From assembly GCA_025928155.1 (NCBI GenBank), contig JAICKC010000006.1, positions 1 through 64,000 on the forward strand: DNA of 64,000 nt, read 5' to 3'. The stretch is from Candidatus Saccharimonadota bacterium (GTDB taxonomy: Bacteria > Patescibacteriota > Saccharimonadia > Saccharimonadales > UBA4665). The position numbers were made by a program, and so were the translations under genes. The notes under the pieces are model-generated. The model was given only the letters and a program-made list of their open reading frames with translations, did no database searches and was not told where the DNA came from. Each line of letters opens with the position of its first letter. Within the stretch, counting starts at the first letter, position 1. Shown here piece by piece: positions 1 through 64,000 of this stretch.

Positions 1-434
1 GACTCTACCGCTCCTCCGTGGTCTGCCTGGTTGGAGACGGCATACCAGGAAGATGCACTGCAGACGTGCACTGACAGTGATGGGTCAACCTCTCCGCCCC
101 AGCCATCAACGTTTACCCACAAGAAGTCACTAATACCGTCTGCGTCTCCAGTGCCGCTACTATTCCATGAAGGATTGGCGCAGTTTGAGGATGAGCCACC
201 GGTTGAGCCGAACTTTACGGCCTGTCCGCCCGAGGCGTTGGTATCACTAACAACCGTTGCACCGCTGGCCAGCGTACCAGTTTCGGCTTCGGCTGAGCCG
301 GTCGGAGCGGTGGCGTGGGTGGCCAGGGTAAGCGCTAGTCCGACTATGGCGACGGGCAGGACCGCCAGGAGAACGGAGGCAGCGCGCTTGGCTCGAAGCT
401 TACGCGTGTAGTCTCGTAGTGCGTTTGCTTTCAT
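1..434 (-). CDS. GH12-like secreted protein, partial (C-terminus off window)
   Basis: The frame runs from an ATG at 434-432 to the window edge without a stop, giving 144 codons of an incomplete protein. It starts with a basic N-terminus and a membrane or signal segment (about residues 18-38). A stretch from SAEAETGTLASGATVV to the next 15 residues is the same as in the gene just upstream, and the motif VHVCSASSWYAV matches LYACDYNNWYAT there, so the two are tandem paralogues. The start is 7 bp after the stop of that gene, so they probably share a transcript. The catalytic part is not visible; the GH12 assignment rests on the neighbour. Confidence 0.7.
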   Translation of the reverse strand, partial: MKANALRDYTRKLRAKRAASVLLAVLPVAIVGLALTLATHATAPTGSAEAETGTLASGATVVSDTNASGGQAVKFGSTGGSSSNCANPSWNSSGTGDADGISDFLWVNVDGWGGEVDPSLSVHVCSASSWYAVSNQADHGGAVE

Positions 435-441
435 TTTTTGC

Positions 442-1374
442 TCAGTTAGCAGTCAGCGAGAAATTATTGACCTGGAATGTGGCTGGCTGGTTGTTGGTAG
501 AGCACAACTCAACACCGTAGTCGATTTGGCCGATCGTGGACGTAGTGGGAATCCAGGCCTTTGTGGTCATAAGATAATTGAAGAAATCCATCAGATTGAC
601 GGTGCCGGAAGTGGTGTTGGTGGTAGGGTCAAAGGCAATGTACTGCCAGTTGCCGTTCGTGCCGGATCGATAGACGTTGTAGGTTTGGCCGCCCTCACTG
701 AATGTCGCTACTTTGGAGCCTCCTGGTGCCTGATTGAAGTTATCATTCCAAACCATAACCTCGGTGGAAGCGGCATCAGCTACGCCGTTGAGCCAAATGT
801 CATAGGCATATTCATAAATGCCGACGTGCGGGGCGGTTTCGGCATAGCTGGAGGTAATGGTGGTGTAGGAGCTGATTTTGGGCATGGCATTGGTGTCCCA
901 GTTGATGAAATCCTGGTGGACATTGGGGTAGGTCTGCACAGCGTGGTCGCCGGCGTCCCGAATAGTGGCGGTGGCATACCAGTTGTTGTAGTCGCAGGCG
1001 TAGAGCGTTTGGCTGGCACCTGAGCCAACATTCCAGGTGTCGTTGGTGACGTAGAAGTTGCCGATGCTGACGCCAGTTTGAGCGTCGGAGGTACTCATGG
1101 GGATGGTGTGCGACGGGTTGGTGCAGGTCTGGGAACCGACCGGAGCCGAGCCGAACTTTACGGCCTGTCCGCCCGAGGCGTTGGTATCACTAACAACCGT
1201 TGCACCGCTGGCCAGCGTACCAGTTTCGGCTTCGGCTGAGCCGGCTGGACTGGTGGCGTGGCTGATAAGTGTGAGTGTGGTGCCCACGGCTGCAACGGGT
1301 ACGACGACGATAAGTGCTAGAACGAGTTGTTTGGTTTCATTGCCAAGCCGCAACCAGCGATCCTTCAGTGTCAT
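442..1374 (-). CDS. GH12-like secreted glycoside hydrolase
   Basis: A 310-residue protein with a basic N-terminus and one hydrophobic segment (about residues 15-35), likely a signal or anchor. The rest resembles glycoside hydrolase family 12 (endoglucanase/xyloglucanase, beta-jelly-roll). YEYAYDIWLNG followed by TEVMVWNDN matches the family block with the nucleophile Glu, and IDYGVELCSTNN near the C-terminus matches the block with the acid/base Glu. Both glutamates are present, so it may be active on beta-glucans outside the cell. The start at 1374 was chosen over an upstream ATG because AGAGG lies 5 nt before it. Substrate is not shown by the sequence. Confidence 0.72.
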   Translation of the reverse strand: MTLKDRWLRLGNETKQLVLALIVVVPVAAVGTTLTLISHATSPAGSAEAETGTLASGATVVSDTNASGGQAVKFGSAPVGSQTCTNPSHTIPMSTSDAQTGVSIGNFYVTNDTWNVGSGASQTLYACDYNNWYATATIRDAGDHAVQTYPNVHQDFINWDTNAMPKISSYTTITSSYAETAPHVGIYEYAYDIWLNGVADAASTEVMVWNDNFNQAPGGSKVATFSEGGQTYNVYRSGTNGNWQYIAFDPTTNTTSGTVNLMDFFNYLMTTKAWIPTTSTIGQIDYGVELCSTNNQPATFQVNNFSLTAN

Positions 1375-1467
1375 GACAGCCTCTTTTATGCATGCATGAT
1401 ACCATTTTATAGCCATAACCGATACAATTAAGACCAGCTATGAGGTCAGACTATCCACAATAATACA

Positions 1468-2313
1468 ATGCGTTTCGGCACAAGAATTGGTAAAGGGCAG
1501 TGGCTGGCTCATGGGGGGCTGCTGCTTTTGCTGCTCGGCGGCGCCGCGCCTGCGGCTGCGCAAGGCGGAGCCATATCGCAGGGGTACCAGACAAGCGTCT
1601 CCAGTATTAGTACCGGCGCGCTGGTGAGTTTGACGGCCTCCGGATCGGGCCAGGTTGAGTTGGCGAAGGCCAGCAATGCGGCACATCTGGTCGGGATAGC
1701 GGCCGAGGCCTCAACTTTGGAGCTATCTACTGCCAGCGGCCAGCACACTGTACAAGTGGTGGTCGGCGGCTCTGCGGAGGTGCTGGTGAGCGACGCTAAC
1801 GGCGCAGTAAAGACGGGTGACAAAGTAACGGTATCGCCCCTGGCCGGCATCGGCATGAAAGCAACCGGTTCCGGAGAGGTAGTCGGTACAGCACTTAAGC
1901 CGCTCAGTTTGGTCAAGACGGTCGTGCAGCAGGCGAAGGGTGCCGACGGCCAGAATGTAACTGTGCATGTGGGGCTAGTGCCTGTGGCGGTTAGCGTAGT
2001 GTACTACTCGGCTGTTTCATCCGTGGGTACGGTGTCGGCCTTTGTGCCGCCGTTTTTGCAGAACGTGGCGAATGCGGTGGCAGGTAAGGTAGTATCGCCG
2101 CTGCGCGTACTGATCGGCACCATCGCGCTGCTGCTCGGCTTCTTGGCGGTGACGATCATGCTGTACGTGGGAGTGCGCAGCGGTGTGGTGTCGTTGGGGC
2201 GCAATCCGCTGGCAGCTGACGCGCTGCGCCGCGGCATGGTGGATATTCTGATAGCGGCACTCGGTGTGCTGATCGTCACGGGTGTTATCGCTTCGGCCGT
2301 TATTTTGGCATAA
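1468..2313 (+). CDS. Secreted/membrane protein, unknown function
   Basis: 281 residues. An N-terminal signal-like segment (about 12-32) ends in APAAAQGG, a plausible cleavage site. The middle is a beta-rich, Ala/Val/Gly-rich extracytoplasmic domain. Two strong membrane segments lie at the C-terminus (about 207-235 and 255-280), separated by a short basic loop containing SLGRNPLA. A C-terminal hairpin of this kind recalls small pilin- or channel-like membrane proteins, but I cannot assign a family. It is divergent from the GH12-like genes; the 93 bp between them would hold both promoters. Confidence 0.6.
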   Translation: MRFGTRIGKGQWLAHGGLLLLLLGGAAPAAAQGGAISQGYQTSVSSISTGALVSLTASGSGQVELAKASNAAHLVGIAAEASTLELSTASGQHTVQVVVGGSAEVLVSDANGAVKTGDKVTVSPLAGIGMKATGSGEVVGTALKPLSLVKTVVQQAKGADGQNVTVHVGLVPVAVSVVYYSAVSSVGTVSAFVPPFLQNVANAVAGKVVSPLRVLIGTIALLLGFLAVTIMLYVGVRSGVVSLGRNPLAADALRRGMVDILIAALGVLIVTGVIASAVILA

Positions 2314-2433
2314 TTCTTGCCAAAGTACTGACAAACCTGTTATGCTTATGGCGTACATTCTTATTGTGAAGTACCTGTCTAACCGATCAACGCCGGATAT
2401 TTTTGGTCTGATCGGGGTTAGGCATAAAATTAA

Positions 2434-2453
2434 CCGGCCAAAAATAAGGCCGG
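2434..2453. other. Perfect 6-bp stem hairpin in intergenic region
   Basis: CCGGCC and GGCCGG are separated by 8 nt of A/T, in the 210-bp gap 2314-2523 between two plus-strand genes. No T-tract follows on either side, so it is a poor intrinsic terminator. A leader hairpin for the next gene is an alternative. Confidence 0.35.
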
Positions 2454-2523
2454 GTCTCTCACTATAGCTTCGCACGTAAAACAAACACGAAGCCAAAAGA
2501 GATACAAAAAGAGACGAAAACAA

Positions 2524-4722
2524 ATGGATCAGGACACCGATCTCTCTAGGCGTACCATTGCTCTAGCCGCTGATGCGGCCAACTTTGTGGTGCCGGCACC
2601 CTTTTCCGACAACTCCGACCGCGCTGGTATCTCTGTAGTGGATGCCGACTTCGTGGCGGTCAACGGCAAGAAGCCGCTCAGCCCTAAGCTTGATGCGATG
2701 CCGTTCTTAGGCCCTGGTGCGGCGGCAGCCGGCTCAGTCGAGACGCCCGTTTCACAGGCTTCGGTGTTCGACGCACCGTTCAATAGCGCTATGCAGCCAA
2801 CCGGTTCGGGTGATGCGAGCCAGCCCGGCGTGCTCGATGCTATGCCGCTGGATATGCCCGAGGAAGAATCTCCGCCGCCTCCCAAAAAACGTCTAACCCG
2901 CCAGCGGCTCATGGGACTGAGTTTGCTGGTTTTTGGCGTAGTGGCAGCGCTCTTATTGGGACTGCGCATAGAACTCAATAAAAGCCAGGCGCAGAATGCC
3001 AGTCTGCTGAATCCGGCCGACCGCTTCCAGCAGCAGGAGCTGCCACTCAGCAATCTCAACAAGCAGTTGGGCTCAGCTGCAACCATCGGCAACAGTTCGG
3101 TAACCGTTAACAGTTCCTTGGTGCTGGCGCCCTCAGTCCAGCCGAGCAACCCGCTGCCGGGCCAGTTCTACTACGACCAGACCACCAACAAAATGATGTA
3201 CTACGACGGGACAGGTTTTGTGCCGTTGCAGGGCGGTAATACCGTTACGAATAACTTTTATAGCAACAGCACAGTGACGAACAACTACGCCAACAGTACT
3301 GTCAATAACACATTTATTACCAATAACATCGGCGCTAGCATCAATGGTACGCCCGGGATACTGGCTATGTTTGGCCCCGGTGGCAGCGTGCTCGCGGATT
3401 CACGCATAACGCAGAGCGGTAATACGGTGAGTATCGCCACAACAGGGGGCGGCGCTGTGAATATTGGCGCGAGCATAGGCGGCGGTGCGGTAACAATCGC
3501 TGGGGCGGCGCCCTCCAGCTTTACTACTAGTACGGGTTCGCTGACGCTAGGCGGGGGTGGCGGCGCTGGGGGCGGGGTAATTGTAAAGCCGCAGGCCGAC
3601 TCCACCACGGCCTTTGAGGTACAAAACGCCAGCGGCAGCACCAACCTGCTGAACGTTGATACATTAGGTAACGCGGTGACGTTAGGCGTAGGCAGCGTGG
3701 CGTCATTCGGTAATACGCGTATCGGCAATGTCGGCGGTTGTTGTAACATTGGCAAACTGCAAGCCAGTAAGTTTACAACGATTGGCGGTGGTACCGTCAA
3801 CTCGATTTCGGCGTTTGTGGGATGGGGCGGCACTGAACTGGCACCGAACAACAAGTTCCAGCTGGCTATTTATGCGGACAACGGCCTCGGTACCGCGCCG
3901 GGTGCCTACATCTCCTCCACAGCGGTCTCAACCTTAACCGCTACGACGGTCAGCGGCGGCGGTGTCTGGAATACGCTGCCTATCAATGCGACGTTGTCGG
4001 CTGGTACGACGTACTGGCTGGCGTACTGGAACAACACCATTCTAAACGACTCGAATAATGCACTCTCGTATTCATCACCGGCGAATGGTGCGCTCTACCA
4101 GTCTAATGCCGCGTTCGGCTCGGGATCGAGCAATGGTATGCCGGCGGCGTACCCAGTCGGTGCGCTGACTGCAAGCGCCAGCTTCTCGATGTATGCCAGC
4201 TTCTCTACTACTGGCCCGGCGCTCACTCTGGGCGCAGGCGGACTGGTGACGGCTTCGGGGCCTGTCGTGCTTCAGGATCCGACTAACTCGGCAACAGCGT
4301 TCCAGGTACAGGATAACGTTGGCAACACGATACTGACGGTTGATACGTCGAACAGTATCGTGAAAGCCACTAACCTGGCAATTAGCGGGCACATTACAAC
4401 CAGTGGCACCGCACCGACAATTGCAGCCGGCGCGGCGGCTTGCACGACGCCGACGGTCAGCGTGGCTGGGAATGACACAAGCGGCGTCATCACGATTACC
4501 ACCGGCACGGGGTGCTCGACGGCCGGCAAGCTGGCAACGCTAACCTTTGCGAACGTATTTAGCTCAGCGCCGCACGTGCTGCTTTCACCAGTAACCGCAA
4601 CAGCAGAGGGCAAGGGGTATGTGGATGCGGCCACTGTGTCGACCACAACGTTTGATCTCGATGTCGGCGCGGTGCCGGCCAGCTCTACCATCTATAAGTG
4701 GAACTATGTAGTCATACAGTAG
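2524..4722 (+). CDS. Large membrane-anchored tail-fibre-like surface protein
   Basis: 732 residues. A Pro/Asp-rich cytoplasmic N-terminus (1-122) precedes a basic KKRLTRQR stop and one membrane segment (about 129-149), so most of the protein is outside. A stalk with Asn/Thr/Val repeats follows, with the motif GQFYYDQTTNKMMYYDGTGF (about 214-233), then Gly-rich beta-structured repeats including two copies of the T-A-F-(E/Q)-V-Q fibre motif. Residues about 400-565 form a DUF4082-like beta-sandwich, related to the convergent gene at 4735. The C-terminal 90 residues resemble a receptor-binding knob. Likely role is adhesion or host contact (inference). Composition is biased, but the long frame and layout support a real gene. 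Confidence 0.75.
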   Translation: MDQDTDLSRRTIALAADAANFVVPAPFSDNSDRAGISVVDADFVAVNGKKPLSPKLDAMPFLGPGAAAAGSVETPVSQASVFDAPFNSAMQPTGSGDASQPGVLDAMPLDMPEEESPPPPKKRLTRQRLMGLSLLVFGVVAALLLGLRIELNKSQAQNASLLNPADRFQQQELPLSNLNKQLGSAATIGNSSVTVNSSLVLAPSVQPSNPLPGQFYYDQTTNKMMYYDGTGFVPLQGGNTVTNNFYSNSTVTNNYANSTVNNTFITNNIGASINGTPGILAMFGPGGSVLADSRITQSGNTVSIATTGGGAVNIGASIGGGAVTIAGAAPSSFTTSTGSLTLGGGGGAGGGVIVKPQADSTTAFEVQNASGSTNLLNVDTLGNAVTLGVGSVASFGNTRIGNVGGCCNIGKLQASKFTTIGGGTVNSISAFVGWGGTELAPNNKFQLAIYADNGLGTAPGAYISSTAVSTLTATTVSGGGVWNTLPINATLSAGTTYWLAYWNNTILNDSNNALSYSSPANGALYQSNAAFGSGSSNGMPAAYPVGALTASASFSMYASFSTTGPALTLGAGGLVTASGPVVLQDPTNSATAFQVQDNVGNTILTVDTSNSIVKATNLAISGHITTSGTAPTIAAGAAACTTPTVSVAGNDTSGVITITTGTGCSTAGKLATLTFANVFSSAPHVLLSPVTATAEGKGYVDAATVSTTTFDLDVGAVPASSTIYKWNYVVIQ

Positions 4723-4734
4723 TAAACCCAAGTC

Positions 4735-5364
4735 CTACGGAAGGCCGACCATGAGGAGGCCGGAGCCAGACGTGGGGGTAGGCCCTACCTGTACGTCTAT
4801 CCAGAAGTTCGATGAGTTAAATGCTTGGTTCGGGTAGGTGGTGGTGAAGTCGCCTGCACCGAACTCACCCTGGTTATTATTATGTGGTTCAGGGTTGCTA
4901 CCGCTGTGGTCCGAGTAGGCCATAAGTGGCCCATTAGTGATGCCCGCTGCGTACGGCTGCCCACTGCCGAATTGATTCTGTGTAAAGGGGCCGTAGATGG
5001 TTTCGAGCGCCCAGAGGGCGAGATATGAGGTGTTAGCAGTCAGAGCGAGTGTCGAACTGAGCGGTACATAGTTCCAACCACTGCTGAGCGTCCCGCTGGT
5101 CGCCAGCGAGCCGCTGACGAAACTACCGGCCAGGGCGCCGGTTATTTGTATAAGCCCGCAATTCTGAGGGTCTTTACCCTGGTTGACATCGCCCGTGTAC
5201 CAAATCCAGTAGCCCTGCAGTGAATAGCCAGCCTGCGTAACGGCGAATGCGGTTGCTACATTGAATAATGACCCGAAGCTCGTAGCGGTCGCCGGTGGCT
5301 GGGTACCGCTAGAGGCAACGCCCGGTCGGCCGCTTACGCCATCCATTAAACGATAGACTGTCAC
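4735..5364 (-). CDS. DUF4082-like beta-sandwich protein
   Basis: About 209 residues. The central part (SGWNYVPLSSTLALTANTSY, then LALWALE) matches the pattern of DUF4082-like carbohydrate- or surface-associated domains: a Trp-containing strand, then an alternating S/T strand ending T-x-Y. The same domain occurs inside the convergent gene ending 12 bp away (GVWNTLPINATLSAGTTYWL there). No signal peptide is visible. The start is uncertain: GTG at 5364 has GGAG 5 nt upstream; TTG at 5367 or ATG at 5346 are alternatives. Function is unknown, perhaps a secreted lectin-like domain. Confidence 0.6.
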   Translation of the reverse strand: MTVYRLMDGVSGRPGVASSGTQPPATATSFGSLFNVATAFAVTQAGYSLQGYWIWYTGDVNQGKDPQNCGLIQITGALAGSFVSGSLATSGTLSSGWNYVPLSSTLALTANTSYLALWALETIYGPFTQNQFGSGQPYAAGITNGPLMAYSDHSGSNPEPHNNNQGEFGAGDFTTTYPNQAFNSSNFWIDVQVGPTPTSGSGLLMVGLP

Positions 5365-5550
5365 CAAGACTCCGGGATCTGCCTTGCGGAAAGGTGAGGT
5401 ACGGTAGGTCTGTACACTGAAGTCGCATTCCTAAATCGCATGTGTTTATGATAGCACGGCTGGAAAGTCACGACGCAGGGCCCACACTGTGGCTGTAGTT
5501 ATAGCGCAGAACCACGAGTAGCAGAGGCGCAAAAGAGCCATGCCTCCTAC

Positions 5551-6645
5551 TTAGAATCCGAGGCCGGAACCGAAGTAGCACCACTTGCTCAGCGTGCCAT
5601 TGTACTCGAAAGCGAGCACATCGACTTTGTTAGCTGCCGTGGTAAGCGTGGGAGAACCGGCGGTGCCGAAATCGTATGCAGTGCCGTAGGAGAGTGTGCG
5701 GCTACCGGTAGCATCCTGGGTGACGCGAACGCGTATCAGCTGGCCGTCCACCGGGTTGGTCGGGTTAGCAAGCGTGCCGGTCGAGGCGGTAAGCGTGACC
5801 GAGAAGATATTGCCCAGGGAGGCGTCAACCGCAATGCTTCCTCCGAAGGTCAAGGTGGTCACCTTCGGTGCCAGGTAGCCGGTCATGGTGGAGCCAGCTT
5901 TTAACACTACCCCGGTGGTCGGGTGGACATGTCCGGCGTCGGCAGCTTTACCGACGCTGCCGGCCGCTTGTGTCCCCAGGGCTTGTATATCTGCCGCGGT
6001 CGAGTCCAGCGTAACGCCGCCGCTGGCCTGCGTCCAAGTACCAGGCGTACCAGCTCCTGTGCAGACCCACACTTTGCCGGTCTGATCGATGATGTAGTCG
6101 CCTACCGAAAAGGTACCGCTCGCCGGAGCGCCGCTGGCTGTGGCGCCCACGTACCGGCTCGCTGCGGTAGCGCCAGTCAGCCCGGCGGCTATATGCGCCG
6201 GCGCTGAAACATTACCAGTGAAAGTTTGCGCCGAAGCGGATGACTTGTCGGCTGCATTGGTTACCTGCGCCGCAGTATAGTCGCCGCTCTGAGCGGTGAC
6301 AGCACCGGTGCGGGTGAATACGCTGCTGACCGGAGCGCTGCCCGAGGGGGCATTGATCCACTTGCTGGTACCGCTGTTGTAAGTCAGGACTTGGTTGTTG
6401 CTTGGCGAGCTGATGGCGACGTCACTGTCGCCGGCCAGAGTTGAGCTGGCGCCAACGTCACCTGCTGTTAGCGTCACCGCGCCGCCGCTGGCCGATTTGC
6501 CGTTTACGGTAGTAACACCGCCGGCTTGCTGAACCGCCGCCGTCTGAATCGTTCCATCGCTGTTGTGGGCGACCGCGAGAAACGTGTTAAGAATGTCGCC
6601 CCATACATCCTGGTCGCTGCCAGGAACCGGTAACCGTGCTGCCAT
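5551..6645 (-). CDS. Tail-fibre-like repeat protein
   Basis: 364 residues. The N-terminus ARLPVPGSDQDVWGDILNTF is a recurring opening of phage-tail-like or surface repeat proteins (LPxPG...WGxxLN). Low-complexity Ala/Gly/Ser/Thr beta-repeats follow, with VNGKSASGGAVTLTAGDVGA, a motif of tail fibres and collar proteins. The C-terminus (from about residue 260) forms a compact beta domain. No signal peptide or membrane segment is seen, so it either uses a non-classical route or is part of a larger particle. It shares direction with the 4735 gene, but 186 bp separate them. The exact role is unknown. Confidence 0.65.
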   Translation of the reverse strand: MAARLPVPGSDQDVWGDILNTFLAVAHNSDGTIQTAAVQQAGGVTTVNGKSASGGAVTLTAGDVGASSTLAGDSDVAISSPSNNQVLTYNSGTSKWINAPSGSAPVSSVFTRTGAVTAQSGDYTAAQVTNAADKSSASAQTFTGNVSAPAHIAAGLTGATAASRYVGATASGAPASGTFSVGDYIIDQTGKVWVCTGAGTPGTWTQASGGVTLDSTAADIQALGTQAAGSVGKAADAGHVHPTTGVVLKAGSTMTGYLAPKVTTLTFGGSIAVDASLGNIFSVTLTASTGTLANPTNPVDGQLIRVRVTQDATGSRTLSYGTAYDFGTAGSPTLTTAANKVDVLAFEYNGTLSKWCYFGSGLGF

Positions 6646-6915
6646 AGCCTAAAATCTCCCCATGATGCTTATAGCTAAAATATTACATGATACGCGTGGC
6701 AAGAACAATGCCGGCCTTACCCTAGCTGTGCATTGGGTCGAGCAGCGCACCGCCCTTTGGCCCACGAACCGATTTTGAATAATGTGGCCTCGAAACCAAT
6801 TTTCGATGCGCCTACTTGCTTTGCCGGCATGCCTTAAGGATACCAAAATAGACGCCGCGCCGGATGCCTATACAGGTTCTAGGCTGGTATAAAGTCATTA
6901 GCGAAACTAGCCAGC

Positions 6916-7305
6916 TTACTTTATTTCCGGATAGCGATCTGAGTTTGCGCGGTAGTACTCGGCCCACTTATCCTCTTCACTGATCTCGACGTACTCAATA
7001 AAGTAGCCTTTTTTGAACGCACCATTCCTATCGTTCTTGAGCTTTTGTGCTCGCTTAATCGCTTCTTCAGTTAGGCCGTAGCTTTCCTGTAAATCGTCCA
7101 GCGCCTGCCGAACGTCGGCAATTTCAGCGGCGACCTCTGCGGGCTTTGCTTGGATGATCTCTCTCGCTTCCTCAATAATCTTATTGACCAGCTCATGCTT
7201 ATGCTCCTTAGGACTCAGCTGTCGGAAAGATGGTTTTGCGCCCGAAGCGATTTGATTGTCAACAATCTTGTCACGTACGAGTTTGGCAAATTTGAACTTA
7301 GGCAT
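6916..7305 (-). CDS. MazG-superfamily NTP pyrophosphohydrolase (COG4997-like)
   Basis: 129 residues starting MPKFKFAKLVRDKIVDNQIA. The KLVRDKI opening, the helix LVNKIIEEAREI with paired Glu, and EIADVRQALDDL (E-x-x-D) are hallmarks of all-alpha house-cleaning pyrophosphatases of the MazG/PRA-PH superfamily, which hydrolyse non-canonical NTPs with Mg2+ held by the acidic residues. The start at 7305 is preceded by TATTAT 7 nt upstream, so the message is probably leaderless. A diverged copy of this promoter plus the first 20 codons lies at 11506-11643. Confidence 0.8.
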   Translation of the reverse strand: MPKFKFAKLVRDKIVDNQIASGAKPSFRQLSPKEHKHELVNKIIEEAREIIQAKPAEVAAEIADVRQALDDLQESYGLTEEAIKRAQKLKNDRNGAFKKGYFIEYVEISEEDKWAEYYRANSDRYPEIK

Positions 7306-7320
7306 AGGTTTTATAATAAC

Positions 7321-7348
7321 AAAAAAGAGACGCCGGTTCTGGCGTCTC
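7321..7348 (-). terminator. Intrinsic terminator of tRNA-Arg(CCG)
   Basis: GAGACGCC and GGCGTCTC form a perfect 8-bp stem with a 6-nt loop. Read on the minus strand it is followed by TTTTTT. It lies 15 nt past the tRNA 3' end. The T-tract runs straight into the -10 box (TATTAT) of the next gene at 7305. Confidence 0.88.
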
Positions 7349-7363
7349 AGACTGCCTTGCGCA

Positions 7364-7440
7364 TGGTACCCCGCACAGGAATCGAACCTGCAACCTTTGG
7401 TACCGGAAACCAACGCTCTATCCAATTGAGCTAACGGGGC
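7364..7440 (-). tRNA. tRNA-Arg (anticodon CCG)
   Basis: A full cloverleaf: acceptor GCCCCGT with GCGGGGT (G-U pairs at both ends), D-arm GCTC/GAGC, anticodon stem TTGGT/ACCAA with loop TTCCGGT, T-arm GCAGG/CCTGT with loop TTCGATT, discriminator A and encoded CCA. Anticodon CCG reads CGG (Arg). Confidence 0.96.
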
Positions 7441-7479
7441 ATAAGGTTACGTTCAGTATAGCAGATAGTAACAGGGGTG

Positions 7480-9021
7480 TTAACGACTGCGGAAGTAGCG
7501 GCGCAGGCGGAGGCGGGCTTTGTGCAGGCGTCTGCGTATTTTTTTGTAGCGATTGCGCAGAAGCTTACGATGCTTGCCCAGCCAAAAACCGCTGCGCCCG
7601 GCCACTAGAGCAGCAAAGACTGTCGTTGCAACAATAAGCAGCAGCCATACCCAGGGGTGCGCGGATAGCTGACGGGCAACGCTTGCGACCGGTGCGACTA
7701 TCGGGGCAAGTATGGTGCTGGCACCGCTACCAGCCGGGTTATTTTGCTGCGTTTGGAGCGTTGCCGAACCGGCCGCTGTGGGGTCGCCGCTGCCCGGGAC
7801 TGCGTAGTAGCTGCCATTACCACCCTGGGCCGAGCTACCACTGCTTCCGGAACCGCCCGAGCCGCCCCCCGAACTAGTGCCGTTGGCGCTGGGGTCGCCA
7901 CAGGCAGCCACTTCGTAAGCACCACTGTCAACGCCGTAGCATTGCGGCCGTGATATGCCACGTTGGTCGTTGCTGGGCGCGCCGATGGAGTCGGCGTCGT
8001 CATAAGCCGGTGATGTGGCGGCGATAGGCAATACATACGTGCCGCTCACAAAGGTTAGCGGACCGAGCTGTGGGTCGGTAGAGTTTTTGTTGGTCGCGCC
8101 AACGAACGCGCAGGTGCCGTCCGAGACAACATTGTGCCCTTGGTTGCTTGGCGCTATCAGTGTGCCAGGGCTGACCGACTGTGTCGTACCGCAGTTCGCA
8201 GGCAAGCTGTTGCTAGTGTTGTTGGAGAGGACGGAGTTTTTGACAAACACCGAAGTACCGGCTGCAATCCGCTGCACACCTATGCCACCAGGTAGTCCGT
8301 TAGCGTTGTTGTTGGCGACGGTGTCATTCAGGATATTGACCGTGCCACCGCCGTTCGCGAGTACCCACACACCACGTCCATCGTTGTACAGCGTATTGTT
8401 AGTGATGTTCATGATGCCGCCTGAAATGGTAACGGTCACCCCGCCCCCCGCCACGTCATGCATGTTTATAACAGCTGTGCTGCGAACCGCATCGGTCACG
8501 CCGCTGCCGACACCCAGGAATATGCCGCCTACTGCTGTGGAGTCACGGATCACAACATTCTGGATAGTTACGCCTGGGCCGTAGGCGAGCACGGCAAACT
8601 GGTTGCCGCCACCAGCGCGGGCAATGGTAAGGTTCGATAAGGTTAGCGGTGCTGTATTGAGGTCGTAGATAATGCCATAGGCGTTCAGCCCGTCTATAGT
8701 GGTGTTGCCCGATCCGGCACCAGTGATGGTAAGGGGATTGCCGCTAATAATGGGCAAGTTGCCGCCGAGAGCATAGATGCCGGCTCCGAGGTTAATGGTG
8801 CCTCCATTACTGCCACCACCACACGAGCCAGTGGGTGTACTAGTGTTGCTGGCGATGATGGCATCGGCGAGTGTGCAGGCCGAGGTCGGTGTAATGTTCC
8901 AGGTGGTCGCCGCGTGCGCCACGCCGCCGCGCAGACCAACCACTGCCAGCGTTATAATCGCAATAAAGAAGGCCTGCATAGCAAGCAGAGAAAAGCGCTG
9001 ACTGGTTTTATTAAGAAACAT
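7480..9021 (-). CDS. Secreted beta-helix protein with C-terminal membrane anchor
   Basis: 513 residues. Signal peptide 1-37 ends in GVAHAA. The opening CTLADAIIASNT and the Gly/Asn-rich ladder (NLGAGIYAL, NPLTITGAGSGNTTIDG, VTIQNVVIRDS) are typical of right-handed parallel beta-helix, pectate-lyase-fold exoproteins of the choice-of-anchor Q type. The closing motif NDQRGISRPQ...DSGAYE (about 350-370) confirms this. A Gly/Ser linker leads to one membrane segment (about 447-467) and a very basic 45-residue cytoplasmic tail. It is likely tethered at the cell surface to bind or degrade polysaccharide; no catalytic residues can be assigned. Confidence 0.8.
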   Translation of the reverse strand: MFLNKTSQRFSLLAMQAFFIAIITLAVVGLRGGVAHAATTWNITPTSACTLADAIIASNTSTPTGSCGGGSNGGTINLGAGIYALGGNLPIISGNPLTITGAGSGNTTIDGLNAYGIIYDLNTAPLTLSNLTIARAGGGNQFAVLAYGPGVTIQNVVIRDSTAVGGIFLGVGSGVTDAVRSTAVINMHDVAGGGVTVTISGGIMNITNNTLYNDGRGVWVLANGGGTVNILNDTVANNNANGLPGGIGVQRIAAGTSVFVKNSVLSNNTSNSLPANCGTTQSVSPGTLIAPSNQGHNVVSDGTCAFVGATNKNSTDPQLGPLTFVSGTYVLPIAATSPAYDDADSIGAPSNDQRGISRPQCYGVDSGAYEVAACGDPSANGTSSGGGSGGSGSSGSSAQGGNGSYYAVPGSGDPTAAGSATLQTQQNNPAGSGASTILAPIVAPVASVARQLSAHPWVWLLLIVATTVFAALVAGRSGFWLGKHRKLLRNRYKKIRRRLHKARLRLRRYFRSR

Positions 9022-9090
9022 TATGTTTATTTATTTTTTGCGCTCTACACCAATAATAGCACCTCACTCGCTAGATGTCGGTACGAAAGC

Positions 9091-9936
9091 TTACGCTACT
9101 TTCAGTAGACTGCCGCGTCCCCAGTTGCCAATAATTTGGACGCATAAAGACTCCTCGGTGGCAAACAGCGTCGAACCGTCATGGAGGCAGGCGTCGGTGT
9201 TGATGATAAGAGCCTGTCGAGGTTCTACTAGTATTCCCACGCAGAGCAGGTCATCCGGATGGTCACGGTGCCAGTCGTGAAACATGAAGTAGGGGTCATC
9301 GTAGTACTCGGGGTTGCGTGTCATGTGGGCGAGCGTCACGACATCAGTTGGACAGAAGAACGTCATGCGTGTACCAGGTCCGGCATTCCCAATAAGTCGG
9401 CGAGGACTCCGCATGCGCTGCGTGATTGGAAGTTTCCCCTGCCAGTCAATGTGGGGCCCTCCTTTCTTGCCTCGTTCAGGGTGGTCTTGGCTGAGCGGAA
9501 CGGTTGTCGTGGTGAGTTCTCCGGGCTGGGCAAGTGCTATGCGGATAAATCGATCACCGATGCGCAAGGCCGCCGCCTCTATCCTTTCCATATGTATCTC
9601 GTCGTCTCCTATCCTATCGGCCCCGAACGCGTCACGAGGGTAAGCGTCTATAGCTTCACACAGTTCCTCTGGCATCTGCATGACCTCGATAACTGCCGAT
9701 GGCGGGGTAGCTGTATCGGCAAATAACGGCTCAAGCGCAGCTTTGCCCAGCCAGCGGCCAGCCGTTATGTCAGGCAGGATGGGGTAATTCTGATAGCCCT
9801 CGTGCCGGTGGGCGGGTAAAAAACGTGTTACCCACACCTTGTCAGGCATAGAGGCCCCGTCGAGCCTGAGATTGGTCTGGAGGGCACCAATAGCCGCTAG
9901 ATAATTAGGTTCCGAGCCCTGCACGAGGTGAGGCAT
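9091..9936 (-). CDS. Unknown protein, possible 2OG-Fe(II)-oxygenase-like fold
   Basis: 281 residues when started at ATG 9936 (MPHLVQGSE). No signal or membrane segment, so cytoplasmic. The C-terminal half has an H-x-D pair (GGPHIDWQGKLP) and, about 100 residues later, a His in LIINTDACLHDGSTLF. This spacing resembles the H-x-D...H iron-binding facial triad of Fe(II)/2-oxoglutarate oxygenases with a double-stranded beta-helix. This is a pattern argument only. It is divergent from the LolA-like gene at 10076. Confidence 0.55.
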   Translation of the reverse strand: MPHLVQGSEPNYLAAIGALQTNLRLDGASMPDKVWVTRFLPAHRHEGYQNYPILPDITAGRWLGKAALEPLFADTATPPSAVIEVMQMPEELCEAIDAYPRDAFGADRIGDDEIHMERIEAAALRIGDRFIRIALAQPGELTTTTVPLSQDHPERGKKGGPHIDWQGKLPITQRMRSPRRLIGNAGPGTRMTFFCPTDVVTLAHMTRNPEYYDDPYFMFHDWHRDHPDDLLCVGILVEPRQALIINTDACLHDGSTLFATEESLCVQIIGNWGRGSLLKVA

Positions 9937-10075
9937 GAGAGTAGGGTACTCTATTGTATAGAATAATTGAAGCCGAAAAGGCGCCGTTTTCTCCGCCGAA
10001 GTTCGTATTAATTGACAGCTTGAAAACCCGCCCTGTATAGTTATGCTTAAGGTTATATTAAGGTGGGGGCTAGGC

Positions 10076-10834
10076 ATGAGGTTACAAGTAAAAGCTTTAA
10101 GTAGGCAAGAGCGGGGTATGGGTCACGTGCTTCTGATTGCCCTGATAGTGATCGTGCTGGGCGTAATAGGCTTTGCCGGCTACACCGTTGCTCATAAGAA
10201 CAGCCCGAAGGCAAGTACTAAGACCACAACTACTAATACGAGCAGCGAAAAGTCTGCTACCGACACCGGCTGCGTCGCCACCTACCACGATGCCAACCTC
10301 TGTAAGTTCGCCGCGCACGCCAACGTCGACAAAATGGCCTACAAGGCCACGCTTACGGTCACCAACGATCAGGGGGTCAGCAACATGGCGCTGGAAAGCG
10401 ACGGCAAGGGCAATACCAGCTCAACCCTGACTGGCAACGGCCAAGCCATAAACACTGTCATGCTGAACGGCGCTAGCTACATGCAGATGACCGCCGGTGG
10501 TGTGTGGTACGAATATCCGTCTGGCAGTAACACGCCGGACACCAGTGCTAACCCCGCCAGCGGCATGAACCTCGTACTCGGTGCCGGCATCACCTACAAG
10601 CCGCTTGGCACCGAAGCTTGCGGCAGCCTGACCTGTTTTAAGTACCAAGTCACTGATACGGCGACACCTAAGGTCACCCAAACCGCTTGGTTCGATAACC
10701 AGCACTATCTGCTGCGCGAGTGGAAAGCTGTCAGCACTGATACTACTGAAGGGACGGTTGACATGCAGCTCACCTATCCTTCATCCGTGACCATCTCGAA
10801 GCCCTCGCCAGTGCAGCCGTTTACGGCCCAGTAG
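10076..10834 (+). CDS. Membrane-anchored LolA/LppX-like protein
   Basis: 252 residues. One N-terminal membrane anchor (about residues 16-38) is followed by a Thr/Ser/Lys linker, so the domain is extracytoplasmic. Alternating strands, with GVWYEYPSG, CGSLTCFKYQVTD and TQTAWFDNQHYLLREWKA, resemble the half-barrel of LolA/LppX-LprG lipid-binding proteins (strand-rich, ending in a treated-residue W-F-D strand). The paired Cys (ACGSLTC) could form a disulfide. It may carry lipid or lipoprotein between membrane and surface. ATG 10076 is preferred; an upstream ATG at 10043 and one at 10118 are alternatives. Confidence 0.65.
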   Translation: MRLQVKALSRQERGMGHVLLIALIVIVLGVIGFAGYTVAHKNSPKASTKTTTTNTSSEKSATDTGCVATYHDANLCKFAAHANVDKMAYKATLTVTNDQGVSNMALESDGKGNTSSTLTGNGQAINTVMLNGASYMQMTAGGVWYEYPSGSNTPDTSANPASGMNLVLGAGITYKPLGTEACGSLTCFKYQVTDTATPKVTQTAWFDNQHYLLREWKAVSTDTTEGTVDMQLTYPSSVTISKPSPVQPFTAQ

Positions 10835-10912
10835 CCGCAGATTCGTTTGCGAGCGAGCCGGCCTTACGGTCGCTGGCTACCAGTGCTGAGCAGTGTGTCT
10901 GGAAAGACGAGG

Positions 10913-11509
10913 TCAGGCTTGAGAGTATAGTCCATGCTTATGGATATAATCTAGCATCGTTGGATTGGGCAGTCGGGACATGTCAGCTGAGCCATCTCTG
11001 AGCTGAGAAGATGCCAAGTCGGCATCGGACGTATGGATGCAGGTGTAGCGTATCAACGTCCTGTACTCTTTCTCCAGCTGTGCCATTATCGCGGCTATCT
11101 CGTCTGCGTCGTCATCGGCCCTTACGCTGATCGCAAAAGAAACGTCATTGAATAATAACTCCAAGCCTTCCCATCTGTACGCAAAGGTTCGCACGACGTC
11201 AGAGCCGACCAGGAATACCATGGGTGTATTGCCCAAAAGGGAGCGCAGTTCGGGCAAAGTGTCCTTGACTGTGAATTGTTCTGACGGCAGATCCAAGACG
11301 CGAAGAGAGGTGATAGCTTCAGTGGCCCGCTCGATAAGGGCGATTCGGTGCAAGATATCTGTGACGTTGTGTTTGTTTCGCGGCCTGCGCTCCGGCAGCA
11401 ACACGACTTCGTCAAGTCCGCATGCCCGTATGGCCGCTTGGGAGAATGCAATATGACCTCGATGGATTGGGTCGAACGTGCCTGAATATACGCCTATGCG
11501 AGAACTCAT
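10913..11509 (-). CDS. NadD-like nicotinate-nucleotide adenylyltransferase family protein
   Basis: 198 residues. GVYSGTFDPIHRGHI is the nucleotidyltransferase GxFDPxHxGH motif; SSQLRDG near residue 170 occupies the place of the ISSTxIR signature. Length and order fit NadD, which adenylates nicotinate mononucleotide in NAD synthesis, though related pantetheine-phosphate or other transferases are possible. Its start codon overlaps by ATGA the stop of a 25-codon reading frame that is a captured copy of the 7305 gene start, so translation is probably coupled to it. Confidence 0.75.
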   Translation of the reverse strand: MSSRIGVYSGTFDPIHRGHIAFSQAAIRACGLDEVVLLPERRPRNKHNVTDILHRIALIERATEAITSLRVLDLPSEQFTVKDTLPELRSLLGNTPMVFLVGSDVVRTFAYRWEGLELLFNDVSFAISVRADDDADEIAAIMAQLEKEYRTLIRYTCIHTSDADLASSQLRDGSADMSRLPNPTMLDYIHKHGLYSQA

Positions 11510-11583
11510 ATTCTTTGCCAGCAAGCAATCTGATTATCAACAATCTTGTCACGCACGAGCTTAGCAAATCTGAATGTAGGCAT
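11506..11583 (-). pseudogene. Truncated copy of the MazG-like gene start, fused before nadD-like gene
   Basis: The frame reads MPTFRFAKLVRDKIVDNQIA then diverges (CWQRI) and stops with ATGA overlap at the start of the NadD-like gene. It matches the first 20 codons of the gene at 7305, and the upstream 60 bp match too, including TATTAT, the A/T tract and CAGACTGCC. The hairpin copy next to it is degraded. It is a partial duplication that now acts as a promoter plus leader peptide. Confidence 0.8.
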
Positions 11584-11921
11584 CATCTTTATAATAACAA
11601 AAAGAGACGTCAGTTCGGGTGCCTCGAGCGGGTTCAGACTGCCGGCCCAGACGTAAAAGTTTACACCAACTTAAAGCTGAGACGACCAGATGGAGAGGAG
11701 TTATCGGTGTCATTTACGAGCAGAGAAGTTCAGATACTCCCGTGCAGCGTACATACCTAGTAGAGCAGCCCACTAAAAACACAAGCCTCAGCTGATATCC
11801 TTAGTGAGTTGCCGGAAACGAAGGTAAATGAAATAGTGTGAATAGCTGGCATGGTTGCCAAATTCGACGCTACGTCAATTCCTCCGTTTCCGGAAGCTCT
11901 CTGCTCCTCATCCTGAGCGGC
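11584..11921. other. Gene-poor stretch
   Basis: The first 60 bp are the diverged upstream copy described for 11506-11583. From about 11645 to 11921 I see no convincing gene, RNA or repeat; short frames there lack ribosome-binding sites and family features. Confidence 0.5.
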
Positions 11922-12035
11922 TTAACGCGCAGTGCGCCTTGACCGCCTTTGGAGAAGCCATCCCACGCCAGCCACGACAGCCAGCCATGCCGCGACGAGC
12001 ATGCACCAGAAGGAGATGTTATCCAGCAGTTGCAT
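11922..12035 (-). CDS. Putative 37-residue membrane microprotein
   Basis: It encodes MQLLDNISFWCMLVAAW then a hydrophobic stretch, and ends in a basic RRSRRTAR tail: one membrane helix with a positively charged end. The start overlaps a stop as TAATG, where a 7-codon frame begins just after GGAGGAA, so reinitiation is plausible. It is 47 bp downstream of the other small membrane gene, in the same direction. Composition and topology are gene-like, but no homology can be claimed. Confidence 0.42.
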   Translation of the reverse strand: MQLLDNISFWCMLVAAWLAVVAGVGWLLQRRSRRTAR

Positions 12036-12082
12036 TAGCTACGTGTAGTCCCTGGCATTTCCTCCTGTCGTGAGCGAAAGCC

Positions 12083-12235
12083 CTAGTTATGGGTGGCGGC
12101 TAGTGTTATGAACGTCGTACCGACTGTGACGAGCATCATCGCGATAGGTATTAGTGTGAAGTTGCGACGAGCAGCCATTGCCATACAGAACGCAGCGACG
12201 CAGAACAGTATGCCAGCGATGTAAAACCCAGGCAT
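12083..12235 (-). CDS. Putative 50-residue two-helix membrane protein
   Basis: It reads MPGFYIAGILFCVAAF..., with two membrane helices joined by a short AARRNF loop. GGAAGG lies 9 nt upstream of ATG 12235, a good ribosome-binding site that decides this start over an in-frame upstream ATG. The inverted repeat at 12265-12320 lies immediately upstream. No family is recognised. Confidence 0.55.
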   Translation of the reverse strand: MPGFYIAGILFCVAAFCMAMAARRNFTLIPIAMMLVTVGTTFITLAATHN

Positions 12236-12264
12236 TGGTGTAATCCTTCCGTGAGAATTCTTGA

Positions 12265-12320
12265 ATCTGTTAAGGGACAAGGTACACGAATCCTATCATG
12301 TCACTTGTTCCTTAACAGAT
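12265..12320. repeat. 17-bp inverted repeat (16/17) with 22-nt spacer
   Basis: Left arm ATCTGTTAAGGGACAAG (12265-12281) and right arm CTTGTTCCTTAACAGAT (12304-12320) differ at one position. The repeat lies 30 bp before the small membrane gene. It could be a regulator site, a leader hairpin or ends of a deleted element; no T-tract follows. Confidence 0.8.
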
Positions 12321-12645
12321 CTGTAGCGGAGAGCGTGTTAATGTGCCCCGGAAGCAGCTACCCGCCTCAACGAAGTATTCACACGATAGCATAAGAAATA
12401 TGAGTTGTCAATATTAGCAACAGAGGTAGAGGGGCAGAGTTTATGGAGAGCCGGGGTGTCGAACCCGAATATAACAGAGGGCAATGCATATCAAGCAAAA
12501 AGAGGCAATACGTCATAGCGTATCTACCTCTGTAAAAATATACTTGGTACGCTCAAAAAAATCGAACCTACGCGACAGATTAGAAATTCAACTCGAAATA
12601 AAATGGCGCTGATCCGCCAACATCCTCATCTCTGTAAATCAGAAA
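12321..12645. other. Intergenic region with tRNA-like debris
   Basis: On the minus strand, downstream of tRNA-Arg(TCG), there are two T-arm-like motifs. One at about 12440-12466 reads CGGGTTCGACACCCCGGC and then CTCTCCA. The other at about 12547-12570 has GTAGGTTCGA and ends GCGTACCA. Neither can be folded into a complete cloverleaf. They look like decayed tRNA genes. No protein gene is evident. Confidence 0.4.
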
Positions 12646-12720
12646 TGGTGCCCCCGGAGGGATTCGAACCCCCAACGACAGTTCCGAAGACTGTTGTGAT
12701 ATCCGTTTCACTACAGGGGC
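12646..12720 (-). tRNA. tRNA-Arg (anticodon TCG)
   Basis: Acceptor GCCCCTG pairs with CGGGGGC; D-arm GTG/CAC; anticodon stem ACAGT/ACTGT with loop CTTCGGA; T-arm GGGGG/CCCTC with loop TTCGAAT; discriminator A; encoded CCA. Anticodon TCG reads CGA and, by wobble, other CGN codons. Confidence 0.95.
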
Positions 12721-12908
12721 GGCAGCATTAAGTTTACATCATCGAACGATAAAGACAATCACGCCAAGCCATAACCTTCCAATATAACTCACTCCCTTTT
12801 GCGTCCACTGTCATCTGATGCACAAGCGTAAAGTGTGATATTCGTCACAGTTTAAACATAAGCACTGTGCCAGACTTACACTAGGTAACGCTAAACAGGG
12901 GACAACCA

Positions 12909-13463
12909 ATGGATCGCAGCGCACTAGATAAACTCATATCATCCACAGGGGTAGTGGTGGCGGTGGTGCTGCTGGCGGCCTCGGGCGGCCTATTCTATGC
13001 GCATAACTTTATACATGGGGAGGTACACGACCAGTTGGCGGCCGAGAAAATCAATTTTCCGGCAGTCGGCAGCGCAGGTTTGACAGCCCTTCCGTCTGCT
13101 GACCAAGCGGCGATCGCACAATACGCTGGGCAGCAGCTGACTACCGGCGCCCAAGCCGAAGTATTTGCCGATCACTACATCGCGGTACATCTCAAGAAAA
13201 TCGGCGGCGGCAAAACGTATTCTGAACTGAGTACCGAATCAATGGCGAGCCCTACCGACGCTGCGCTCAAGGGCAAAGTGGACACCGTATTCCGCGGGGA
13301 AATGTTGCGGGGCGTCCTACTTAATGCCTACGCCTTCGACACTATGGCCACGATAGCCTATTACGCCGCGTTCGGCGCGTTGGCTGCGGCTGCACTGTTG
13401 TTTATCTTGGCCGCGTTCGGTTTTCGCCACGCCGGTGTTGCCGCTCGCACCAAGCGTCGGTAG
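12909..13463 (+). CDS. Two-helix membrane protein, unknown function
   Basis: 184 residues with membrane helices at about 9-30 and 146-170 and an extracytoplasmic loop of about 115 residues between them, rich in Ala and Gln; the C-terminus is basic (RTKRR). AGGGGAC lies 5-10 nt before ATG 12909. Similar two-helix exported-loop proteins are common in Actinobacteria and Saccharibacteria, but I know no function. It is followed by the propeller gene after 66 bp and may be co-transcribed with it. Confidence 0.65.
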   Translation: MDRSALDKLISSTGVVVAVVLLAASGGLFYAHNFIHGEVHDQLAAEKINFPAVGSAGLTALPSADQAAIAQYAGQQLTTGAQAEVFADHYIAVHLKKIGGGKTYSELSTESMASPTDAALKGKVDTVFRGEMLRGVLLNAYAFDTMATIAYYAAFGALAAAALLFILAAFGFRHAGVAARTKRR

Positions 13464-13529
13464 GTTAGTGGCTTTTGGCATTTCTGCAAACCGCGCCTAT
13501 AATTCACAGCATAAGCAGAATATGAAGAT

Positions 13530-14756
13530 ATGGCAGCGGTTCAACCAGCTTCGGCAGCACGACATTCACTAGCATTCCGAGGATTGCAGGTTGTGGTCAT
13601 CCTCTTATTGGTGATTTTCGTCGGATTCTTTTCGGCGGCGGTTATCGCCGGTTCGCTCGGAGCGGGACTGTTGATGGCCGTGCCGCTAGTGTTTGGCGTC
13701 GCGTCGCTATGTTTGCTTTTAGCCACCCGGCCACAGCGGACATCGAAACTCAGGCGAAGTGTAACCATGACAGCGCTTCTGCTGTTTGCCGTGACAGGCT
13801 ATGGCTCGTTCCATATTCTGTGGAAATATGTACAGCCGACACTACTGCCTAAAAAAGTCGTGGCGGTGGGCAACCCGTGGGTCATGGAGGGCAATATTTT
13901 TACTGACAACGATTACACCAATCCGGTGATCATAAAGTTCCCGGGCGGCCTATATCGCATGTATTTCCACGACCATGACAACATGCTCATGGCCAGTTCC
14001 CCCGACGGCCGACACTTCAGCAATGTGAACAAGCTATTCCAGGGCGAAATGCCTACGGTGGTGTCGCTACCGGACGGCCGCTATCGCATGTACTATTTTA
14101 TAAATGCCAACTTGCCGCCGGCCGGTCAGGCAGCACCTTCGCCGCAGCCGATGCCTATGCAAAACTGCGGCGATAATTGCCATGCCACCAAGCATGAGCT
14201 GGTGAGTGCTGTGAGCAGCGACGGAATTCGTTGGACGCAGGAGCAGGGTATCCGCCTGACAGCCTCTTCCGGTGGCTACGACGCCAGCACTATGATTCAC
14301 CCCTCTGTTGTTCGGCTCGCTGACGGCTCGTACAAGCTGTATTACGATGGCGAAGTTGACGACGTGCATTCGTACGCTCTCGCCGAACATTACCGCAAAA
14401 TCCTGAGCGCCAGCAGTCCTGACGGCCTGACCTGGAGTCGTGATCCGGGCTATCGCATTGACGAAAAGCCGCTGCATACTTTCGAGGCCTATTCACCAAA
14501 GGCCGTGTACCAAAGCGGCCAGGTCATCTTGCGCTTTACCACACCGAACGGTATCTACCAGGCGAGCTCCAGTGACACCCTACACTTTACTCTTAGCAAG
14601 AACCCAATCTTTTCGCCCGGCCGTATCCCCATGCCTAGCGACGATGGTGCACTCGGCTCGTATCAGGACGCGTTTGTTTTGTCCGACACCGGCGGCAACC
14701 GCATGTACTTTTGGATCGACGGTAAGGGAATTTTCTCGGCCTTCCAGAAGACGTAG
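13530..14756 (+). CDS. Membrane-anchored GH43/GH32-like beta-propeller protein
   Basis: 408 residues. Three N-terminal membrane helices (about 16-40, 44-65, 72-95) are followed by an extracytoplasmic domain. Repeated blade motifs are visible: GLYRMYFHDHDNMLMASSPD, GRYRMYYFI, SSDGIRWTQE, GSYKLYYDGEVDD, SSPDGLTWSRD and GNRMYFWI. This [G]xYxMYY...SxDGxxW pattern is that of five-bladed propeller glycosidases (GH43, GH32, GH130-like). Candidate acidic residues (DNDYTNP, EAYSPK) sit where catalytic Asp/Glu would be. Whether it hydrolyses or only binds glycan cannot be told. Confidence 0.7.
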   Translation: MAAVQPASAARHSLAFRGLQVVVILLLVIFVGFFSAAVIAGSLGAGLLMAVPLVFGVASLCLLLATRPQRTSKLRRSVTMTALLLFAVTGYGSFHILWKYVQPTLLPKKVVAVGNPWVMEGNIFTDNDYTNPVIIKFPGGLYRMYFHDHDNMLMASSPDGRHFSNVNKLFQGEMPTVVSLPDGRYRMYYFINANLPPAGQAAPSPQPMPMQNCGDNCHATKHELVSAVSSDGIRWTQEQGIRLTASSGGYDASTMIHPSVVRLADGSYKLYYDGEVDDVHSYALAEHYRKILSASSPDGLTWSRDPGYRIDEKPLHTFEAYSPKAVYQSGQVILRFTTPNGIYQASSSDTLHFTLSKNPIFSPGRIPMPSDDGALGSYQDAFVLSDTGGNRMYFWIDGKGIFSAFQKT

Positions 14757-14828
14757 GCGGTTCACCTGGCCATCTAGCCATAGTATTACTGACAGTACAT
14801 TGTTTTCTTATAGACAAACTGATGACCG

Positions 14829-17800
14829 GTGCGCTTTAATGAGGCCATGAAGCAATTATATGGGGTTCATCTGCAGGTTTTTAAAGGTGCGATTCTAACA
14901 AGTGTAAGTGCGGTGCTTATCAGCAGCCTGCTGCTCGGGGGTACGGCCAGGGCGGCCGGGCCAACGTTTGTGCAGGTAGTGGCGGCGCAGCCGCAAACCA
15001 ACCAGAGCGCCGTAACGGTTAAGTTCACCAAAGCACAGGTGGCGGGCGACACCAACGTGCTGGCTATCGGTACAGCCGATACGACATCCAATATCACCGG
15101 CGTGACTGACAGCGCCGGCAACAGCTACGCCGTAGCGACCCCCATGACGCGCGGCTCCAGCCAGAGCCAGGCGATTTACTACGCCAAAAATATCGCGGCA
15201 GCAGTGGCTAACACCAATACCGTGACCGTTACCTTTAACACACCAGCTCGGTACGTTGATCTGCGCGCTGCCGAATACAGTGGTCTTGATGCCAGCAGCC
15301 CGCTGGATAAGTCAGCCTCGGCTACCGGCAGCAGTTCCAGCGCTTCCACGCCGTCCGTGACAACGACGTACGGCAATGAGCTGGTATTTGGCGCTGGCGA
15401 CACGTCGGGCACCTTTTCGAACTCTGGCAGCGGGTTTACCAAGCGTATTATTACCAATCCTGACTCCGACATCGTGGAAGACAAAGTGGTGAGCACCGTT
15501 GGTTCGTACAACGCCGTGGCAACGCAGAGTGGCGCTTGGGTTATGCAGGTTGCGACCTTCAAGGCCGCCGGCTCAACGCCTGACACTACGCCGCCATCGG
15601 TTCCAACCGGCCTGAATGGTAACGCTGCTTCTCAGACGCAAGTTAGCCTGTCGTGGAACGCTTCCACCGACAATGTCGGTGTAACCGGCTACAAGGTATA
15701 TCGCAATGGCACGCAGGTGGCGACCACCACTACGACCAGCTACCAGGACACTGGTCTCGCGCCAGGTACGACTTATAGCTATTCAGTTGCCGCATACGAT
15801 GCCGCCGGCAATACTTCAGCCCCTGTTACGGCCATAAATGTCACCACGCTGGCTCCCGACACCACGCCACCAAGCGCACCGGCTAACCTGAACGCCACGC
15901 CGGTTTCGACCAGCGAAATCGACCTCAGCTGGTCGGCTTCCACCGACAATGTCGGTGTAACCGGCTACAAGGTCTACCGTCAGGGTAGTCTGGTCGGTAC
16001 TAGCGCTAGCCTGAGCTACAACGACAAGAGTTTGGCCGCCGGCACCACATACAGCTATACCGTCAGCGCGGTTGATGCCGCCGGCAATGAGTCAGCTCAG
16101 TCGAGTGCCATGATAGCTACGACCGAGGCTCCCGACACCACACCGCCAACCGTCCCGACTGGCTTGAGTGTGGGCGGTGCGACAACATCGCAGCTAACAT
16201 TGAACTGGGCGGGCAGCATCGACAACGTGGGTGTCGCGGGTTATCACGTATTCCGCGGCGGTACGCAGATCGCCAGTACTACGAGCACCACCTACCAGGA
16301 CACTGGTCTGACTGCCAACACTCCCTACCTCTACACAGTTTCCGCCTTCGATGCCGCCGGCAACGAATCAGCCCAGTCGTCTGCCGCCAGCGGCACCACC
16401 CAGCAGCAAACCGGACCGAACTTCCCGTTTGTGGCCAGTGTAAGCGCTAATCACCGCTACCTGCTCGACCAGTTCGGTCATCCCTTCTTGATGGTTGGTG
16501 ATTCGCCGCACTCGCTTACCGCGAACCTCACCGAGCCTCAGGCCGACACTTACTTCGCTAACCGCCAGTCTCATGGCGTCAACGCAGCATGGATGCAGGC
16601 GCTAGTTGATGGCTACACCGGTGGCCGCAGCAACGGAGCCACGTACGACGGTATTCTGCCGTTCACTACACCCAACGATTTCTCAACGCCGAACCCAGCT
16701 TACTTCCAGCGTCTCAGCGATATGGTCAACCTGGCTGCTCAGCACGGCGTCACCGTATTCCTTGACCCAATGGACACCGCCGGCTGGCAGAGCCAGTACG
16801 AAAGTAACGGCGCCACTAAGGACTACAACTACGGCGTCTACCTCGGTACCCTCTTCAAAAATGCACCGAATATAGTCTGGATTACCGGTAACGACTACGG
16901 TATGTGGTGGAATGCCACCGATGACAACGATGTCACATCTATAGCTAAGGGCATTGCTTCAGTTGACACGCACCACCTGCAAACGGTGCAGTTGAATGGC
17001 ACCATCAGTTCCTCTCTGGATGACTCAAATTGGACGCCAATCATCAGCATGAACGGTGCCTACACCTACTACCCGACGTACGACGAAGTCCTGCATGCTT
17101 ACAACCAGATGCCGACCATGCCAGTCTACCTACAGGAAGCTAATTACGAGTTCGAAAACAACACTAATGCGAGCTACCCGACCACCAATGAGTCGCTGCG
17201 CCGTCAGAGCTGGTGGACTATTACGAGCGGCGGTGTGGCCGGCCAGATGTATGGCAACAGCTACACCTGGGACACGTCAGATTGGCCGACTGAGCAGGCT
17301 CACCTTGACACGCCAGGCGTCATCCAGATGCAGTACTGGGCCAGTCTGCTCGAAGGCCATGAGTGGTACAACCTGACACCCGACCAGACACACACTTTCC
17401 TGACCGCCGGCATGGGTACCTACGACCCCGCTCAGGATGATGTACTGCAGAGCGACTACGCCACAGCAGCAATTACGTCGGACGGCGCATTTGGTCTAGT
17501 GTATGTGCCAGCCGCTCGCACTGTTACAGTGAACTTAAGTAAGCTGTCTGGTGCTGTGACCGCTCGCTGGTTTGACCCGAGCAACAATACCTATCAGCCG
17601 ATCAGTGGCTCGCCATTTGCGGCTGGCAGCAGCTCACAGCAGTTCACTACTCCTGGCGTGAATGCGGACGGCAATAACGACTGGGTGCTGGTGCTCGACG
17701 GCACTACCGGCCCCGACACCACCGCACCAAGCGCGCCAACTAATCTGACCGCCACCGGCACTTCAGGGTCGACAGCAAGCCTCTCATGGAATGCCAGCAC

Positions 17801-19172
17801 CGATAACGTGAGCGTAGCCGGCTACAAGATTTACCGCAACGGCACTCAGGTCGGTATCGCCACTACTACGGACTATCAGGATTCCGGCCTAAGTCCGAAC
17901 ACTCCCTACAGCTATACTGTTTCGGCCTACGATTTTGCTGGTAACGAATCAGCCCAATCTACTGGAGCCACGGCTACCACGACCAATCCTGATACCACAC
18001 CGCCCAGTACTCCAACTGGTCTCGCTGCTACGGCTATTTCGTCGGGTGAAATCGACCTCAGCTGGTCGGCTGCTACCGACAGCGTCGGCGTAACCGGCTA
18101 CAAAGTTTACCGTGGCGGCGTGCTTGTAGGCACCACAGCCAACCTCAACTACAAAGACATGGGCTTAAGCGCGGGTACCACTTATAGCTACACAGTTAGC
18201 GCCGTTGACGCCGCTGGCAACGAATCAGCTCAATCAAGCACTGCAGGCGCCACCACACAGAGCCCCGACACTACGCCACCCACCGTACCAACCGGCCTGA
18301 CTGTCACGGCAACCACCAGCTCCACAGTAGGCCTGTCCTGGCTGCCGAGTACTGACAACGTAGGTGTCAGTAGCTACAAAGTCTACCGCAATGGCAACCT
18401 TGTGAGCGCGGTCGGTACGACCACCTTCACCGACACCGGCCTGACCCCAGGTAGCACCTACACCTACACCGTGAGCGCCTACGATGGATCGGGCAACGAA
18501 TCAGCCCAATCCACGCCAGCAACAGCCACGACAGGCTCGACCACGGTGACTACTCCCACGTTTGTGCAGCTAAATAGCACTACTCCTCAGACGGCTCAGA
18601 CATCAGTACCGGTGGCTTACAATCAGGCCCAGACTGCTGGTAACCTGAATATCGTAGTGATCGGTTTCTACAGCAGCACTGGCACGATAAGCTCCGTGAC
18701 GGACTCAGCCGGTAACGTCTACACGCTGGCGGCGCCGCTCACGAGGCAAAACGCGACCAGCCAGGCGATTTACTACGCTAAAAACATTAAGTCAGCTGCA
18801 GCGGGCACCAACACGGTAACGGTAACTTTCTCAGGTTCGGTACCGTATCCGGATATCCGTATCGCCGAATATGCTGGCCTTGATACCGCTAACCCATTCG
18901 ACGTTACTAGCTCGGCTGCGGGCTATCCTACCACGGCCACTAGCGGCAACGTGACAACCACGAAACCGGTAGAGCTGCTATTTGGTGCCGGCACCACTGC
19001 TGGTACGTTTACAGCCGCTGGGAGCGGGTATACTCTGCGGATAATCACCAGCCCCGATGCTGATATCGTGGAAGACCAGGTGGTGGCATCGACCGGCACT
19101 TACGCGGCCACTGCGGCGCAGAGCAGTGACGAAGTGATGCAAGTCGTAGCCTTCAAAGCTGCTGGCCAGTAG
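14829..19172 (+). CDS. Giant secreted FN3 / apiosidase-like (DUF4038) surface protein
   Basis: 1447 residues. Signal segment about 20-42. Order: a beta-domain at 42-248; three FN3 domains (252-342, 343-433, 434-526), each opening with PDTTPP and containing STDNVGV.GY.VYR; a DUF4038/GH140 (apiosidase-like) barrel at about 529-870; a collagen-binding-2-like domain to about 955; three more FN3 domains (959-1235); and a second copy of the first beta-domain (1240-1446). In the barrel, IVWITGNDYG holds the expected Asp and MPVYLQEANYE the expected Glu. GTG 14829 is the longest start; ATG 14847 is an alternative. It probably trims plant- or microbe-derived polysaccharide at the cell surface. Confidence 0.85.
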   Translation: MRFNEAMKQLYGVHLQVFKGAILTSVSAVLISSLLLGGTARAAGPTFVQVVAAQPQTNQSAVTVKFTKAQVAGDTNVLAIGTADTTSNITGVTDSAGNSYAVATPMTRGSSQSQAIYYAKNIAAAVANTNTVTVTFNTPARYVDLRAAEYSGLDASSPLDKSASATGSSSSASTPSVTTTYGNELVFGAGDTSGTFSNSGSGFTKRIITNPDSDIVEDKVVSTVGSYNAVATQSGAWVMQVATFKAAGSTPDTTPPSVPTGLNGNAASQTQVSLSWNASTDNVGVTGYKVYRNGTQVATTTTTSYQDTGLAPGTTYSYSVAAYDAAGNTSAPVTAINVTTLAPDTTPPSAPANLNATPVSTSEIDLSWSASTDNVGVTGYKVYRQGSLVGTSASLSYNDKSLAAGTTYSYTVSAVDAAGNESAQSSAMIATTEAPDTTPPTVPTGLSVGGATTSQLTLNWAGSIDNVGVAGYHVFRGGTQIASTTSTTYQDTGLTANTPYLYTVSAFDAAGNESAQSSAASGTTQQQTGPNFPFVASVSANHRYLLDQFGHPFLMVGDSPHSLTANLTEPQADTYFANRQSHGVNAAWMQALVDGYTGGRSNGATYDGILPFTTPNDFSTPNPAYFQRLSDMVNLAAQHGVTVFLDPMDTAGWQSQYESNGATKDYNYGVYLGTLFKNAPNIVWITGNDYGMWWNATDDNDVTSIAKGIASVDTHHLQTVQLNGTISSSLDDSNWTPIISMNGAYTYYPTYDEVLHAYNQMPTMPVYLQEANYEFENNTNASYPTTNESLRRQSWWTITSGGVAGQMYGNSYTWDTSDWPTEQAHLDTPGVIQMQYWASLLEGHEWYNLTPDQTHTFLTAGMGTYDPAQDDVLQSDYATAAITSDGAFGLVYVPAARTVTVNLSKLSGAVTARWFDPSNNTYQPISGSPFAAGSSSQQFTTPGVNADGNNDWVLVLDGTTGPDTTAPSAPTNLTATGTSGSTASLSWNASTDNVSVAGYKIYRNGTQVGIATTTDYQDSGLSPNTPYSYTVSAYDFAGNESAQSTGATATTTNPDTTPPSTPTGLAATAISSGEIDLSWSAATDSVGVTGYKVYRGGVLVGTTANLNYKDMGLSAGTTYSYTVSAVDAAGNESAQSSTAGATTQSPDTTPPTVPTGLTVTATTSSTVGLSWLPSTDNVGVSSYKVYRNGNLVSAVGTTTFTDTGLTPGSTYTYTVSAYDGSGNESAQSTPATATTGSTTVTTPTFVQLNSTTPQTAQTSVPVAYNQAQTAGNLNIVVIGFYSSTGTISSVTDSAGNVYTLAAPLTRQNATSQAIYYAKNIKSAAAGTNTVTVTFSGSVPYPDIRIAEYAGLDTANPFDVTSSAAGYPTTATSGNVTTTKPVELLFGAGTTAGTFTAAGSGYTLRIITSPDADIVEDQVVASTGTYAATAAQSSDEVMQVVAFKAAGQ

Positions 19173-19182
19173 AACGCAGCTG

Positions 19183-19818
19183 TTACCACAGCGCTTCTTG
19201 GATCTTGTCGCGGCGAATCAAAAAATGCTGATGATCGTAGGTTACGAACCCCTCAGCACGCAAAGTGCGGAGTGTAGCAGTGGTAGTCTCCCTGGTTAGC
19301 CCCACTAGATCGGCAATGTCCTGGTGGGTGAGCGGCAGAGATACCTCAATGTGCTGGCCGCTATGGCGTCCCTTGAAGCGGTCGGCGATAAACGCCAGCG
19401 TGTGCAAGATCTTCTCGCGGGCTTTTGGTTTGGCGACAGCACCAACGCGGTAGTGCAAGTCGGCCAACTTGTGAGTAATGTCAGTGTATACCTCAAGCAG
19501 TGCGTTCGGATTAGTGCGCAGAAAGGTTAATAGCCGCCGCCGACTTACCACATACACCTCGCTGTCCACGAACGCGCTGTAGAAGAACCCTGATCTTGTT
19601 TCTGTTTCGAGCGGTGCCGAGGCAGGGAAGAGCTCGCCTTCCGACACAATCCATATCAGCTGCTGGTTGCCATCGAGAGAAATGTCGTAGCATCGCACCG
19701 CTCCCGTCTTAACGATGTACGCTTGGCGCAAGTCATCTTCTTGCTGCACCAGTAACTCATCCTTATGGAGTTTGCGCACAGGAGTGGTAGTCAAAAATGC
19801 CTCAAATGGTAGTTGCAT
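19183..19818 (-). CDS. Crp/Fnr-family transcriptional regulator
   Basis: 211 residues. N-terminal cyclic-nucleotide-binding-type beta-roll (RKLHKDELLVQQEDDLRQAY...GAVRCYDIS...GELFPASAP), a long dimerisation helix, then a winged helix with LTHQDIADLVGLTRETTTAT as recognition helix. The usual cAMP-contact residues are not obvious and no Fe-S cysteines are present, so the signal is unknown. ATG 19818 gives the usual family length and has TATACT 8 nt upstream, which suggests a leaderless message. An in-frame ATG at 19905 would add 29 residues. It ends 10 bp from the convergent giant gene. Confidence 0.85.
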   Translation of the reverse strand: MQLPFEAFLTTTPVRKLHKDELLVQQEDDLRQAYIVKTGAVRCYDISLDGNQQLIWIVSEGELFPASAPLETETRSGFFYSAFVDSEVYVVSRRRLLTFLRTNPNALLEVYTDITHKLADLHYRVGAVAKPKAREKILHTLAFIADRFKGRHSGQHIEVSLPLTHQDIADLVGLTRETTTATLRTLRAEGFVTYDHQHFLIRRDKIQEALW

Positions 19819-19977
19819 GGTGGGCAAGTATACGCGTAATTTTGGGCTTGTACAGTGCGTGAGTTCGTAGAAATCGACTGCGGACAGAGGCAGGGTGAGG
19901 TACATTTTTCACAGACTGCCAGGGCCATGCGGGGGTAGAGTAAACAGGTACTTTTTGTAAACGGAGGTGCTTGCATC

Positions 19978-20439
19978 ATGAAACTAAAGCGAACGATTTT
20001 CTGGTCTCTCAATTTTTTAGTCCTGAGTATGTTCTCGTTGTATGCGGCGAGCAGCATGTTGGGATTCGGTACTCACAAAGCGTACGCTGCCGCATTGAAC
20101 AACAATAACTTTTACCAACAGAGCAAACACTTCGTTGTGGTGCACGGCGAGCACAACGGCAACCCCGATCCGGGCGGTGCTGGCATGACGTCAAACGGCC
20201 AAGAAATCTGCTCACTCACGCCAACGCAGGAGCAGCAACTGGATGCATTTTTTGACGTCCAGACCGATACTATTAAAGTTAGCGATGGTACCGACGTACA
20301 AGTGGCGGTCGTGAGCGGCCAGTCGCTGACCAAGGAGCAGCTACTGCGGTTCTTGCGCGTAACCGACCAATCGCTGCATTGTCACGTAATAGGCACGGCA
20401 CACGTCTTCTTCCTGCCGGTCTTGCCACAGATAAGCTAA
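19978..20439 (+). CDS. Small secreted protein, unknown function
   Basis: 153 residues with a clear signal peptide (1-37, ending HKAYAAA) and GGAGGTG 8 nt before ATG 19978. The mature part has no membrane segment and two Cys (ICSLT and LHCHV) that could pair. It lies 24 bp upstream of the GT2 synthase and probably shares its transcript, so it may accompany polysaccharide export. No family recognised. Confidence 0.65.
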   Translation: MKLKRTIFWSLNFLVLSMFSLYAASSMLGFGTHKAYAAALNNNNFYQQSKHFVVVHGEHNGNPDPGGAGMTSNGQEICSLTPTQEQQLDAFFDVQTDTIKVSDGTDVQVAVVSGQSLTKEQLLRFLRVTDQSLHCHVIGTAHVFFLPVLPQIS

Positions 20440-20463
20440 CCAGGGTAATGGCGGAACAACGCA

Positions 20464-21921
20464 TTGAATACCATAGTCACCAAATCTGCGTACCTTGATA
20501 TTACGCCGAAAACCCGCGCAGGTGGGGTGGCGCTTCTGGAGCAAAATCGTGCTGCTATGATGCACTGGAGCGAAGCGGAAACCGCTCAGCCGCGGGCGAC
20601 GCCTGTTGCTCCGGCGCACACGGTGTACGCCAGCAAAGGTCGGATTTTCGTGGAGCGCATGATGTACTTTTCGCTCTTTGTCGTGCTCGGCGCTTCGGTG
20701 TATGTTTTTACGCAACAGCACGCCTGGGGCGGTAAGATTTGGGAAGTTTACAACCGCGTCTATTTCCTGATGCTCCTGGGGTACACGTGGTTTATTTTTG
20801 CGCTGCTGCTTGTGGGCGAGCGGCGCAAACGGCGGGGGCAGATCTATCCGCTCGAAGGCGCCCAAGCAGTGCAAAATGCCAAAATCGCGGTGATCGTACC
20901 GAGCTATAACGAATCGGCCGAGCTGTTGTATAAAGCCATTCGTTCGGTTATTCTGGCGGATGGCAACAAAGAGATTATGGTCGTGGATGATGGCTCAAAA
21001 GACGAGCGCGGCAAGCAGCTCATGCGGGCATTCGCACGGAAATTTAACGTGAAGCTACACTTTTTTGAGCACAACCGTGGCAAGCGACACGCCTTGCACT
21101 ACGCGGTCACAAATATGATTAACGATGCCGATTTTGTAGTGACTATCGACAGTGATACTGTGCTTGACCGCCACGCCTTTACGCGGCTCATCGCACCGTT
21201 TGCCGACCCACGCGTCGGCGCAGTCACCGGCGATGTGCAGTTACTGAACGAAAAGAAAAACTGGCTGACGCGCATGGTCGGCGCATACTACTGGATCGGT
21301 CTGCACATCTACAAAGAAGCGCAGTCGTCGCTCGGTATGGTGGTGTGTTGCAGCGGCTGTCTTTCGTCGTACCGCGCGAAACCACTGAGAGGCATTATCG
21401 ACGAGTTCGCCGGCCAGACTTTCTTCGGCGAACCTTGCACGCACTCTGAAGACCGGCATCTGACTAACCTCATGCTTAAAAACAAGTGGCGGGTTATGTT
21501 CGCGCCGGACGCTGTGAGCTATACCGAAACGCCCTCCACAGTCCGCGGGTTTCTGAAGCAACAACAACGCTGGAAGCGCGGCTACGTGCGGGAATCCATT
21601 TATACGTTGACGTATGCGTGGCGCGTCCGTCCATTACTGTTTTTGGAAATTCTGTTGTGGGAGCTTACCATCCCGTTCTTTTCGTTTGGCTTGATGCTGG
21701 CGCTCATGCTCACCATCATCACCAACCCGATGTTTTTTGTGCATAGTGTGCTGCCGGCATGGCTCACCTTTATGGTGGTGCGCTACCTGCCGATGTTTTT
21801 CTACGGGAAGCGCAAGATTCCGGGACTGCTAGTGTATATGCTTTTCTACGACGTATTCCTGTACTGGCAGAGCATTTACGCTCTGTTTACGGTGCGTAAT
21901 AAAAGCTGGATTACACGCTAA
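20464..21921 (+). CDS. GT2 processive glycosyltransferase (hyaluronan-synthase/NodC-like)
   Basis: 485 residues. Two N-terminal membrane helices (about 62-82, 95-118), a cytosolic GT-A domain, then C-terminal helices (about 395-480). GT2 motifs are complete: VPSYNES, VVDDGS (UDP binding), TIDSDT (DxD), HSEDRHLT (catalytic ED) and KQQQRWKRG (QxxRW, processive synthases). It most likely polymerises and extrudes a surface polysaccharide from UDP-sugars. The next gene makes a UDP-uronic acid, so an HexNAc/uronate polymer is plausible. Start is TTG 20464 by frame; ATG 20557 is possible but lacks a ribosome-binding site. Confidence 0.88.
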   Translation: MNTIVTKSAYLDITPKTRAGGVALLEQNRAAMMHWSEAETAQPRATPVAPAHTVYASKGRIFVERMMYFSLFVVLGASVYVFTQQHAWGGKIWEVYNRVYFLMLLGYTWFIFALLLVGERRKRRGQIYPLEGAQAVQNAKIAVIVPSYNESAELLYKAIRSVILADGNKEIMVVDDGSKDERGKQLMRAFARKFNVKLHFFEHNRGKRHALHYAVTNMINDADFVVTIDSDTVLDRHAFTRLIAPFADPRVGAVTGDVQLLNEKKNWLTRMVGAYYWIGLHIYKEAQSSLGMVVCCSGCLSSYRAKPLRGIIDEFAGQTFFGEPCTHSEDRHLTNLMLKNKWRVMFAPDAVSYTETPSTVRGFLKQQQRWKRGYVRESIYTLTYAWRVRPLLFLEILLWELTIPFFSFGLMLALMLTIITNPMFFVHSVLPAWLTFMVVRYLPMFFYGKRKIPGLLVYMLFYDVFLYWQSIYALFTVRNKSWITR

Positions 21922-21979
21922 CAGTGACACCTTTTTGATAAAAACGAACATTAATGCTCAAACGATGTATACTGAAGGC

Positions 21980-23305
21980 ATGAAAACAACTGAAGACCGG
22001 AGTTCTATGTCGGCCATGCGTCAATCCACGGATACTTTACGGGTGGGCGTAGTTGGTCTGGGTTATGTAGGCGTACCGCTCGTTAATCTTGCCGCCCGGA
22101 AACAACACCCGGTAGTGGGTATTGACGTTGACACCAAAAAAATCGCCAGCCTGAACACAGGTGCATATAAAGGTACCGAGTTATATATCCAGCCCGAATA
22201 TCTGCACAAACAGCAGGTCAGCGTAGGTGTGGATTTTTCGGCGCTGAGGGCAGTAGACGTTATCGTGATCTGCGTACCAACGCCGGTTACCAAAGATTTT
22301 CACCCTAACCTTGAGCCCGTTAAGAATGCCTGCAAAGCCATAGCTCCCCACCTGCAAAAAGGCCAGCTGGTGGTGCTCGAATCTACCGTCAATCCTGGCG
22401 TGACGCGCAGTATAGTCGTACCACTGCTGGAGCACGCTGGGTTGCAGGCAGGCAGAGACTTTTCTGTCGCCCACTGTCCGGAGCGTATTAATCCGGGTGA
22501 CACCAAGTGGAATGTAAGCAACATTCCGCGGGTTGTCGGTGGTCTTAACCAGCAAAGTCTGGAGCTGGCACAGCAGTTCTATGCGTCCGTCCTTGATGCG
22601 CCGCTTAAACCCATGCAAACGCTCGAAGAAGCCGAAGCCGTCAAGATAGTCGAAAACTCGTTCCGTGATATAAACATCGCGTTCGTGAATGAACTGGCGC
22701 GATCGTTTACGCGCCTCAACATTGACGTCGTGAATGTCATAGAGGGCGCCAGTACCAAACCATTCTCGTTCTTGGCACATTATCCTGGCATGGGCGTCGG
22801 AGGCCACTGTATACCGGTCGATCCATATTACCTTATCGAGCAGGCGCGGGCCAACGGCTTCTACCACGATTTCCTGTCATTAGCGCGACGTATTAATAAT
22901 GACATGCCATCGTTTTTGTTTGACCGGCTGGGGGTAGCACTGAACGAGCATAAACTGCCGGTCAACGGCACGCCTGTCGCATTGCTCGGTTTGTCATACA
23001 AACCAGGCGTCGGCGATACGCGTGAAAGTCCGGCGCTGGTACTGCTCGAAAAACTGCAGAGCGCCGGCGCGGACCTGCATATCTTCGATCCCTATATACC
23101 GGAACGTTCCACAGGCACATCACTCAACTCCGCACTCAAGGGCGCCAAAGTACTGGTGCTGGCAACAGCACATCCCGAATTTGGTGCGCTCGACTTTATG
23201 GCGCTCAAACAAGATGGTCTCGAAATAGTCGTGGATGGCCGCAACTTTTTCGATAAGTCGGCTGTGCAGGCTGCCGGCCTCACTTACGTCGGCGTCGGCC
23301 GTTAG
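21980..23305 (+). CDS. UDP-N-acetyl-hexosamine 6-dehydrogenase (WbpA/TviB-like)
   Basis: 441 residues. Rossmann motif VGLGYVGVPLVNLAA, VPTPVTKDFHPNL, ESTVNPGVTR, and the catalytic block MGVGGHCIPVDPYYL with the nucleophilic Cys. LSYKPGVGDTRESPAL opens the C-terminal UDP-binding domain. GGHCIPVDPYYL fits the nucleotide-sugar dehydrogenases that oxidise UDP-GlcNAc/ManNAc/GalNAc rather than UDP-glucose. It supplies a uronic acid donor, probably for the synthase 58 bp upstream. ATG 21980 has TATACT 6-7 nt upstream (leaderless); ATG 22007 with GGAG is an alternative. Confidence 0.88.
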   Translation: MKTTEDRSSMSAMRQSTDTLRVGVVGLGYVGVPLVNLAARKQHPVVGIDVDTKKIASLNTGAYKGTELYIQPEYLHKQQVSVGVDFSALRAVDVIVICVPTPVTKDFHPNLEPVKNACKAIAPHLQKGQLVVLESTVNPGVTRSIVVPLLEHAGLQAGRDFSVAHCPERINPGDTKWNVSNIPRVVGGLNQQSLELAQQFYASVLDAPLKPMQTLEEAEAVKIVENSFRDINIAFVNELARSFTRLNIDVVNVIEGASTKPFSFLAHYPGMGVGGHCIPVDPYYLIEQARANGFYHDFLSLARRINNDMPSFLFDRLGVALNEHKLPVNGTPVALLGLSYKPGVGDTRESPALVLLEKLQSAGADLHIFDPYIPERSTGTSLNSALKGAKVLVLATAHPEFGALDFMALKQDGLEIVVDGRNFFDKSAVQAAGLTYVGVGR

Positions 23306-23323
23306 TCCGAGCCCCCTAACCAC

Positions 23324-24352
23324 CTACTTGAAGTAAAGATACGTAAAGTTGCTGCCGTTAACCCACATTTCGCTGTAGTGGCCGTGTAGGTCGTAATTGT
23401 ACTGGCTGACGTAAATCATGCTGCCGCTGACCTTTTCGACCCACATAGCATGGCCGTAGTAACCACGCATAGAAATCGCCACCGAGTGCACACGGGGCGC
23501 CCGGCTGGTCGGGATGCCAGCACGGCGGGCGTCACTAGGCCATTCGTTGGCGTTGCCCACACCACCCCAATACGGCATGCTGCCATACGTTTGATAAACT
23601 TTCCAGGCTGCGTAGCTGACGCATTCGCGGTTGTACATACCCCAAGTGTCTAAAGTACTATCTTGCCGTATCGTGTCCCACCTCGCTGGATAGCCGCCGT
23701 GGTTCGTGTCGCCAGCTACTATCGAGCCGTTCAGCTGGCGGTTGGCGGTCAGCTGGGCTGCCTGCCATTGCTCGATCTGCTGCCGCTGCGCTGCATTGAA
23801 GCTGGCGAGCGCCGCTGCCGACGTCTCTGCGCTGATCACGGGCACCGGTTTGTCGTCAGCCGGTTTTATGATGGAGTTTACAGTTTGTCCCCTCGTTATC
23901 GGCCGGGCGACTTTGCCGGGCATGCGGACGGTAAACATAACGGCGCTGCTCATGGTACGCAGAGTAAATAGAATGCCGCTGCCAATTCCTCGGGCTGTGA
24001 GTGCGATGCCTTTCCCTATACCGCCGACCACAGCCGTGCTGCCATGGACGGCCGTCTTGCCGCTCTGAACGGTTGCAGCCGTTACCGATCGGCAGCTGTC
24101 GTACAGAGCGCTACCCGCCAAAAGCGTGACGCGCTGAGTTCCGTTCGCGAGGGCAGACATTTCAACCGTTACAACGTTGGGGCTGTCCGATGCACTCGCG
24201 CCCAGATCATGGCTAGCCGAGGGGTGCTCAAGCACGGTACCCGACCCAATAGCTGTCACAAGAGCTGAGACAGATAGCAAGAAAGCAACAGTCAGGATAC
24301 TGGCCAAAAGGTAGCGAAATCGATAGAAGAATAGGCTCGTTTGTTGATACAT
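23324..24352 (-). CDS. Membrane-anchored CHAP-domain peptidoglycan hydrolase
   Basis: 342 residues. One N-terminal membrane helix (about 10-33), a long linker with small-residue hydrophobic stretches, and a C-terminal CHAP domain (about 205-342). Catalytic Cys is in RECVSYAAWK (about residue 243), His in YYGHAMWVE (about 299), and the third polar residue in SQYNYD. CHAP enzymes cut peptidoglycan amide or peptide bonds; at the surface of an epibiont it could remodel its own wall or act on a host wall. GAGG 5 nt before ATG 24352 decides the start. It converges with the UDP-sugar dehydrogenase. Confidence 0.87.
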   Translation of the reverse strand: MYQQTSLFFYRFRYLLASILTVAFLLSVSALVTAIGSGTVLEHPSASHDLGASASDSPNVVTVEMSALANGTQRVTLLAGSALYDSCRSVTAATVQSGKTAVHGSTAVVGGIGKGIALTARGIGSGILFTLRTMSSAVMFTVRMPGKVARPITRGQTVNSIIKPADDKPVPVISAETSAAALASFNAAQRQQIEQWQAAQLTANRQLNGSIVAGDTNHGGYPARWDTIRQDSTLDTWGMYNRECVSYAAWKVYQTYGSMPYWGGVGNANEWPSDARRAGIPTSRAPRVHSVAISMRGYYGHAMWVEKVSGSMIYVSQYNYDLHGHYSEMWVNGSNFTYLYFK

Positions 24353-24390
24353 CCGTTCCTCACTTTCGGAGAACAACTCGTAAAGAGTAA

Positions 24391-24396
24391 ATTATA
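24391..24396 (-). promoter_or_regulatory. -10 box for the CHAP gene
   Basis: TATAAT on the minus strand, 38 nt before the start codon; a weak -35 (GTGCAA) sits 17 nt further upstream. This leaves a 5' leader with a good ribosome-binding site. Confidence 0.6.
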
Positions 24397-24516
24397 CACC
24401 TAATTTGTTAAGTTTGCACCCATAAGGTGTAATAAATAAGGTTCTCCGTTGGGCTTGACGTTACTTCATTTTTCTGGCCACGCTTCGTGTGCCTGTCTCC
24501 CACCAGAAACCACAGA

Positions 24517-25256
24517 CTACCGAGCAAATGGAAACAATAACCGCTGTGCCCACGCGGGAAGCCACCAATTCCATTGATCGAGTAACGCCATCAAGGCAGG
24601 GAGCAGTATAGATCGCACGATGATGGCGTCCAGCAAGATACCGACAGCGAGACCGGTGGCGAAAATCTTTACATCATTATCGGGCGTGGATGCAAGAGCT
24701 ACGAACGCGAAGATGAGAATGAGGGCCGCACTGGTAACGAGCCGTCCGGTGCGGGCGAGGCCGTGTACGATCGCTTGCTTGGTCGATTGGGTTTCATCGT
24801 ATGCTTCCCGAATGCGAGACAAGATGAATACCTCGTAGTCCATTGATAGCCCAAACAGAAACGCGAAGACAGTAAGGGGTACAAAGTCGGTGATTGCCCC
24901 AGTGGCGGAAACCCCCCAAATCGTCTTTGAGCCGTACCCATCTTGCCAGATCAGCACAAGCGCGCCGAAAGTGGCGCCGACAGATAACAAGTTTAGTACG
25001 ACCGCTTTCAGGGCTAAGACTAGGGACCTAAATGCGCGCGCAAGGAAAATGAATGTGAAGAGTGCAATGATGCTCAACTGTAGCGGCTAAGGATTTTTTG
25101 GTTGGTAATGTAGCCTGGTTGGCCCGGCAATGAGAACTGTTGTGATAGCCTGCCTGTCACATGGCTAACACTCATGAACGCTGCGGCAAGGGTCATTAGC
25201 CAGCAGACACCAATTGCCAGGCGGTGCTTCATCACTAGCCGCGCTATGAATTCCAT
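24517..25256 (-). pseudogene. MMPL/RND-family exporter, internal deletion and frameshift
   Basis: The N-terminal 60 codons (25256-25074) carry the first membrane helix (HRLAIGVCWLMTLAAAFMSV) and the start of the first periplasmic domain (LPGQPGYITNQ). They then stop, and a second frame (25077-24517, 186 residues) continues from the last membrane bundle: ARAFRSLVLALKAVVLN, GLSMDYEVFILSRIREAY (the MMPL FGLSMDY signature) and the C-terminal helices. Intact family members have about 700 residues, so roughly 450 are missing and the halves are out of frame. A MarR gene is divergent. It is probably a dead drug/lipid exporter. Confidence 0.85.
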
Positions 25257-25303
25257 CGGACTCTCTCCTCACGAGCAGCGTTCAATACGAGTTCGTTATT
25301 CAT
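25244..25303 (-). CDS. Putative 19-residue leader peptide overlapping MMPL start
   Basis: ATG 25303 is preceded by a near-perfect AAAGGAGG at 5 nt. The frame (MNNELVLNAAREERVRWNS) ends 12 nt inside the MMPL gene, whose own ATG lies within it. Such an overlap fits translational coupling of the exporter to a short leader. Confidence 0.4.
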   Translation of the reverse strand: MNNELVLNAAREERVRWNS

Positions 25304-25404
25304 GTAACCTCCTTTATTTTGTAAAATGTTACGTAGTATGATCATGGCAGGGATTTCTCCTTTTACCGTACTCAACTATTGCAATGGAGATGTGTATAGC
25401 TTAG

Positions 25405-25420
25405 TGTAAGTATACTTACA
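25405..25420. promoter_or_regulatory. MarR operator: perfect 16-bp palindrome
   Basis: TGTAAGTATACTTACA reads the same on both strands, and contains the candidate -10 (TATACT) of the MarR gene that starts 16 bp downstream. Its size and place fit autoregulation; the divergent exporter start lies 100 bp on the other side. Confidence 0.75.
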
Positions 25421-25435
25421 ATTACAAGAGCAATT

Positions 25436-25903
25436 ATGAAGATTACGAATGACGGAGTCCAGAATATACCCGGCTTCCTGTTATGGCAGGCGGCAAAACT
25501 CTGGCAACATAAGTTGACGGTAGCTCTCAAGCCATATGGGTTAACCGCCACGCAGTTCGTAATACTAGCGAACATCGTCAGGCTTAACTCGGTTGAGAGC
25601 GAAGTTACCCAGATCAAGCTGTCACATGCTACGAAGATTGATGCGATGACCACGTCGCAAGTGTTACTTACCCTTGAGCATAAAAGACTCGTAAAGCGGG
25701 CTGCCATTGTGACAAACAAACGGGCATACGCGGTTGTGACAACTCGTCAGGGTGCAAAGCTTGCCGAGCAAGCCTTAGAAGTAGTGGCCGCAATGCAACA
25801 AGAGTTTTTTGCTGGAGTAGAAAAGGGTCAAGGCCTGCATATACTCACGGAGGCTCTGCGACAACTAATTGTGGATACTGGCGAACAGAAAGAGCCTAGG
25901 TAG
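25436..25903 (+). CDS. MarR-family transcriptional regulator
   Basis: 155 residues with the MarR winged-helix order: LTATQFVILANIV, a recognition region (TQIKLSHATKIDAMTTSQVLLTL), and the wing (KRAAIVTNKRAYAVVTT). It is divergent from the decayed MMPL exporter and has a perfect palindrome in its promoter, the usual layout of a drug- or phenol-responsive repressor. Its former target appears to be broken, so it may now control only itself or other sites. Confidence 0.85.
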   Translation: MKITNDGVQNIPGFLLWQAAKLWQHKLTVALKPYGLTATQFVILANIVRLNSVESEVTQIKLSHATKIDAMTTSQVLLTLEHKRLVKRAAIVTNKRAYAVVTTRQGAKLAEQALEVVAAMQQEFFAGVEKGQGLHILTEALRQLIVDTGEQKEPR

Positions 25904-25959
25904 TCTTTTGTACTCCATAAAGCTTATACAAATTATCCGGCGGCTCTATACTACATAGC

Positions 25960-26439
25960 ATGCCAAGGTTTACTTGTATGGCTGCCATTGATGAGAAGCG
26001 TGGGCTTGCGGATAACCGCGGCATACCATGGTACGGCAAACTTCCTACCGATATTAAGCACTATCATGCAGAAGTTGATGGCGGGGTCATCCTAATGGGT
26101 TATGGCACGTACGTGGAGCTATCAAAACCGTTGCCTGGACGAAATCTGGTGGCGAGCGGCAAGGCCGAGCAGCTGCGTCCAGGTTTTGAATTAGTGGCAG
26201 ACGCCCGAGAATTTTTAAAAAATACCCAAGACAATGTATGGGTGTTCGGAGGCGCTGGGCTTTTTGCGTCGACGTTTGATTTAGTAACAGATCTGCGTCT
26301 GACCCAGCTGGAAGGCGACTTTCACTGCACCAAGTTTTTCCCGGAGTTTCACCGCATGTTTATACTAACTAGCCAGAGCGAGTCCATCACTGAAAACGGT
26401 ATCACCTTTCGATTTGAGACTTGGCAGAGAAGGCCTTGA
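25960..26439 (+). CDS. folA: Dihydrofolate reductase
   Basis: 159 residues, the usual length. MAAIDEKRGLADNRGIPWYGKLPTDIKHY contains the NADPH loop, the Trp of the Met20 loop and the catalytic Asp (PTDIKHY). VILMGYGTYVEL and PLPGRNLVAS match the second and third conserved blocks, and WVFGGAGLFAS matches the GGxxxY/F motif. It reduces dihydrofolate to tetrahydrofolate with NADPH, feeding the FolD enzyme encoded near 46 kb. Its last 38 bp overlap the convergent DNPH1-like gene. Confidence 0.9.
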   Translation: MPRFTCMAAIDEKRGLADNRGIPWYGKLPTDIKHYHAEVDGGVILMGYGTYVELSKPLPGRNLVASGKAEQLRPGFELVADAREFLKNTQDNVWVFGGAGLFASTFDLVTDLRLTQLEGDFHCTKFFPEFHRMFILTSQSESITENGITFRFETWQRRP

Positions 26440-26839
26440 TAAACGCGTCAATAGCAGACTTGGCGTTGGGGAGGGTATCGTAGCGCACGGTTTTGCAGTT
26501 AGGCGAGCCGTCAATCATCGCCGACAGCTTGTGACTGCCATCGCCCCGAAACAGCGCGAGTACAGGTTTCGACCACTCTTCAGCTTTAGCTATTTCGTAG
26601 CCTACCCCTAAGCTTGGATTAGTCACTTCCGCTATCACCGCATCGGCTTCGTGAATCCACGCAATATCCGTACTCCAAATCTCAGGACTCGGCTTGTTCA
26701 TACCATCAGCGGTGAGCTTGTTATCGGCAAATATTTCCGTGAGTAGAGTGGCTCTGTCTGTAATGTGCTGTGCAAGCTCTGCATACAGTGCGGCATCATC
26801 ACGGCCGCCTCGTATGGAGCAGGCAAAATAAATCTTCAC
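26402..26839 (-). CDS. DNPH1-like deoxynucleoside 5'-phosphate N-hydrolase
   Basis: 145 residues. The opening KIYFACSIRGGRDDAALY is diagnostic of the Rcl/DNPH1 branch of nucleoside 2-deoxyribosyltransferase-like proteins. The Glu in EVTNPSLGVGYEIAKAEEW is the catalytic residue position, and the DIAWIHEADAVIAEV block also matches. It hydrolyses the N-glycosidic bond of deoxynucleoside monophosphates and so sanitises or salvages dNMPs. It is convergent with and overlaps folA by 38 bp; repeat copy (a) lies 80 bp upstream of its start. Confidence 0.85.
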   Translation of the reverse strand: MKIYFACSIRGGRDDAALYAELAQHITDRATLLTEIFADNKLTADGMNKPSPEIWSTDIAWIHEADAVIAEVTNPSLGVGYEIAKAEEWSKPVLALFRGDGSHKLSAMIDGSPNCKTVRYDTLPNAKSAIDAFIKAFSAKSQIER

Positions 26840-26919
26840 CCCATAATCATAGCAAACAGAAGGATCTCTCGGTTGAGAAGCCTCTCGGGCTTTCGGGACC
26901 CTCTGTATCTGTAACTAAT

Positions 26920-26953
26920 AATGAGGGGCCGTCTGTGACGCTATAGCAACTAC
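26920..26953 (+). repeat. Cassette-like repeat, copy a
   Basis: Begins ATGAGGGGCCGTCTGTG and ends ACGCTATAGCAACT. It touches the stop codon of the deoxyribosyltransferase-like gene. First of eight same-orientation copies of a 35-bp family. Confidence 0.65.
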
Positions 26954-27411
26954 TTTAAGAAGCTCTCAGCATAATGAGCAGCTACTTTTTCTGGCGGAAG
27001 TACCACGACTGCTTCGCTGAGCGTTTCTCTCAAAGAAAAGTCATCGATTTCCATAGCGTCGTAGTCCAGGGGTTCTAAGGCGTACATTGGCTTATCTTCA
27101 CCTAGTGCATATCCCATTTCCAGCGCACTCGAACTACCAACGTAGCCCTCTTGATTCATAAGATACAGAAGATTTGCTCTGCCAAGTGCTCTAAGAAAAC
27201 GATCTTCAATTTGTCGCGCAGTGAGCCCTTCTTCTGTAGGTAGAGGGCGAATCTGGCCAGATCGTAAACGCTTAGTTATCTCTAGAGTGGGCATAATCAA
27301 CCAGCCCCTCGTTGGTTCAAGCACTTTTATGCCTGTTTCTTCTAGGGTTTCAATAGTTTTATCGATCTCTGGCTTAAACTTAAAGCTCCCAGAAACAACC
27401 GCCGTAATCAT
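26950..27411 (-). CDS. Nucleoside 2-deoxyribosyltransferase-like protein
   Basis: 153 residues. SGSFKFKPEIDKTIETLEE, then FLRALGRANLLYLMNQEGYV and SSALEMGYALGEDKPMYAL, follow the Rossmann-like core of deoxyribosyltransferases. The motif G(Y)(V/I)G.S...E(M/I)GYA has the Glu at the catalytic place. Substrate is not evident; a signalling-nucleotide or modified-base role is possible. It is a one-gene module between repeat copies a and b. Confidence 0.7.
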   Translation of the reverse strand: MITAVVSGSFKFKPEIDKTIETLEETGIKVLEPTRGWLIMPTLEITKRLRSGQIRPLPTEEGLTARQIEDRFLRALGRANLLYLMNQEGYVGSSSALEMGYALGEDKPMYALEPLDYDAMEIDDFSLRETLSEAVVVLPPEKVAAHYAESFLK

Positions 27412-27449
27412 AAAGAAACCATACTAGAAATAGCATAGTTTACAAGTCA

Positions 27450-27482
27450 ATGTTGAGGCCACCGTGTGCTATCGCAACTGAA
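27450..27482 (+). repeat. Cassette-like repeat, copy b
   Basis: TGTTGAGGCCACCGTGTG then CTATCGCAACTGAA; two nt shorter than the consensus. It lies between divergent genes, upstream of the strong promoter at 27521. Confidence 0.7.
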
Positions 27483-27520
27483 ATAAGCGGCGACCAGTGC
27501 GAGGCCGTCGAGGGTAGATA

Positions 27521-27549
27521 TTGACATAATCGTATAATAATACTATAAT
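27521..27549 (+). promoter_or_regulatory. Consensus sigma-70-type promoter
   Basis: TTGACA (27521-27526), 17-bp A/T-rich spacer, TATAAT (27544-27549): a perfect match to the vegetative consensus. The start codon follows 8 nt later, so the transcript should be leaderless. Confidence 0.88.
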
Positions 27550-27557
27550 ATTAATTT

Positions 27558-28757
27558 ATGTCTAATACGCCTCGTATTGAGCTACCAACCAATCAAGATT
27601 TTGGCCTTGGCGAGGTTGATTTATTGGAGAACCCTGCAGATTATTCTGTCGTAGCACCAGGGCTACCCGGCAGGAGTGACGACGAATTACGGCACGCTGC
27701 CGAAGAAGGTGATTGGGACTTATATGCCACCCATGAAATAGATGTACATCCATTGTCCTATGGCGCGCTGTGGCACCGTTTTAAAGACGGCTACCACGGG
27801 GACACAGTTGACGAACCAGGCGGTTTTATAAATGCCGTTTTGAGCATGCAACGCACACTGCCAACCGCACAGGAGTATGCGGCTGTGCTTGCTGCACGCG
27901 GTCTTATTAAACCTCGCGAGGCAGCGGATTTGTCGAAGCAGTCTGATAGCGACCTTAATACTGATAAAGGTGCGGATCAGGCGCGTGCTCAATTTAAAGT
28001 ACGGTATCTGGCTAACGCTACAGTACCTGAGTTGAGAACTGCAAAATTGGCCGCTGAATATGCTTCCAACCGAATAAAAGCAGCCGCTCGAGATGCGAAA
28101 GCTGACCAACGGGCAGCCGAACTTATGTTCCGGGCGCGTGGGATCGAAGACGAAGAGCTGCGGGTGCTCCTGGATGGCTTGTCTGCGGGTGTACCGCTGG
28201 GGCGCGCAAATCGCCTGCGTCAACTAGGTATACCGGGTGACCTAATCGAGCAAGTGTTGGGCGCACCGATGCCAGATCCACTTAATCCACGCTTCAAGTC
28301 AGCAGAGTCAATTGTTAGTAGCGCCCTTGGCTCTCAATCGCTGGACGGGCAGGTGGCTTACCGACGATTCTTTGGCATGCGCAACTTGGTGGTGCTGTCT
28401 GCTACCCACGCCGTGGTCGAAAAACCATTCGACGATAAGTCACTCGCCTTTTCTAAGTTTGCGGTCAGTACACACTTGGCGGGGACTCGTCTCGTAGAAT
28501 CCACGCCAAAGGCAGACACGCCCTTTACGTCAATGTTTCGCGGTGAACTAGCGGCTGAATTGGGTATTGCCGAAGATATGGCGGCTCTCGGCGCGTTGGC
28601 GAGCTTTATGATGCGTGAGCCGGCATTGAATGGACCACAGAACCAAATATCCCCACGGAGCGATTTGCTTGGCCATAACGTTGCCAGCATGGTAACTGCC
28701 GACTATCGTATCTGGCTTGATCGACAAATGGCCCAAGAAGAATCAGCTAGCAAATAA
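27558..28757 (+). CDS. Unknown 399-residue cytoplasmic protein
   Basis: No signal or membrane segment. The middle (about 130-205) is strongly helical, charged and Ala-rich, and may form a coiled coil; the flanks are globular. The start is fixed by the consensus promoter 8 nt upstream. It forms a single-gene module between repeats b and c, and converges with the NUDIX gene. Its exceptional promoter suggests high constitutive expression, as for a toxin-immunity or defence gene, but nothing in the protein shows this. Confidence 0.65.
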   Translation: MSNTPRIELPTNQDFGLGEVDLLENPADYSVVAPGLPGRSDDELRHAAEEGDWDLYATHEIDVHPLSYGALWHRFKDGYHGDTVDEPGGFINAVLSMQRTLPTAQEYAAVLAARGLIKPREAADLSKQSDSDLNTDKGADQARAQFKVRYLANATVPELRTAKLAAEYASNRIKAAARDAKADQRAAELMFRARGIEDEELRVLLDGLSAGVPLGRANRLRQLGIPGDLIEQVLGAPMPDPLNPRFKSAESIVSSALGSQSLDGQVAYRRFFGMRNLVVLSATHAVVEKPFDDKSLAFSKFAVSTHLAGTRLVESTPKADTPFTSMFRGELAAELGIAEDMAALGALASFMMREPALNGPQNQISPRSDLLGHNVASMVTADYRIWLDRQMAQEESASK

Positions 28758-28795
28758 ATTTGACTTCTCAATATAGAGGTTTTGGTGTAGGCGGA

Positions 28796-28830
28796 ATTGG
28801 AGGGCCTCCGTGTATGTTATCGCAACTGAG
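28796..28830 (+). repeat. Cassette-like repeat, copy c
   Basis: ATTGGAGGGCCTCCGTG then TATGTTATCGCAACTGAG. Located between convergent genes, 18 bp before the NUDIX stop codon. A weak hairpin-like TTCTC/GAGG segment lies 20 bp upstream. Confidence 0.85.
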
Positions 28831-28847
28831 TTTTCCAAAGCACAGGG

Positions 28848-29363
28848 CTATTTCTTGTAATCGTAGAACATCCGTAGGGTTAGTGGGATGTCAGGCTTAA
28901 AATACTGACCGCTGTAAATGTTCAATAGAATTTGTTTTGGAGTAAGCCACTCGGCTGACTCAATGTCATTTTTATTAAAATCGGGCTCAATGTCGGCAGT
29001 CACCTCGTAGAGCTTTAGAAAGCATGCCACCCCGTTTTTCTTTGGATTGAGCTTAGCGAGCTCTCGCCATTTATAATCGTCGATATTAAAGTTAAGCTCT
29101 TCCATTACTTCTCTTCGAAGCGCATCTTCATAACTTTCGCCCACGGAAACCTGTCCAGCCACACTGAAATCATAACCACCTGGATATAGTTTTTTGTGCC
29201 GTGCTCGGATTGGTACATACAGCTGGCCTTTTGAATTTACGAGCCAGATGTAGATTGCGCGGAAGTTCAAAAGGTTGAGCCTTGCTGCTTCAGAGCGAAA
29301 CATAGTCCTGACGACTTCATCGTTATCGTTCACAATCTCTATAAGTTCGTCTGCCATTTTCAT
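28848..29363 (-). CDS. NUDIX hydrolase (isopentenyl-isomerase-like subfamily)
   Basis: 171 residues. The Nudix box is complete: GQVSVGESYEDALRREVMEE (G-x5-E-x7-R-E-x2-E-E). The N-terminal DELIEIVNDNDEVVRTMFRSEA and YPGGYDFSVAG resemble the Idi-like/YfcD-type NUDIX group. It hydrolyses an X-diphosphate; substrate unknown. TATTAT lies 7 nt before ATG 29363, so it is probably leaderless, and this -10 merges with the T-tract of the terminator at 29381. Confidence 0.85.
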   Translation of the reverse strand: MKMADELIEIVNDNDEVVRTMFRSEAARLNLLNFRAIYIWLVNSKGQLYVPIRARHKKLYPGGYDFSVAGQVSVGESYEDALRREVMEELNFNIDDYKWRELAKLNPKKNGVACFLKLYEVTADIEPDFNKNDIESAEWLTPKQILLNIYSGQYFKPDIPLTLRMFYDYKK

Positions 29364-29380
29364 TAATCATATAATAAAAG

Positions 29381-29397
29381 CTCCTCAAATAGAGGAG
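29381..29397 (-). terminator. Intrinsic terminator between hicBA remnant and NUDIX gene
   Basis: CTCCTC and GAGGAG form a 6-bp stem with a 5-nt loop; on the minus strand CTTTTATTAT follows. It would stop transcripts from the hicBA remnant before the NUDIX promoter. A twin hairpin is at 31788. Confidence 0.6.
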
Positions 29398-29412
29398 TTT
29401 AAGCATAACCAA

Positions 29413-29447
29413 ATTGAAGGGTCACTGCCAGCGTTATCGCAACTGAA
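29413..29447 (+). repeat. Cassette-like repeat, copy d
   Basis: ATTGAAGGGTCACTGCC then AGCGTTATCGCAACTGAA. It is 6 bp from the end of the hicA remnant. Confidence 0.8.
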
Positions 29448-29453
29448 ATTAAC

Positions 29454-29651
29454 TTACAAACTAAAATCTTTTGGCAGCAAGCCAGCTAGTTTAGCAGTAC
29501 TACGAATCGTACTCCCTTAAGCTCTTTATGGAGCGGAGCTACGGTAGTAAGTTTAACTTCATTGTGAGTACTACATGCGAGCCGCGTTGCCGAGCATTCA
29601 CGAAACCCTCGTCTTGAAGAATTTTAATTGCTTGTTTCCGCTAATTGGCAT
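29454..29651 (-). pseudogene. hicA toxin remnant (multiple frameshifts)
   Basis: Pieces of HicA appear in successive frames: MPISG, then KQAIKILQDEGFVNARQRGSH, then TTVAPLHKELK, then GSTIRSTAKLAGLLPKDFSL. Together they match the 60-residue HicA mRNA interferase, a double-stranded-RNA-binding fold with the catalytic His in RGSH. At least three frameshifts make it non-functional. It follows hicB, as in intact operons. Confidence 0.85.
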
Positions 29652-29718
29652 AAGACACTAGATGGTTACCGTTGTCAGGAAAGTAGCGTGGGGCCGTCAT
29701 CAACTTGATCTTGCGTTG

Positions 29719-29864
29719 TCATCCTTCAAAATAGATACCAAGCACCTCATTTAAGTTAGCAAGCGCATCGTCAATAGTGTCGCCTTGGCTGGAACATCAG
29801 TGTCAGGATTAAGGGCAACAAAACCCCCTCTTTTTCAGTAACGTTGCAGAGAAGAATTACTCAT
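29719..29864 (-). pseudogene. hicB antitoxin remnant (frameshifted)
   Basis: Visible pieces are VTEKEG, FVALNPDTDV and SQGDTIDDALANLNEVLGIY, in different frames. The last matches the HicB core (P-D-x-x-x-x-x-x-G-D-T-x-E-E-A). Breaks occur at a G-run and in the ALNP-SQGD region. It lies 67 bp upstream of the hicA remnant. Confidence 0.82.
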
Positions 29865-29918
29865 AATACCTATAGCATACCCTCTACGGCCTTCTCGAGC
29901 TGTGACTCAAGGAGTAGC

Positions 29919-30308
29919 CTAAGTAAGCTTTTCAAGCCCAGGATTACGACAAACTTTGTTATTCTTGAGCCAAGCAATAACGCTTGAAGCCAAGGACTCG
30001 CCTGAGATGGCACCCCGCTTGGGGGCTGGGCATCTGTCCCCCTGCTCAGCGAGCCTGGCTACAGATCTAAGACTATGAACCTCGTCGCCTGTAGTCATAT
30101 CAAGTAATTCTGAATGTAGCTTACCCCACAAAATATTAGCCTCGGAACTACTGAATGGTCCACCCTCTATCGAATCAACCATCGTATCAGTAAGGCTTGC
30201 GCCATTTCCCTCCTCGTATTCAGCTGCAAGGGCAAAGGCCGAAAATACCGGACATGACAGGCATTTCTCTGGCATTTGAGCTCTGTACGCTTCGAGCAAT
30301 TCAGACAT
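29919..30308 (-). CDS. Unknown 129-residue protein with CxxC motif
   Basis: Starts MSELLEAYRAQMPEKCLSCP; the CLSC pair and Cys residues near the C-terminus (RCPAP, VCRNPG) could bind a metal. The rest is helical and acidic. TATTAT lies 6 nt before ATG 30308, so it is likely leaderless. It stands alone between the hicBA remnant and repeat e. No family recognised. Confidence 0.6.
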   Translation of the reverse strand: MSELLEAYRAQMPEKCLSCPVFSAFALAAEYEEGNGASLTDTMVDSIEGGPFSSSEANILWGKLHSELLDMTTGDEVHSLRSVARLAEQGDRCPAPKRGAISGESLASSVIAWLKNNKVCRNPGLEKLT

Positions 30309-30342
30309 AAAAAAATAATACCACATTTTGCACTATTTACAA

Positions 30343-30377
30343 ATTGGAGGACCAGCGTAGAGCTTATCGGAACTAAG
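30343..30377 (+). repeat. Cassette-like repeat, copy e
   Basis: ATTGGAGGACCAGCGTAG then AGCTTATCGGAACTAAG. Preceded by TTTACAA, as is copy h. Confidence 0.75.
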
Positions 30378-30394
30378 ACTAGAATGACAGACGT

Positions 30395-30994
30395 CTAAGG
30401 CTGAAGCTGTAGCTCACGGATTTCAGCGGTTTCCAAATGAGGTAGGCTGCGATGTGCCGAGCCATCAACTTTTTGGAATGCTGTTTGTAGGATCTGCAGA
30501 GTGTCACCATGAGAAACTAGCAGTATATTTTTGTCCATATATGTTGCTTCCAGCCGATTGATAAATGACGTGACGCGTTCTGTAACTTCCTCGATTGACT
30601 CAACGCCATTATTTTTATGTGTCGCGTCAACGATGTCATCATTCCAAACCAACTGGTAGTTGCCATGATCGCTCATTTCGTATTCTCCGAAATTACGTTC
30701 GCGCAAGGAGTGTGTGATTTGGACTTGTGCACAGCTTAGCTGTTGGCGAACGATCTCGGCGGTTTCTAACGCACGCGAGAAGTCGGAGCTGAAAATGATA
30801 GTTGTATCGTCTAAGTGTGTTTGTTGAGCAGAGGAGAGTGCTTGTTGGCTGCCCGTTGGGCTAAGCGCGTAATCCGAGTGTGTTCCATTTTCCGGATGAC
30901 TAATGATTAAGCCCGCTACGTTAGCCTTACTTTGACCGTGGCGCATTACGTAGTAGTGGTTGCGCAACGTACTAAGGTTTGCGAGATGATTCAT
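30395..30994 (-). CDS. Histidine phosphatase (phosphoglycerate-mutase-like)
   Basis: 199 residues. YYVMRHGQSKAN is the catalytic RHG block (phospho-His), FSSDFSRALETAEIV the second block with Arg, ERNFGEYE the acid block, and LLVSHGDTLQILQ the second catalytic His. Length and order fit the cobC/GpmB-like branch, which removes phosphate from small metabolites. TATAAT 6 nt before ATG 30994 suggests a leaderless message. A single-gene module between repeats e and f. Confidence 0.87.
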   Translation of the reverse strand: MNHLANLSTLRNHYYVMRHGQSKANVAGLIISHPENGTHSDYALSPTGSQQALSSAQQTHLDDTTIIFSSDFSRALETAEIVRQQLSCAQVQITHSLRERNFGEYEMSDHGNYQLVWNDDIVDATHKNNGVESIEEVTERVTSFINRLEATYMDKNILLVSHGDTLQILQTAFQKVDGSAHRSLPHLETAEIRELQLQP

Positions 30995-31015
30995 AGTTAC
31001 ATTATAACAAAACGA

Positions 31016-31030
31016 CCTCTGGGACAGAGG
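31016..31030 (-). terminator. Terminator hairpin fused to phosphatase promoter
   Basis: CCTCTG/CAGAGG stem with 3-nt loop; on the minus strand TCGTTTTG follows and runs into TATAAT, the -10 of the phosphatase gene. Confidence 0.6.
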
Positions 31031-31046
31031 CCCTATAGCGCTTATG

Positions 31047-31080
31047 CTTGGAGAGTCATTGTTCTCTATGACAACTGAAG
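31047..31080 (+). repeat. Cassette-like repeat, copy f (diverged)
   Basis: CTTGGAGAGTCATTGTTCT then CTATGACAACTGAAG. The most diverged copy, recognised by position and both ends. Confidence 0.5.
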
Positions 31081-31143
31081 GTCGGCAATCTCCTAATGGT
31101 TACACGCACAGATGTTCACCACTAATCTGATACAATTAGCCGT

Positions 31144-31782
31144 ATGTTTACACTCGGCACAAAATTAACAAAAGCCTTAAAGGTTATGCTTGCAGTAGAT
31201 GGAAAATATGAAGAAGCACTCCACTTCTATGCACCATATCACGACTATTCAAAAGCTGATGTTGAGAAACTCCTCAGTAATTTCAGTCAGAGTGTTTCAA
31301 TAGAATTTTTTTATGAGACAAGTGACGGCAGAAATTCCTACCTAGGAATTAAATACAAACCAGAGGCTATGACCTCGATGAATGCAAAAGAATTTGTACG
31401 TCGCAGTTTAGAAACCTTTGCCGAGGACCAAACCTTTGATGTCTTTGTGCCTGCTGTTGGTATGGCCCTCAACAATGACAGAGCAACTTTTTTGAACTCA
31501 CGACCTAGCCAAATAGAGCTTGGCGTAAACGAATGGTGGTTCACATTCGGTTTGTTGCTTATATGGAAAGATGGCGAGCCTGTTTTAAAGAGAGAAGATT
31601 TAAAAGGTAAACTAGCAAACCGTGCAGATCTTCGAATAAATTATAAGAATTTTGTTGGTGCTGAGGTTATTTTTATGTCGCCAATTGAACACTGGCTAAC
31701 CACGCAAGTTTCTGAGTTAGAGGAGAATAAATATCTCCTAAATATTGATCAAGTTCTAGCGGTTACAAGCTCAATCCAATAA
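31144..31782 (+). CDS. Unknown 212-residue protein
   Basis: Cytoplasmic, alternating helices and strands, rich in Lys, Asn and Phe, with A/T-rich codons unlike the flanking chromosome. TACAAT lies 7 nt before ATG 31144 (leaderless). A hairpin terminator follows 5 bp after the stop. No motif recognised; single-gene module between repeats f and g. Confidence 0.65.
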   Translation: MFTLGTKLTKALKVMLAVDGKYEEALHFYAPYHDYSKADVEKLLSNFSQSVSIEFFYETSDGRNSYLGIKYKPEAMTSMNAKEFVRRSLETFAEDQTFDVFVPAVGMALNNDRATFLNSRPSQIELGVNEWWFTFGLLLIWKDGEPVLKREDLKGKLANRADLRINYKNFVGAEVIFMSPIEHWLTTQVSELEENKYLLNIDQVLAVTSSIQ

Positions 31783-31787
31783 TAAAC

Positions 31788-31805
31788 CTCCTCAAAACAG
31801 AGGAG
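31788..31805. terminator. Bidirectional hairpin after the 31144 gene
   Basis: CTCCTC/GAGGAG with a 6-nt loop, flanked by A/T on both sides (TTTAAGC after it on plus, GTTTATTATT on minus). Nearly the same sequence as the hairpin at 29381. Confidence 0.6.
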
Positions 31806-31814
31806 TTTAAGCGT

Positions 31815-31849
31815 ATTGGAGGGCCATCGTGAACGCTATAGCAACCGCT
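31815..31849 (+). repeat. Cassette-like repeat, copy g
   Basis: ATTGGAGGGCCATCGTG then AACGCTATAGCAACCGCT. With copy h it defines the consensus. Confidence 0.9.
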
Positions 31850-31898
31850 GTTCAGGGTAGCTAGCACTTGTACACTACTACTCTTAAGACGGCTTAAT

Positions 31899-32300
31899 TC
31901 AACCTTTGTTGGCGGCCCGCCTATTACTGAGTTGCGTTTGACTATAGCCATAGGCCGCCAATGCGATTATAAAACAAACCGCCATGACGAAAACCGCTAC
32001 ACTATTGCCGCTGTCGGCAGAAATGCCGCCAGTAGCAAACGCCACCAGTGAACTGAGAAAGCCAACTGTTATTGGTAACCGCAGTATGTGTGTACGGATA
32101 GATGTTACCAACTGGACAATTCCCCCAATAATAATACCTACTGCTATGAGAATATGAAGACCGAGAAGTAGGTCTTGCGTGGCACTGTGTTTTGATGGGT
32201 CAAAATTGATTAGGGTGCTAAGTGCTATGCCAAGAACGGCATTAAGCATCAGAGCGCCCATAAGCGCAAGCAAGCCACGATGCTGTGACAAGTAAGTCAT
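31899..32300 (-). CDS. Four-helix membrane protein, unknown
   Basis: 133 residues from ATG 32300 (MTYLSQHRGLLALMGALM), with GAGAG about 9 nt upstream. Four membrane helices (about 8-30, 44-66, 75-97, 102-124). It starts 2 bp after the DUF2892-like gene and is co-translated with it. Function unknown. Confidence 0.7.
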   Translation of the reverse strand: MTYLSQHRGLLALMGALMLNAVLGIALSTLINFDPSKHSATQDLLLGLHILIAVGIIIGGIVQLVTSIRTHILRLPITVGFLSSLVAFATGGISADSGNSVAVFVMAVCFIIALAAYGYSQTQLSNRRAANKG

Positions 32301-32302
32301 AA

Positions 32303-32509
32303 TTATTTTCGTTCTCTCAATGTCTTTATGCCAATCAGCCAATAAAATAAGCTGAACCCGCTTAAGCTAGAGATGAGTGCAATTGCTACTACAACTATCC
32401 AGAGATTTCTAGCGGCGCCGTGCGAATATAGCGCAGCAATAGCAGTGCCCGCAGCGACTAAGAAACGTATTATCCTATCAACCACGTTTTCATTTTGTAT
32501 ATTCTTCAT
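32303..32509 (-). CDS. DUF2892-like (YgaP-transmembrane-type) small membrane protein
   Basis: 68 residues. MKNIQNENVVDRIIRFLVAA has the conserved N-x-x-x-D-R-x-x-R of DUF2892, followed by two membrane helices (about 12-30, 38-58). GGAGG 6 nt before ATG 32509 decides the start. In other bacteria this domain is fused to or next to rhodanese or thioredoxin proteins; none is seen here. Confidence 0.78.
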   Translation of the reverse strand: MKNIQNENVVDRIIRFLVAAGTAIAALYSHGAARNLWIVVVAIALISSLSGFSLFYWLIGIKTLRERK

Positions 32510-32610
32510 AATTGCCCTCCATGCTTTAGCCATAATCGTAATATAATCCAGCTTTAGAATTTATTCAATGGCTGTTGAATTAAGTGGAATAAAAACTTAT
32601 AATTTTCACT

Positions 32611-33018
32611 ATGTTAAGGGTGCATTTCCCACCAGATACCCGCAGAAAAGTGATTATTTACTGGATAGTTACAGCACTTGTGGCCGCAGAAAATTTACTT
32701 GGAGGCACTTGGGATGTCTTGCGAATCCCGTATGTTAGCAATATCATGGTGGACCTGCACTACCCGCTATATGTGTTGACTATTATCGGTGTGTGGAAAC
32801 TACTAGGAGCTGTAGTGATTCTTGTCCCAAGGCTTCCCAGGCTTAAGGAATGGGCGTACGCCGGCATGTTTTTTGACTATACCGGAGCTGTTGCTTCCCA
32901 TCTAGCCGTCGGACATAGCTTTTTTCAATATATTGCATACCCGCTCCTGGTTGCCATCCTGGTGTTGGTATCATGGGCTCTGCGACCTGCCAGTCGCAGA
33001 GAGCCAGCAACTGGTTAA
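32611..33018 (+). CDS. DoxX-like membrane protein
   Basis: 135 residues, four membrane helices. KVIIYWIVTALVAAENLLGG, HYPLYVLTIIGVWKLLGAVV and PRLPRLKEWAYAGMFFDYTG match the DoxX-like family often paired with TetR regulators. TATAAT lies 7 nt before ATG (leaderless). Related proteins act in membrane redox or detoxification; the role here is inferred only. The TetR gene follows after 4 bp. Confidence 0.83.
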   Translation: MLRVHFPPDTRRKVIIYWIVTALVAAENLLGGTWDVLRIPYVSNIMVDLHYPLYVLTIIGVWKLLGAVVILVPRLPRLKEWAYAGMFFDYTGAVASHLAVGHSFFQYIAYPLLVAILVLVSWALRPASRREPATG

Positions 33019-33022
33019 GTAT

Positions 33023-33649
33023 ATGGGCAGAAAAAGTCGTACATCAATCGGTCGACGGCCAGGTCAAAATAAATCTCGCCGGCAAATACTATCGGCTGCG
33101 CAGAAACTTATTGCAGATAAAGGCTATGACCGTACTACCCTGCGGGATGTCGCTGCCTCTGCCGGTGTTGATCCGGCCCTGATAGTGTATTTTTTCAAAA
33201 CAAAGCAACGACTGTTTATAGAGGCTATATTGCCGGTATATGAGCCAGGGCAAAACTTACCCAAGCTGCTTGAGGGCGATAAGGCCGTCCTGGGACAGCG
33301 TCTCGCAACTTATCTTGTTAGCTACCTGGAGAATCCGAAAAGCAGGAACGTGGTCGTGGGCTTAGTGCGTGCCTCATTAAGCGAGCCTGAAGCGGCTAAG
33401 ATTTTCAAAAAATTATTCGTTGAAAGAACCGGGACTATGCTGGCAGCGATTGAAGGCATTGACCAACCAGAATTAAGGGCGAATTTAGCCGGTACGCAAT
33501 ACATGGGTCTAGTCCTCTTGCGTTACATCTTGAAAGTCGAGCCACTGGCCAGTGCTCCAAAAGACGTGCTTATAGACTATATAGCTCCGACATTGCAGAG
33601 GTATATTACCGGCAGTCTAGGCTCGCTTGATAAAACCCCAACCACATAA
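33023..33649 (+). CDS. TetR-family transcriptional regulator
   Basis: 208 residues. QILSAAQKLIADKGYDRTTL, DVAASAGVDPALIVYFFKTK is the TetR helix-turn-helix; the C-terminal part is the all-helical ligand domain. ATG 33023 was chosen because it lies 4 bp after the DoxX-like stop and the conserved N-terminus follows directly. It probably represses the doxX-tetR operon in response to a small ligand. Confidence 0.87.
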   Translation: MGRKSRTSIGRRPGQNKSRRQILSAAQKLIADKGYDRTTLRDVAASAGVDPALIVYFFKTKQRLFIEAILPVYEPGQNLPKLLEGDKAVLGQRLATYLVSYLENPKSRNVVVGLVRASLSEPEAAKIFKKLFVERTGTMLAAIEGIDQPELRANLAGTQYMGLVLLRYILKVEPLASAPKDVLIDYIAPTLQRYITGSLGSLDKTPTT

Positions 33650-33712
33650 TTGAGAAATTATGGTTTCTTAATTTCACTAGTTCTAAGAAGTTATTGTGGT
33701 TATATATTACAA

Positions 33713-33747
33713 ATTGGAGGGCCATCGTAGACGCTATCGCAACCAGC
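33713..33747 (+). repeat. Cassette-like repeat, copy h; left edge of defence island
   Basis: ATTGGAGGGCCATCGTAG then ACGCTATCGCAACCAGC. Its TTGGAGGGCCA (33714-33724) recurs as a direct repeat at the 3' end of tRNA-Lys (45198-45208). Confidence 0.9.
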
Positions 33748-33811
33748 ATCAGGGTTGACAGTGAGGCTTGGAGTCGTAGAGGGGACATGGCCAGCGCTAT
33801 AATAGGTAATT

Positions 33812-35002
33812 ATGAGGAGTGATTTTAAAGCATTCAAGAGCGAAGAGATTGTAGATGCTCCGTTAATTATCGATGCTGTTTATGAGGCTCTTGGCGGTAG
33901 TATGGTCTACGAGCCATTGAGCAGAATGTTCAAGTGCTCTAATCAAGGTGGATTTCGCGCAGTTAAGAATGGTGAGAGTGGCTATAAATTTATCATCCTG
34001 TATTCATCGCTAGATGATCACGATTGGCCTGACTCGATCGATATTCACAGTGGAACAGTTGTCTACTATGGAGACAACAAACGTCCAGGTAACAGTATCC
34101 ATAGCACTCCTATCGGTGGTAATAAGATACTGAGGAACTATTTTGATTTTCTTCATAGCGGCTGTAGAGGGGACATCTCACCGATCTTCTTTTTCACTAA
34201 AGGCGCAAAAGCTAGGGACGTAGTATTCCGCGGGTTACTCGTACCTGGTGCAACTCATATTAGCGAGAATGAAGATCTGGTAGCAATTTGGAAGAGTAAG
34301 GAAGGAAAGCGCTTTCAAAACTATCGTGCGATCTTTACTGTACTGGATGCAGGAACAATCCATCGTAAATGGATAGATAGCTTAGCGAGTGGTAAGCCTA
34401 GCTCGCAATATGCCCCAAAGAGTTGGCTAGAGTGGAAGGCGTCTAGCTCACCGCCTAGGGCTCTCATCACTGAGCGGATAGCGACCCACAGAAGCAAAAG
34501 CGAGCAGCTTCCTAGTACTGCGTCGGACACGTACTTGCTTGAACAGATTCACACTAGTTTCACCAGTGATCCTTTTAGCTTTGAGAAGTGTGCCGCCGAA
34601 CTTGTTAAGCTTATGGATAAAAATGTTGTCTCGTATGAATTAACTAGAAAGAGCAGAGATGGAGGTATTGATGCTCATGCGGAATATCGAATAGGCCTCT
34701 CGTCGAATAGTATAAAGGTGAGTTGTGCTATAGAGGCGAAATGTTACCGTCCTGACACGCCAGTTGGCGTAAAAGGTACCTCTAGATTAATTTCGCGATT
34801 AAAAAATCGTGAGTTTGGCGTGCTGGTGACTACTTCCTATGTAGATCAACAAGCGTACAAGGAAATTATTGAAGATGGTCACCCCGTTATTATCATGTCC
34901 GGTGTAGATATCGTTAATATCTTGAAATCCTCCGGTGTCAGCTCACCCGAGCTTCTTACGCAATGGCTAAAGAGCTTCTTGTCTAATGCTGGGTCAGGAT
35001 GA
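33812..35002 (+). CDS. AspBHI/Mrr-like restriction endonuclease
   Basis: 396 residues. N-terminal part (about 120-225) has FRGLLVPGATHISENEDLVA and RFQNYRAIFTVLD, resembling the AspBHI-type N-terminal domain of modification-sensing endonucleases. The C-terminal domain (about 245-390) is Mrr-like: FEKCAAELVKLM, catalytic SRDGGIDAHAEY (D-G-G-I-D) and CAIEAKCY (E-x-K, usually Q/E-x-K). So the PD-(D/E)XK active site is complete. TATAAT 8 nt before ATG suggests a leaderless message. It converges with the receiver-like gene (20-bp overlap). Cutting of foreign or differently methylated DNA is the likely role. Confidence 0.85.
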   Translation: MRSDFKAFKSEEIVDAPLIIDAVYEALGGSMVYEPLSRMFKCSNQGGFRAVKNGESGYKFIILYSSLDDHDWPDSIDIHSGTVVYYGDNKRPGNSIHSTPIGGNKILRNYFDFLHSGCRGDISPIFFFTKGAKARDVVFRGLLVPGATHISENEDLVAIWKSKEGKRFQNYRAIFTVLDAGTIHRKWIDSLASGKPSSQYAPKSWLEWKASSSPPRALITERIATHRSKSEQLPSTASDTYLLEQIHTSFTSDPFSFEKCAAELVKLMDKNVVSYELTRKSRDGGIDAHAEYRIGLSSNSIKVSCAIEAKCYRPDTPVGVKGTSRLISRLKNREFGVLVTTSYVDQQAYKEIIEDGHPVIIMSGVDIVNILKSSGVSSPELLTQWLKSFLSNAGSG

Positions 35003-36209
35003 CTCGCCCCGGCCTTGAGGTATAGGATGCTATCCGCTGCTGCAATTCAATAACCACATTATCCCTAAACCTAAACCATATGTCGTTGGTGGAAATTTCA
35101 GCTACTTCTTCCTTGGTCTTCGCGACTATAGATGCGAGATTTATGATTAATCTCCAGCTGTCATTTTCAAGAGTAAACGAACCGTTGAGTTCGTAGGTCT
35201 TGAGCTTACCAGATGTATGACTGTTGGCGCTTGGCAAAAGTACTCCGTGCACAAAGTGGTGAAAATCATTATTATTTTGCGCGACATCGCATAATGCCGT
35301 CACGTCTATCATGACTGCGGTTCTTTCTGTTCCCTTGACTAGTCCGTCACAGTAGTCTTTGTCCACTTTGATCACGCAACCTGGACCGACGCGACCACCT
35401 GTATTGGGATTGATTGTGAGAGTTGCATTTATGTCATTCATTGCTTGAGCATCACATCGTGCTGCACTGTTGATCACGGCATTGTAGCTAGAATAATCCT
35501 CACCGACCAAGGCTGTGTCGATGGTACCCTTTAGGGAATCATTCAGTGTTAGCAAGGCATGTAGGCTTGTGTCATTTGAAGTACTGCCAGATTGCGCGAA
35601 GCTAAGCGCATTTATTTTTCCTGATACGGTATCTTGGGTTTCATTTGCAGAAATAAGATCACGCAAGAAAGATGAAGTAACTCCACTGATCTTTCTTTCC
35701 CAAAAAGTAAAAAGTCCAAATTTGTCAGCATCTTTGAGACCTGCGTTAAGACGATCATTTATGGCTGACGAGAGGTAGCTCGTCGGGGTGCTCGGGTCTG
35801 CACACTCATTCTTGTCTATTACGATAGGCTCAATACATGGATAAAAGTCACTTCCACGCTCCTTGAGTAGTTTTATGAATTCTTGCCCTAAAGTTGTAAG
35901 CTGTGCAGACCATATGACTAGGACATAAAAACTACTTGGTTCTACAACGCGATTCAAGCAGGTTAGGGCAAGGTTGGCTTTTTCGGTTTCGCTTCCTGCG
36001 CCTATCAGTGGATCAAGCCCTAAGTCTAAAAAAACTAGCCTAGCGTTAGGGCATTTAGGAACGTCTGTTAGGTCACCTACCCCAGTAAAGTGGTAAAAAT
36101 ATGAAGACACCCTTTCTTTATTCAGTGCCTTACTAATTGCAAACCCTTGATCTTCATCATTATCTATAATTACAACGCGGTTTAGTTCGGATAGTGACTG
36201 GAGATCCAT
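34983..36209 (-). CDS. Receiver-like protein of the restriction cluster
   Basis: 408 residues. The first 125 resemble a response-regulator receiver: VVIIDNDEDQGFAISKAL gives the acidic pair, ARLVFLDLGLD the phospho-acceptor-like Asp, and VLVIWSAQ the Ser/Thr strand. The Lys strand is unclear, so it may be atypical. The remaining 280 residues form a domain I do not recognise, with no DNA-binding motif. It starts 6 bp after the tandem GHKL ATPase stop and is surely co-transcribed. This suggests the ATPase, with a kinase-like C-terminal domain, signals to or through it. Confidence 0.72.
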   Translation of the reverse strand: MDLQSLSELNRVVIIDNDEDQGFAISKALNKERVSSYFYHFTGVGDLTDVPKCPNARLVFLDLGLDPLIGAGSETEKANLALTCLNRVVEPSSFYVLVIWSAQLTTLGQEFIKLLKERGSDFYPCIEPIVIDKNECADPSTPTSYLSSAINDRLNAGLKDADKFGLFTFWERKISGVTSSFLRDLISANETQDTVSGKINALSFAQSGSTSNDTSLHALLTLNDSLKGTIDTALVGEDYSSYNAVINSAARCDAQAMNDINATLTINPNTGGRVGPGCVIKVDKDYCDGLVKGTERTAVMIDVTALCDVAQNNNDFHHFVHGVLLPSANSHTSGKLKTYELNGSFTLENDSWRLIINLASIVAKTKEEVAEISTNDIWFRFRDNVVIELQQRIASYTSRPGRVILTQH

Positions 36210-36215
36210 ATCAGA

Positions 36216-38387
36216 CTATCTCTCTTTTTTGAGTATTAATTCAATGATCGCGCCATTGGCAAACTCGTTAGGTAGCTCGTCGACTTCGCTTGCACTTCGC
36301 TGTATGATTTTGCCCCCGTGCATACGCATGGTTTCACTTGCTATATGCAGGCCTAGGCCTTGCCCTCCGATAACTTTATCGGTAAAGAAGGGCTGTAATG
36401 CGTCTTCGAAAGGAATACTGAAGCCGTTCCCGTTGTCTGCAATGACTATTCCAACCTCATGCTCATATTCTTTAAGCGAAACAAATATCTTAGGCTCTTC
36501 TATCTCGTATTTATTGAGCCAATATATTGAGTTGTCAAAGATGTTGATCATTACTCCGACTATATTGTTTAACGATAGTTTTGCCTCTGTGTCTTGATGG
36601 TTGGCGTATTGCCTAATAAGGTCTATCTTATGGGCCTTTAATCTGAACTCTACATTCATCAGAGCAACGTCTACGGCCTTTTTTACACTTGTCTGCTTTA
36701 TGTCAGTTGAAGCAATCGCTGCGTAGCTTTTAACGATGTCGGAGATACCTTCAATTTGGATCCTCAAATTGTCAATATCAACTTCTGGAAGCTCAATGCT
36801 ACCTCTTAGCCGGGATAGTCTCTTGTCTACCTCATGCACAACGATTCCAAAGCTTAGACCCATGTTCGAGCTTTTAAGCAATATCTCGTTCATCCTTATG
36901 TACTGTTCTTCAATCTCGTCGAGTTGCACCACGCATCCTCTCAAAAAGCCTTCTTTGCCTGCGAAGTCTACGCCAGCAAGATTTTCGCTTAGACTCTCTT
37001 TAAGATCCTCGACAGCATCTACGACTCGCTTTTCTGTGACTTTTTTGCCGGCCGATCGAACTTTTTTGATGGCTTCCTTATCCTTGATTCTTACCGTGCC
37101 AATAAGATCGACAACGTATCTTACGGCGTCGGCGAATGTTTTGTATGCTTCATTGTCTACGAAGCCTTCTCGGTTAGTCTTCTCGATCAGTCCCCGACTA
37201 GACTTTCGGTCTAAGGAAGCTGCACCAAGGATATTGCGGTTGCCAATTTGCCTTACTGGGTTATTGATACGCCTCTTGTCTAAATCAAGCCAGTCATTTC
37301 CCGCCTCACCGTAGTCGTATATTCTTAGCCGATCGCGATATACTCTAATGCCGCCATTTTTTGCTAGATAGCTCTTTAACTGGGGTGATATTTCAGGTAT
37401 GAAACGGAGTGTGTCACTGTCTAGGTCAAATACGTATGCGTAGAATTCTATTGTCCCCACGCCCTTATCAGTCAAGTTGACGCCCTCAGGCATCTCTCCG
37501 GAGCCTCTGCCGACTTCAATCTTATCTTTTTTGTCTTTCTGAATATCCGCTAGAGAGATCATTCTTGACGGAACATCAATATCCTCCCAAGGTTTGAATT
37601 TCATTTCAAACATAGTGATTGCATCACCTTCAACACGGCAATGAACTTCCCAGAGTGCTGCACGATGGATATCCTCGAGAGTGATTCCTTTCTGCTTCCA
37701 CTTGCTTTCTCGATCTTTGTCATCTAGCTCAAGCTCGACAGAAGGTGTGAATGAGTCATCACTATCAAATGGAGACATTAGCGTGACCACATCTTCTACA
37801 AAATCCTTATACATCTTTTGTGTCCAATTTTGCTTGAGGCCACTAATAGTTATCTGTGTCCCATGGTTGTCACCTATGAATAACTCAGGCTTCCGTTCTT
37901 CAACAATAATTCCTGCCTCATCCAGGTACTTGTTGGCTTCAAAATCTTCCCAGTCAATGAAGATACGAATTTCCTTAGGAGCATTTGAGCTTCTAGTTAT
38001 CAATTCAACTTTACTTCCAATCTTATGTGCGCCAAAGCGCCCCACACCCTTTTCTCCGATTGGAAGACGTTTTGGACGTATAAAGTCAAAGTCGAACGTG
38101 GCTTGTTCACCCTCTTCGAGAAGCTTGTTTTTAAAATCGGCACCAGGTTCAAGCCATACATTCAATACCGTATCAAGAGTCATTCCAACTCCATCGTCCC
38201 AAATGGATATTTTTCCTTTTTTGCTGTCATTAATGTTTACACAGCTAATTAGGCATCTTGACGCGTCGGCATCGTAGGCGTTTTTCACAAGCTCGCTTAT
38301 GGCGATGTTCTCGTTTCGAATCAACTGATCGCCTAATTGAAGCAACATGCGTGCTCTTGGTCTAAATACGTTGGTAGGGGTTGTCAT
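36216..38387 (-). CDS. Tandem GHKL ATPase (MORC/Hsp90-like plus histidine-kinase-like)
   Basis: 723 residues with two Bergerat folds. N-terminal: AISELVKNAYDADA (N box), ISIWDDGVGMTLD (G1), GEKGVGRFGAHKIG (G2), as in Hsp90/MutL/MORC ATPases. The middle carries an S5-like transducer and a helical region. C-terminal: NNIVGVMINIFDNSIYWL, VIADNGNGFS, and GGQGLGLHIASETMRMHGG, a kinase-type HATPase with all ATP-lid glycines. The His-box before it (FGIVVHEVDKRLSRLRG) resembles a dimerisation helix with a phospho-accepting His. ATGA overlap with the methyltransferase shows co-translation. It probably couples DNA state to the receiver-like partner. Confidence 0.82.
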   Translation of the reverse strand: MTTPTNVFRPRARMLLQLGDQLIRNENIAISELVKNAYDADASRCLISCVNINDSKKGKISIWDDGVGMTLDTVLNVWLEPGADFKNKLLEEGEQATFDFDFIRPKRLPIGEKGVGRFGAHKIGSKVELITRSSNAPKEIRIFIDWEDFEANKYLDEAGIIVEERKPELFIGDNHGTQITISGLKQNWTQKMYKDFVEDVVTLMSPFDSDDSFTPSVELELDDKDRESKWKQKGITLEDIHRAALWEVHCRVEGDAITMFEMKFKPWEDIDVPSRMISLADIQKDKKDKIEVGRGSGEMPEGVNLTDKGVGTIEFYAYVFDLDSDTLRFIPEISPQLKSYLAKNGGIRVYRDRLRIYDYGEAGNDWLDLDKRRINNPVRQIGNRNILGAASLDRKSSRGLIEKTNREGFVDNEAYKTFADAVRYVVDLIGTVRIKDKEAIKKVRSAGKKVTEKRVVDAVEDLKESLSENLAGVDFAGKEGFLRGCVVQLDEIEEQYIRMNEILLKSSNMGLSFGIVVHEVDKRLSRLRGSIELPEVDIDNLRIQIEGISDIVKSYAAIASTDIKQTSVKKAVDVALMNVEFRLKAHKIDLIRQYANHQDTEAKLSLNNIVGVMINIFDNSIYWLNKYEIEEPKIFVSLKEYEHEVGIVIADNGNGFSIPFEDALQPFFTDKVIGGQGLGLHIASETMRMHGGKIIQRSASEVDELPNEFANGAIIELILKKER

Positions 38388-39607
38388 CTAATATTTGCCT
38401 TTATCTCTGTGGCTATAGCTCTAGCTAGAAGTACGGGGACGGCATTGCCGATCTGTTTGTATCTCGAGTTCCGTGGGCCTTCGAATTTATAATCGTCGGG
38501 GAATGTCTGCAGTCGAGCGGCCTCCCGGATACTCAGAGAGCGGTTTTGCTTCTGATCAGGATGTATGTAGTAGTGCCCATCTCGTCCGATATGAGCAACG
38601 ATGGTGTGCGAGCCGCTCGCTTTCTCGTCTACGACTTTAAAACGATCCAGAAAACTACTTTGGTTCTTGTGAGTTTTAAGGTTGTCAGGGAGATTGTTGT
38701 ATCTAAGGTTATCTCCCTTGTCCCTTAACTCTACCGCATATCTGTATATTTCTAAATCACGAGCGTTATGCGGCCTTGTTCGGTGGTCGATCAGAAGGTT
38801 GAAATCTTTTGAGGTAACCCCAAGCTCTTCAAGCAGTAGATTACGATCCTTTCTCTCGGTCAGTTCATGTCCGCCTCCTGCTTGGAGCGAAGGAAGATCA
38901 GAAAGGACGTCCTTTACAATGTAATCTCTTTCAATCGGTGAGGGCAGCGGATAAGAACTCAGCCCAGATTTATCATTCCACCCTATAAGGATAACGCGGC
39001 GACGGTTTTGGGGGACACCGTAGTCAACTGCATTTAAGATCTTGTAGTCAGTTTCATAGCCTGCGCGCTTCATGAGTTTACGCATATCCTTGAGGTATTG
39101 GCCGCCACCGGCCGACACGAGGCCTGGAACATTTTCGAAGACGAGTACTTTAGGTTGGAATGCTTTCAAGAACTCAACATAATATTTGTACAGATAGTTT
39201 CGGTCGTCCTTTTTCATGCGATTGATGTCACGGGCACGGCCAATGTATGAATATGCTTGGCATGGAGGACCGCCAACGACTAGGTCAATTCGCCGGTCTC
39301 CGACGATCTGTTTTAGCTTAGCTATTGTATCTTCGTAGTTATCATCAATTTTTTCACATATAACGGAATCTGCCACATTCTGCATCTTATATCCTTTTAT
39401 AATTTCGTCGAGTGTAATGTCGCCCATGATGTAGCTTCTATAAACGTCCAGTAGGTTACGCTTACGCAGCTCGTGGTAGATCATCCTAGTGCGTAGGGTG
39501 TTTGCTGCATGCTTATCCATCTCTACGTGGCCTATCATTGTATATCCGGACTGAATAAAACCTTCCGAGAGGCCACCAGCACCGGCAAACAGATCAATCA
39601 CGTTCAT
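38384..39607 (-). CDS. C5 cytosine DNA methyltransferase (Dcm family)
   Basis: 407 residues. Motif I DLFAGAGGLSEGF, motif IV VVGGPPCQAYS with the catalytic Cys, motif VI VFENVPG, motif VIII PQNRRRVILIG and motif X QIGNAVPVLLA are all present, so it should be active. The target-recognition region is about residues 230-345. It probably protects host DNA from the AspBHI/Mrr-like nuclease, or marks the site the nuclease reads. First gene of the three-gene minus-strand run. Confidence 0.93.
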   Translation of the reverse strand: MNVIDLFAGAGGLSEGFIQSGYTMIGHVEMDKHAANTLRTRMIYHELRKRNLLDVYRSYIMGDITLDEIIKGYKMQNVADSVICEKIDDNYEDTIAKLKQIVGDRRIDLVVGGPPCQAYSYIGRARDINRMKKDDRNYLYKYYVEFLKAFQPKVLVFENVPGLVSAGGGQYLKDMRKLMKRAGYETDYKILNAVDYGVPQNRRRVILIGWNDKSGLSSYPLPSPIERDYIVKDVLSDLPSLQAGGGHELTERKDRNLLLEELGVTSKDFNLLIDHRTRPHNARDLEIYRYAVELRDKGDNLRYNNLPDNLKTHKNQSSFLDRFKVVDEKASGSHTIVAHIGRDGHYYIHPDQKQNRSLSIREAARLQTFPDDYKFEGPRNSRYKQIGNAVPVLLARAIATEIKANIR

Positions 39608-39704
39608 GTTATGAGTTTACCAGGCCGCCATATACGCCGTCCAGGGCATAAGCTTTTCCCTTCGAATTATAGGATTATAGTTTCGCCGGTTTTGTCTCGA
39701 TTTG

Positions 39705-40835
39705 CTATATATTTCCCCCGTTCTGGTGATGGCTGCGCATTCTGGAGTGTTTACTAATTAGCTTTATAAGCTCATCCTCCTGCTCGTATGCACGCAGCCG
39801 TCCGCTAAGATAACCAAGTCGATAGTGTATCCCATCGCTCATGAGTCGCCAGTTGGTGTCCTCGAGTGTTGTGCTAATGGTTTTCTTAAGTATCTTTGTA
39901 CTGTCGTAATCATCGCGAGAGGGCTTACTATCGAGGCAGCTAAAGCCAATGGTGACATCACGCCCTATTTCCGGCCTATCCAGGCTGAACTCTATGTAGT
40001 CAGCTTTTTCTAGCTCTGGAGCGAGCGTGGTCGAAAGCTCGGTAATCTTGAGTTTCTTCAGAGCTGCCACGGCATCGTAGATGTGCTTATTGTCTTCCTT
40101 TTCTTTCCATTCTCTGCCAAGCTGTGCCATCCCCTCGTAACGCGACTTGCCATCGCGAAGCTCTTGCCGTGCCTTCTCATCGTGGAGGCAGTAGATCATC
40201 CTATCCCTTTCAAAGTCTGAGTCGGCCTCGCGTTCCTTGACTGTGAGGTCTAACCTGTCTTTGTAAGTATGGCCGCATGCTGGGCAGGTATAGGTGGTAG
40301 TGAGTAACTTTTCTTTGCGGGTGTCTTTTTCTATCATTTCAGCTTTACACTTTGGGCAATAAGTTTTGTGGCGTTCTAGTTGTGAGCCATCATACCAACA
40401 CGCAGTGTTCTTTTTGCAGTGAGGGCAGGTAAGCGTAAATAGAACTTCTTCGGGTTCGCCCAAAGAGTCCTTATGATGAAGCATCTTGCCCGTAATGCGC
40501 AGCCCGGTTTTACCGCAGTGTCGACACACTGGTTCGTTGGTGAGACGGGCAGTGGCAATCTGCGCGTCCTTGGCTTTGTCTTGGGCCATCATTTCATCTA
40601 CGCGCTTACTGCGCATGTCATATCGATCGAGTAAGTCATTACCCACAAAGACCACATAGAAAAGGTTTAGGTATAGCGTTGCGCGGTCTGAGTCTTTTGG
40701 CTCATCGGGTAGAATCCTGAAAAACTCATGATACGCCCTCTCGAAATACTCCTGGTCTATGCGGCCCGACATGACCGTCGTGCGGTCATAGATACCTTCA
40801 TAGAACGAGCGGTCCCTAAGATGGGTGTATGTCAC
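39705..40835 (-). CDS. Multi-zinc-ribbon protein, unknown function
   Basis: 376 residues. Four CxxC pairs (CRHCGKTG, CPHCKK, CPKCKAE, CPACGHTY) between about residues 105 and 200 form two zinc ribbons. Flanks are charged and helical. It lies between the XRE controller (44 bp upstream) and the methyltransferase (97 bp downstream), in the same direction. A nucleic-acid-binding or recognition role in the restriction cluster is an inference from position and zinc ribbons. No family recognised. Confidence 0.7.
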   Translation of the reverse strand: MTYTHLRDRSFYEGIYDRTTVMSGRIDQEYFERAYHEFFRILPDEPKDSDRATLYLNLFYVVFVGNDLLDRYDMRSKRVDEMMAQDKAKDAQIATARLTNEPVCRHCGKTGLRITGKMLHHKDSLGEPEEVLFTLTCPHCKKNTACWYDGSQLERHKTYCPKCKAEMIEKDTRKEKLLTTTYTCPACGHTYKDRLDLTVKEREADSDFERDRMIYCLHDEKARQELRDGKSRYEGMAQLGREWKEKEDNKHIYDAVAALKKLKITELSTTLAPELEKADYIEFSLDRPEIGRDVTIGFSCLDSKPSRDDYDSTKILKKTISTTLEDTNWRLMSDGIHYRLGYLSGRLRAYEQEDELIKLISKHSRMRSHHQNGGNI

Positions 40836-40879
40836 ACAAGTACCTCATCGACATAGGTCGTAATTTACTTTCTGAGTGT

Positions 40880-41095
40880 CTAGAACTCGATGAGCCCTGA
40901 CGCTTTGACTTTTAGGGCTTTGCCTAACTTCTCGATGTTTTTTATCGAGGGATTGCGTACGCCACGCTCAATGCCGGAGATGTAAGTACGGTCTAGGCCG
41001 GTCATCTCGCCGAGTTTCTCTTGTGAGAGCCCGGCTTCAGTCCTCAACTGTCTAATTTTCTTACCAAGTTTTTGTTGTGCGCTTGTTCTTGCCAT
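40880..41095 (-). CDS. XRE-family regulator, C-protein-like
   Basis: 71 residues: KLGKKIRQLRTEAGLSQEKL, GEMTGLDRTYISGIERGVRN is a canonical five-helix XRE domain with nothing else. The size and place at the head of a restriction-modification cluster match controller (C) proteins that time nuclease expression. Its promoter and a start-codon-spanning inverted repeat are just upstream. Confidence 0.88.
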   Translation of the reverse strand: MARTSAQQKLGKKIRQLRTEAGLSQEKLGEMTGLDRTYISGIERGVRNPSIKNIEKLGKALKVKASGLIEF

Positions 41096-41114
41096 GGCTA
41101 AACGATGGCAAGAA
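41086..41114. repeat. 10-bp perfect inverted repeat over the XRE start codon
   Basis: TTCTTGCCAT (41086-41095) and ATGGCAAGAA (41105-41114), with 9-nt spacer. One arm is the first codons of the XRE gene. It could be an operator or an mRNA hairpin hiding the start. Confidence 0.8.
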
Positions 41115-41118
41115 GTGG

Positions 41119-41147
41119 AATATAGGTCTACGGAGTATAAGTCACAA
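41119..41147 (-). promoter_or_regulatory. Promoter of XRE/restriction-modification operon
   Basis: On the minus strand TTGTGA (-35), 17-bp spacer, TATATT (-10). The spacer holds GACT..ACTC, a C-box-like half-site pattern, 24 nt before the XRE start. Confidence 0.6.
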
Positions 41148-41215
41148 TATGTTTGTTTTTAATCTGTTAGTATGATAATAATTAAATCGAGACAATACAC
41201 TAAACTGGAGATGAT

Positions 41216-41764
41216 ATGAAATGGTTCAAAAGACACAAGATACTAACCGTAATTCTAATAGTCGTTGTCCTCGCAGTTGTTGCTTCTGCAGCAGGCGGTG
41301 GTAAGCCGAGCACAAGCCCGGCGAGCAGTACTAAGAAGGCAAACGTCGCTCGAACCACTAATCCAGTCGCTAGAATCGGTGAGACTACTCGAGATGGTAA
41401 GTTTGAGTTTATGGTTAAGGCCATAGAATGTGGCAAAACGGTTGTTGGACCAAATCAATATCTCCAAAAGACTGCACAAGGGCAATACTGCCTCGTAACA
41501 CTCAACATTAAAAACATTGGTGATCGGCAGCAATACTTCTCCGAAGGCGACCAGAAGCTACTCAATAGTGCAGGGCAGCAGTATTCGCCTGACTCAACTG
41601 CCACGCTCTACAACAGTGATAACAGTGACACATTCCTGGCTCAGATAAATCCTGGTAATAGCGTTGAAGGTGTACTCGTGTTCGATATACCTAAGGACCA
41701 GATACCCACGACCGCCGAGTTGCATGACAGTTCATTTTCTGGCGGCGCGAAAGTCACCCTGTAG
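41216..41764 (+). CDS. Secreted/anchored DUF4352 protein
   Basis: 182 residues. One N-terminal membrane helix (about 8-26), an A/S/T/K linker, then a DUF4352-like immunoglobulin-fold domain: GQYCLVTLNIKNIGDRQQYF, QKLLNSAGQQYSPDS, INPGNSVEGVLVFDIPKD. GGAG lies 5 nt before ATG. Found in mobile elements and surface loci of many Gram-positives; function unknown. It is divergent from the XRE gene. Confidence 0.82.
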   Translation: MKWFKRHKILTVILIVVVLAVVASAAGGGKPSTSPASSTKKANVARTTNPVARIGETTRDGKFEFMVKAIECGKTVVGPNQYLQKTAQGQYCLVTLNIKNIGDRQQYFSEGDQKLLNSAGQQYSPDSTATLYNSDNSDTFLAQINPGNSVEGVLVFDIPKDQIPTTAELHDSSFSGGAKVTL

Positions 41765-41930
41765 TACTATTGGCCGACTATTGTTGATATGACTATATTC
41801 CTATACCGAGGGAAATAATTATAGACAACTGTCTAAATCGGTGTTCTTGATATAGTGAACACCCGCATCTGCACCCCGCTTCTATATGTAGCTAGCATCT
41901 GTGAGACAATGGTTCTCAAAGAGAATGACT

Positions 41931-42587
41931 ATGAGTATTGACCCGGCCGAAGTCGGATATAGAGCAGAATTATGGTGGGTGGTTAAAGAGCTGCAGAAGA
42001 ACAGGCTCATCTATAGAGGTGATCTGTTTCGATTTACCCTGGTTAATAGGTCTGGTGCGCCCGACTTCATGCAGCAGGGGGCACTAAGAGATAGTTTGCT
42101 GGAAGAGAGGGGATTAGATCGTGCCGAAGTCTTCTCTATTGGTAAGGGGTCACTATTCTACATGATCAGTGCAAATCCCAAAAAACTTACCAAGCTGTAC
42201 AACAGGCTGGTGGAGGATTTTGATTCGGTGGAAGTAGGCCTTCTTAAACGGGACGTTAAACTTTTTTTGATGTACGATAATGAGCCGCATAGCTATATCA
42301 GTATGAAACCAGGGAGAAAAACAGAATCGTTGATGAATGCTTTCTTTGAGCATGGGCCATCCGTTAGGGTAGCACTGAGCCAGCTAATGAAAATAGACAG
42401 CGACCTCGAAGGTCTCACAGATATTGGGGAAACGCTGCGTAAAATGGGTTTTAGCAAAGAAGCGAAAGAAAAGTTTTTCCCAGGTTGTGGCGCGAAGTCT
42501 ACCGGCTTTCAGCCCAATACGATAATGACTCGGCAGGAGCTCGGGGCAATATTGGACTACCGCGTTAAAACCGCGCCTCGTGCCTAG
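41931..42587 (+). CDS. Unknown 218-residue protein of the mobile element
   Basis: Soluble, mixed alpha/beta. AAAGAGA lies 7 nt before ATG 41931; ATG 41925 and a GTG at 41901 are in frame too. No motif recognised. It begins the run of plus-strand genes leading to the recombinase. Confidence 0.6.
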   Translation: MSIDPAEVGYRAELWWVVKELQKNRLIYRGDLFRFTLVNRSGAPDFMQQGALRDSLLEERGLDRAEVFSIGKGSLFYMISANPKKLTKLYNRLVEDFDSVEVGLLKRDVKLFLMYDNEPHSYISMKPGRKTESLMNAFFEHGPSVRVALSQLMKIDSDLEGLTDIGETLRKMGFSKEAKEKFFPGCGAKSTGFQPNTIMTRQELGAILDYRVKTAPRA

Positions 42588-42626
42588 TGAGCATGAGATC
42601 GTCCGGAAGCTAGACGTCCCGATACC

Positions 42627-42654
42627 ATCATGCGAGTTATCGTACTCGCATGAT
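42627..42654. promoter_or_regulatory. 11-bp perfect palindrome overlapping a start codon
   Basis: ATCATGCGAGT (42627-42637) and ACTCGCATGAT (42644-42654), spacer 6 nt. The second arm contains the ATG of the 42650 gene, so it may be an operator or a translation-blocking hairpin for the element operon. Confidence 0.75.
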
Positions 42655-42904
42655 TCACGATGATAATGAAGAGCTTTACTTTACTACTGATTTTGGTTGC
42701 TGTGTCGGCCTAGTTAGTAGAGGGTTCGGCATCCAAGATATTGATAGGGCAAATCCAAGAAAGCTTCGCTTTGGGTTTAAACGTACGCAAGAGCTCGTGG
42801 ACGCGATTGGCCAATATCGCCGCTTTGAGCTTCAGGTTGATGCTCGGGTTTACTTTGAATCGTCCAAGATGGTAAAAAACCTCATTTATGGCGATGAGCT
42901 ATGA
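42650..42904 (+). CDS. DUF5659-like small element protein
   Basis: 84 residues: FTTDFGCCVGLVSRGFGIQD then NPRKLRFGFKRTQELVDAI and a C-terminal helix. This layout (short strands, then R-x-x-F-x-F) resembles DUF5659 proteins of mobile elements. ATGA overlap with the next gene. Confidence 0.65.
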   Translation: MIHDDNEELYFTTDFGCCVGLVSRGFGIQDIDRANPRKLRFGFKRTQELVDAIGQYRRFELQVDARVYFESSKMVKNLIYGDEL

Positions 42905-43110
42905 ACATCACGGATGTTGATGTGTCGAGGTTTCAGTCGCTATACAAAAAATACACAGGTCGTAGCATTGATATAGAAGATGCGCGCACAAAACTATCTG
43001 CACTCGTGCGGCAGATGGAGTTGATCTACCGGCCTATCACAGAACAAGATGTAAGAAAAAATGAAGATGTAGATTTATATGAGCCAAGCCCATCAGAAAA
43101 AAATCGATAA
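42901..43110 (+). CDS. Small element protein, 69 residues
   Basis: Helical: ARTKLSALVRQMELIYRPIT is a compact conserved-looking block. It overlaps the genes on both sides (4 bp before, 32 bp after), so it is part of the element operon. Function unknown. Confidence 0.7.
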   Translation: MNITDVDVSRFQSLYKKYTGRSIDIEDARTKLSALVRQMELIYRPITEQDVRKNEDVDLYEPSPSEKNR

Positions 43111-43564
43111 ATTCTTCAAGCAAAGGGCGATTGCGTACCAGCCGGGACTGGCGATAATCTTTCGCTCTGTGCCCGCTGCCATTATGCTGAACCAGCTGCT
43201 CTACTGGCACATGAAGGGCTCAAGAAAAGACGGGTTTATTTTTAAGACTGAAGTGGAGATGTTTTTCGAGACCGGACTAACTAGAACTATGCAGTCCGGT
43301 GCGATAAAGAAGCTTCTGGAGTATGGGTTTATAGATTATAAACTTGCAGGCATACCGGCAAAGAAATGCTATAGGGTCAACTTCCTCAACGTACAAAACC
43401 AACTACCAAGATTGAAGGAAACCTGCAATCTTAAATACCTAAATCCGCCAGTAACTTATGACGATAACCTGCGACCTATTACAGAGAATACCCATAGGAC
43501 TACTACACAGAGTACCTCATCAATAGGCAGCATTCTCGAGGGAAAGCGGTATACTAAGAAGTGA
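43079..43564 (+). CDS. Winged-helix replication-initiator-like protein
   Basis: 161 residues. PAAIMLNQLLYWHMKGSRKD, GFIFKTEVEMFFETGLTRTM and YGFIDYKLAGIPAKKCYRV follow the winged-helix pattern of plasmid and phage replication or helper proteins. The C-terminal third is Thr/Ser-rich and probably disordered. It overlaps the preceding gene and is joined to the recombinase by TGATG. Confidence 0.72.
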   Translation: MSQAHQKKIDKFFKQRAIAYQPGLAIIFRSVPAAIMLNQLLYWHMKGSRKDGFIFKTEVEMFFETGLTRTMQSGAIKKLLEYGFIDYKLAGIPAKKCYRVNFLNVQNQLPRLKETCNLKYLNPPVTYDDNLRPITENTHRTTTQSTSSIGSILEGKRYTKK

Positions 43565-45240
43565 TGAGTATGAGTCACAATAACAGTTCTATACGGTACA
43601 TAGCGTATGTGCGAAAGTCTGAAGAGCGCAAAGAGCGACAGGAGCTTTCACACCCAGCACAAATAGTTGAGATTAAACAGCGTTTTTCTGACCTCAATAT
43701 TATCAAATGGATGGAGCCGGAAAGTAAAAGCGCATTTACACCTGGACGCCCAATATTTAATCAAATGCTGGATATGATTGAACGTGGCGAGGCGGATGGG
43801 ATTATCGCTTGGCATCCAAATAGGATTGCTCGGAATGAGTATGACGCTGCTCGTGTTACCTATGATCTCCGTGGGCCACTTAAGGATCTGAAGTTTTGCT
43901 CTTACAACTTTGACAACTCACCTGAAGGCATCATGATGCTGCAAATGGTTATGAATCAATCGCAATATGAATCGTCAAAGCAGGGAAAGGACGTTAGGCG
44001 TGGAATGACCCAGAAGGCCTCAACCGGCGAGCGCCCTGGCGTGGTCCCGATTGGCTATATGAAAGCTCCAGTATTGAATGACCAGGGCGGTATTATTAGG
44101 AACAAGGATAAAATCGTTACTAAAACGGTGGATGATCCTGAACGAATTGAGCAGGTTAAGCGTATGTGGCAGATGCTCTTGTCAGGGCTGTACACACCAC
44201 GCCAGATTCGTAAGATTGCCAATGAGGAGTGGAGCTTTATCCTGAAAAGAACGGCTAAAACTGGCGGAGGCCCCATCGGGCTAAGCTCTTTGTATCGGTT
44301 ATTCAACAATCCTTTTTATGCAGGATATATTCGTCACAATGGTGAGCTCTATGAAGGGGGCCATAACCCCATCATTTCACTCAAGGACTACGATTATGCG
44401 CAAACCATTCTAGGCAAGCGAGGGAAGCCTCGCACCGGCGTGAACGGCTACGCCTACACCGGGCTAATCAAGTGTGGTGAATGCGGCTGTTCCATAGTGG
44501 GAAAGACCAATCAAAAGTTTGTGAAGCGTGAGGGCAAAATGGTTGCCTATATCCACTACTTCTGTACGCGTAAGAGTGATAAGCGGCCCTGCAATCAATC
44601 GGTCTACACAAGCGTAGATGATATGGAAAAGCAGATTGATGCCGAACTAGCCAAGTATACGATCCTGCCAGAATTCCGGGATTTAGCTGTGGAGATACTG
44701 AACCGCAGTCACAAGGCCGAGATGGTCGATAGGGCAAAGACATATGCCACGCAGCAAGTTAGACGGAAACAAGTTCAAGAGCAGCTTGATGGTCTTGTGG
44801 ACATGCGGACGCGTAACTTACTGGATGATGATGAGGAGTACATTAGCCAGCACACTAGGCTCAAAGCGGAATTAGCGCGGGTAGATGAGGGCCTCCGTAG
44901 CACAGAGACTCGGGCAGAGAGCTGGCTTGAGCTGACCGAGAGAGCTTTTGATTTTGCTACATATGCACGTGCCCATTTCCAAGAGGGCGATCTACTGACA
45001 AAACGTGATATCTTGATGACTTTGGGTGAGAACTTTTTGCTTAAGGACAAAAAACTCACCCTGCAACAGAGTGAGTGGCTGGTACCGATAGGCAAATACT
45101 ATCCAGCTATCGAGGCTGAGTACCTAAGAAGGGTAGGAACCAACCAAAAAGCCTCTCCTAAGGTGAAGGAAGAGGCTTTGGTTTCAGTTTCGGAATCTTG
45201 GAGGGCCAGGAGGGACTCGAACCCTCGACATTCTGCTTAA
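43564..45240 (+). CDS. Large serine recombinase (integrase)
   Basis: 558 residues. Resolvase domain with YIAYVRKSEE (catalytic Ser, about residue 17) and IIAWHPNRIARNEYDA (Arg pair). Then a recombinase domain (QMLLSGLYTPRQIRKIANEE, LFNNPFYAGYI), a zinc ribbon (KCGECGCS and YFCTRKS..RPC) and a coiled coil (about 390-470). It cuts att sites by the 5'-phosphoserine route and should move this island. The frame runs into tRNA-Lys: the last residues (WRARRDSNPRHSA) are antisense tRNA sequence and the TAA stop lies in the anticodon arm. Confidence 0.93.
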   Translation: MSMSHNNSSIRYIAYVRKSEERKERQELSHPAQIVEIKQRFSDLNIIKWMEPESKSAFTPGRPIFNQMLDMIERGEADGIIAWHPNRIARNEYDAARVTYDLRGPLKDLKFCSYNFDNSPEGIMMLQMVMNQSQYESSKQGKDVRRGMTQKASTGERPGVVPIGYMKAPVLNDQGGIIRNKDKIVTKTVDDPERIEQVKRMWQMLLSGLYTPRQIRKIANEEWSFILKRTAKTGGGPIGLSSLYRLFNNPFYAGYIRHNGELYEGGHNPIISLKDYDYAQTILGKRGKPRTGVNGYAYTGLIKCGECGCSIVGKTNQKFVKREGKMVAYIHYFCTRKSDKRPCNQSVYTSVDDMEKQIDAELAKYTILPEFRDLAVEILNRSHKAEMVDRAKTYATQQVRRKQVQEQLDGLVDMRTRNLLDDDEEYISQHTRLKAELARVDEGLRSTETRAESWLELTERAFDFATYARAHFQEGDLLTKRDILMTLGENFLLKDKKLTLQQSEWLVPIGKYYPAIEAEYLRRVGTNQKASPKVKEEALVSVSESWRARRDSNPRHSA

Positions 45241-45275
45241 GAGGCAGACGCTCTAACCAGCTGAGCTACTGGCCC
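45199..45275 (-). tRNA. tRNA-Lys (anticodon CTT), integration site
   Basis: Acceptor GGGCCAG/CTGGCCC, D-arm GCTC/GAGC type, anticodon stem TCTGC/GCAGA with loop CTCTTAA, T-arm GAGGG/CCCTC with loop TTCGAGT, then T and encoded CCA (T at the discriminator place is unusual for Lys). Its 3' half overlaps the recombinase frame. Confidence 0.93.
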
Positions 45276-45349
45276 AAGGGTACGCTTAGCTGCGTAACGG
45301 GAGTATTTTACCAAAATACCTCTGTTTTTGCAAGATCCGGCCCAGCTAT

Positions 45350-46180
45350 TTAAGCGGCTGGAGCAGAAGGCGGTGAGGGTGGAGTCTGTGGTTGATCAAC
45401 AGGGTCGGCGGGAGCGGGTGCGATGGCTGCGTCAGCGGTAGCTGGTTGGGCTCGGTTCAGGAATTCGTATAGGAGCGCCTGAGAAGCGCCGTACATAAAG
45501 AGCAGGTAAAGCGCGAACGGTATCCCTATAAAGGTAAGCATAATTAGGGACATAGCAATTGCCGCACCCACGATACCCCATACTTTGCCAGCGCTGCCTT
45601 TAGTGGCGTTCCAGCTGACAGTGAGTGCTTGCAGTGGGCTCAGCTTCCGGTCAATCAGAAAGTATGGTGCAAGCACCAGTCGTGGCATCACAAAGAAGAA
45701 GGGCACGATAAGCAAGGCGGCTGATGCCACCACCGCGACAGTAAGGAGGATCGCATTAGCGATATATTTCAAAATCAGCATCGGATCAAAGCTGGCTTTG
45801 AGCGCACTCCCAACAGAAATCTTTTGTCCGCGTACGCTCGCGAGGTAGGCAATCACCAGGGCAATGGAAAATGGTATAGAGATAAGGTCGCCAATAGCGT
45901 TCCCCCAAGGTCGGCCGCTTCTGTTTAGCAATATGCTGGGGAGACCGCTTGCTAGAAAATACAGGACCAGTACTGCCAGAATGGGGAGCGGATTACGCTT
46001 TACGGCTTGTCTGGAGTATTTGTATGCACCCCATGCACCCGGCCACATGTCGGGGATATTCGGCAGATCGGCCTTGGGTGCGAGCTCAGGGTGTGGTGTT
46101 GGGTCTGCCAGAGGCATTGTAGGCGCTGGTTCGAGTGAAGGTGTAGTTGGTGACGATTCGGGTGTTGCTGCTTGATCCAT
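45350..46180 (-). CDS. Proline-rich polytopic membrane protein
   Basis: 276 residues. Pro-rich cytoplasmic ends (1-45 and 245-276) flank about six membrane helices (70-90, 95-115, 135-165, 170-185, 200-235). The repeated SALKASFDPMLILKYI and PLQALTVSWNATKGSAGKVW resemble DUF975/GlpQ-membrane-type domains. Function unknown. Confidence 0.72.
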   Translation of the reverse strand: MDQAATPESSPTTPSLEPAPTMPLADPTPHPELAPKADLPNIPDMWPGAWGAYKYSRQAVKRNPLPILAVLVLYFLASGLPSILLNRSGRPWGNAIGDLISIPFSIALVIAYLASVRGQKISVGSALKASFDPMLILKYIANAILLTVAVVASAALLIVPFFFVMPRLVLAPYFLIDRKLSPLQALTVSWNATKGSAGKVWGIVGAAIAMSLIMLTFIGIPFALYLLFMYGASQALLYEFLNRAQPATADAAIAPAPADPVDQPQTPPSPPSAPAA

Positions 46181-46323
46181 CGTTATCTGTGTATTAGCTT
46201 AAAGGTTATGGCTGCACTATACCATGTACTCGGGATTCTGCACAATCTGCATTTTTAGTTCAGGAACGGACTTTTTGACCGCTCGCTTAGAGAAACCCGG
46301 ACAGTTACGGTACAATACTGTTG

Positions 46324-47133
46324 ATGAAAATGCTAAACGGTTCCGAGCTCGCCGGCTTCATAAAAGAACGGCAAGCGCATGAAGTGCGCGGCTTACGTCA
46401 AGGTGCACATGTGCAGCCCAAGCTCGCTATTGTGGTTACGGTGGACCATCCGGCTATCGAGGTGTATATGCGCATGAAGCAGCGCTATGGTGCTGACATT
46501 TTGGTGGATGTGGATGTGCACCGCGTGGAGCAGGGTGAGGCACTAGCATTAATTGAGCGGCTGAATGACGATCCTGGTGTGCACGGCGTCATTGTGCAAC
46601 TGCCGCTGGCAGTTCCAAGTGAGACCGACGAAATCTGTAATGCCGTAGCACCTGCTAAAGACGTTGATGCGCTCGGTAAAAATGCAATATTGGAACCGGC
46701 TACCCCCCTGGCCATCTTGTGGCTGTTGGCCGGCTACAACGTAGCCCTCGAGGGTAAGCGCATTGTGCTCGTGGGCCGCGGCAAGCTGGTCGGCGCACCG
46801 CTGGAGCGAATATTGAGAGCCTCCGACTATGACGTGGAGGTTGTGGACCGCAAGACGCCTGATGTGCGTGCGGTGGTCGAAGCAGCCGACGTGCTTATAA
46901 CCGCTACCGGCCAGCCTGGGCTCATCGTAAGCGACATGATTAAAGAAGGCACGGTGGTGGTCGATGCCGGTGTGGCTGGCGAGCAGGGTAAAACCGTTGG
47001 CGATCTAGCCGACGATGTTTATGAGCGTGACGACCTTACTATAACCCCGCGGAAGGGCGGTGTCGGTCCGCTCACTATCTGTGCGCTGTTCGACAATGTC
47101 ATCCGTGCCGCCAGAGCAGCGGCGCAATCGTGA
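46324..47133 (+). CDS. folD: Methylene-tetrahydrofolate dehydrogenase/cyclohydrolase
   Basis: 269 residues. YMRMKQRYG holds the catalytic Lys, GVHGVIVQLPLAVP and AKDVDALGKNA are the folate-binding blocks, IVLVGRGKLVGAPL the NADP site, and PRKGGVGPLTICALFDNV the C-terminal signature. It interconverts methylene-, methenyl- and formyl-THF in one-carbon metabolism. TACAAT lies 7 nt before ATG 46324 (leaderless). GTGA overlap with the next gene. Confidence 0.94.
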   Translation: MKMLNGSELAGFIKERQAHEVRGLRQGAHVQPKLAIVVTVDHPAIEVYMRMKQRYGADILVDVDVHRVEQGEALALIERLNDDPGVHGVIVQLPLAVPSETDEICNAVAPAKDVDALGKNAILEPATPLAILWLLAGYNVALEGKRIVLVGRGKLVGAPLERILRASDYDVEVVDRKTPDVRAVVEAADVLITATGQPGLIVSDMIKEGTVVVDAGVAGEQGKTVGDLADDVYERDDLTITPRKGGVGPLTICALFDNVIRAARAAAQS

Positions 47134-47672
47134 GCTTGCTGAGAGCATCTTTTCAAGAGTGTTTTAGCGCATGGCAGGGTACGTTCGCTGGCGGCCAGCC
47201 TGCTAATAACAAGTTTGATGCCGAAAAACTTCGGTATAGTACGCTACGGACTCCGGTTGCTCGTGCAGTAGCCAGTGTTGCTATGCAGTATCAGCCGGAT
47301 ATGGTAGTGGCAATACCCAATGGCGCCAACTGGCTAGCTATAGAGACAGCTTGGAGGCTTGGAGTAGCTGTTCTGCTGCTGGCAAAGAATCCTGACACCG
47401 GAGAAATCGCATACCAATCCGGTGGCCAGGAGCAAGTTGAAATGGCACAACGCGTTGTATTCATAGAAGATGTGCCCAACCGCCGGACAACCACTGCAAA
47501 AGTGTTGATGCTACCCGGTATGGCGCAGCGGGCCGTAGGTGAGGCTGCTTTTTTGGACCGTGGAATGCCCGACGAGAAGTTAGCATTGCCTATATCGGTT
47601 AGTGCTGTCTTTACATTGCCAATTCCAGCTATACTACCCCACGACTCACCTCTATGGGGTCTCGTCGACTAG
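47130..47672 (+). CDS. Type I phosphoribosyltransferase-like protein
   Basis: 180 residues. DMVVAIPNGANWLA and RVVFIEDVPNRRTTTAKVL form the PRTase core; the latter is the PRPP-binding motif (hydrophobic-E/D-D-V-x(3)-T-T-T). Orotate- or purine-PRTase-like. GTG start overlaps the folD stop by 4 nt, so the two are co-translated, perhaps linking folate and nucleotide supply. Confidence 0.78.
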   Translation: MSLLRASFQECFSAWQGTFAGGQPANNKFDAEKLRYSTLRTPVARAVASVAMQYQPDMVVAIPNGANWLAIETAWRLGVAVLLLAKNPDTGEIAYQSGGQEQVEMAQRVVFIEDVPNRRTTTAKVLMLPGMAQRAVGEAAFLDRGMPDEKLALPISVSAVFTLPIPAILPHDSPLWGLVD

Positions 47673-47714
47673 TGTCGGTAATGTCCTGTACAGGTTAATC
47701 CCATTGCACGTTTC

Positions 47715-49004
47715 CTATGGCTGAACCTGCGGGCGAATGATATTCCAGACCTCTGTCGGTATGTGGTGGGAAGCTAGCGTGCGGAAATCGTAGTCGGCCG
47801 GAATCTCGAACTGGTACTTGGCAAGCTCTGGGTGAGTTTTTACGGCCTCGCGCATAGCAGAACGCGACTCTTTTATATCGCCTACACAATCTAGCGGCCG
47901 GTCACCCTCTATGCCGAGCAGCTGACGGTAGGTAGATTCAAGTGCAAGGTCCAGCAGCAAGTTTTTGCCACTAAAAAGCGCCTGAATCTTCTCCGGCGGC
48001 AAAAATGGCGTCAGCGCCAGGTACACAAACGCACACTTCGAGCACGTGCCGTCCCAAAATATGTGGTCGCTGCCGTGCACGAACGCACGGTTGCAAGAAC
48101 TGAATACGTCATAGTATTTATCAAACCAATCCCGTCCGGCAAACAGTTCAGCCATACGGAGCTCGCTTAAGGGCCGTGCTAACGAGTAATACCGCACACC
48201 CTGGCCGTAGCTGGTGCTCAAAAGCTGCTGGTAGTTTTGCTCGAACTCCTGACTTTTGCTGTACTGGTGGTTAATCGGCACATCTTGGTAGAGGAGGGTC
48301 GGTTCGTTAGCGGACTGTTCGTTGCTCACGATCTGGTCGCGCCGCCCGCTCAAGATGGCAGTGATGGTGCCCGCACATGCGATGATGGCCGAGATCGGCA
48401 CATGCCCGTTCAGCGCGTCCTGTTTGTTTAATTCACCAATTTGCGGATCCCATTCGCGCTCCACCCAGTAGTGTGGAAGGCCGATCCGCTCAATGAGCGG
48501 TGTGAGCTGCGGACGGTGGTTTAAACTCCAGGTGGCAACATCCAGGCCAGCCTGCCCACGCAGCAGCTCCACGCTCACGAGGCTGTCTTTGCCGCCGCCG
48601 ATGCCTACCAGCAGGCCATTGCCCTGCGCGGACACTTGCAGTAGCGTCTCGACGGTGCGAGGGAACGTCACGGGTGTGTGTGGGTCGAGCTTGTTTACGT
48701 ACCAGAATTCGCCGAGACCTTTTTGGTAGGTGGTGTCGAGCAGCTCCCCAAGCTGCGAGTCAATCTGTCCGGCGTCCACGCGTATCTGTCTGGCCAGGTA
48801 CATTTTGTAGTACGATACGCCAGCCATAAAAAACAGCTGCTGGCAGGCACGGTCAAGCGCAGCGGCGTCATAGGGTGCAAACTCGAAATCGAACCGGTAG
48901 GTTTCGGTAAAGTGCAGTGCGTTGTCGTAGCCGTAGTGCAAGTGCAGTGTCTTACCGGCTGTGTCAAACTCATATTTCTCAAAGACGAAGGTTTGGTATT
49001 TCAT
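47715..49004 (-). CDS. murL: UDP-MurNAc-L-Ala-L-Glu epimerase, MurL-like
   Basis: 429 residues. LLVGIGGGKDSLVSVELL is a PP-loop (adenylation) motif at about residue 142. ATWSLNHRPQL, SNEQSANEPT and FVHGSDHIFWDGTCSKCAFV (CSKC) match the MurL family. In Xanthomonas, MurL epimerises the L-Glu of UDP-MurNAc-L-Ala-L-Glu to D-Glu with ATP. Its start overlaps by ATGA the end of the MurD-like gene, the same partner. The pair would make D-Glu-containing wall precursors without MurI. Confidence 0.85.
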   Translation of the reverse strand: MKYQTFVFEKYEFDTAGKTLHLHYGYDNALHFTETYRFDFEFAPYDAAALDRACQQLFFMAGVSYYKMYLARQIRVDAGQIDSQLGELLDTTYQKGLGEFWYVNKLDPHTPVTFPRTVETLLQVSAQGNGLLVGIGGGKDSLVSVELLRGQAGLDVATWSLNHRPQLTPLIERIGLPHYWVEREWDPQIGELNKQDALNGHVPISAIIACAGTITAILSGRRDQIVSNEQSANEPTLLYQDVPINHQYSKSQEFEQNYQQLLSTSYGQGVRYYSLARPLSELRMAELFAGRDWFDKYYDVFSSCNRAFVHGSDHIFWDGTCSKCAFVYLALTPFLPPEKIQALFSGKNLLLDLALESTYRQLLGIEGDRPLDCVGDIKESRSAMREAVKTHPELAKYQFEIPADYDFRTLASHHIPTEVWNIIRPQVQP

Positions 49005-50317
49005 AGCGCCTTTACCACCGTGCGGAACTGCTCACCGCGATCCTCAAAGTCCTTAAACATATCAAAGCTGGCGAAGCCAGGCGTTAGAACCACAGCGTCG
49101 CCGGTCTGCGCCAGGTCGCGCGCTTGCGCCACAATTTCAGGCATGGTTTGCGCCTGCGAGATCGTAAAGCCGCTAAAGCCAGCATTACGGCAGGCTTCGG
49201 CGAGCCGCTCGGCGCTGACGCCAATGATAAGCACATGCCGCAGCTCAGCAGCTTCGGCTAAAGCTTTTGCTAGGTGGTCTATTGGCAGCCCGCGGTCGAA
49301 CCCGCCCACTATAGCTACCTTGCTGCCGGGTATGGCCTGCAGTGCGGCAATCGCTGCGTCCGGCGTGGCGGCGAAGGAATCGTTGTAGTACGTCACGCCG
49401 GCAACTTCGCGTAGTTTTTCCAGGCGGTGCGGGAGGCCGGTGAAGGTGGTAAGCACCTGGCGGATAGGCTCTGGGTTCCGTACCCCAGCCAGCCACCCTA
49501 CCGTTACGGCAGCGCAAACGTTTTGCCAGTTGTGCTTGCCGAGCAACTTGAGCTCATCAGTTGTGCAGATGGCTGCACCGTTCATAGTTATCATATTGCC
49601 GTTGACCCAGGCGCCGGGTGACTTGTAGAACGGGAATTTATGACCGGCACCGGCTGCAGCAATCTCCCGCGACGTTTCACTGTCAGCATAGTAGACCGCT
49701 ACATCCTCAGAACTCTGGTGGGCAAAAAGCTGGCTCTTGGCCTCGACATAGTCTGCCATATCAGCGTGCCAGTTCAAATGCTCGGGCACGACCATCAGGC
49801 AGACGCCGAGGTGCGGCGAGCGGCGAAGATCGGTAAGCTGAAAGCTGGAGAGTTCCAGCACAACCCAGCTGTCGGCTGTGAGCTTGTCGAGGAAGGTGAG
49901 CGGCGGTACGCCGATGTTGCCGCCCAAAAACACCGTGTGGCCCGCAGCTTCCAGGATTCTCGTAATAAGTGTGCTGGTGGTGCCTTTACCTTTGGTGCCG
50001 GTGATGCCGATGACATTCTGAGTGGGGCAGGCAAGAAGGAATTCATTAACATTTGTAGTAATTTTATCAACTATATTGTCAATGTTCTGACGATTCTTCT
50101 CAAGGATCTTGCTGGGGGGCAAGCCGGCAGTGCGCACTAATACATCAAACTCGGCTAGACCGTCCAGGTATCCGTCCCCTAGTCGTGTTGCGACGCCCTT
50201 TGGAAGGTTAGGCAAATCGTTCTTCTGGTCACAGATGGTTATGTCCGCGCCCTGTTTTTGGTAATACTCGTACGACGCACTACCCTCGATGTCGTAACCT
50301 AACAGCGCAACCTTCAT
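49001..50317 (-). CDS. murD: MurD-family amino-acid ligase (MurD2-type)
   Basis: 438 residues. VIGITGTKGKGTTSTLI is the P-loop, VVLELSSFQL and VPEHLNWHADM the middle-domain blocks (His/Lys for Mg-ATP and carbamate), NDSFAATPDAAIAAL the C-terminal block. It adds glutamate to UDP-MurNAc-L-Ala. Because it is fused in translation to MurL, it is probably the MurD2 type that uses L-Glu. Confidence 0.9.
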   Translation of the reverse strand: MKVALLGYDIEGSASYEYYQKQGADITICDQKNDLPNLPKGVATRLGDGYLDGLAEFDVLVRTAGLPPSKILEKNRQNIDNIVDKITTNVNEFLLACPTQNVIGITGTKGKGTTSTLITRILEAAGHTVFLGGNIGVPPLTFLDKLTADSWVVLELSSFQLTDLRRSPHLGVCLMVVPEHLNWHADMADYVEAKSQLFAHQSSEDVAVYYADSETSREIAAAGAGHKFPFYKSPGAWVNGNMITMNGAAICTTDELKLLGKHNWQNVCAAVTVGWLAGVRNPEPIRQVLTTFTGLPHRLEKLREVAGVTYYNDSFAATPDAAIAALQAIPGSKVAIVGGFDRGLPIDHLAKALAEAAELRHVLIIGVSAERLAEACRNAGFSGFTISQAQTMPEIVAQARDLAQTGDAVVLTPGFASFDMFKDFEDRGEQFRTVVKAL

Positions 50318-50374
50318 AGGCCTATTATTATGTCACGTTTCAGTATAATCTGACAGGTTGCGGCTGCTCGCAGG

Positions 50375-50710
50375 TTACATCTGCCAAACTTCAGCGGTTA
50401 CAGCTCTATCGCTGAAGTTGGCGAGGCAAAGAAAGAGTTCGTAGCGGGTAGGAGAACCTATCGAAAATAGCTCGGTTACCACTGAGTCTACTGGATTGGG
50501 ATCGGGACTGAACTCGACACAGAAGCCCTTCTCGGGCCGGTCGGTGCCAAAGAAGCCGAGGGAGAGCTGATATTGCTCTGCTGGCGGGATTTTGAGCGTG
50601 CCTACATATCTTGTAAATACACTGCTGTGAATCTTAATGGCGGCGGGGCGCTTGCGAGGGCCTCTCCTCGGTTTTGTGACCGGACTCGCTGGCTGTAGTC
50701 GAATTGCCAT
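50375..50710 (-). CDS. Small beta-rich protein, unknown
   Basis: 111 residues. Basic N-terminus (PRRGPRKRPAA) then alternating strands with IKIHSSVFTRYVGTLKI and VTELFSIGSPTRYELFLCL. No signal. Possibly a small immunoglobulin-like domain. It stands 57 bp upstream of murD in the same direction. Confidence 0.55.
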   Translation of the reverse strand: MAIRLQPASPVTKPRRGPRKRPAAIKIHSSVFTRYVGTLKIPPAEQYQLSLGFFGTDRPEKGFCVEFSPDPNPVDSVVTELFSIGSPTRYELFLCLANFSDRAVTAEVWQM

Positions 50711-50886
50711 ATGGCGTTTTCCTTCCTTCGAGTGATAGCGAGAGGCGCAGTTGGGACTTATCTGCCGGCTGTCAGTCCGGAAATGCTACATCGCTGGTTA
50801 TGAAACATATCAGGCGTCGTCGTATTGCGCACTTGAAACAAACCTATAGAAGTGATACGATTCGTACCTGTAAAACTATCAACTAA

Positions 50887-50932
50887 GGGAGCGCTCCCTA
50901 TAAGTATGCTACACAATTATCGTGTAGCATAC
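50887..50932. promoter_or_regulatory. Two adjacent palindromes before the HTH-methyltransferase gene
   Basis: GGGAGCGCTCCC (50887-50898) is a perfect 12-bp palindrome. GTATGCTACAC (50904-50914) and GTGTAGCATAC (50922-50932) form an 11-bp inverted repeat with 7-nt spacer. They lie 52-97 bp before ATG 50984, where an operator would be. Confidence 0.7.
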
Positions 50933-50983
50933 AAACAGAATTCTTACTTTTTCCACAGCCTTCATCCATACTTATAACTAGTC

Positions 50984-52222
50984 ATGCCTTACTTCAAGCA
51001 CTCAGAACTCGTCACGCAATATCACGTCGCCCTCAAGACGGTGTACAACTGGATTGACGCCGCTAAGCAGGGGAAGGTTGATTTGGAACTGCTAGAGCAT
51101 GGCGGCAGGACATATATAGCGAACAAACAGAGCAATGTAGTAGTACTACGACAGCTTGCGCAAGAAGGTAAGAAGTATCGCAACGCACGCTTCCAGAAAG
51201 TGGTTGCCCCGAAACCGGAATTTTACGACCTGTACAATCGTCAGCAGATACTCGACATTATGACGAATCTGAGAACGCACGGTGAGATTCCCAGACAGTA
51301 CGGTTACTTTAATGGTGGCGCGGATGGCTGGGATGTGGTTATGCGACGCCACGAACAAGAAGAGGGGCTTACCAACATCCTTAAGGGGACGCAGGAATTA
51401 ATCCACATAAATCTAGGGGCAATTGATCGGTTGATTGAGGGCTACTCTAAAATCAACATCGTTGATGTAGGTCCAGGTAACGGGATACCCGTTCGAGAGT
51501 TGCTAGAGCACGTTATGGAGCGGGGTGTGCTCCACCGTTATATAGCGGTGGATATTAGTAAAGAGATGTTGCGCATTGCGGAGCGTAACCTCCGGGAGTG
51601 GTTTGGTGACGCGCTTCCGTTTGAGGGCTACGTCAGAGACGTTACCTATGAGCGCTTTAGCGACGTGCTCGTCGATGATCTATTAGACCGGGGAGCAGAC
51701 CAAACGCTTAACCTCATACTTTTCCTTGGAGATACCCCTGTAAATTTTCGTTCCTTTTCTGACCCGCTGAGAACGATATATGGCAGCATGGACGGTAAAG
51801 CCCTGCTAGTCTGTACTAATAAGCCGGACACAGAAACGTCACGTAGATACTTTGAATTTAGTGCCACCGCCAACCGGAGCGAACTCTCTCCCGGGCACAG
51901 GCTTGTCCTCGATCTCATGAATGTTAGTGATGATCTGTATAAAGCAGAAATGGGCTTTGACGAAAGGCGTATGATGCGCTATGTCAGAGTGCGACTGAAT
52001 ACAGCCCTGACCATACGCTTCCGGTTCGAGAACAGCATGCACGACGTCAATCTCGAAAAGGATAGCACGATACTTTTATTGCGCGTGTGGCACAATTCGG
52101 CGCTCGGGCTTATTGACGAATATCAACGCGTAGGACTTAAGCTGCTGCAATCTAGCATGACTAAAGACAGGAACTACTTACTAACCATATTCGGTATGGA
52201 AGAGACCGAAACCCTTATCTAA
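50984..52222 (+). CDS. HTH-domain fused to EgtD-like methyltransferase
   Basis: 412 residues. The first 65 form a MerR/excisionase-like helix-turn-helix (LVTQYHVALKTVYNWIDAAK...HGGRTYIANKQ). The rest resembles the EgtD/histidine-N-methyltransferase family (Methyltransf_33): VDVGPGNGIPVRELL is SAM motif I, YIAVDISKEMLRIAE motif II. EgtD proper lacks a DNA-binding domain. Substrate unknown; the fusion could be a methyl-donor-sensing regulator. TATAAC 5 nt before ATG suggests a leaderless message. Confidence 0.75.
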   Translation: MPYFKHSELVTQYHVALKTVYNWIDAAKQGKVDLELLEHGGRTYIANKQSNVVVLRQLAQEGKKYRNARFQKVVAPKPEFYDLYNRQQILDIMTNLRTHGEIPRQYGYFNGGADGWDVVMRRHEQEEGLTNILKGTQELIHINLGAIDRLIEGYSKINIVDVGPGNGIPVRELLEHVMERGVLHRYIAVDISKEMLRIAERNLREWFGDALPFEGYVRDVTYERFSDVLVDDLLDRGADQTLNLILFLGDTPVNFRSFSDPLRTIYGSMDGKALLVCTNKPDTETSRRYFEFSATANRSELSPGHRLVLDLMNVSDDLYKAEMGFDERRMMRYVRVRLNTALTIRFRFENSMHDVNLEKDSTILLLRVWHNSALGLIDEYQRVGLKLLQSSMTKDRNYLLTIFGMEETETLI

Positions 52223-52235
52223 GCGGCGGTTATAA

Positions 52236-52607
52236 CTACGCCGCGGCCAGTTCGTCTTTGACGAGTTCCGCCACCTGGCGTGGTGTCATTTCGGCTTTGA
52301 CGATAAACCGGTGCACGCCCAGTTGCTTGAGGGTGGCCGGCGCTTCTTCTTTACCCACATTGGTAAGGATGATAACTTTGATGTTTTTGCCCCAGTCGGT
52401 CAGGCGCAGCTTGTCGAGCATTTCCTCGCCGTCCATTTCGGGCATCATCAGGTCGAGCAGGATAATGTCCGGCCGCATTTTCTCTATCAGTGCCAGCCCT
52501 AGCTTGCCGTTGGCAGCTGTTTCAACTTCGTAACCCTCGGCCTCGAACTTCAGCCGATACATCTGGCTGATGGCCTGGTCGTCTTCGACAATCGCAATTT
52601 TAGCCAT
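52236..52607 (-). CDS. Stand-alone response regulator (receiver only)
   Basis: 123 residues: KIAIVEDDQAIS (acidic pair), DIILLDLMMPEMDG (phospho-Asp), VIILTNVGKE (Thr) and FIVKAEMT (Lys). No output domain. It resembles its neighbour at 52649. Probably phosphorylated by the sensor kinase at 55234. Confidence 0.9.
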   Translation of the reverse strand: MAKIAIVEDDQAISQMYRLKFEAEGYEVETAANGKLGLALIEKMRPDIILLDLMMPEMDGEEMLDKLRLTDWGKNIKVIILTNVGKEEAPATLKQLGVHRFIVKAEMTPRQVAELVKDELAAA

Positions 52608-52648
52608 AGGTTTAATGATACGAGCGCTTGGCGCGAAACGCAATCTCC

Positions 52649-53041
52649 TTATTTAATATGCAGCACTTCTTTTACAACGTCTACCACCTGCGCAGGGGTG
52701 TAATGTGCTTTGACGATATAGCGATCGACACCTAAAAAACGAAGCACGCTTGGTGCTTCGTTTCGACTGATGTTCGTGAGAATGATAACCCGCATGTCGG
52801 CTCCCCATTCTTCGCTCCGGAGCCGCTGGAGCATTTCGTCGCCGTTCATGCCCGGCATGAGCAGGTCGAGTAGAATGAGGTCGGGACGGAAGTCTTTGGC
52901 TAGTCCTAGGCCCGTCTCACCATTGGTGGCGGCCCGCACGGTAAAACCACTGAGCTCTAATTTCGTCAGGTATAGATTACGGATCGGCGGGTCATCTTCA
53001 ACGACCGCGACCTTGTAGTTGCTGAAGTCGGTCTGGGCCAT
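52649..53041 (-). CDS. Stand-alone response regulator (receiver only), paralogue
   Basis: 130 residues with VAVVEDDPPIRNLYL, DLILLDLLMPGMNGDEML, VIILTNISRNEAPSVL and YIVKAHYTP. About half identical to the 52236 receiver, with the unusual shared tail TP.QV...VKE. A tandem pair acting through protein contacts. Confidence 0.9.
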   Translation of the reverse strand: MAQTDFSNYKVAVVEDDPPIRNLYLTKLELSGFTVRAATNGETGLGLAKDFRPDLILLDLLMPGMNGDEMLQRLRSEEWGADMRVIILTNISRNEAPSVLRFLGVDRYIVKAHYTPAQVVDVVKEVLHIK

Positions 53042-53190
53042 TTTACATTTTGCAGCATTTGACACACTGCCCTTTTGTAGCATAGCAGTATTGGTTCGTG
53101 CAGAGCAAGGGAAACAAACCTGTGCATTTTCTTATTGATTTTGCTGGAGGCTACCTGATAACCTTAGGACAGTACGTTAGAAGCCAAAAG

Positions 53191-53225
53191 CGCGCAGCCC
53201 TCCAACTGAGGGGCTGCGCGTTTTT
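53191..53225 (+). terminator. Strong intrinsic terminator
   Basis: CGCGCAGCCC pairs with GGGCTGCGCG over a short loop and TTTTTG follows on the plus strand. No plus-strand gene precedes it, so it ends an untranslated short transcript from about 53095. Confidence 0.9.
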
Positions 53226-53246
53226 GTTTGTAAATTATTGCAATAC

Positions 53247-53275
53247 TTGCTTATTTGGCAATAATGTGCTATTAT
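53247..53275 (+). promoter_or_regulatory. Promoter for the acyltransferase-ThiF operon
   Basis: TTGCTT, 17-bp spacer, TATTAT (53270-53275). The predicted start is about 53282, giving a leader of nearly 100 nt before ATG 53379. Confidence 0.65.
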
Positions 53276-53314
53276 ATGACCATTCCCTGACGAAGGGCGT
53301 AAATTATGAGATAG

Positions 53315-53353
53315 AAGACAGCATCTGCATTTCTTTGCGGTGCTGTCTTGTTT
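53315..53353 (+). terminator. Leader hairpin, attenuator-like
   Basis: AAGACAGCA (53315-53323) and TGCTGTCTT (53341-53349) form a 9-bp stem, followed by GTTTTC. It lies within the leader, 26 nt before the start codon, so premature termination could control the operon. Confidence 0.65.
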
Positions 53354-53378
53354 TCTCTAAAGATAAGAGTTGGACCAT

Positions 53379-54167
53379 ATGTCAATAAACCTAATCAGCC
53401 ATCACGACGTTATTCCTCAGATTGAGTCTACTGTTTTTGATAATCACCCCGACGCCCACTTGGCGGTGGGCATTCTGGCCTTAGGGAGCCAGATTGTGCC
53501 CGGACGCGAAGCCGAGTTTCGCGCTTACGGCTTATTGCGCGGTAACACCTATTACCGGCAGAAGGGCTACAGAGACGTTACGATACTACCCGATGGCACC
53601 GAGTTTGATGCCGATGACGCCCGTGCTATCCACCTCGGTCTCTTCGAAAATACAGGGACCACGACCCGTGGGGTGGGATCCATGCGCATAGTTATAAAAA
53701 CTGAGGCAGATCCAAGCCCTCTGCCAGTCGAGCACCACTATCCCGAAGCGTTTGCAAACAAGCCGGCGCCAATTAAGGGTGCCGAGATTTCTCGCTGGAT
53801 AGGCCGCCACGAAGATCCTGTGGTACAAAATAAGCTTAAATGGCCGCTGTTTACTGCTGCCGTAAAACTTCTTTTGGAGAATGAGCTCGATCCTACGTTC
53901 GGTGTGGTTGAGCCTAAGCTTGCCAGAGGGCTTGGCCGTATCGGTGTCCCGGTAGTCGTCCTAAGTGATGCCAAGGAGATGCCCGGTGTTCAAGACGCGA
54001 AGCAGGCCATACAGATAGACGTTAAGGGTGTAGCGCAGACTATTGTATCTAGGACGCCTGGCGCCTTTGACGCCATCGCAGCGATTGAGCAAGGTTATGC
54101 CTACTCGGGCACTATGCCCTTGCGGTCGGCCGCCGCCTCGCCGAGTCGCCGCCTCGCCGTAGCTTAG
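53379..54167 (+). CDS. LuxI/N-acyl-amino-acid-synthase-like GNAT protein
   Basis: 262 residues. Strand-rich GNAT core: GSQIVPGREAEFRAYGLLRG, DARAIHLGLFENT, VGSMRIVIKTE and GAEISRWIGRHEDP (E-I-S-R-W, as E-x-S-R in acyl-homoserine-lactone-type synthases), then ALxxKWPLFTAAVKLLLEN. Such enzymes join an acyl group to an amino-acid amine. ATG 53379 is preferred over an in-frame TTG at 53370. It lies 33 bp before the ThiF/E1-like gene; the pair is probably one pathway. Confidence 0.72.
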   Translation: MSINLISHHDVIPQIESTVFDNHPDAHLAVGILALGSQIVPGREAEFRAYGLLRGNTYYRQKGYRDVTILPDGTEFDADDARAIHLGLFENTGTTTRGVGSMRIVIKTEADPSPLPVEHHYPEAFANKPAPIKGAEISRWIGRHEDPVVQNKLKWPLFTAAVKLLLENELDPTFGVVEPKLARGLGRIGVPVVVLSDAKEMPGVQDAKQAIQIDVKGVAQTIVSRTPGAFDAIAAIEQGYAYSGTMPLRSAAASPSRRLAVA

Positions 54168-54200
54168 CTATATAACCTCAACGACAGGAAAATTACTGAC

Positions 54201-55184
54201 ATGTGGACATTACAATCACCTGAAATCTACCGCAACATGGCGTACTGGAACGAGGCAACTCAGCAGGGGCTGCTCGATACTCGTATAGCTATTGGTGGCG
54301 TAGGCGGCGCTGGTTATCTGACTGGAATCGAGCTCGCGCACATGGGGGTGCAGAGGTTTGCTATTGCCGACCCTGAGCCTTTTGAGGATGTTAACGCCAA
54401 CCGTGTGCTTGGTGCTAACACCACCACGTATGGCCGTAATAAGGCTGAGGTGTTTACCGATGAGGTTCATGCGATAAACCCCGACGCTGAGGTTCTTACT
54501 TATAAAGAAGGCATCAACACCGACAACGTTCACGCCTTTGTTCGTGACGCTAACCTAGTACTAGATGCCACCGAGCTTTCGATGCCTCACCTAGGCACTA
54601 TGCTTTGCCGTGCGGCCCGCCTGATTGAGGCTCCGGTACTGAACGTGGAGTATGTGGCGCACGGCGCGCAGGGCACCTCTTTTGACCCACACAGTAAATG
54701 GACGTTTGAGCGTTTCTATGGCATTGAAGGTGGAGAAGAAGCTCCGCTTGATGAAGTGGCTGAGCAGAAGATCGACGTCAGCCGCTTTGTAACGTACGTT
54801 CCGCCCTATGCCGATTTGAATACTCTCAAGGCTCTGAATGAAGGTGCACCGACACCGTCTAACATGCTTGGCGCTGGGCTTGCTGCTCAAATTGCAGTAG
54901 CTGAGACACTTAAACATGTACGTGCCCGCCTAGGTGAAAAGGGTAAGGCTCCGGTGTTAGCGCCTAAGGTACGCTGGATGGACGCATACACCGGCGAGTC
55001 GGGGGTTACAAGATACCCTCGAGCCATGTTCTATAGAGGACTTGCGCTAACAGCACTTAACAATCAGCTTAGTCGCAAAGAGTCAGCGTCCTACTCGATC
55101 GAAGAGCGGGCCGCACGTGGCGACACTGGCGGCCATGCGGTTAAATCTACCAATGGACATGGTGGCAAACACCGCAGACCCTAA
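54201..55184 (+). CDS. ThiF/MoeB/E1-like adenylating enzyme
   Basis: 327 residues. IAIGGVGGAGYLTGIELAHM (GxGGxG), FAIADPEPFEDVNANRVLGA (Asp and Arg for ATP), GRNKAEV (Lys) and VLDATE are the E1 core. The usual CxxC zinc knuckle is not seen. The C-terminal 25 residues are Gly/His/Lys-rich. E1-like proteins adenylate a C-terminal carboxylate or an amino acid. Here the partner is the GNAT-like protein, so it may activate or cyclise an acyl-amino acid or small peptide. Confidence 0.82.
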   Translation: MWTLQSPEIYRNMAYWNEATQQGLLDTRIAIGGVGGAGYLTGIELAHMGVQRFAIADPEPFEDVNANRVLGANTTTYGRNKAEVFTDEVHAINPDAEVLTYKEGINTDNVHAFVRDANLVLDATELSMPHLGTMLCRAARLIEAPVLNVEYVAHGAQGTSFDPHSKWTFERFYGIEGGEEAPLDEVAEQKIDVSRFVTYVPPYADLNTLKALNEGAPTPSNMLGAGLAAQIAVAETLKHVRARLGEKGKAPVLAPKVRWMDAYTGESGVTRYPRAMFYRGLALTALNNQLSRKESASYSIEERAARGDTGGHAVKSTNGHGGKHRRP

Positions 55185-55233
55185 AAATAATTGACCCTGC
55201 TGTTTCCAGTTTCGCTTACGCTTAGTAAACTAA

Positions 55234-57426
55234 GTGGAGATGCAGGATTTCTACCTGACAGTAAACTGGCTTGTTGCGCTCGCGTTGTTGGGCTTGGGCA
55301 TTGTTGCGCTTTACAAAAACCGAAAACTACTCTTGAACATAGTTTTTGCGCTCTTTACCCTCACCATCGGCGTGTGGATCATGTCGAGTTACATTAGTAA
55401 CGATGTACATAACTCACCGCATGCATCTGTAGTGGGCAACTACTTTGTTTTTTTGTTTAGTTACGTTTCTGGCTACTTATTACTCTGGTTTGCTATAGCG
55501 CTCGCAGGCGACAAGCGCGCGGCGCGTTGGTTAAAAAAACTTACTGCACCGGCCGTGCTGGTAGGTGTCGTTTCTGGGAGCCCGCTGGTTGTCGCAGGAG
55601 CAAAGCGGCAAGGCGGTGTCTATGCGCTTCAGTTCGGACCTTTGGTCCTCGTCTATTTCTTAGGCCTAATGTTCGTTCTCATTGCGGCTATGGTTGTGCT
55701 GCGTAGGAATATAAGCCGTACGAGTGGCGACCAACGAAGTCACCTCGTCGTGCTGTATAGGTGCATGATGTTTGCTTTGCCTATCCTATTGCTTACAGAG
55801 TTTATACTGCCGGCAATTACGGGTTGGTTCGGCCTGACGAACGTCGGCATCCTAGTTATGGCGATACCAGTACTCGGGCTTTACTACAGTGTAGTACGAC
55901 TCAAACTCTTTAACTTGCGACTAGCTATCGTGCGATCGATAGCTTACGCTCTAACTCTTGGCATCATTGGCGCGCTTTATGGACTTGTCTCGTACTACTT
56001 AACGACATTAACGCGAGGCGCGCATGATCAGTTTCTACGAGCGTTCTACAACGTAGTACTTATCGTGTTGGCTGTCAGCGTCTACCCCCCGCTTATCCGG
56101 ACATTTCGCAAGCTGACCGACAGACTGTTCTATAGGGACGCCTACGATCCCCAGGTACTTTTTGAGCAGCTTAATCAAGCGCTGGCTGCCACACTTAATC
56201 TGGATACCATACTAAATCAGTCGGCAGAAATTATCGTAGAGAACATCAAATCACAGTTTTGCTCCTTTGACCTAAAAGCGACGTCACATAGTCCACATCA
56301 TATTATCGGTCATGGGAAGCGTACTGTCGGCGGCAAGCCGCTCGATGAGTTATATGCGGCTATTTACAAACAACAAAAGCAGATAATTGTTACGGAGACA
56401 CTGCTTCAGCCTCAGATTGGCCTTCGGCGTCTGCTTGAGCGGGAAAATATTGCCGTCCTCATTCCTTTTAGCCTGGATCGTGATAGCAAGGTATCGGGCC
56501 TTATTCTACTAGGGCAGAAAAGTAGTGGCGGTGCATACACTGGACAAGACGTCCAAGTGCTCGACGCAATTACCAACGAGCTGACGGTCGCCATTCAGAA
56601 CGCACAACATTACGAGGAGGTTCAGAATTTTAACGAGACGCTACAAGAGCGCGTCGACAAAGCCACTGGCCAGCTGCGCCGAACCAATGCGCGCTTGCGG
56701 CAGCTCGACGAAACCAAAGATGACTTTATCAGCATGGCCAGTCACCAGTTGCGCACGCCGCTGACAAGCGTGAAGGGCTACTTGAGCATGGTGCTGGAGG
56801 GCGATACAGGCGAGATTAGTACGGCCCAGCGCAAAATGCTGCAGCAGGCATTTAACAGTTCGCAGCAGATGGTGTATCTCATATCCGACCTCTTAAACCT
56901 GTCGCGGCTGAACACCGGTAAGTTTGTTATAGAGGCGACGCCGGTTGATTTGAGCGAGGTGGTACAGGCGGAGATTGGCCAGCTAGCGGAGATTGCCAAG
57001 TCACGCGGGCTGACGCTGGAATACTACAAGCCCGACAACTTCCCGAAGCTGATGTTGGATGATACCAAAATACACCAGGTGGTGATGAATTTTATAGACA
57101 ATGCACTCCATTACACTCCCGAAGGTGGCAAAGTAACGGTAAACCTAACTGAGACGCCTACAGCGGTTGAGTACACGGTAACCGACACAGGTATTGGTGT
57201 GCCTAAAAGCGTGCAGCACAAGCTGTTCGGCAAGTTCTACCGAGCCGAAAACGCCCAAAAGACCCGGCCGGACGGCACAGGTCTAGGGTTATTTATGGCC
57301 AAGAAGGTCATAACGGCGCAAGGCGGCTCTATTATCTTCCACAGTGAAGAAGACAAGGGGAGCACCTTCGGCTTTCGGTTTAGTAAGGCCAGACTCTTGT
57401 CGGAGACCACGGTCGCGCCTCGCTAA
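55234..57426 (+). CDS. Membrane sensor histidine kinase (8-helix sensor, GAF, HisKA, HATPase)
   Basis: 730 residues. About eight membrane helices (5-25, 33-52, 67-90, 102-120, 133-155, 178-200, 206-222, 233-290) form an MHYT/7TM-like sensor. A GAF domain (about 310-455) follows, then a coiled coil, the phosphorylation block DFISMASHQLRTPLTSVKGYL (His), and HATPase motifs FIDNALHYTPEGG, VTDTGIGVPKS, RPDGTGLGLFMAKKV. The two receivers at 52236-53041 are likely partners. GTG 55234 starts the longest frame; ATG 55240 is an alternative. Confidence 0.9.
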   Translation: MEMQDFYLTVNWLVALALLGLGIVALYKNRKLLLNIVFALFTLTIGVWIMSSYISNDVHNSPHASVVGNYFVFLFSYVSGYLLLWFAIALAGDKRAARWLKKLTAPAVLVGVVSGSPLVVAGAKRQGGVYALQFGPLVLVYFLGLMFVLIAAMVVLRRNISRTSGDQRSHLVVLYRCMMFALPILLLTEFILPAITGWFGLTNVGILVMAIPVLGLYYSVVRLKLFNLRLAIVRSIAYALTLGIIGALYGLVSYYLTTLTRGAHDQFLRAFYNVVLIVLAVSVYPPLIRTFRKLTDRLFYRDAYDPQVLFEQLNQALAATLNLDTILNQSAEIIVENIKSQFCSFDLKATSHSPHHIIGHGKRTVGGKPLDELYAAIYKQQKQIIVTETLLQPQIGLRRLLERENIAVLIPFSLDRDSKVSGLILLGQKSSGGAYTGQDVQVLDAITNELTVAIQNAQHYEEVQNFNETLQERVDKATGQLRRTNARLRQLDETKDDFISMASHQLRTPLTSVKGYLSMVLEGDTGEISTAQRKMLQQAFNSSQQMVYLISDLLNLSRLNTGKFVIEATPVDLSEVVQAEIGQLAEIAKSRGLTLEYYKPDNFPKLMLDDTKIHQVVMNFIDNALHYTPEGGKVTVNLTETPTAVEYTVTDTGIGVPKSVQHKLFGKFYRAENAQKTRPDGTGLGLFMAKKVITAQGGSIIFHSEEDKGSTFGFRFSKARLLSETTVAPR

Positions 57427-57529
57427 CTTTACAATTCCGAGCTGCAGGCTATGTGTCAGAATAGAGAGTATGAGCCTGACTGAATCCGATATAGGCCGAG
57501 TGCGCGATATAAAGGCAGGATAAGTATAC

Positions 57530-57562
57530 ATAATGTAGTATACATGCTGTATACTACATTAT
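57530..57562. promoter_or_regulatory. PadR operator: 15-bp perfect inverted repeat
   Basis: ATAATGTAGTATACA (57530-57544), 3-nt spacer, TGTATACTACATTAT (57548-57562). The second arm holds the -10 (TATACT) of the PadR gene starting 3 bp after it. Strongly suggests autorepression. Confidence 0.88.
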
Positions 57563-57564
57563 AC

Positions 57565-57966
57565 ATGAACAAGCTATCCAGAAGTGAGCCAGGAAGAGTC
57601 GTGCCGACCTACGAGTCTGTACTGTTAGCCGGCTGGGAGGACGTGTATCGAAAAAGCCAACTAAGCCTGCTTATCTTGTTGGCGCTAAAGGACGGTCCAA
57701 AGTACTTGGCGCAGATAAGTCAGTTTATCACCGAAGTATCAAAGGGCCTGCAAACTACCGACGAACAAAGCATGTACCGAACGTTACGCCGCTTTACGGC
57801 CGCCGACATGGTGCAGTACCAAGAAATGCCCGGCACTGCCGGCCCTAAGCGAAAGCTCTACGCTCTCTCCGATACGGGCGTGGTGGTGCTAGCAGACTTT
57901 TTGCGACGGAATGTCATAGATTTTTTCTATAAGCCAACAGTGCGTACACTGATAGAAAGGAAGTGA
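57565..57966 (+). CDS. PadR-family transcriptional regulator
   Basis: 133 residues. LSLLILLALKDGPKYLAQIS, QSMYRTLRRFTAADMVQYQE and KRKLYALSDTGVVVLADFL form the PadR winged helix (QMYRxLxxLxxxGLI...RKxYxLTxxG). A short C-terminal helix completes the dimer interface. ATG 57565 lies directly behind the palindrome. It probably represses itself and the membrane gene 4 bp downstream. Confidence 0.88.
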   Translation: MNKLSRSEPGRVVPTYESVLLAGWEDVYRKSQLSLLILLALKDGPKYLAQISQFITEVSKGLQTTDEQSMYRTLRRFTAADMVQYQEMPGTAGPKRKLYALSDTGVVVLADFLRRNVIDFFYKPTVRTLIERK

Positions 57967-57970
57967 GCAT

Positions 57971-58882
57971 ATGAACTACGAGCCTCTGCCACAGAAAATC
58001 AAGCGCGGTTGGAGCTTGACGCGCAGTTCGTGGGCGCTTGTGTGCCAAAAGAAAACGCTGCTTATTGTACCGCTTATTTGGTTCGTGGTGTGGCTGGTGC
58101 TCCTGCTGGGCTACTGCAAGGTTGGCCTCGGTATGTACATACAGAAAGAGGGACCGGGTGCTTATTATCTCGGAAATCATATCAGCTTTTGGGCGCTGCC
58201 GTGGCTGCTGGTATTTTACGTGGCCATCATGCTCATTAACACTTTGTTCATGGCCGTTATTGCACACCAAGTGCTGAGACGTCTGGCCGGTAATCCTGTG
58301 TCGCTCGCCGACAGCCTGCGCGCAGTGCGACAGCGGCTCGGCCTGCTCGCGAGCTTTAGCCTACTTAGTTCCGGCATAAGTTTTGTACTAGTCAACACGC
58401 TTGGCCGGATACCGTTTGCTCACGGCCTGCTTGGCTGGCTGTCGAATACGTCGTGGGCGATCGGTACAGCGTTTGCCGTTCCGGCAATTATGGCGGCTCC
58501 CGAACCCGAAAAGCAGAAGCCTCTGAAAGCGGTTAAAACATCGGTTTCTGTAATCAAAAAAGGCTGGGGCGAAGGCGTGACGTACAAGACAGCTATAAGC
58601 GGCATTGGTCTGCTGGTCATTGCGGCCACCTATGCTGTCGGTACATTGGTGGAGCGAGTACTTTATATAGCTATGGATAAATCTGAGGCGGTGGTGATAG
58701 GGGGCGCTATTACAGCAGTATTGCTGTTTTTGGCCGAATACCTGGCGTCTGGGCTCCTTTCTGTCGTGGCAAAAACCGCGTTATATATGTATACGACTGA
58801 CGACACAGCTCCAGAAGGTTTTGATAAGGCGATGCTGCATGCTACAGTCACGCGAAGCAAGGCTCGAAAGCTATTTTCGTAA
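57971..58882 (+). CDS. DUF6159-like polytopic membrane protein
   Basis: 303 residues, about six membrane helices. Starts MNYEPLPQKIKRGWSLTRSS; KIKRGWSLTRSSWALVCQKK and SVIKKGWGEGVTYKTAISG match the DUF6159 pattern. AGGAAG lies 7 nt before ATG. A possible transporter or membrane-stress protein under PadR control. Confidence 0.72.
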   Translation: MNYEPLPQKIKRGWSLTRSSWALVCQKKTLLIVPLIWFVVWLVLLLGYCKVGLGMYIQKEGPGAYYLGNHISFWALPWLLVFYVAIMLINTLFMAVIAHQVLRRLAGNPVSLADSLRAVRQRLGLLASFSLLSSGISFVLVNTLGRIPFAHGLLGWLSNTSWAIGTAFAVPAIMAAPEPEKQKPLKAVKTSVSVIKKGWGEGVTYKTAISGIGLLVIAATYAVGTLVERVLYIAMDKSEAVVIGGAITAVLLFLAEYLASGLLSVVAKTALYMYTTDDTAPEGFDKAMLHATVTRSKARKLFS

Positions 58883-58898
58883 GAATGGTTTAGGGGTT

Positions 58899-58940
58899 CC
58901 GGTCGGCGTATGAATGATTGTGTCGTCATACGCCGACCGG
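58899..58940. terminator. Long perfect hairpin between convergent genes
   Basis: CCGGTCGGCGTATGA (58899-58913) and TCATACGCCGACCGG (58926-58940), 12-nt loop. No T-tract on either side; a bidirectional barrier for the two convergent genes. Confidence 0.75.
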
Positions 58941-58973
58941 CTTCGTGACTGCGTAAGCAGCCACGGCCACCTT

Positions 58974-59918
58974 TTAACATGAGTAGTAGCCGTGTGAGGG
59001 CAGGTCCCATACCAATGGGTACGGCAGCCAGAACCAGAAGCACTCGTGCGTGGCTACTCCCCAGGCAGCGCCACCGGTTACTGCCAGTAGCATGCCGCTC
59101 AGTGCAGCGCCCGGAATTGCCCCGACCCCGCTGACCAGCCCACCAGCGAGCAAAGTGTTGGCGGCGGTGATGCCACCTGCGGCGAGGTACTGCATATCGG
59201 CATAGCTCATGGTGATTACGACGCCGAGCTTATACCAGACAAAGTACGGATCAGCCACGACCGGATAGGTCACTGCTGACGACTGGAAGGTCACATGCTG
59301 GGTGAGCACGGTGCCCTTTACCGTGAAGTAGGTTGCCAGTGGCTTGCCGGTAGCATCGTGTGCCCACGGCAAGGCGACTGTGCTGATCACCGCGCCCTTC
59401 GCGTTGAAGATGAGCGCCGCGACCTTGCTGCGATTCTGGCCGTCCGGGCCGTTGGTAGCAAGCGCCAGCCTGCCACCAACCGGAATGCTAATGGGGTAAG
59501 AAAACGCTTTGGGCGCCGACGCGTTGTCGAGCACCTTTAGGAACTGGATCCCATGAGCGGTCGGGGTGACTGTGTCGGTGGTGTTATCCGCTGAGCTGTA
59601 GGTCATGGCGCCACCCTGGGTGACCACACCGGCCGCTGTGTGAGCGGAATTGGGCAGACCCACCGTGAGGGCGTTCTGGTTGTTGCCGATCCTCACCCCG
59701 AGCATCGCTGTCCGCGGCACGAAGACCGTGCCCGAACGGTTCAGACTGCCGTCGGGGGTGATGACGGTGTTGGATGCCGGAGCGGCAACTCCCGATGCCT
59801 GTCGCGCGGATGCGGCGGGGTGCTCGCTGAGTGGGGCTGCGCGGAACGCGAAGGATCCGCCGGCTGCCACCACGAGCGCAGTAAGGGCGATAGCTACTGC
59901 TATCAAGCACTTACGCAT
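58974..59918 (-). CDS. Secreted protein of actinobacterial type
   Basis: 314 residues. Signal peptide 1-25; AGGAG 5 nt before ATG 59918. The middle is a beta-domain; VTYPVVADPYFVWYKLGVVI is a phrase typical of secreted proteins of Actinobacteria. The C-terminal 90 residues are Gly/Ala-rich and hydrophobic (two helices) with CFWFWLP and a final Cys, resembling bacteriocin- or toxin-like tails. It could have come from a host actinobacterium. Function unknown. Confidence 0.75.
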   Translation of the reverse strand: MRKCLIAVAIALTALVVAAGGSFAFRAAPLSEHPAASARQASGVAAPASNTVITPDGSLNRSGTVFVPRTAMLGVRIGNNQNALTVGLPNSAHTAAGVVTQGGAMTYSSADNTTDTVTPTAHGIQFLKVLDNASAPKAFSYPISIPVGGRLALATNGPDGQNRSKVAALIFNAKGAVISTVALPWAHDATGKPLATYFTVKGTVLTQHVTFQSSAVTYPVVADPYFVWYKLGVVITMSYADMQYLAAGGITAANTLLAGGLVSGVGAIPGAALSGMLLAVTGGAAWGVATHECFWFWLPYPLVWDLPSHGYYSC

Positions 59919-60103
59919 GATTTCTCCTGAACTACTCGGAAATCACGGGCGACCCGTGATTCAGGTGCGGCCTGATGCTGTTGCATAGGCTATTTGTAGA
60001 TTAACAGTTACGCTTATGCGATACAACGTGTGCATTAAGGCGGGGCTATTGAAGGGGTATATCGAAAGCTGAACCGTAACCGAAATACTTTTAAGCATAA
60101 GTA

Positions 60104-60132
60104 TTGACTTTTTGTAAACATAGTGTTACAAT
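60104..60132 (+). promoter_or_regulatory. Promoter of the large PKD surface gene
   Basis: TTGACT, 17-bp spacer, TACAAT (60127-60132). Unlike most promoters here it is followed by a leader of about 120 nt. Confidence 0.8.
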
Positions 60133-60145
60133 CTATTCCAAATAG

Positions 60146-60226
60146 ACACAGGTAAGATGTGTTTCTTTCGGCAGGTGGGTACTGAAAGTAGCACGGCAAC
60201 TCCTTAGGGAAGTAGCTGTGTTTTTT
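60146..60226 (+). promoter_or_regulatory. Structured 5' leader, possible riboswitch or attenuator
   Basis: Outer stem ACACAG (60146-60151) / CTGTGT (60216-60221) is followed by TTTTTT; an inner 7-bp hairpin CTTTCGG/CTGAAAG (60164-60170/60182-60188) lies inside. The set could act as a terminator whose folding is regulated. It matches no riboswitch consensus I know. Confidence 0.5.
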
Positions 60227-60260
60227 CGAATAGTAGCTGTAACGAGAGGTGATCAAAAAG

Positions 60261-63035
60261 ATGTCGATTTTTTCCAAAATCAAGGCCCGGGTCAATACGA
60301 CCAAACTTAAAGTACGCACTATCGCGGCTGGCTTCGCGCTCGGTGCTGCCACTATCGCGGCTGTTGCCACGGTAGCTGCTGCTGGTGCGACCCCGGTTTC
60401 AACGCCGGACTGTAATGCTAATGCGGTTGTATGGTGTGGTGCTTCTACGCCTGCTCAGCTTGACACGATTTATCACGCAAGCGGCGGCGATGGCCACAAT
60501 ACCTCGGCCAGCATCCAGCGTGTGTATTCCCACTTTGGTATCGACGGCAGTAAAATCGACAACCTGAAAAACACCTATGTAAAGGGCTACGTTACCAAGA
60601 GCGGCGACGTCTACGCCACTATCGATGGTCAGAACACCTTAGTGGCTACGGGCGCGATGACTGCCGGCCGTCAGCTGATTACCTCGAACGGTAAAACTGT
60701 AGCTGGCCAAACCAAGTACACCGTAGATGGCACCACGTTCTACACCCGTGCACCAAGCGTCTCATTCCTGAACGACGAGCTAACCGCTATGGTTTCTATG
60801 CAGAACGGCCAGTTCCAGTTCGCTATCCTCGTAAGCTGCGGCAACCCCGTTACCGCTACTCCCAAGAAGCCTAACTACACCATCACCAAGCAGGTGAGTA
60901 ACGGTGGCAGCTATGCTAGCAGCGTAAGCAACGTTAGGTCTGGCTCTACCTTGAAGTATCAGATTACCGTCAGCAGCACGGGACAGGTGCCGGTCAAGAA
61001 CGTCAAAGTTCACGACACTCTGCCCGTCGGCCTGGCTTATGTAAAAGGCAGCCTGCAGCAGGACGGCAAGGCCGTAACCGGCACCAACGAGACTAACTTC
61101 TTTGGTAGCGGTGTCATGATTGCCAGCATCAAGAATGGCAGCAAGATAGTGTTCACCTTCCAGGCCAAGGCCGGGAGCGTGGACTACGCTGACAGCAGCT
61201 GTAAGCCGGCAACACTCAACAACACCGGTTATATCACAGCTCCCAGCCTGCCGAACGAAAACAGCAGCGCCCAGGCCAGCACTATCTGTGCCCCGGCCGC
61301 TTCACTGGCCTGCACAAGCCTAGCTGCCGTTGCCGGCAGTGTTGATACCACGACAGGTAACCAGAAGTACGCCTTTACGGCCAAGGCCAGCGCCAGCAAC
61401 GTTACAATCAAAGCCTACACCTTTGACTTCGGGGACGGCAGTAGCAAGGCCACGACCAGCACTGCTAACACCGACCACACCTACAAACCGGGGACCTGGA
61501 CTGCGAACGTGGTTGTCACGGGCGTTGCTCCTGCAACCAACAAGACATACACCACCACTGTGACGCAGGCGTGTGAGTACAAGGTTACCGTCAAGCCGCC
61601 GGTTTCCGGCACCTTGGCTTGCACCGGCTTGACTGCCGTTGCCGGCACGCCGAACGCTGCCACTGGCGAGACGCAGTACACCTTGAAGGCTACTGGTCAG
61701 GTAAGCGGTAACGCCAAGATTACTAACTATATCTTTACGCCTGGCGACAATGGCGCCGACGCCACCGTTACTACTGGCAGCACCTCGGCTTCTACGACGC
61801 ACACCTACAAGCCTGGTAATTACACAGCCACCGTCGATGTGAATGGCACTGACCTGACCACCGGCAAGGCTATCAGCGCTCCGACTAACGCCAAATGTTC
61901 TGTGCCGATCACCGTTAAGCAGCCGGTTCCGAGCAGCCTTGCCTGCACCGGCTTGACCCTTACAGCTGGAGCCGCTGATGCCCAGGGCAACACCCAGTAC
62001 ACACTGAAGGCTACCGCTTCTGAGACCAACGCCCACATCAGCACGTACACGTACACCTTTGGTGACGGCGGTACTACGGCAGTTGCTTCGACCGCTACTT
62101 CAGCGAACGCTACTCACACCTACGCTCCTGGCACGTACACGGCCAGCGTGGCCGTAAGCGGCAAGGACGCCGCCGGTAAGACGCTGAACGCGCCTACTAA
62201 TCCGAAGTGCTCAGCTCCTATTACGGTGAAGATTACTGAGTGCAAGCCTGGCGTACCAGTGGGCAGCCCGCAGTGTAAGCCATCAAGCCTCGCTTGTGAG
62301 GCTCTAGGCGCAGTCCTAGGCGACGACGATGCTACCTATAGCTTCACCGCTACCGCCAGCGTCGACAACGCGACGCTTACCACTTACACCTTCGACTTTG
62401 GTGACAAGAGTCAAACCGCTACGGTCAACACCAGTACAACCACGGCAAAAGCTACTCACACCTACGCTCCTGGCACGTACACGGCCAGCGTGGCCGTAAG
62501 CGGCAAGGACGCCGCCGGTAACGCTATCCAGGCTCCGGCTAATCCTAAGTGCTCAATGCCGATCAATGTCAAATCCCCTGAATGTAAGCCGGGTGTGCTG
62601 CAGGGCAGTAAAGAGTGCTTTACCTACACCTGCAACCTCTTTACCCTGAGTGTTGACAACGACAAGCGTATCGCTACGGTGGCCAGCTTCGACGCCAGTA
62701 GCACCAACACAGCTGCCGCCAAACTTACTAACGTCCTCATCGATTGGGGTGATGGCGCCAGCAGCACGGTTGCAGCTGGAAGTGCAATTGGTGCAGCCCA
62801 CACCTTTACCGCTAACAGTAGCACCGTAACTGCCACACCGCAGTTCACGGTTGGTGACAGCACTGACCTAGTAAACGGCACAACCTGCTCGCAGCCGGTC
62901 AGCTTCACGACGACCCCACCGCCAGTACTGCCTAATACCGGTGCAGGCAACGTCATCGGCATCTTTGTCGGTACGGCCGTGGCTGCTACCATCGGCTTCC
63001 GCCTGTACTCTATCCGCAAGCTGAGCCGCTCCTAG
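60261..63035 (+). CDS. LPXTG-anchored PKD-repeat surface protein
   Basis: 924 residues. A basic N-terminus and signal helix (about 20-45); an N-terminal domain (50-205) beginning NANAVVWCGASTPAQLDTIY; a DUF11-type domain (about 210-345, STGQVPVKNVKVHDTLPVG); four PKD-like repeats of about 100 residues (each with FDFGDGS-like and ATHTYAPGTYTASVAV); and LPNTG at about 890, a membrane helix and a basic tail, the sortase anchor. AGAGG lies 8 nt before ATG 60261. Likely a stalk that holds a contact domain away from the cell. Confidence 0.9.
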   Translation: MSIFSKIKARVNTTKLKVRTIAAGFALGAATIAAVATVAAAGATPVSTPDCNANAVVWCGASTPAQLDTIYHASGGDGHNTSASIQRVYSHFGIDGSKIDNLKNTYVKGYVTKSGDVYATIDGQNTLVATGAMTAGRQLITSNGKTVAGQTKYTVDGTTFYTRAPSVSFLNDELTAMVSMQNGQFQFAILVSCGNPVTATPKKPNYTITKQVSNGGSYASSVSNVRSGSTLKYQITVSSTGQVPVKNVKVHDTLPVGLAYVKGSLQQDGKAVTGTNETNFFGSGVMIASIKNGSKIVFTFQAKAGSVDYADSSCKPATLNNTGYITAPSLPNENSSAQASTICAPAASLACTSLAAVAGSVDTTTGNQKYAFTAKASASNVTIKAYTFDFGDGSSKATTSTANTDHTYKPGTWTANVVVTGVAPATNKTYTTTVTQACEYKVTVKPPVSGTLACTGLTAVAGTPNAATGETQYTLKATGQVSGNAKITNYIFTPGDNGADATVTTGSTSASTTHTYKPGNYTATVDVNGTDLTTGKAISAPTNAKCSVPITVKQPVPSSLACTGLTLTAGAADAQGNTQYTLKATASETNAHISTYTYTFGDGGTTAVASTATSANATHTYAPGTYTASVAVSGKDAAGKTLNAPTNPKCSAPITVKITECKPGVPVGSPQCKPSSLACEALGAVLGDDDATYSFTATASVDNATLTTYTFDFGDKSQTATVNTSTTTAKATHTYAPGTYTASVAVSGKDAAGNAIQAPANPKCSMPINVKSPECKPGVLQGSKECFTYTCNLFTLSVDNDKRIATVASFDASSTNTAAAKLTNVLIDWGDGASSTVAAGSAIGAAHTFTANSSTVTATPQFTVGDSTDLVNGTTCSQPVSFTTTPPPVLPNTGAGNVIGIFVGTAVAATIGFRLYSIRKLSRS

Positions 63036-63067
63036 GCCCGAGAGCACGACTGACCGCTCCTCCACAC

Positions 63068-63098
63068 AAAGCCCCGTCCTCAAGCGACGGGGCTTTTA
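63068..63098 (+). terminator. Intrinsic terminator of the PKD surface gene
   Basis: AAAGCCCCGTC (63068-63078) and GACGGGGCTTT (63086-63096) with a 7-nt loop and T-run, 33 bp after the stop codon. Confidence 0.93.
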
Positions 63099-63180
63099 CT
63101 TTGCCGGCCTGTGGACATTTATTGCGCTTACGGCCAGATTATGCGAAGATAAAACAACAAGTAGGGGGAAGGAATTGCCA

Positions 63181-64000
63181 GTGACGTTATTTCGGAATTT
63201 TAGCCGCAAGTCCAGAAAAGTGCCGTTTATAGCCGGCTTGATATTGTCGTTAGGTCTCGTGTTGGGCGGAGGAGCTGTAGGCGTCACCATGGTACATGCC
63301 GAAACCGCCAACTGCGACAGTAACGCGGTAGTATATTGCGGTGCCTCATCAGTCAGCGCACTGCAGCAGAAATACAACAACGGCGATACCCGTAACAAAG
63401 CCTACTCTATCCAGGATATCTACCACGCGTTCGGTATGGGTCCGAGCGATATTACGGCCATGAGCAGCGACGCGGTAGCCGGCTACGTTACCAAGAGCGG
63501 CGACGTCTACGCCACCGTTAATGGCAGGAGCACCTTGGTTGCCACGGGCGCTTATACTGCTGGCCGCCAGAACATTGCCGGCAGTACCCAGCATACATAC
63601 GGTGCCACCACCTATTACCAGCGCTCACCGAGCGTATCTTTCCTGGAAAACAGCTTAAGCGCCATGGTTATTATGAAAAACGGCGTATTCCAGCATGCTA
63701 TCCTGAATAGCTGTGGCAATCCGGTGAATGCGACTCCCAAAAAAACCACTCCGCCGCCCGCTCCAAAGCCACCGACGCCGTTCTATTCTTGCGTCCAATT
63801 GACCGGAAGTATACCGGGCGACAACAACCAGATGGCTCGCACCTTTACCGCCACAGCTAAGTTTGGCGGCGGGGCGACGTTGAGCAGCGCCGACTTTGAC
63901 TTTGGTGACGGGATATCCAAAAAAGGCGTACGGCCTGCTAGCGGCAGTACATCAATTACCGTCCAACATACCTATAGCAAGGCTAGCACCTATAGCGCGA
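63181..64000 (+). CDS. Paralogous PKD surface protein, partial
   Basis: 273 codons to the window end, no stop. GTG start with AAGGA 7 nt upstream. Signal helix, then CDSNAVVYCGASSVSALQQ, GYVTKSGDVYATVNG and SPSVSFLENSLSAMV, matching the N-terminal domain of the preceding gene; a Pro-rich linker, then DFDFGDGISKKG starts a PKD-like repeat. It is a tandem paralogue without the DUF11 insert at this point. Confidence 0.88.
   Translation, partial: MTLFRNFSRKSRKVPFIAGLILSLGLVLGGGAVGVTMVHAETANCDSNAVVYCGASSVSALQQKYNNGDTRNKAYSIQDIYHAFGMGPSDITAMSSDAVAGYVTKSGDVYATVNGRSTLVATGAYTAGRQNIAGSTQHTYGATTYYQRSPSVSFLENSLSAMVIMKNGVFQHAILNSCGNPVNATPKKTTPPPAPKPPTPFYSCVQLTGSIPGDNNQMARTFTATAKFGGGATLSSADFDFGDGISKKGVRPASGSTSITVQHTYSKASTYSA

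What the first reader, a model, noticed from the sequence alone, without database searches (positions are those of the whole stretch)
33812..41095. Methylase + tandem GHKL ATPase + receiver-like protein + AspBHI/Mrr-like nuclease: a candidate new defence system
Seen: a cytosine C5 methyltransferase overlaps (ATGA) a 723-residue protein with two Bergerat ATPase folds (one MORC/Hsp90-like, one histidine-kinase-like), which is followed after 6 bp by a receiver-like protein, and then a convergent modification-sensing-type endonuclease. Known: bacterial MORC/MutL-like ATPases occur in restriction-modification loci, and two-component-like proteins occur in some phage-defence systems. Inferred: the ATPase could sense DNA state and signal through the receiver-like protein to license the nuclease. 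I know of no described system with exactly these four parts.
Basis: partly seen in the sequence, partly recalled or inferred. Interest (0 to 1): 0.85.

Follow-up and report, generated by a model that had tools for sequence, protein, structure and literature searches.

The report
Kinase-linked DNA methylase-nuclease defence island
A mobile island carries a DNA-marking enzyme, a two-protein signalling pair and a DNA-cutting enzyme; the first three form a set already described across many bacteria (function unproven), while the cutter is one of several swappable nucleases, so this is a divergent version of a known but poorly understood anti-DNA system.

Summary
In detail: an intact C5 methyltransferase (MT), a 723-aa double-GHKL protein, a receiver protein and a convergent AspBHI-type endonuclease lie at 33812-39607. 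A C-protein-like HTH and a zinc-ribbon protein precede them. MT + GHKL histidine kinase (HK) + receiver (RR) is not new. Bellieny-Rabelo et al. 2021 (PMC8011034) described this R-M-linked, two-component-like module (HEF_HK/Response_reg_2). The window pair is a divergent homologue that neither Pfam model detects. Across 80 loci from many phyla the RR directly follows the HK in 75 and a C5 methyltransferase is present in 71. The kinase His (97/97), the receiver Asp (79/79) and both ATPase sites are invariant, so a real phosphorelay is likely. The nuclease slot varies: AspBHI-type, EcoRII-C, MvaI/BcnI, HNH, MZA. The window nuclease is a full-length AspBHI homologue with its m5C pocket and active site intact. 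It sits at 4/80 HK loci; it occurs in 5/60 HK genomes, each time near an RR, against 2/950 background genomes. So the four-part set recurs above chance but is not obligate. How a 5mC-cutting nuclease coexists with an intact C5 methyltransferase, and whether phosphorylation gates it, are unproven. Verdict: new variant of a known, uncharacterised kind.

The parts
33812..35002 (+). AspBHI-type m5C-dependent endonuclease (SRA-like RE_AspBHI_N + Mrr_cat), 396 aa
   Evidence: Pfam; PADLOC mREase_II PDLC03203 464 bits; full-length match to solved AspBHI 4OC8, 3e-104; m5C pocket and D287/E308/K310 intact
34983..36209 (-). Receiver (RR-like) protein, 408 aa: REC domain 10-135, helical linker, C-terminal domain with invariant G277, C307-D308 and near-invariant R399
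   Evidence: AF2 model pLDDT 90.4, Foldseek PDB response regulators, conservation in 79 homologues
36216..38387 (-). paraMORC-like histidine kinase, 723 aa: N-terminal GHKL (HATPase_c_3), middle domain, DHp with H518-E519, C-terminal CA (HATPase_c)
   Evidence: Pfam; profile matches across DHp+CA of HK crystal structures; H518 and both ATP sites invariant in 97 homologues
38384..39607 (-). DNA cytosine-C5 methyltransferase, 407 aa, catalytic motifs intact
   Evidence: Pfam 2.9e-68; PADLOC DrmMII PDLC02649 531 bits; PCQ/ENV/QxRxR/GNAV present
39705..40835 (-). 376-aa zinc-ribbon protein, no relative in any fetched locus; membership in the system uncertain
   Evidence: weak zinc-ribbon Pfam hits, CxxC pairs; phmmer finds only the window's own copy
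40880..41095 (-). 71-aa HTH resembling R-M controller (C) proteins; similar HTHs occur at other MT-HK-RR loci
   Evidence: sequence; phmmer relatives in 11 of 80 HK loci
43561..45240 (+). Large serine recombinase of the island; its 3' end overlaps the tRNA-Lys gene
   Evidence: Resolvase + Recombinase + Zn_ribbon_recom
45199..45275 (-). tRNA-Lys(CTT), probable integration site
   Evidence: ARAGORN; Rfam; in relatives this tRNA precedes folD without these cassette genes beside it

Best explanation
This is an R-M-type defence island, probably brought in at tRNA-Lys by a large serine recombinase. Its core is MT-HK-RR, a divergent version of the published two-component-like R-M module. Most likely mechanism: the MT marks host DNA at its own motif (shown: intact catalytic motifs). 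The soluble HK uses its N-terminal GHKL/MORC-like module as an ATP-driven DNA or protein clamp that senses invading or abnormally marked DNA (inferred), autophosphorylates H518 and passes the phosphate to D62 of the RR (inferred from invariant residues and pairing). The phosphorylated RR, through its C-terminal CD-motif domain, switches on or releases the locus's nuclease or alters MT/nuclease balance (inferred). Here the nuclease is an AspBHI-type enzyme that cuts beside 5-methylcytosine (inferred from pocket conservation). It can be tolerated only if the MT motif lies outside its recognition context or if the HK/RR pair gates it.
For: Linkage in 80 genome loci from many phyla: RR adjacent 75/80, C5 MT 71/80, Vsr or HhH-GPD glycosylase 52/80; also on viral contigs. 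HK: H518 and both GHKL sites invariant in 97 homologues; profile covers DHp+CA of real kinases and the HSP90 N-domain. RR: D16 0.96, D62 1.00, S/T101 0.96, K133 0.97 in 79 homologues; model. Homology to bona fide HEF_HK proteins 5e-71 to 2e-86, same HK-RR layout; published linkage. Nuclease: AspBHI homologue with pocket and catalytic residues intact. Nuclease enriched in HK genomes: 5/60 versus 2/950, Fisher p 1.2e-5, or 4/60 and p 1.5e-4 at a matched threshold. Island.
Against: No biochemical or phage data here or, as far as I found, in the literature. PF19191 and PF19192 do not match the window proteins. The nuclease is absent from most HK loci, and among nuclease-first finds (five plasmid records and two background genomes) none had HK/RR in the stretch fetched. 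The nuclease is a separate convergent transcription unit. Function of the RR C-terminal domain is unknown.
Confidence: 0.45

Rival explanations
1. The nuclease is an independent Type IIM/IV-like restriction enzyme that merely sits beside the MT-HK-RR module in a defence island; HK/RR do not control it.
For: Nuclease absent from 76/80 HK loci; elsewhere it sits with MZA/Z1 genes or C5 MTs without HK/RR; convergent orientation, own transcription unit; MspJI itself lies next to a C5 MT gene thought inactive.
Against: 5/60 HK genomes against 2/950 background genomes carry it, each time near an RR gene; in L054 it starts 12 bp after the RR. Defence-island clustering could explain part of this.
Confidence: 0.35
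2. HK and RR are themselves the ATPase-dependent restriction effector (as GHKL proteins of the BbrUII/HgiDII type are annotated), and the nuclease is an add-on.
For: The N-terminal GHKL matches NF050001 BbrUII/HgiDII family at 1.4e-17 and a relative matches PADLOC REase_II; several loci show MT-HK-RR plus Vsr or glycosylase with no recognisable nuclease.
Against: No nuclease motif or fold found in HK or RR; the NF050001 match covers only the GHKL part and is far below its cut-off of 550 bits.
Confidence: 0.13
3. HK/RR is an ordinary soluble two-component system that sets transcription of the R-M genes.
For: Invariant phosphorelay residues.
Against: The RR has no recognised DNA-binding domain; a separate C-protein-like HTH is present.
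Confidence: 0.07

Closest known systems
HEF_HK / Response_reg_2 two-component-like module linked to R-M systems (Bellieny-Rabelo et al. 2021, PMC8011034)
   Same: HATPase_c_3 + DHp-like His-Glu + HATPase_c kinase, followed by a receiver protein, near a C5 methyltransferase, Vsr and varied REases; HK homologous at 5e-71 to 2e-86; both receiver families carry a C-terminal CD motif
   Different: Window HK and RR are missed by PF19191/PF19192; the nuclease here is AspBHI-type, which that paper's text does not name
paraMORC / prokaryotic MORC R-M loci (Iyer et al. 2008, PMC2292703)
   Same: N-terminal GHKL ATPase in loci with cytosine methylases, Vsr, AIPR and nucleases
   Different: paraMORC1-5 as described are not said to have the C-terminal histidine-kinase core or a receiver partner; the word 'receiver' does not occur in the paper
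AspBHI / LpnPI (MspJI family, Type IIM)
   Same: Full-length homology, m5C pocket and catalytic residues
   Different: Convergent with an MT-HK-RR cassette; specificity untested; N63 of AspBHI is Ser here (MspJI also has Ser)
MZA and DISARM
   Same: MZA genes (MzaB-E) adjoin the same MT-HK-RR cassette in about a dozen relatives; MT resembles DrmMII
   Different: No MzaB-E or other DISARM genes found among the cassette proteins and nine further window proteins scanned

Membership tests
HEF_HK/Response_reg_2 module | HK with HATPase_c_3 (N) and HATPase_c (C) | tested here: met
HEF_HK/Response_reg_2 module | DHp-like helix with conserved His followed by Glu/Asp | tested here: met
   H518 97/97, E519 93/97; profile aligns through DHp of HK structures
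HEF_HK/Response_reg_2 module | Match to Pfam PF19191 (HEF_HK) | tested here: not met
   no hit at E<=1; control members in Acinetobacter hit
HEF_HK/Response_reg_2 module | Receiver with acidic pair, Asp, Thr/Ser, Lys | tested here: met
HEF_HK/Response_reg_2 module | Match to Pfam PF19192 (Response_reg_2) | tested here: not met
   hhalign to true members only 49% probability over the receiver
HEF_HK/Response_reg_2 module | HK-RR adjacency and nearby C5 methylase | tested here: met
   window; 75/80 and 71/80 relatives
paraMORC | N-terminal GHKL with S5 domain in R-M context | tested here: inconclusive
   GHKL motifs and R-M context met; S5 fold not modelled
AspBHI/MspJI family | SRA-like N-terminal domain plus Mrr-type catalytic domain, homologous over full length | tested here: met
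AspBHI/MspJI family | m5C pocket W69, D71, Y82, Y83, G84, D85, R/K87 | tested here: met
   equivalents W, D, Y, Y, G, D, K in the window enzyme
AspBHI/MspJI family | Cleavage dependent on 5mC | not testable with these tools
   needs biochemistry
DISARM | drmA helicase, drmB, drmC next to the methylase | tested here: not met
   no drm hit other than the DrmMII-like MT among cassette proteins and nine further window proteins
MZA | MzaB-E genes | tested here: not met
   absent from the cassette proteins scanned; present beside relatives
C-protein-controlled Type II R-M | C protein binding C-boxes and driving REase | tested here: inconclusive
   C-protein-like HTH present; C-boxes not tested; promoter scan at chance level

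The most novel reading that the evidence does not exclude
A phosphorelay-gated restriction system: a MORC-type DNA clamp fused to a histidine-kinase core detects foreign or wrongly marked DNA and, through a receiver with a new effector domain, licenses a 5mC-dependent nuclease that would otherwise be dangerous in a cell carrying its own C5 methyltransferase; the nuclease is interchangeable among relatives.
Probability: 0.2. Interest if true: 0.85.

Novelty: new variant of a known kind. Interest (0 to 1): 0.5.

Why it matters
Two-component phosphorelay is, to my knowledge, a rare logic in restriction-modification. A widespread HK-RR pair tied to C5 methylases and swappable nucleases, with every phosphorelay residue conserved, makes a testable case that some R-M systems are switched on by signalling rather than only blocked by methylation. 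It also poses a concrete puzzle: an intact C5 methyltransferase beside a nuclease that should cut 5mC DNA.

Tried and rejected
(1) 'Entirely new four-part system': rejected after PMC8011034 and the nuclease counts. (2) Single-sequence AlphaFold of the RR: useless (pLDDT 35.9); redone with 76 homologues. (3) RR C-terminal domain as PemK/MazF-like, suggested by Foldseek viral hits named PemK-like: no profile support, though only seven near-identical PemK sequences were used and two earlier attempts used wrongly extracted sequences; left open. (4) Sequence-profile search for a solved relative of that domain: none. (5) att direct repeat of the island: no exact repeat of 12 bp or more elsewhere in the window. 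(6) RR search in plasmids by tblastn: no match, although relatives are there, because the family is too divergent.
Full report
WHAT IS THERE. On the minus strand, in order of transcription: a 71-aa C-protein-like HTH (41095-40880), a 376-aa zinc-ribbon protein (40835-39705), a C5 methyltransferase MT (39607-38384), a 723-aa double-GHKL protein HK (38387-36216) and a 408-aa receiver protein RR (36209-34983). A 396-aa endonuclease NUC is on the plus strand (33812-35002) and meets the RR tail to tail. It did not mention the HTH and the zinc-ribbon gene, which its interval contains.

THE PROTEINS. MT keeps the C5-methylase motifs (F-G-GG, PCQ, ENV, QNRRR, GNAV); its best PADLOC model is a DISARM methylase model, DrmMII, but no other DISARM gene was found among the proteins scanned. 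HK has HATPase_c_3 at 27-152 and HATPase_c at 612-700. A profile of the family aligns to the DHp+CA core of true histidine kinases and, separately, to the HSP90 N-terminal domain. In 97 homologues H518 is invariant, as are both ATP sites (E32, N36, D64-G66-G68, G111-K113; N615, N619, D651-G653-G655, G677, G679). RR has no Pfam hit, but in 79 homologues D16 (0.96), D/N17, D62 (1.00), S/T101 (0.96) and K133 (0.97) form the canonical receiver site. The C-terminal domain has invariant G277 and C307-D308 and near-invariant R399 and G401. The AlphaFold2 model built on 76 sequences is confident, and Foldseek returns response regulators for the receiver part. No solved relative of the C-terminal domain was found.

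THE NUCLEASE. NUC matches solved AspBHI (4OC8) over its full length at 3e-104. The residues that LpnPI/AspBHI/MspJI work assigns to the flipped-5mC pocket (PMC4499157) are W, D, Y, Y, G, D, K at the equivalent positions. AspBHI N63 is Ser, as in MspJI. D287, E308 and K310 of the active site are present in all 13 distinct homologues compared. It is therefore most likely a true modification-dependent enzyme; its exact recognition context is unknown.

IS THE SET KNOWN? Yes, for three parts. PMC8011034 describes HATPase_c_3 + HEF_HK + HATPase_c kinases linked (91.6% of 644 regions) to Response_reg_2 receivers, with C5 methylases, Vsr and type II nucleases such as EcoRII-C, MvaI_BcnI and HNH_2. I fetched bona fide PF19192 members from Acinetobacter. 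They have the same HK-RR pair near a C5 methylase, their HKs match the window family profile at 5e-71 to 2e-86, and two of the three receivers carry the same kind of C-terminal CD motif. But the window HK and RR fail both Pfam models, and so do the relatives I scanned. I therefore file it as a divergent sister of that module, not a member by model. HK and RR have no PADLOC hit. DefensePredictor (PMC13092281) lists 'HATPase' and 'REC' among the abbreviations of a figure of predicted, unvalidated systems; I could not see whether it is this pair.

CO-OCCURRENCE. One scan of GTDB contigs kept the 80 best of 538 relatives. RR lies directly after HK in 75/80. A C5 MT is within the fetched stretch in 71/80 and directly upstream in 38. 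Vsr or an HhH-GPD glycosylase is present in 52/80. Neighbouring effectors vary: MzaB-E type genes (about 12 loci), EcoRII-C (5), MvaI_BcnI (5), HNH_2 (5), MrcB_N-AAA (3), and single HpaII and XhoI enzymes. NUC is at 4/80: L054, 12 bp after RR; L074; L089; L099. Genome-wide, 60 of the HK genomes were searched and 5 carry NUC. Four copies are at the HK locus. The fifth (G351) has an RR 5' of NUC and a C5 MT 3' of it on a contig that starts inside the RR. Background: 2 of about 950 genomes from three classes, not counting genomes chosen for having NUC. Fisher p is 1.2e-5, or 1.5e-4 at a matched E-value threshold. The background is not matched for taxonomy, and defence genes cluster anyway, so this shows recurrence, not obligate partnership. 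From the nuclease side, none of five plasmid loci or two background genomes had HK/RR in the stretch fetched, though three of the seven had a C5 MT.

THE PUZZLE. An AspBHI-type enzyme cuts beside 5mC, and the MT beside it looks active. For MspJI the adjacent C5 MT gene was judged inactive (PMC3874153), and that review notes that such nucleases are compatible with MTs whose motif lacks the neighbouring base they need. So either motifs are compatible here or the nuclease is gated. This is what makes the locus worth an experiment.

THE ISLAND. A large serine recombinase (43561-45240) ends inside tRNA-Lys (45199-45275). In a related genome (G208) the gene matching window 30395-30994 (80% identity) lies about 1.1 kb from the same tRNA, against about 14 kb here; in other relatives the tRNA lies close to folD and none of the cassette genes was found nearby. 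In 295 genomes of the same class no other RR was found, and a full-length HK was found only in the window's own genome. The best HK relatives are about 40% identical and come from unrelated phyla. Horizontal acquisition is the simplest reading.

MECHANISM. Shown: intact catalytic or signalling residues in all four proteins, conserved pairing and order. Inferred: phosphotransfer H518 to D62, DNA sensing by the GHKL/MORC-like module, and control of nuclease or methylase by the RR C-terminal domain. I put about 0.85 on the identity of the parts and on the three-part core being a functional module, and about 0.35 on HK-RR controlling the nuclease; the combined statement gets 0.45.

Noticed in passing
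L063:1-14573 (OY282369.1): Four HK copies and part of a fifth, with RR copies or fragments between them, lie in tandem in one 14.6-kb stretch of a metagenome chromosome labelled Cenarchaeum: possible tandem amplification of the pair.
   Followed up: no
window 14829-19172: 1447-aa protein with Apiosidase-like catalytic domain and repeated fibronectin III domains, a large putative polysaccharide-degrading enzyme in a small-genome bacterium.
   Followed up: no
L203 (G156:C5:110000-127000): A genome of the same family carries an AspBHI-type nuclease directly after a C5 methylase, downstream of AIPR and DUF4420 genes of MZA type, without HK/RR.
   Followed up: partly
L045, L050, L052, L053, L082, L118, L122: An HhH-GPD (EndoIII/MutY-like) glycosylase follows the RR where Vsr is often found, perhaps as the alternative repair of 5mC deamination.
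   Followed up: partly
L093, L095, L097, L102: A sub-group with short RRs (241-265 aa) is followed by a conserved protein (cluster c14) that looks like a metallo-beta-lactamase fold by eye.
   Followed up: no
viral contigs L125-L139: MT-HK-RR cassettes also lie on IMG/VR viral contigs, suggesting carriage by prophages.
   Followed up: partly
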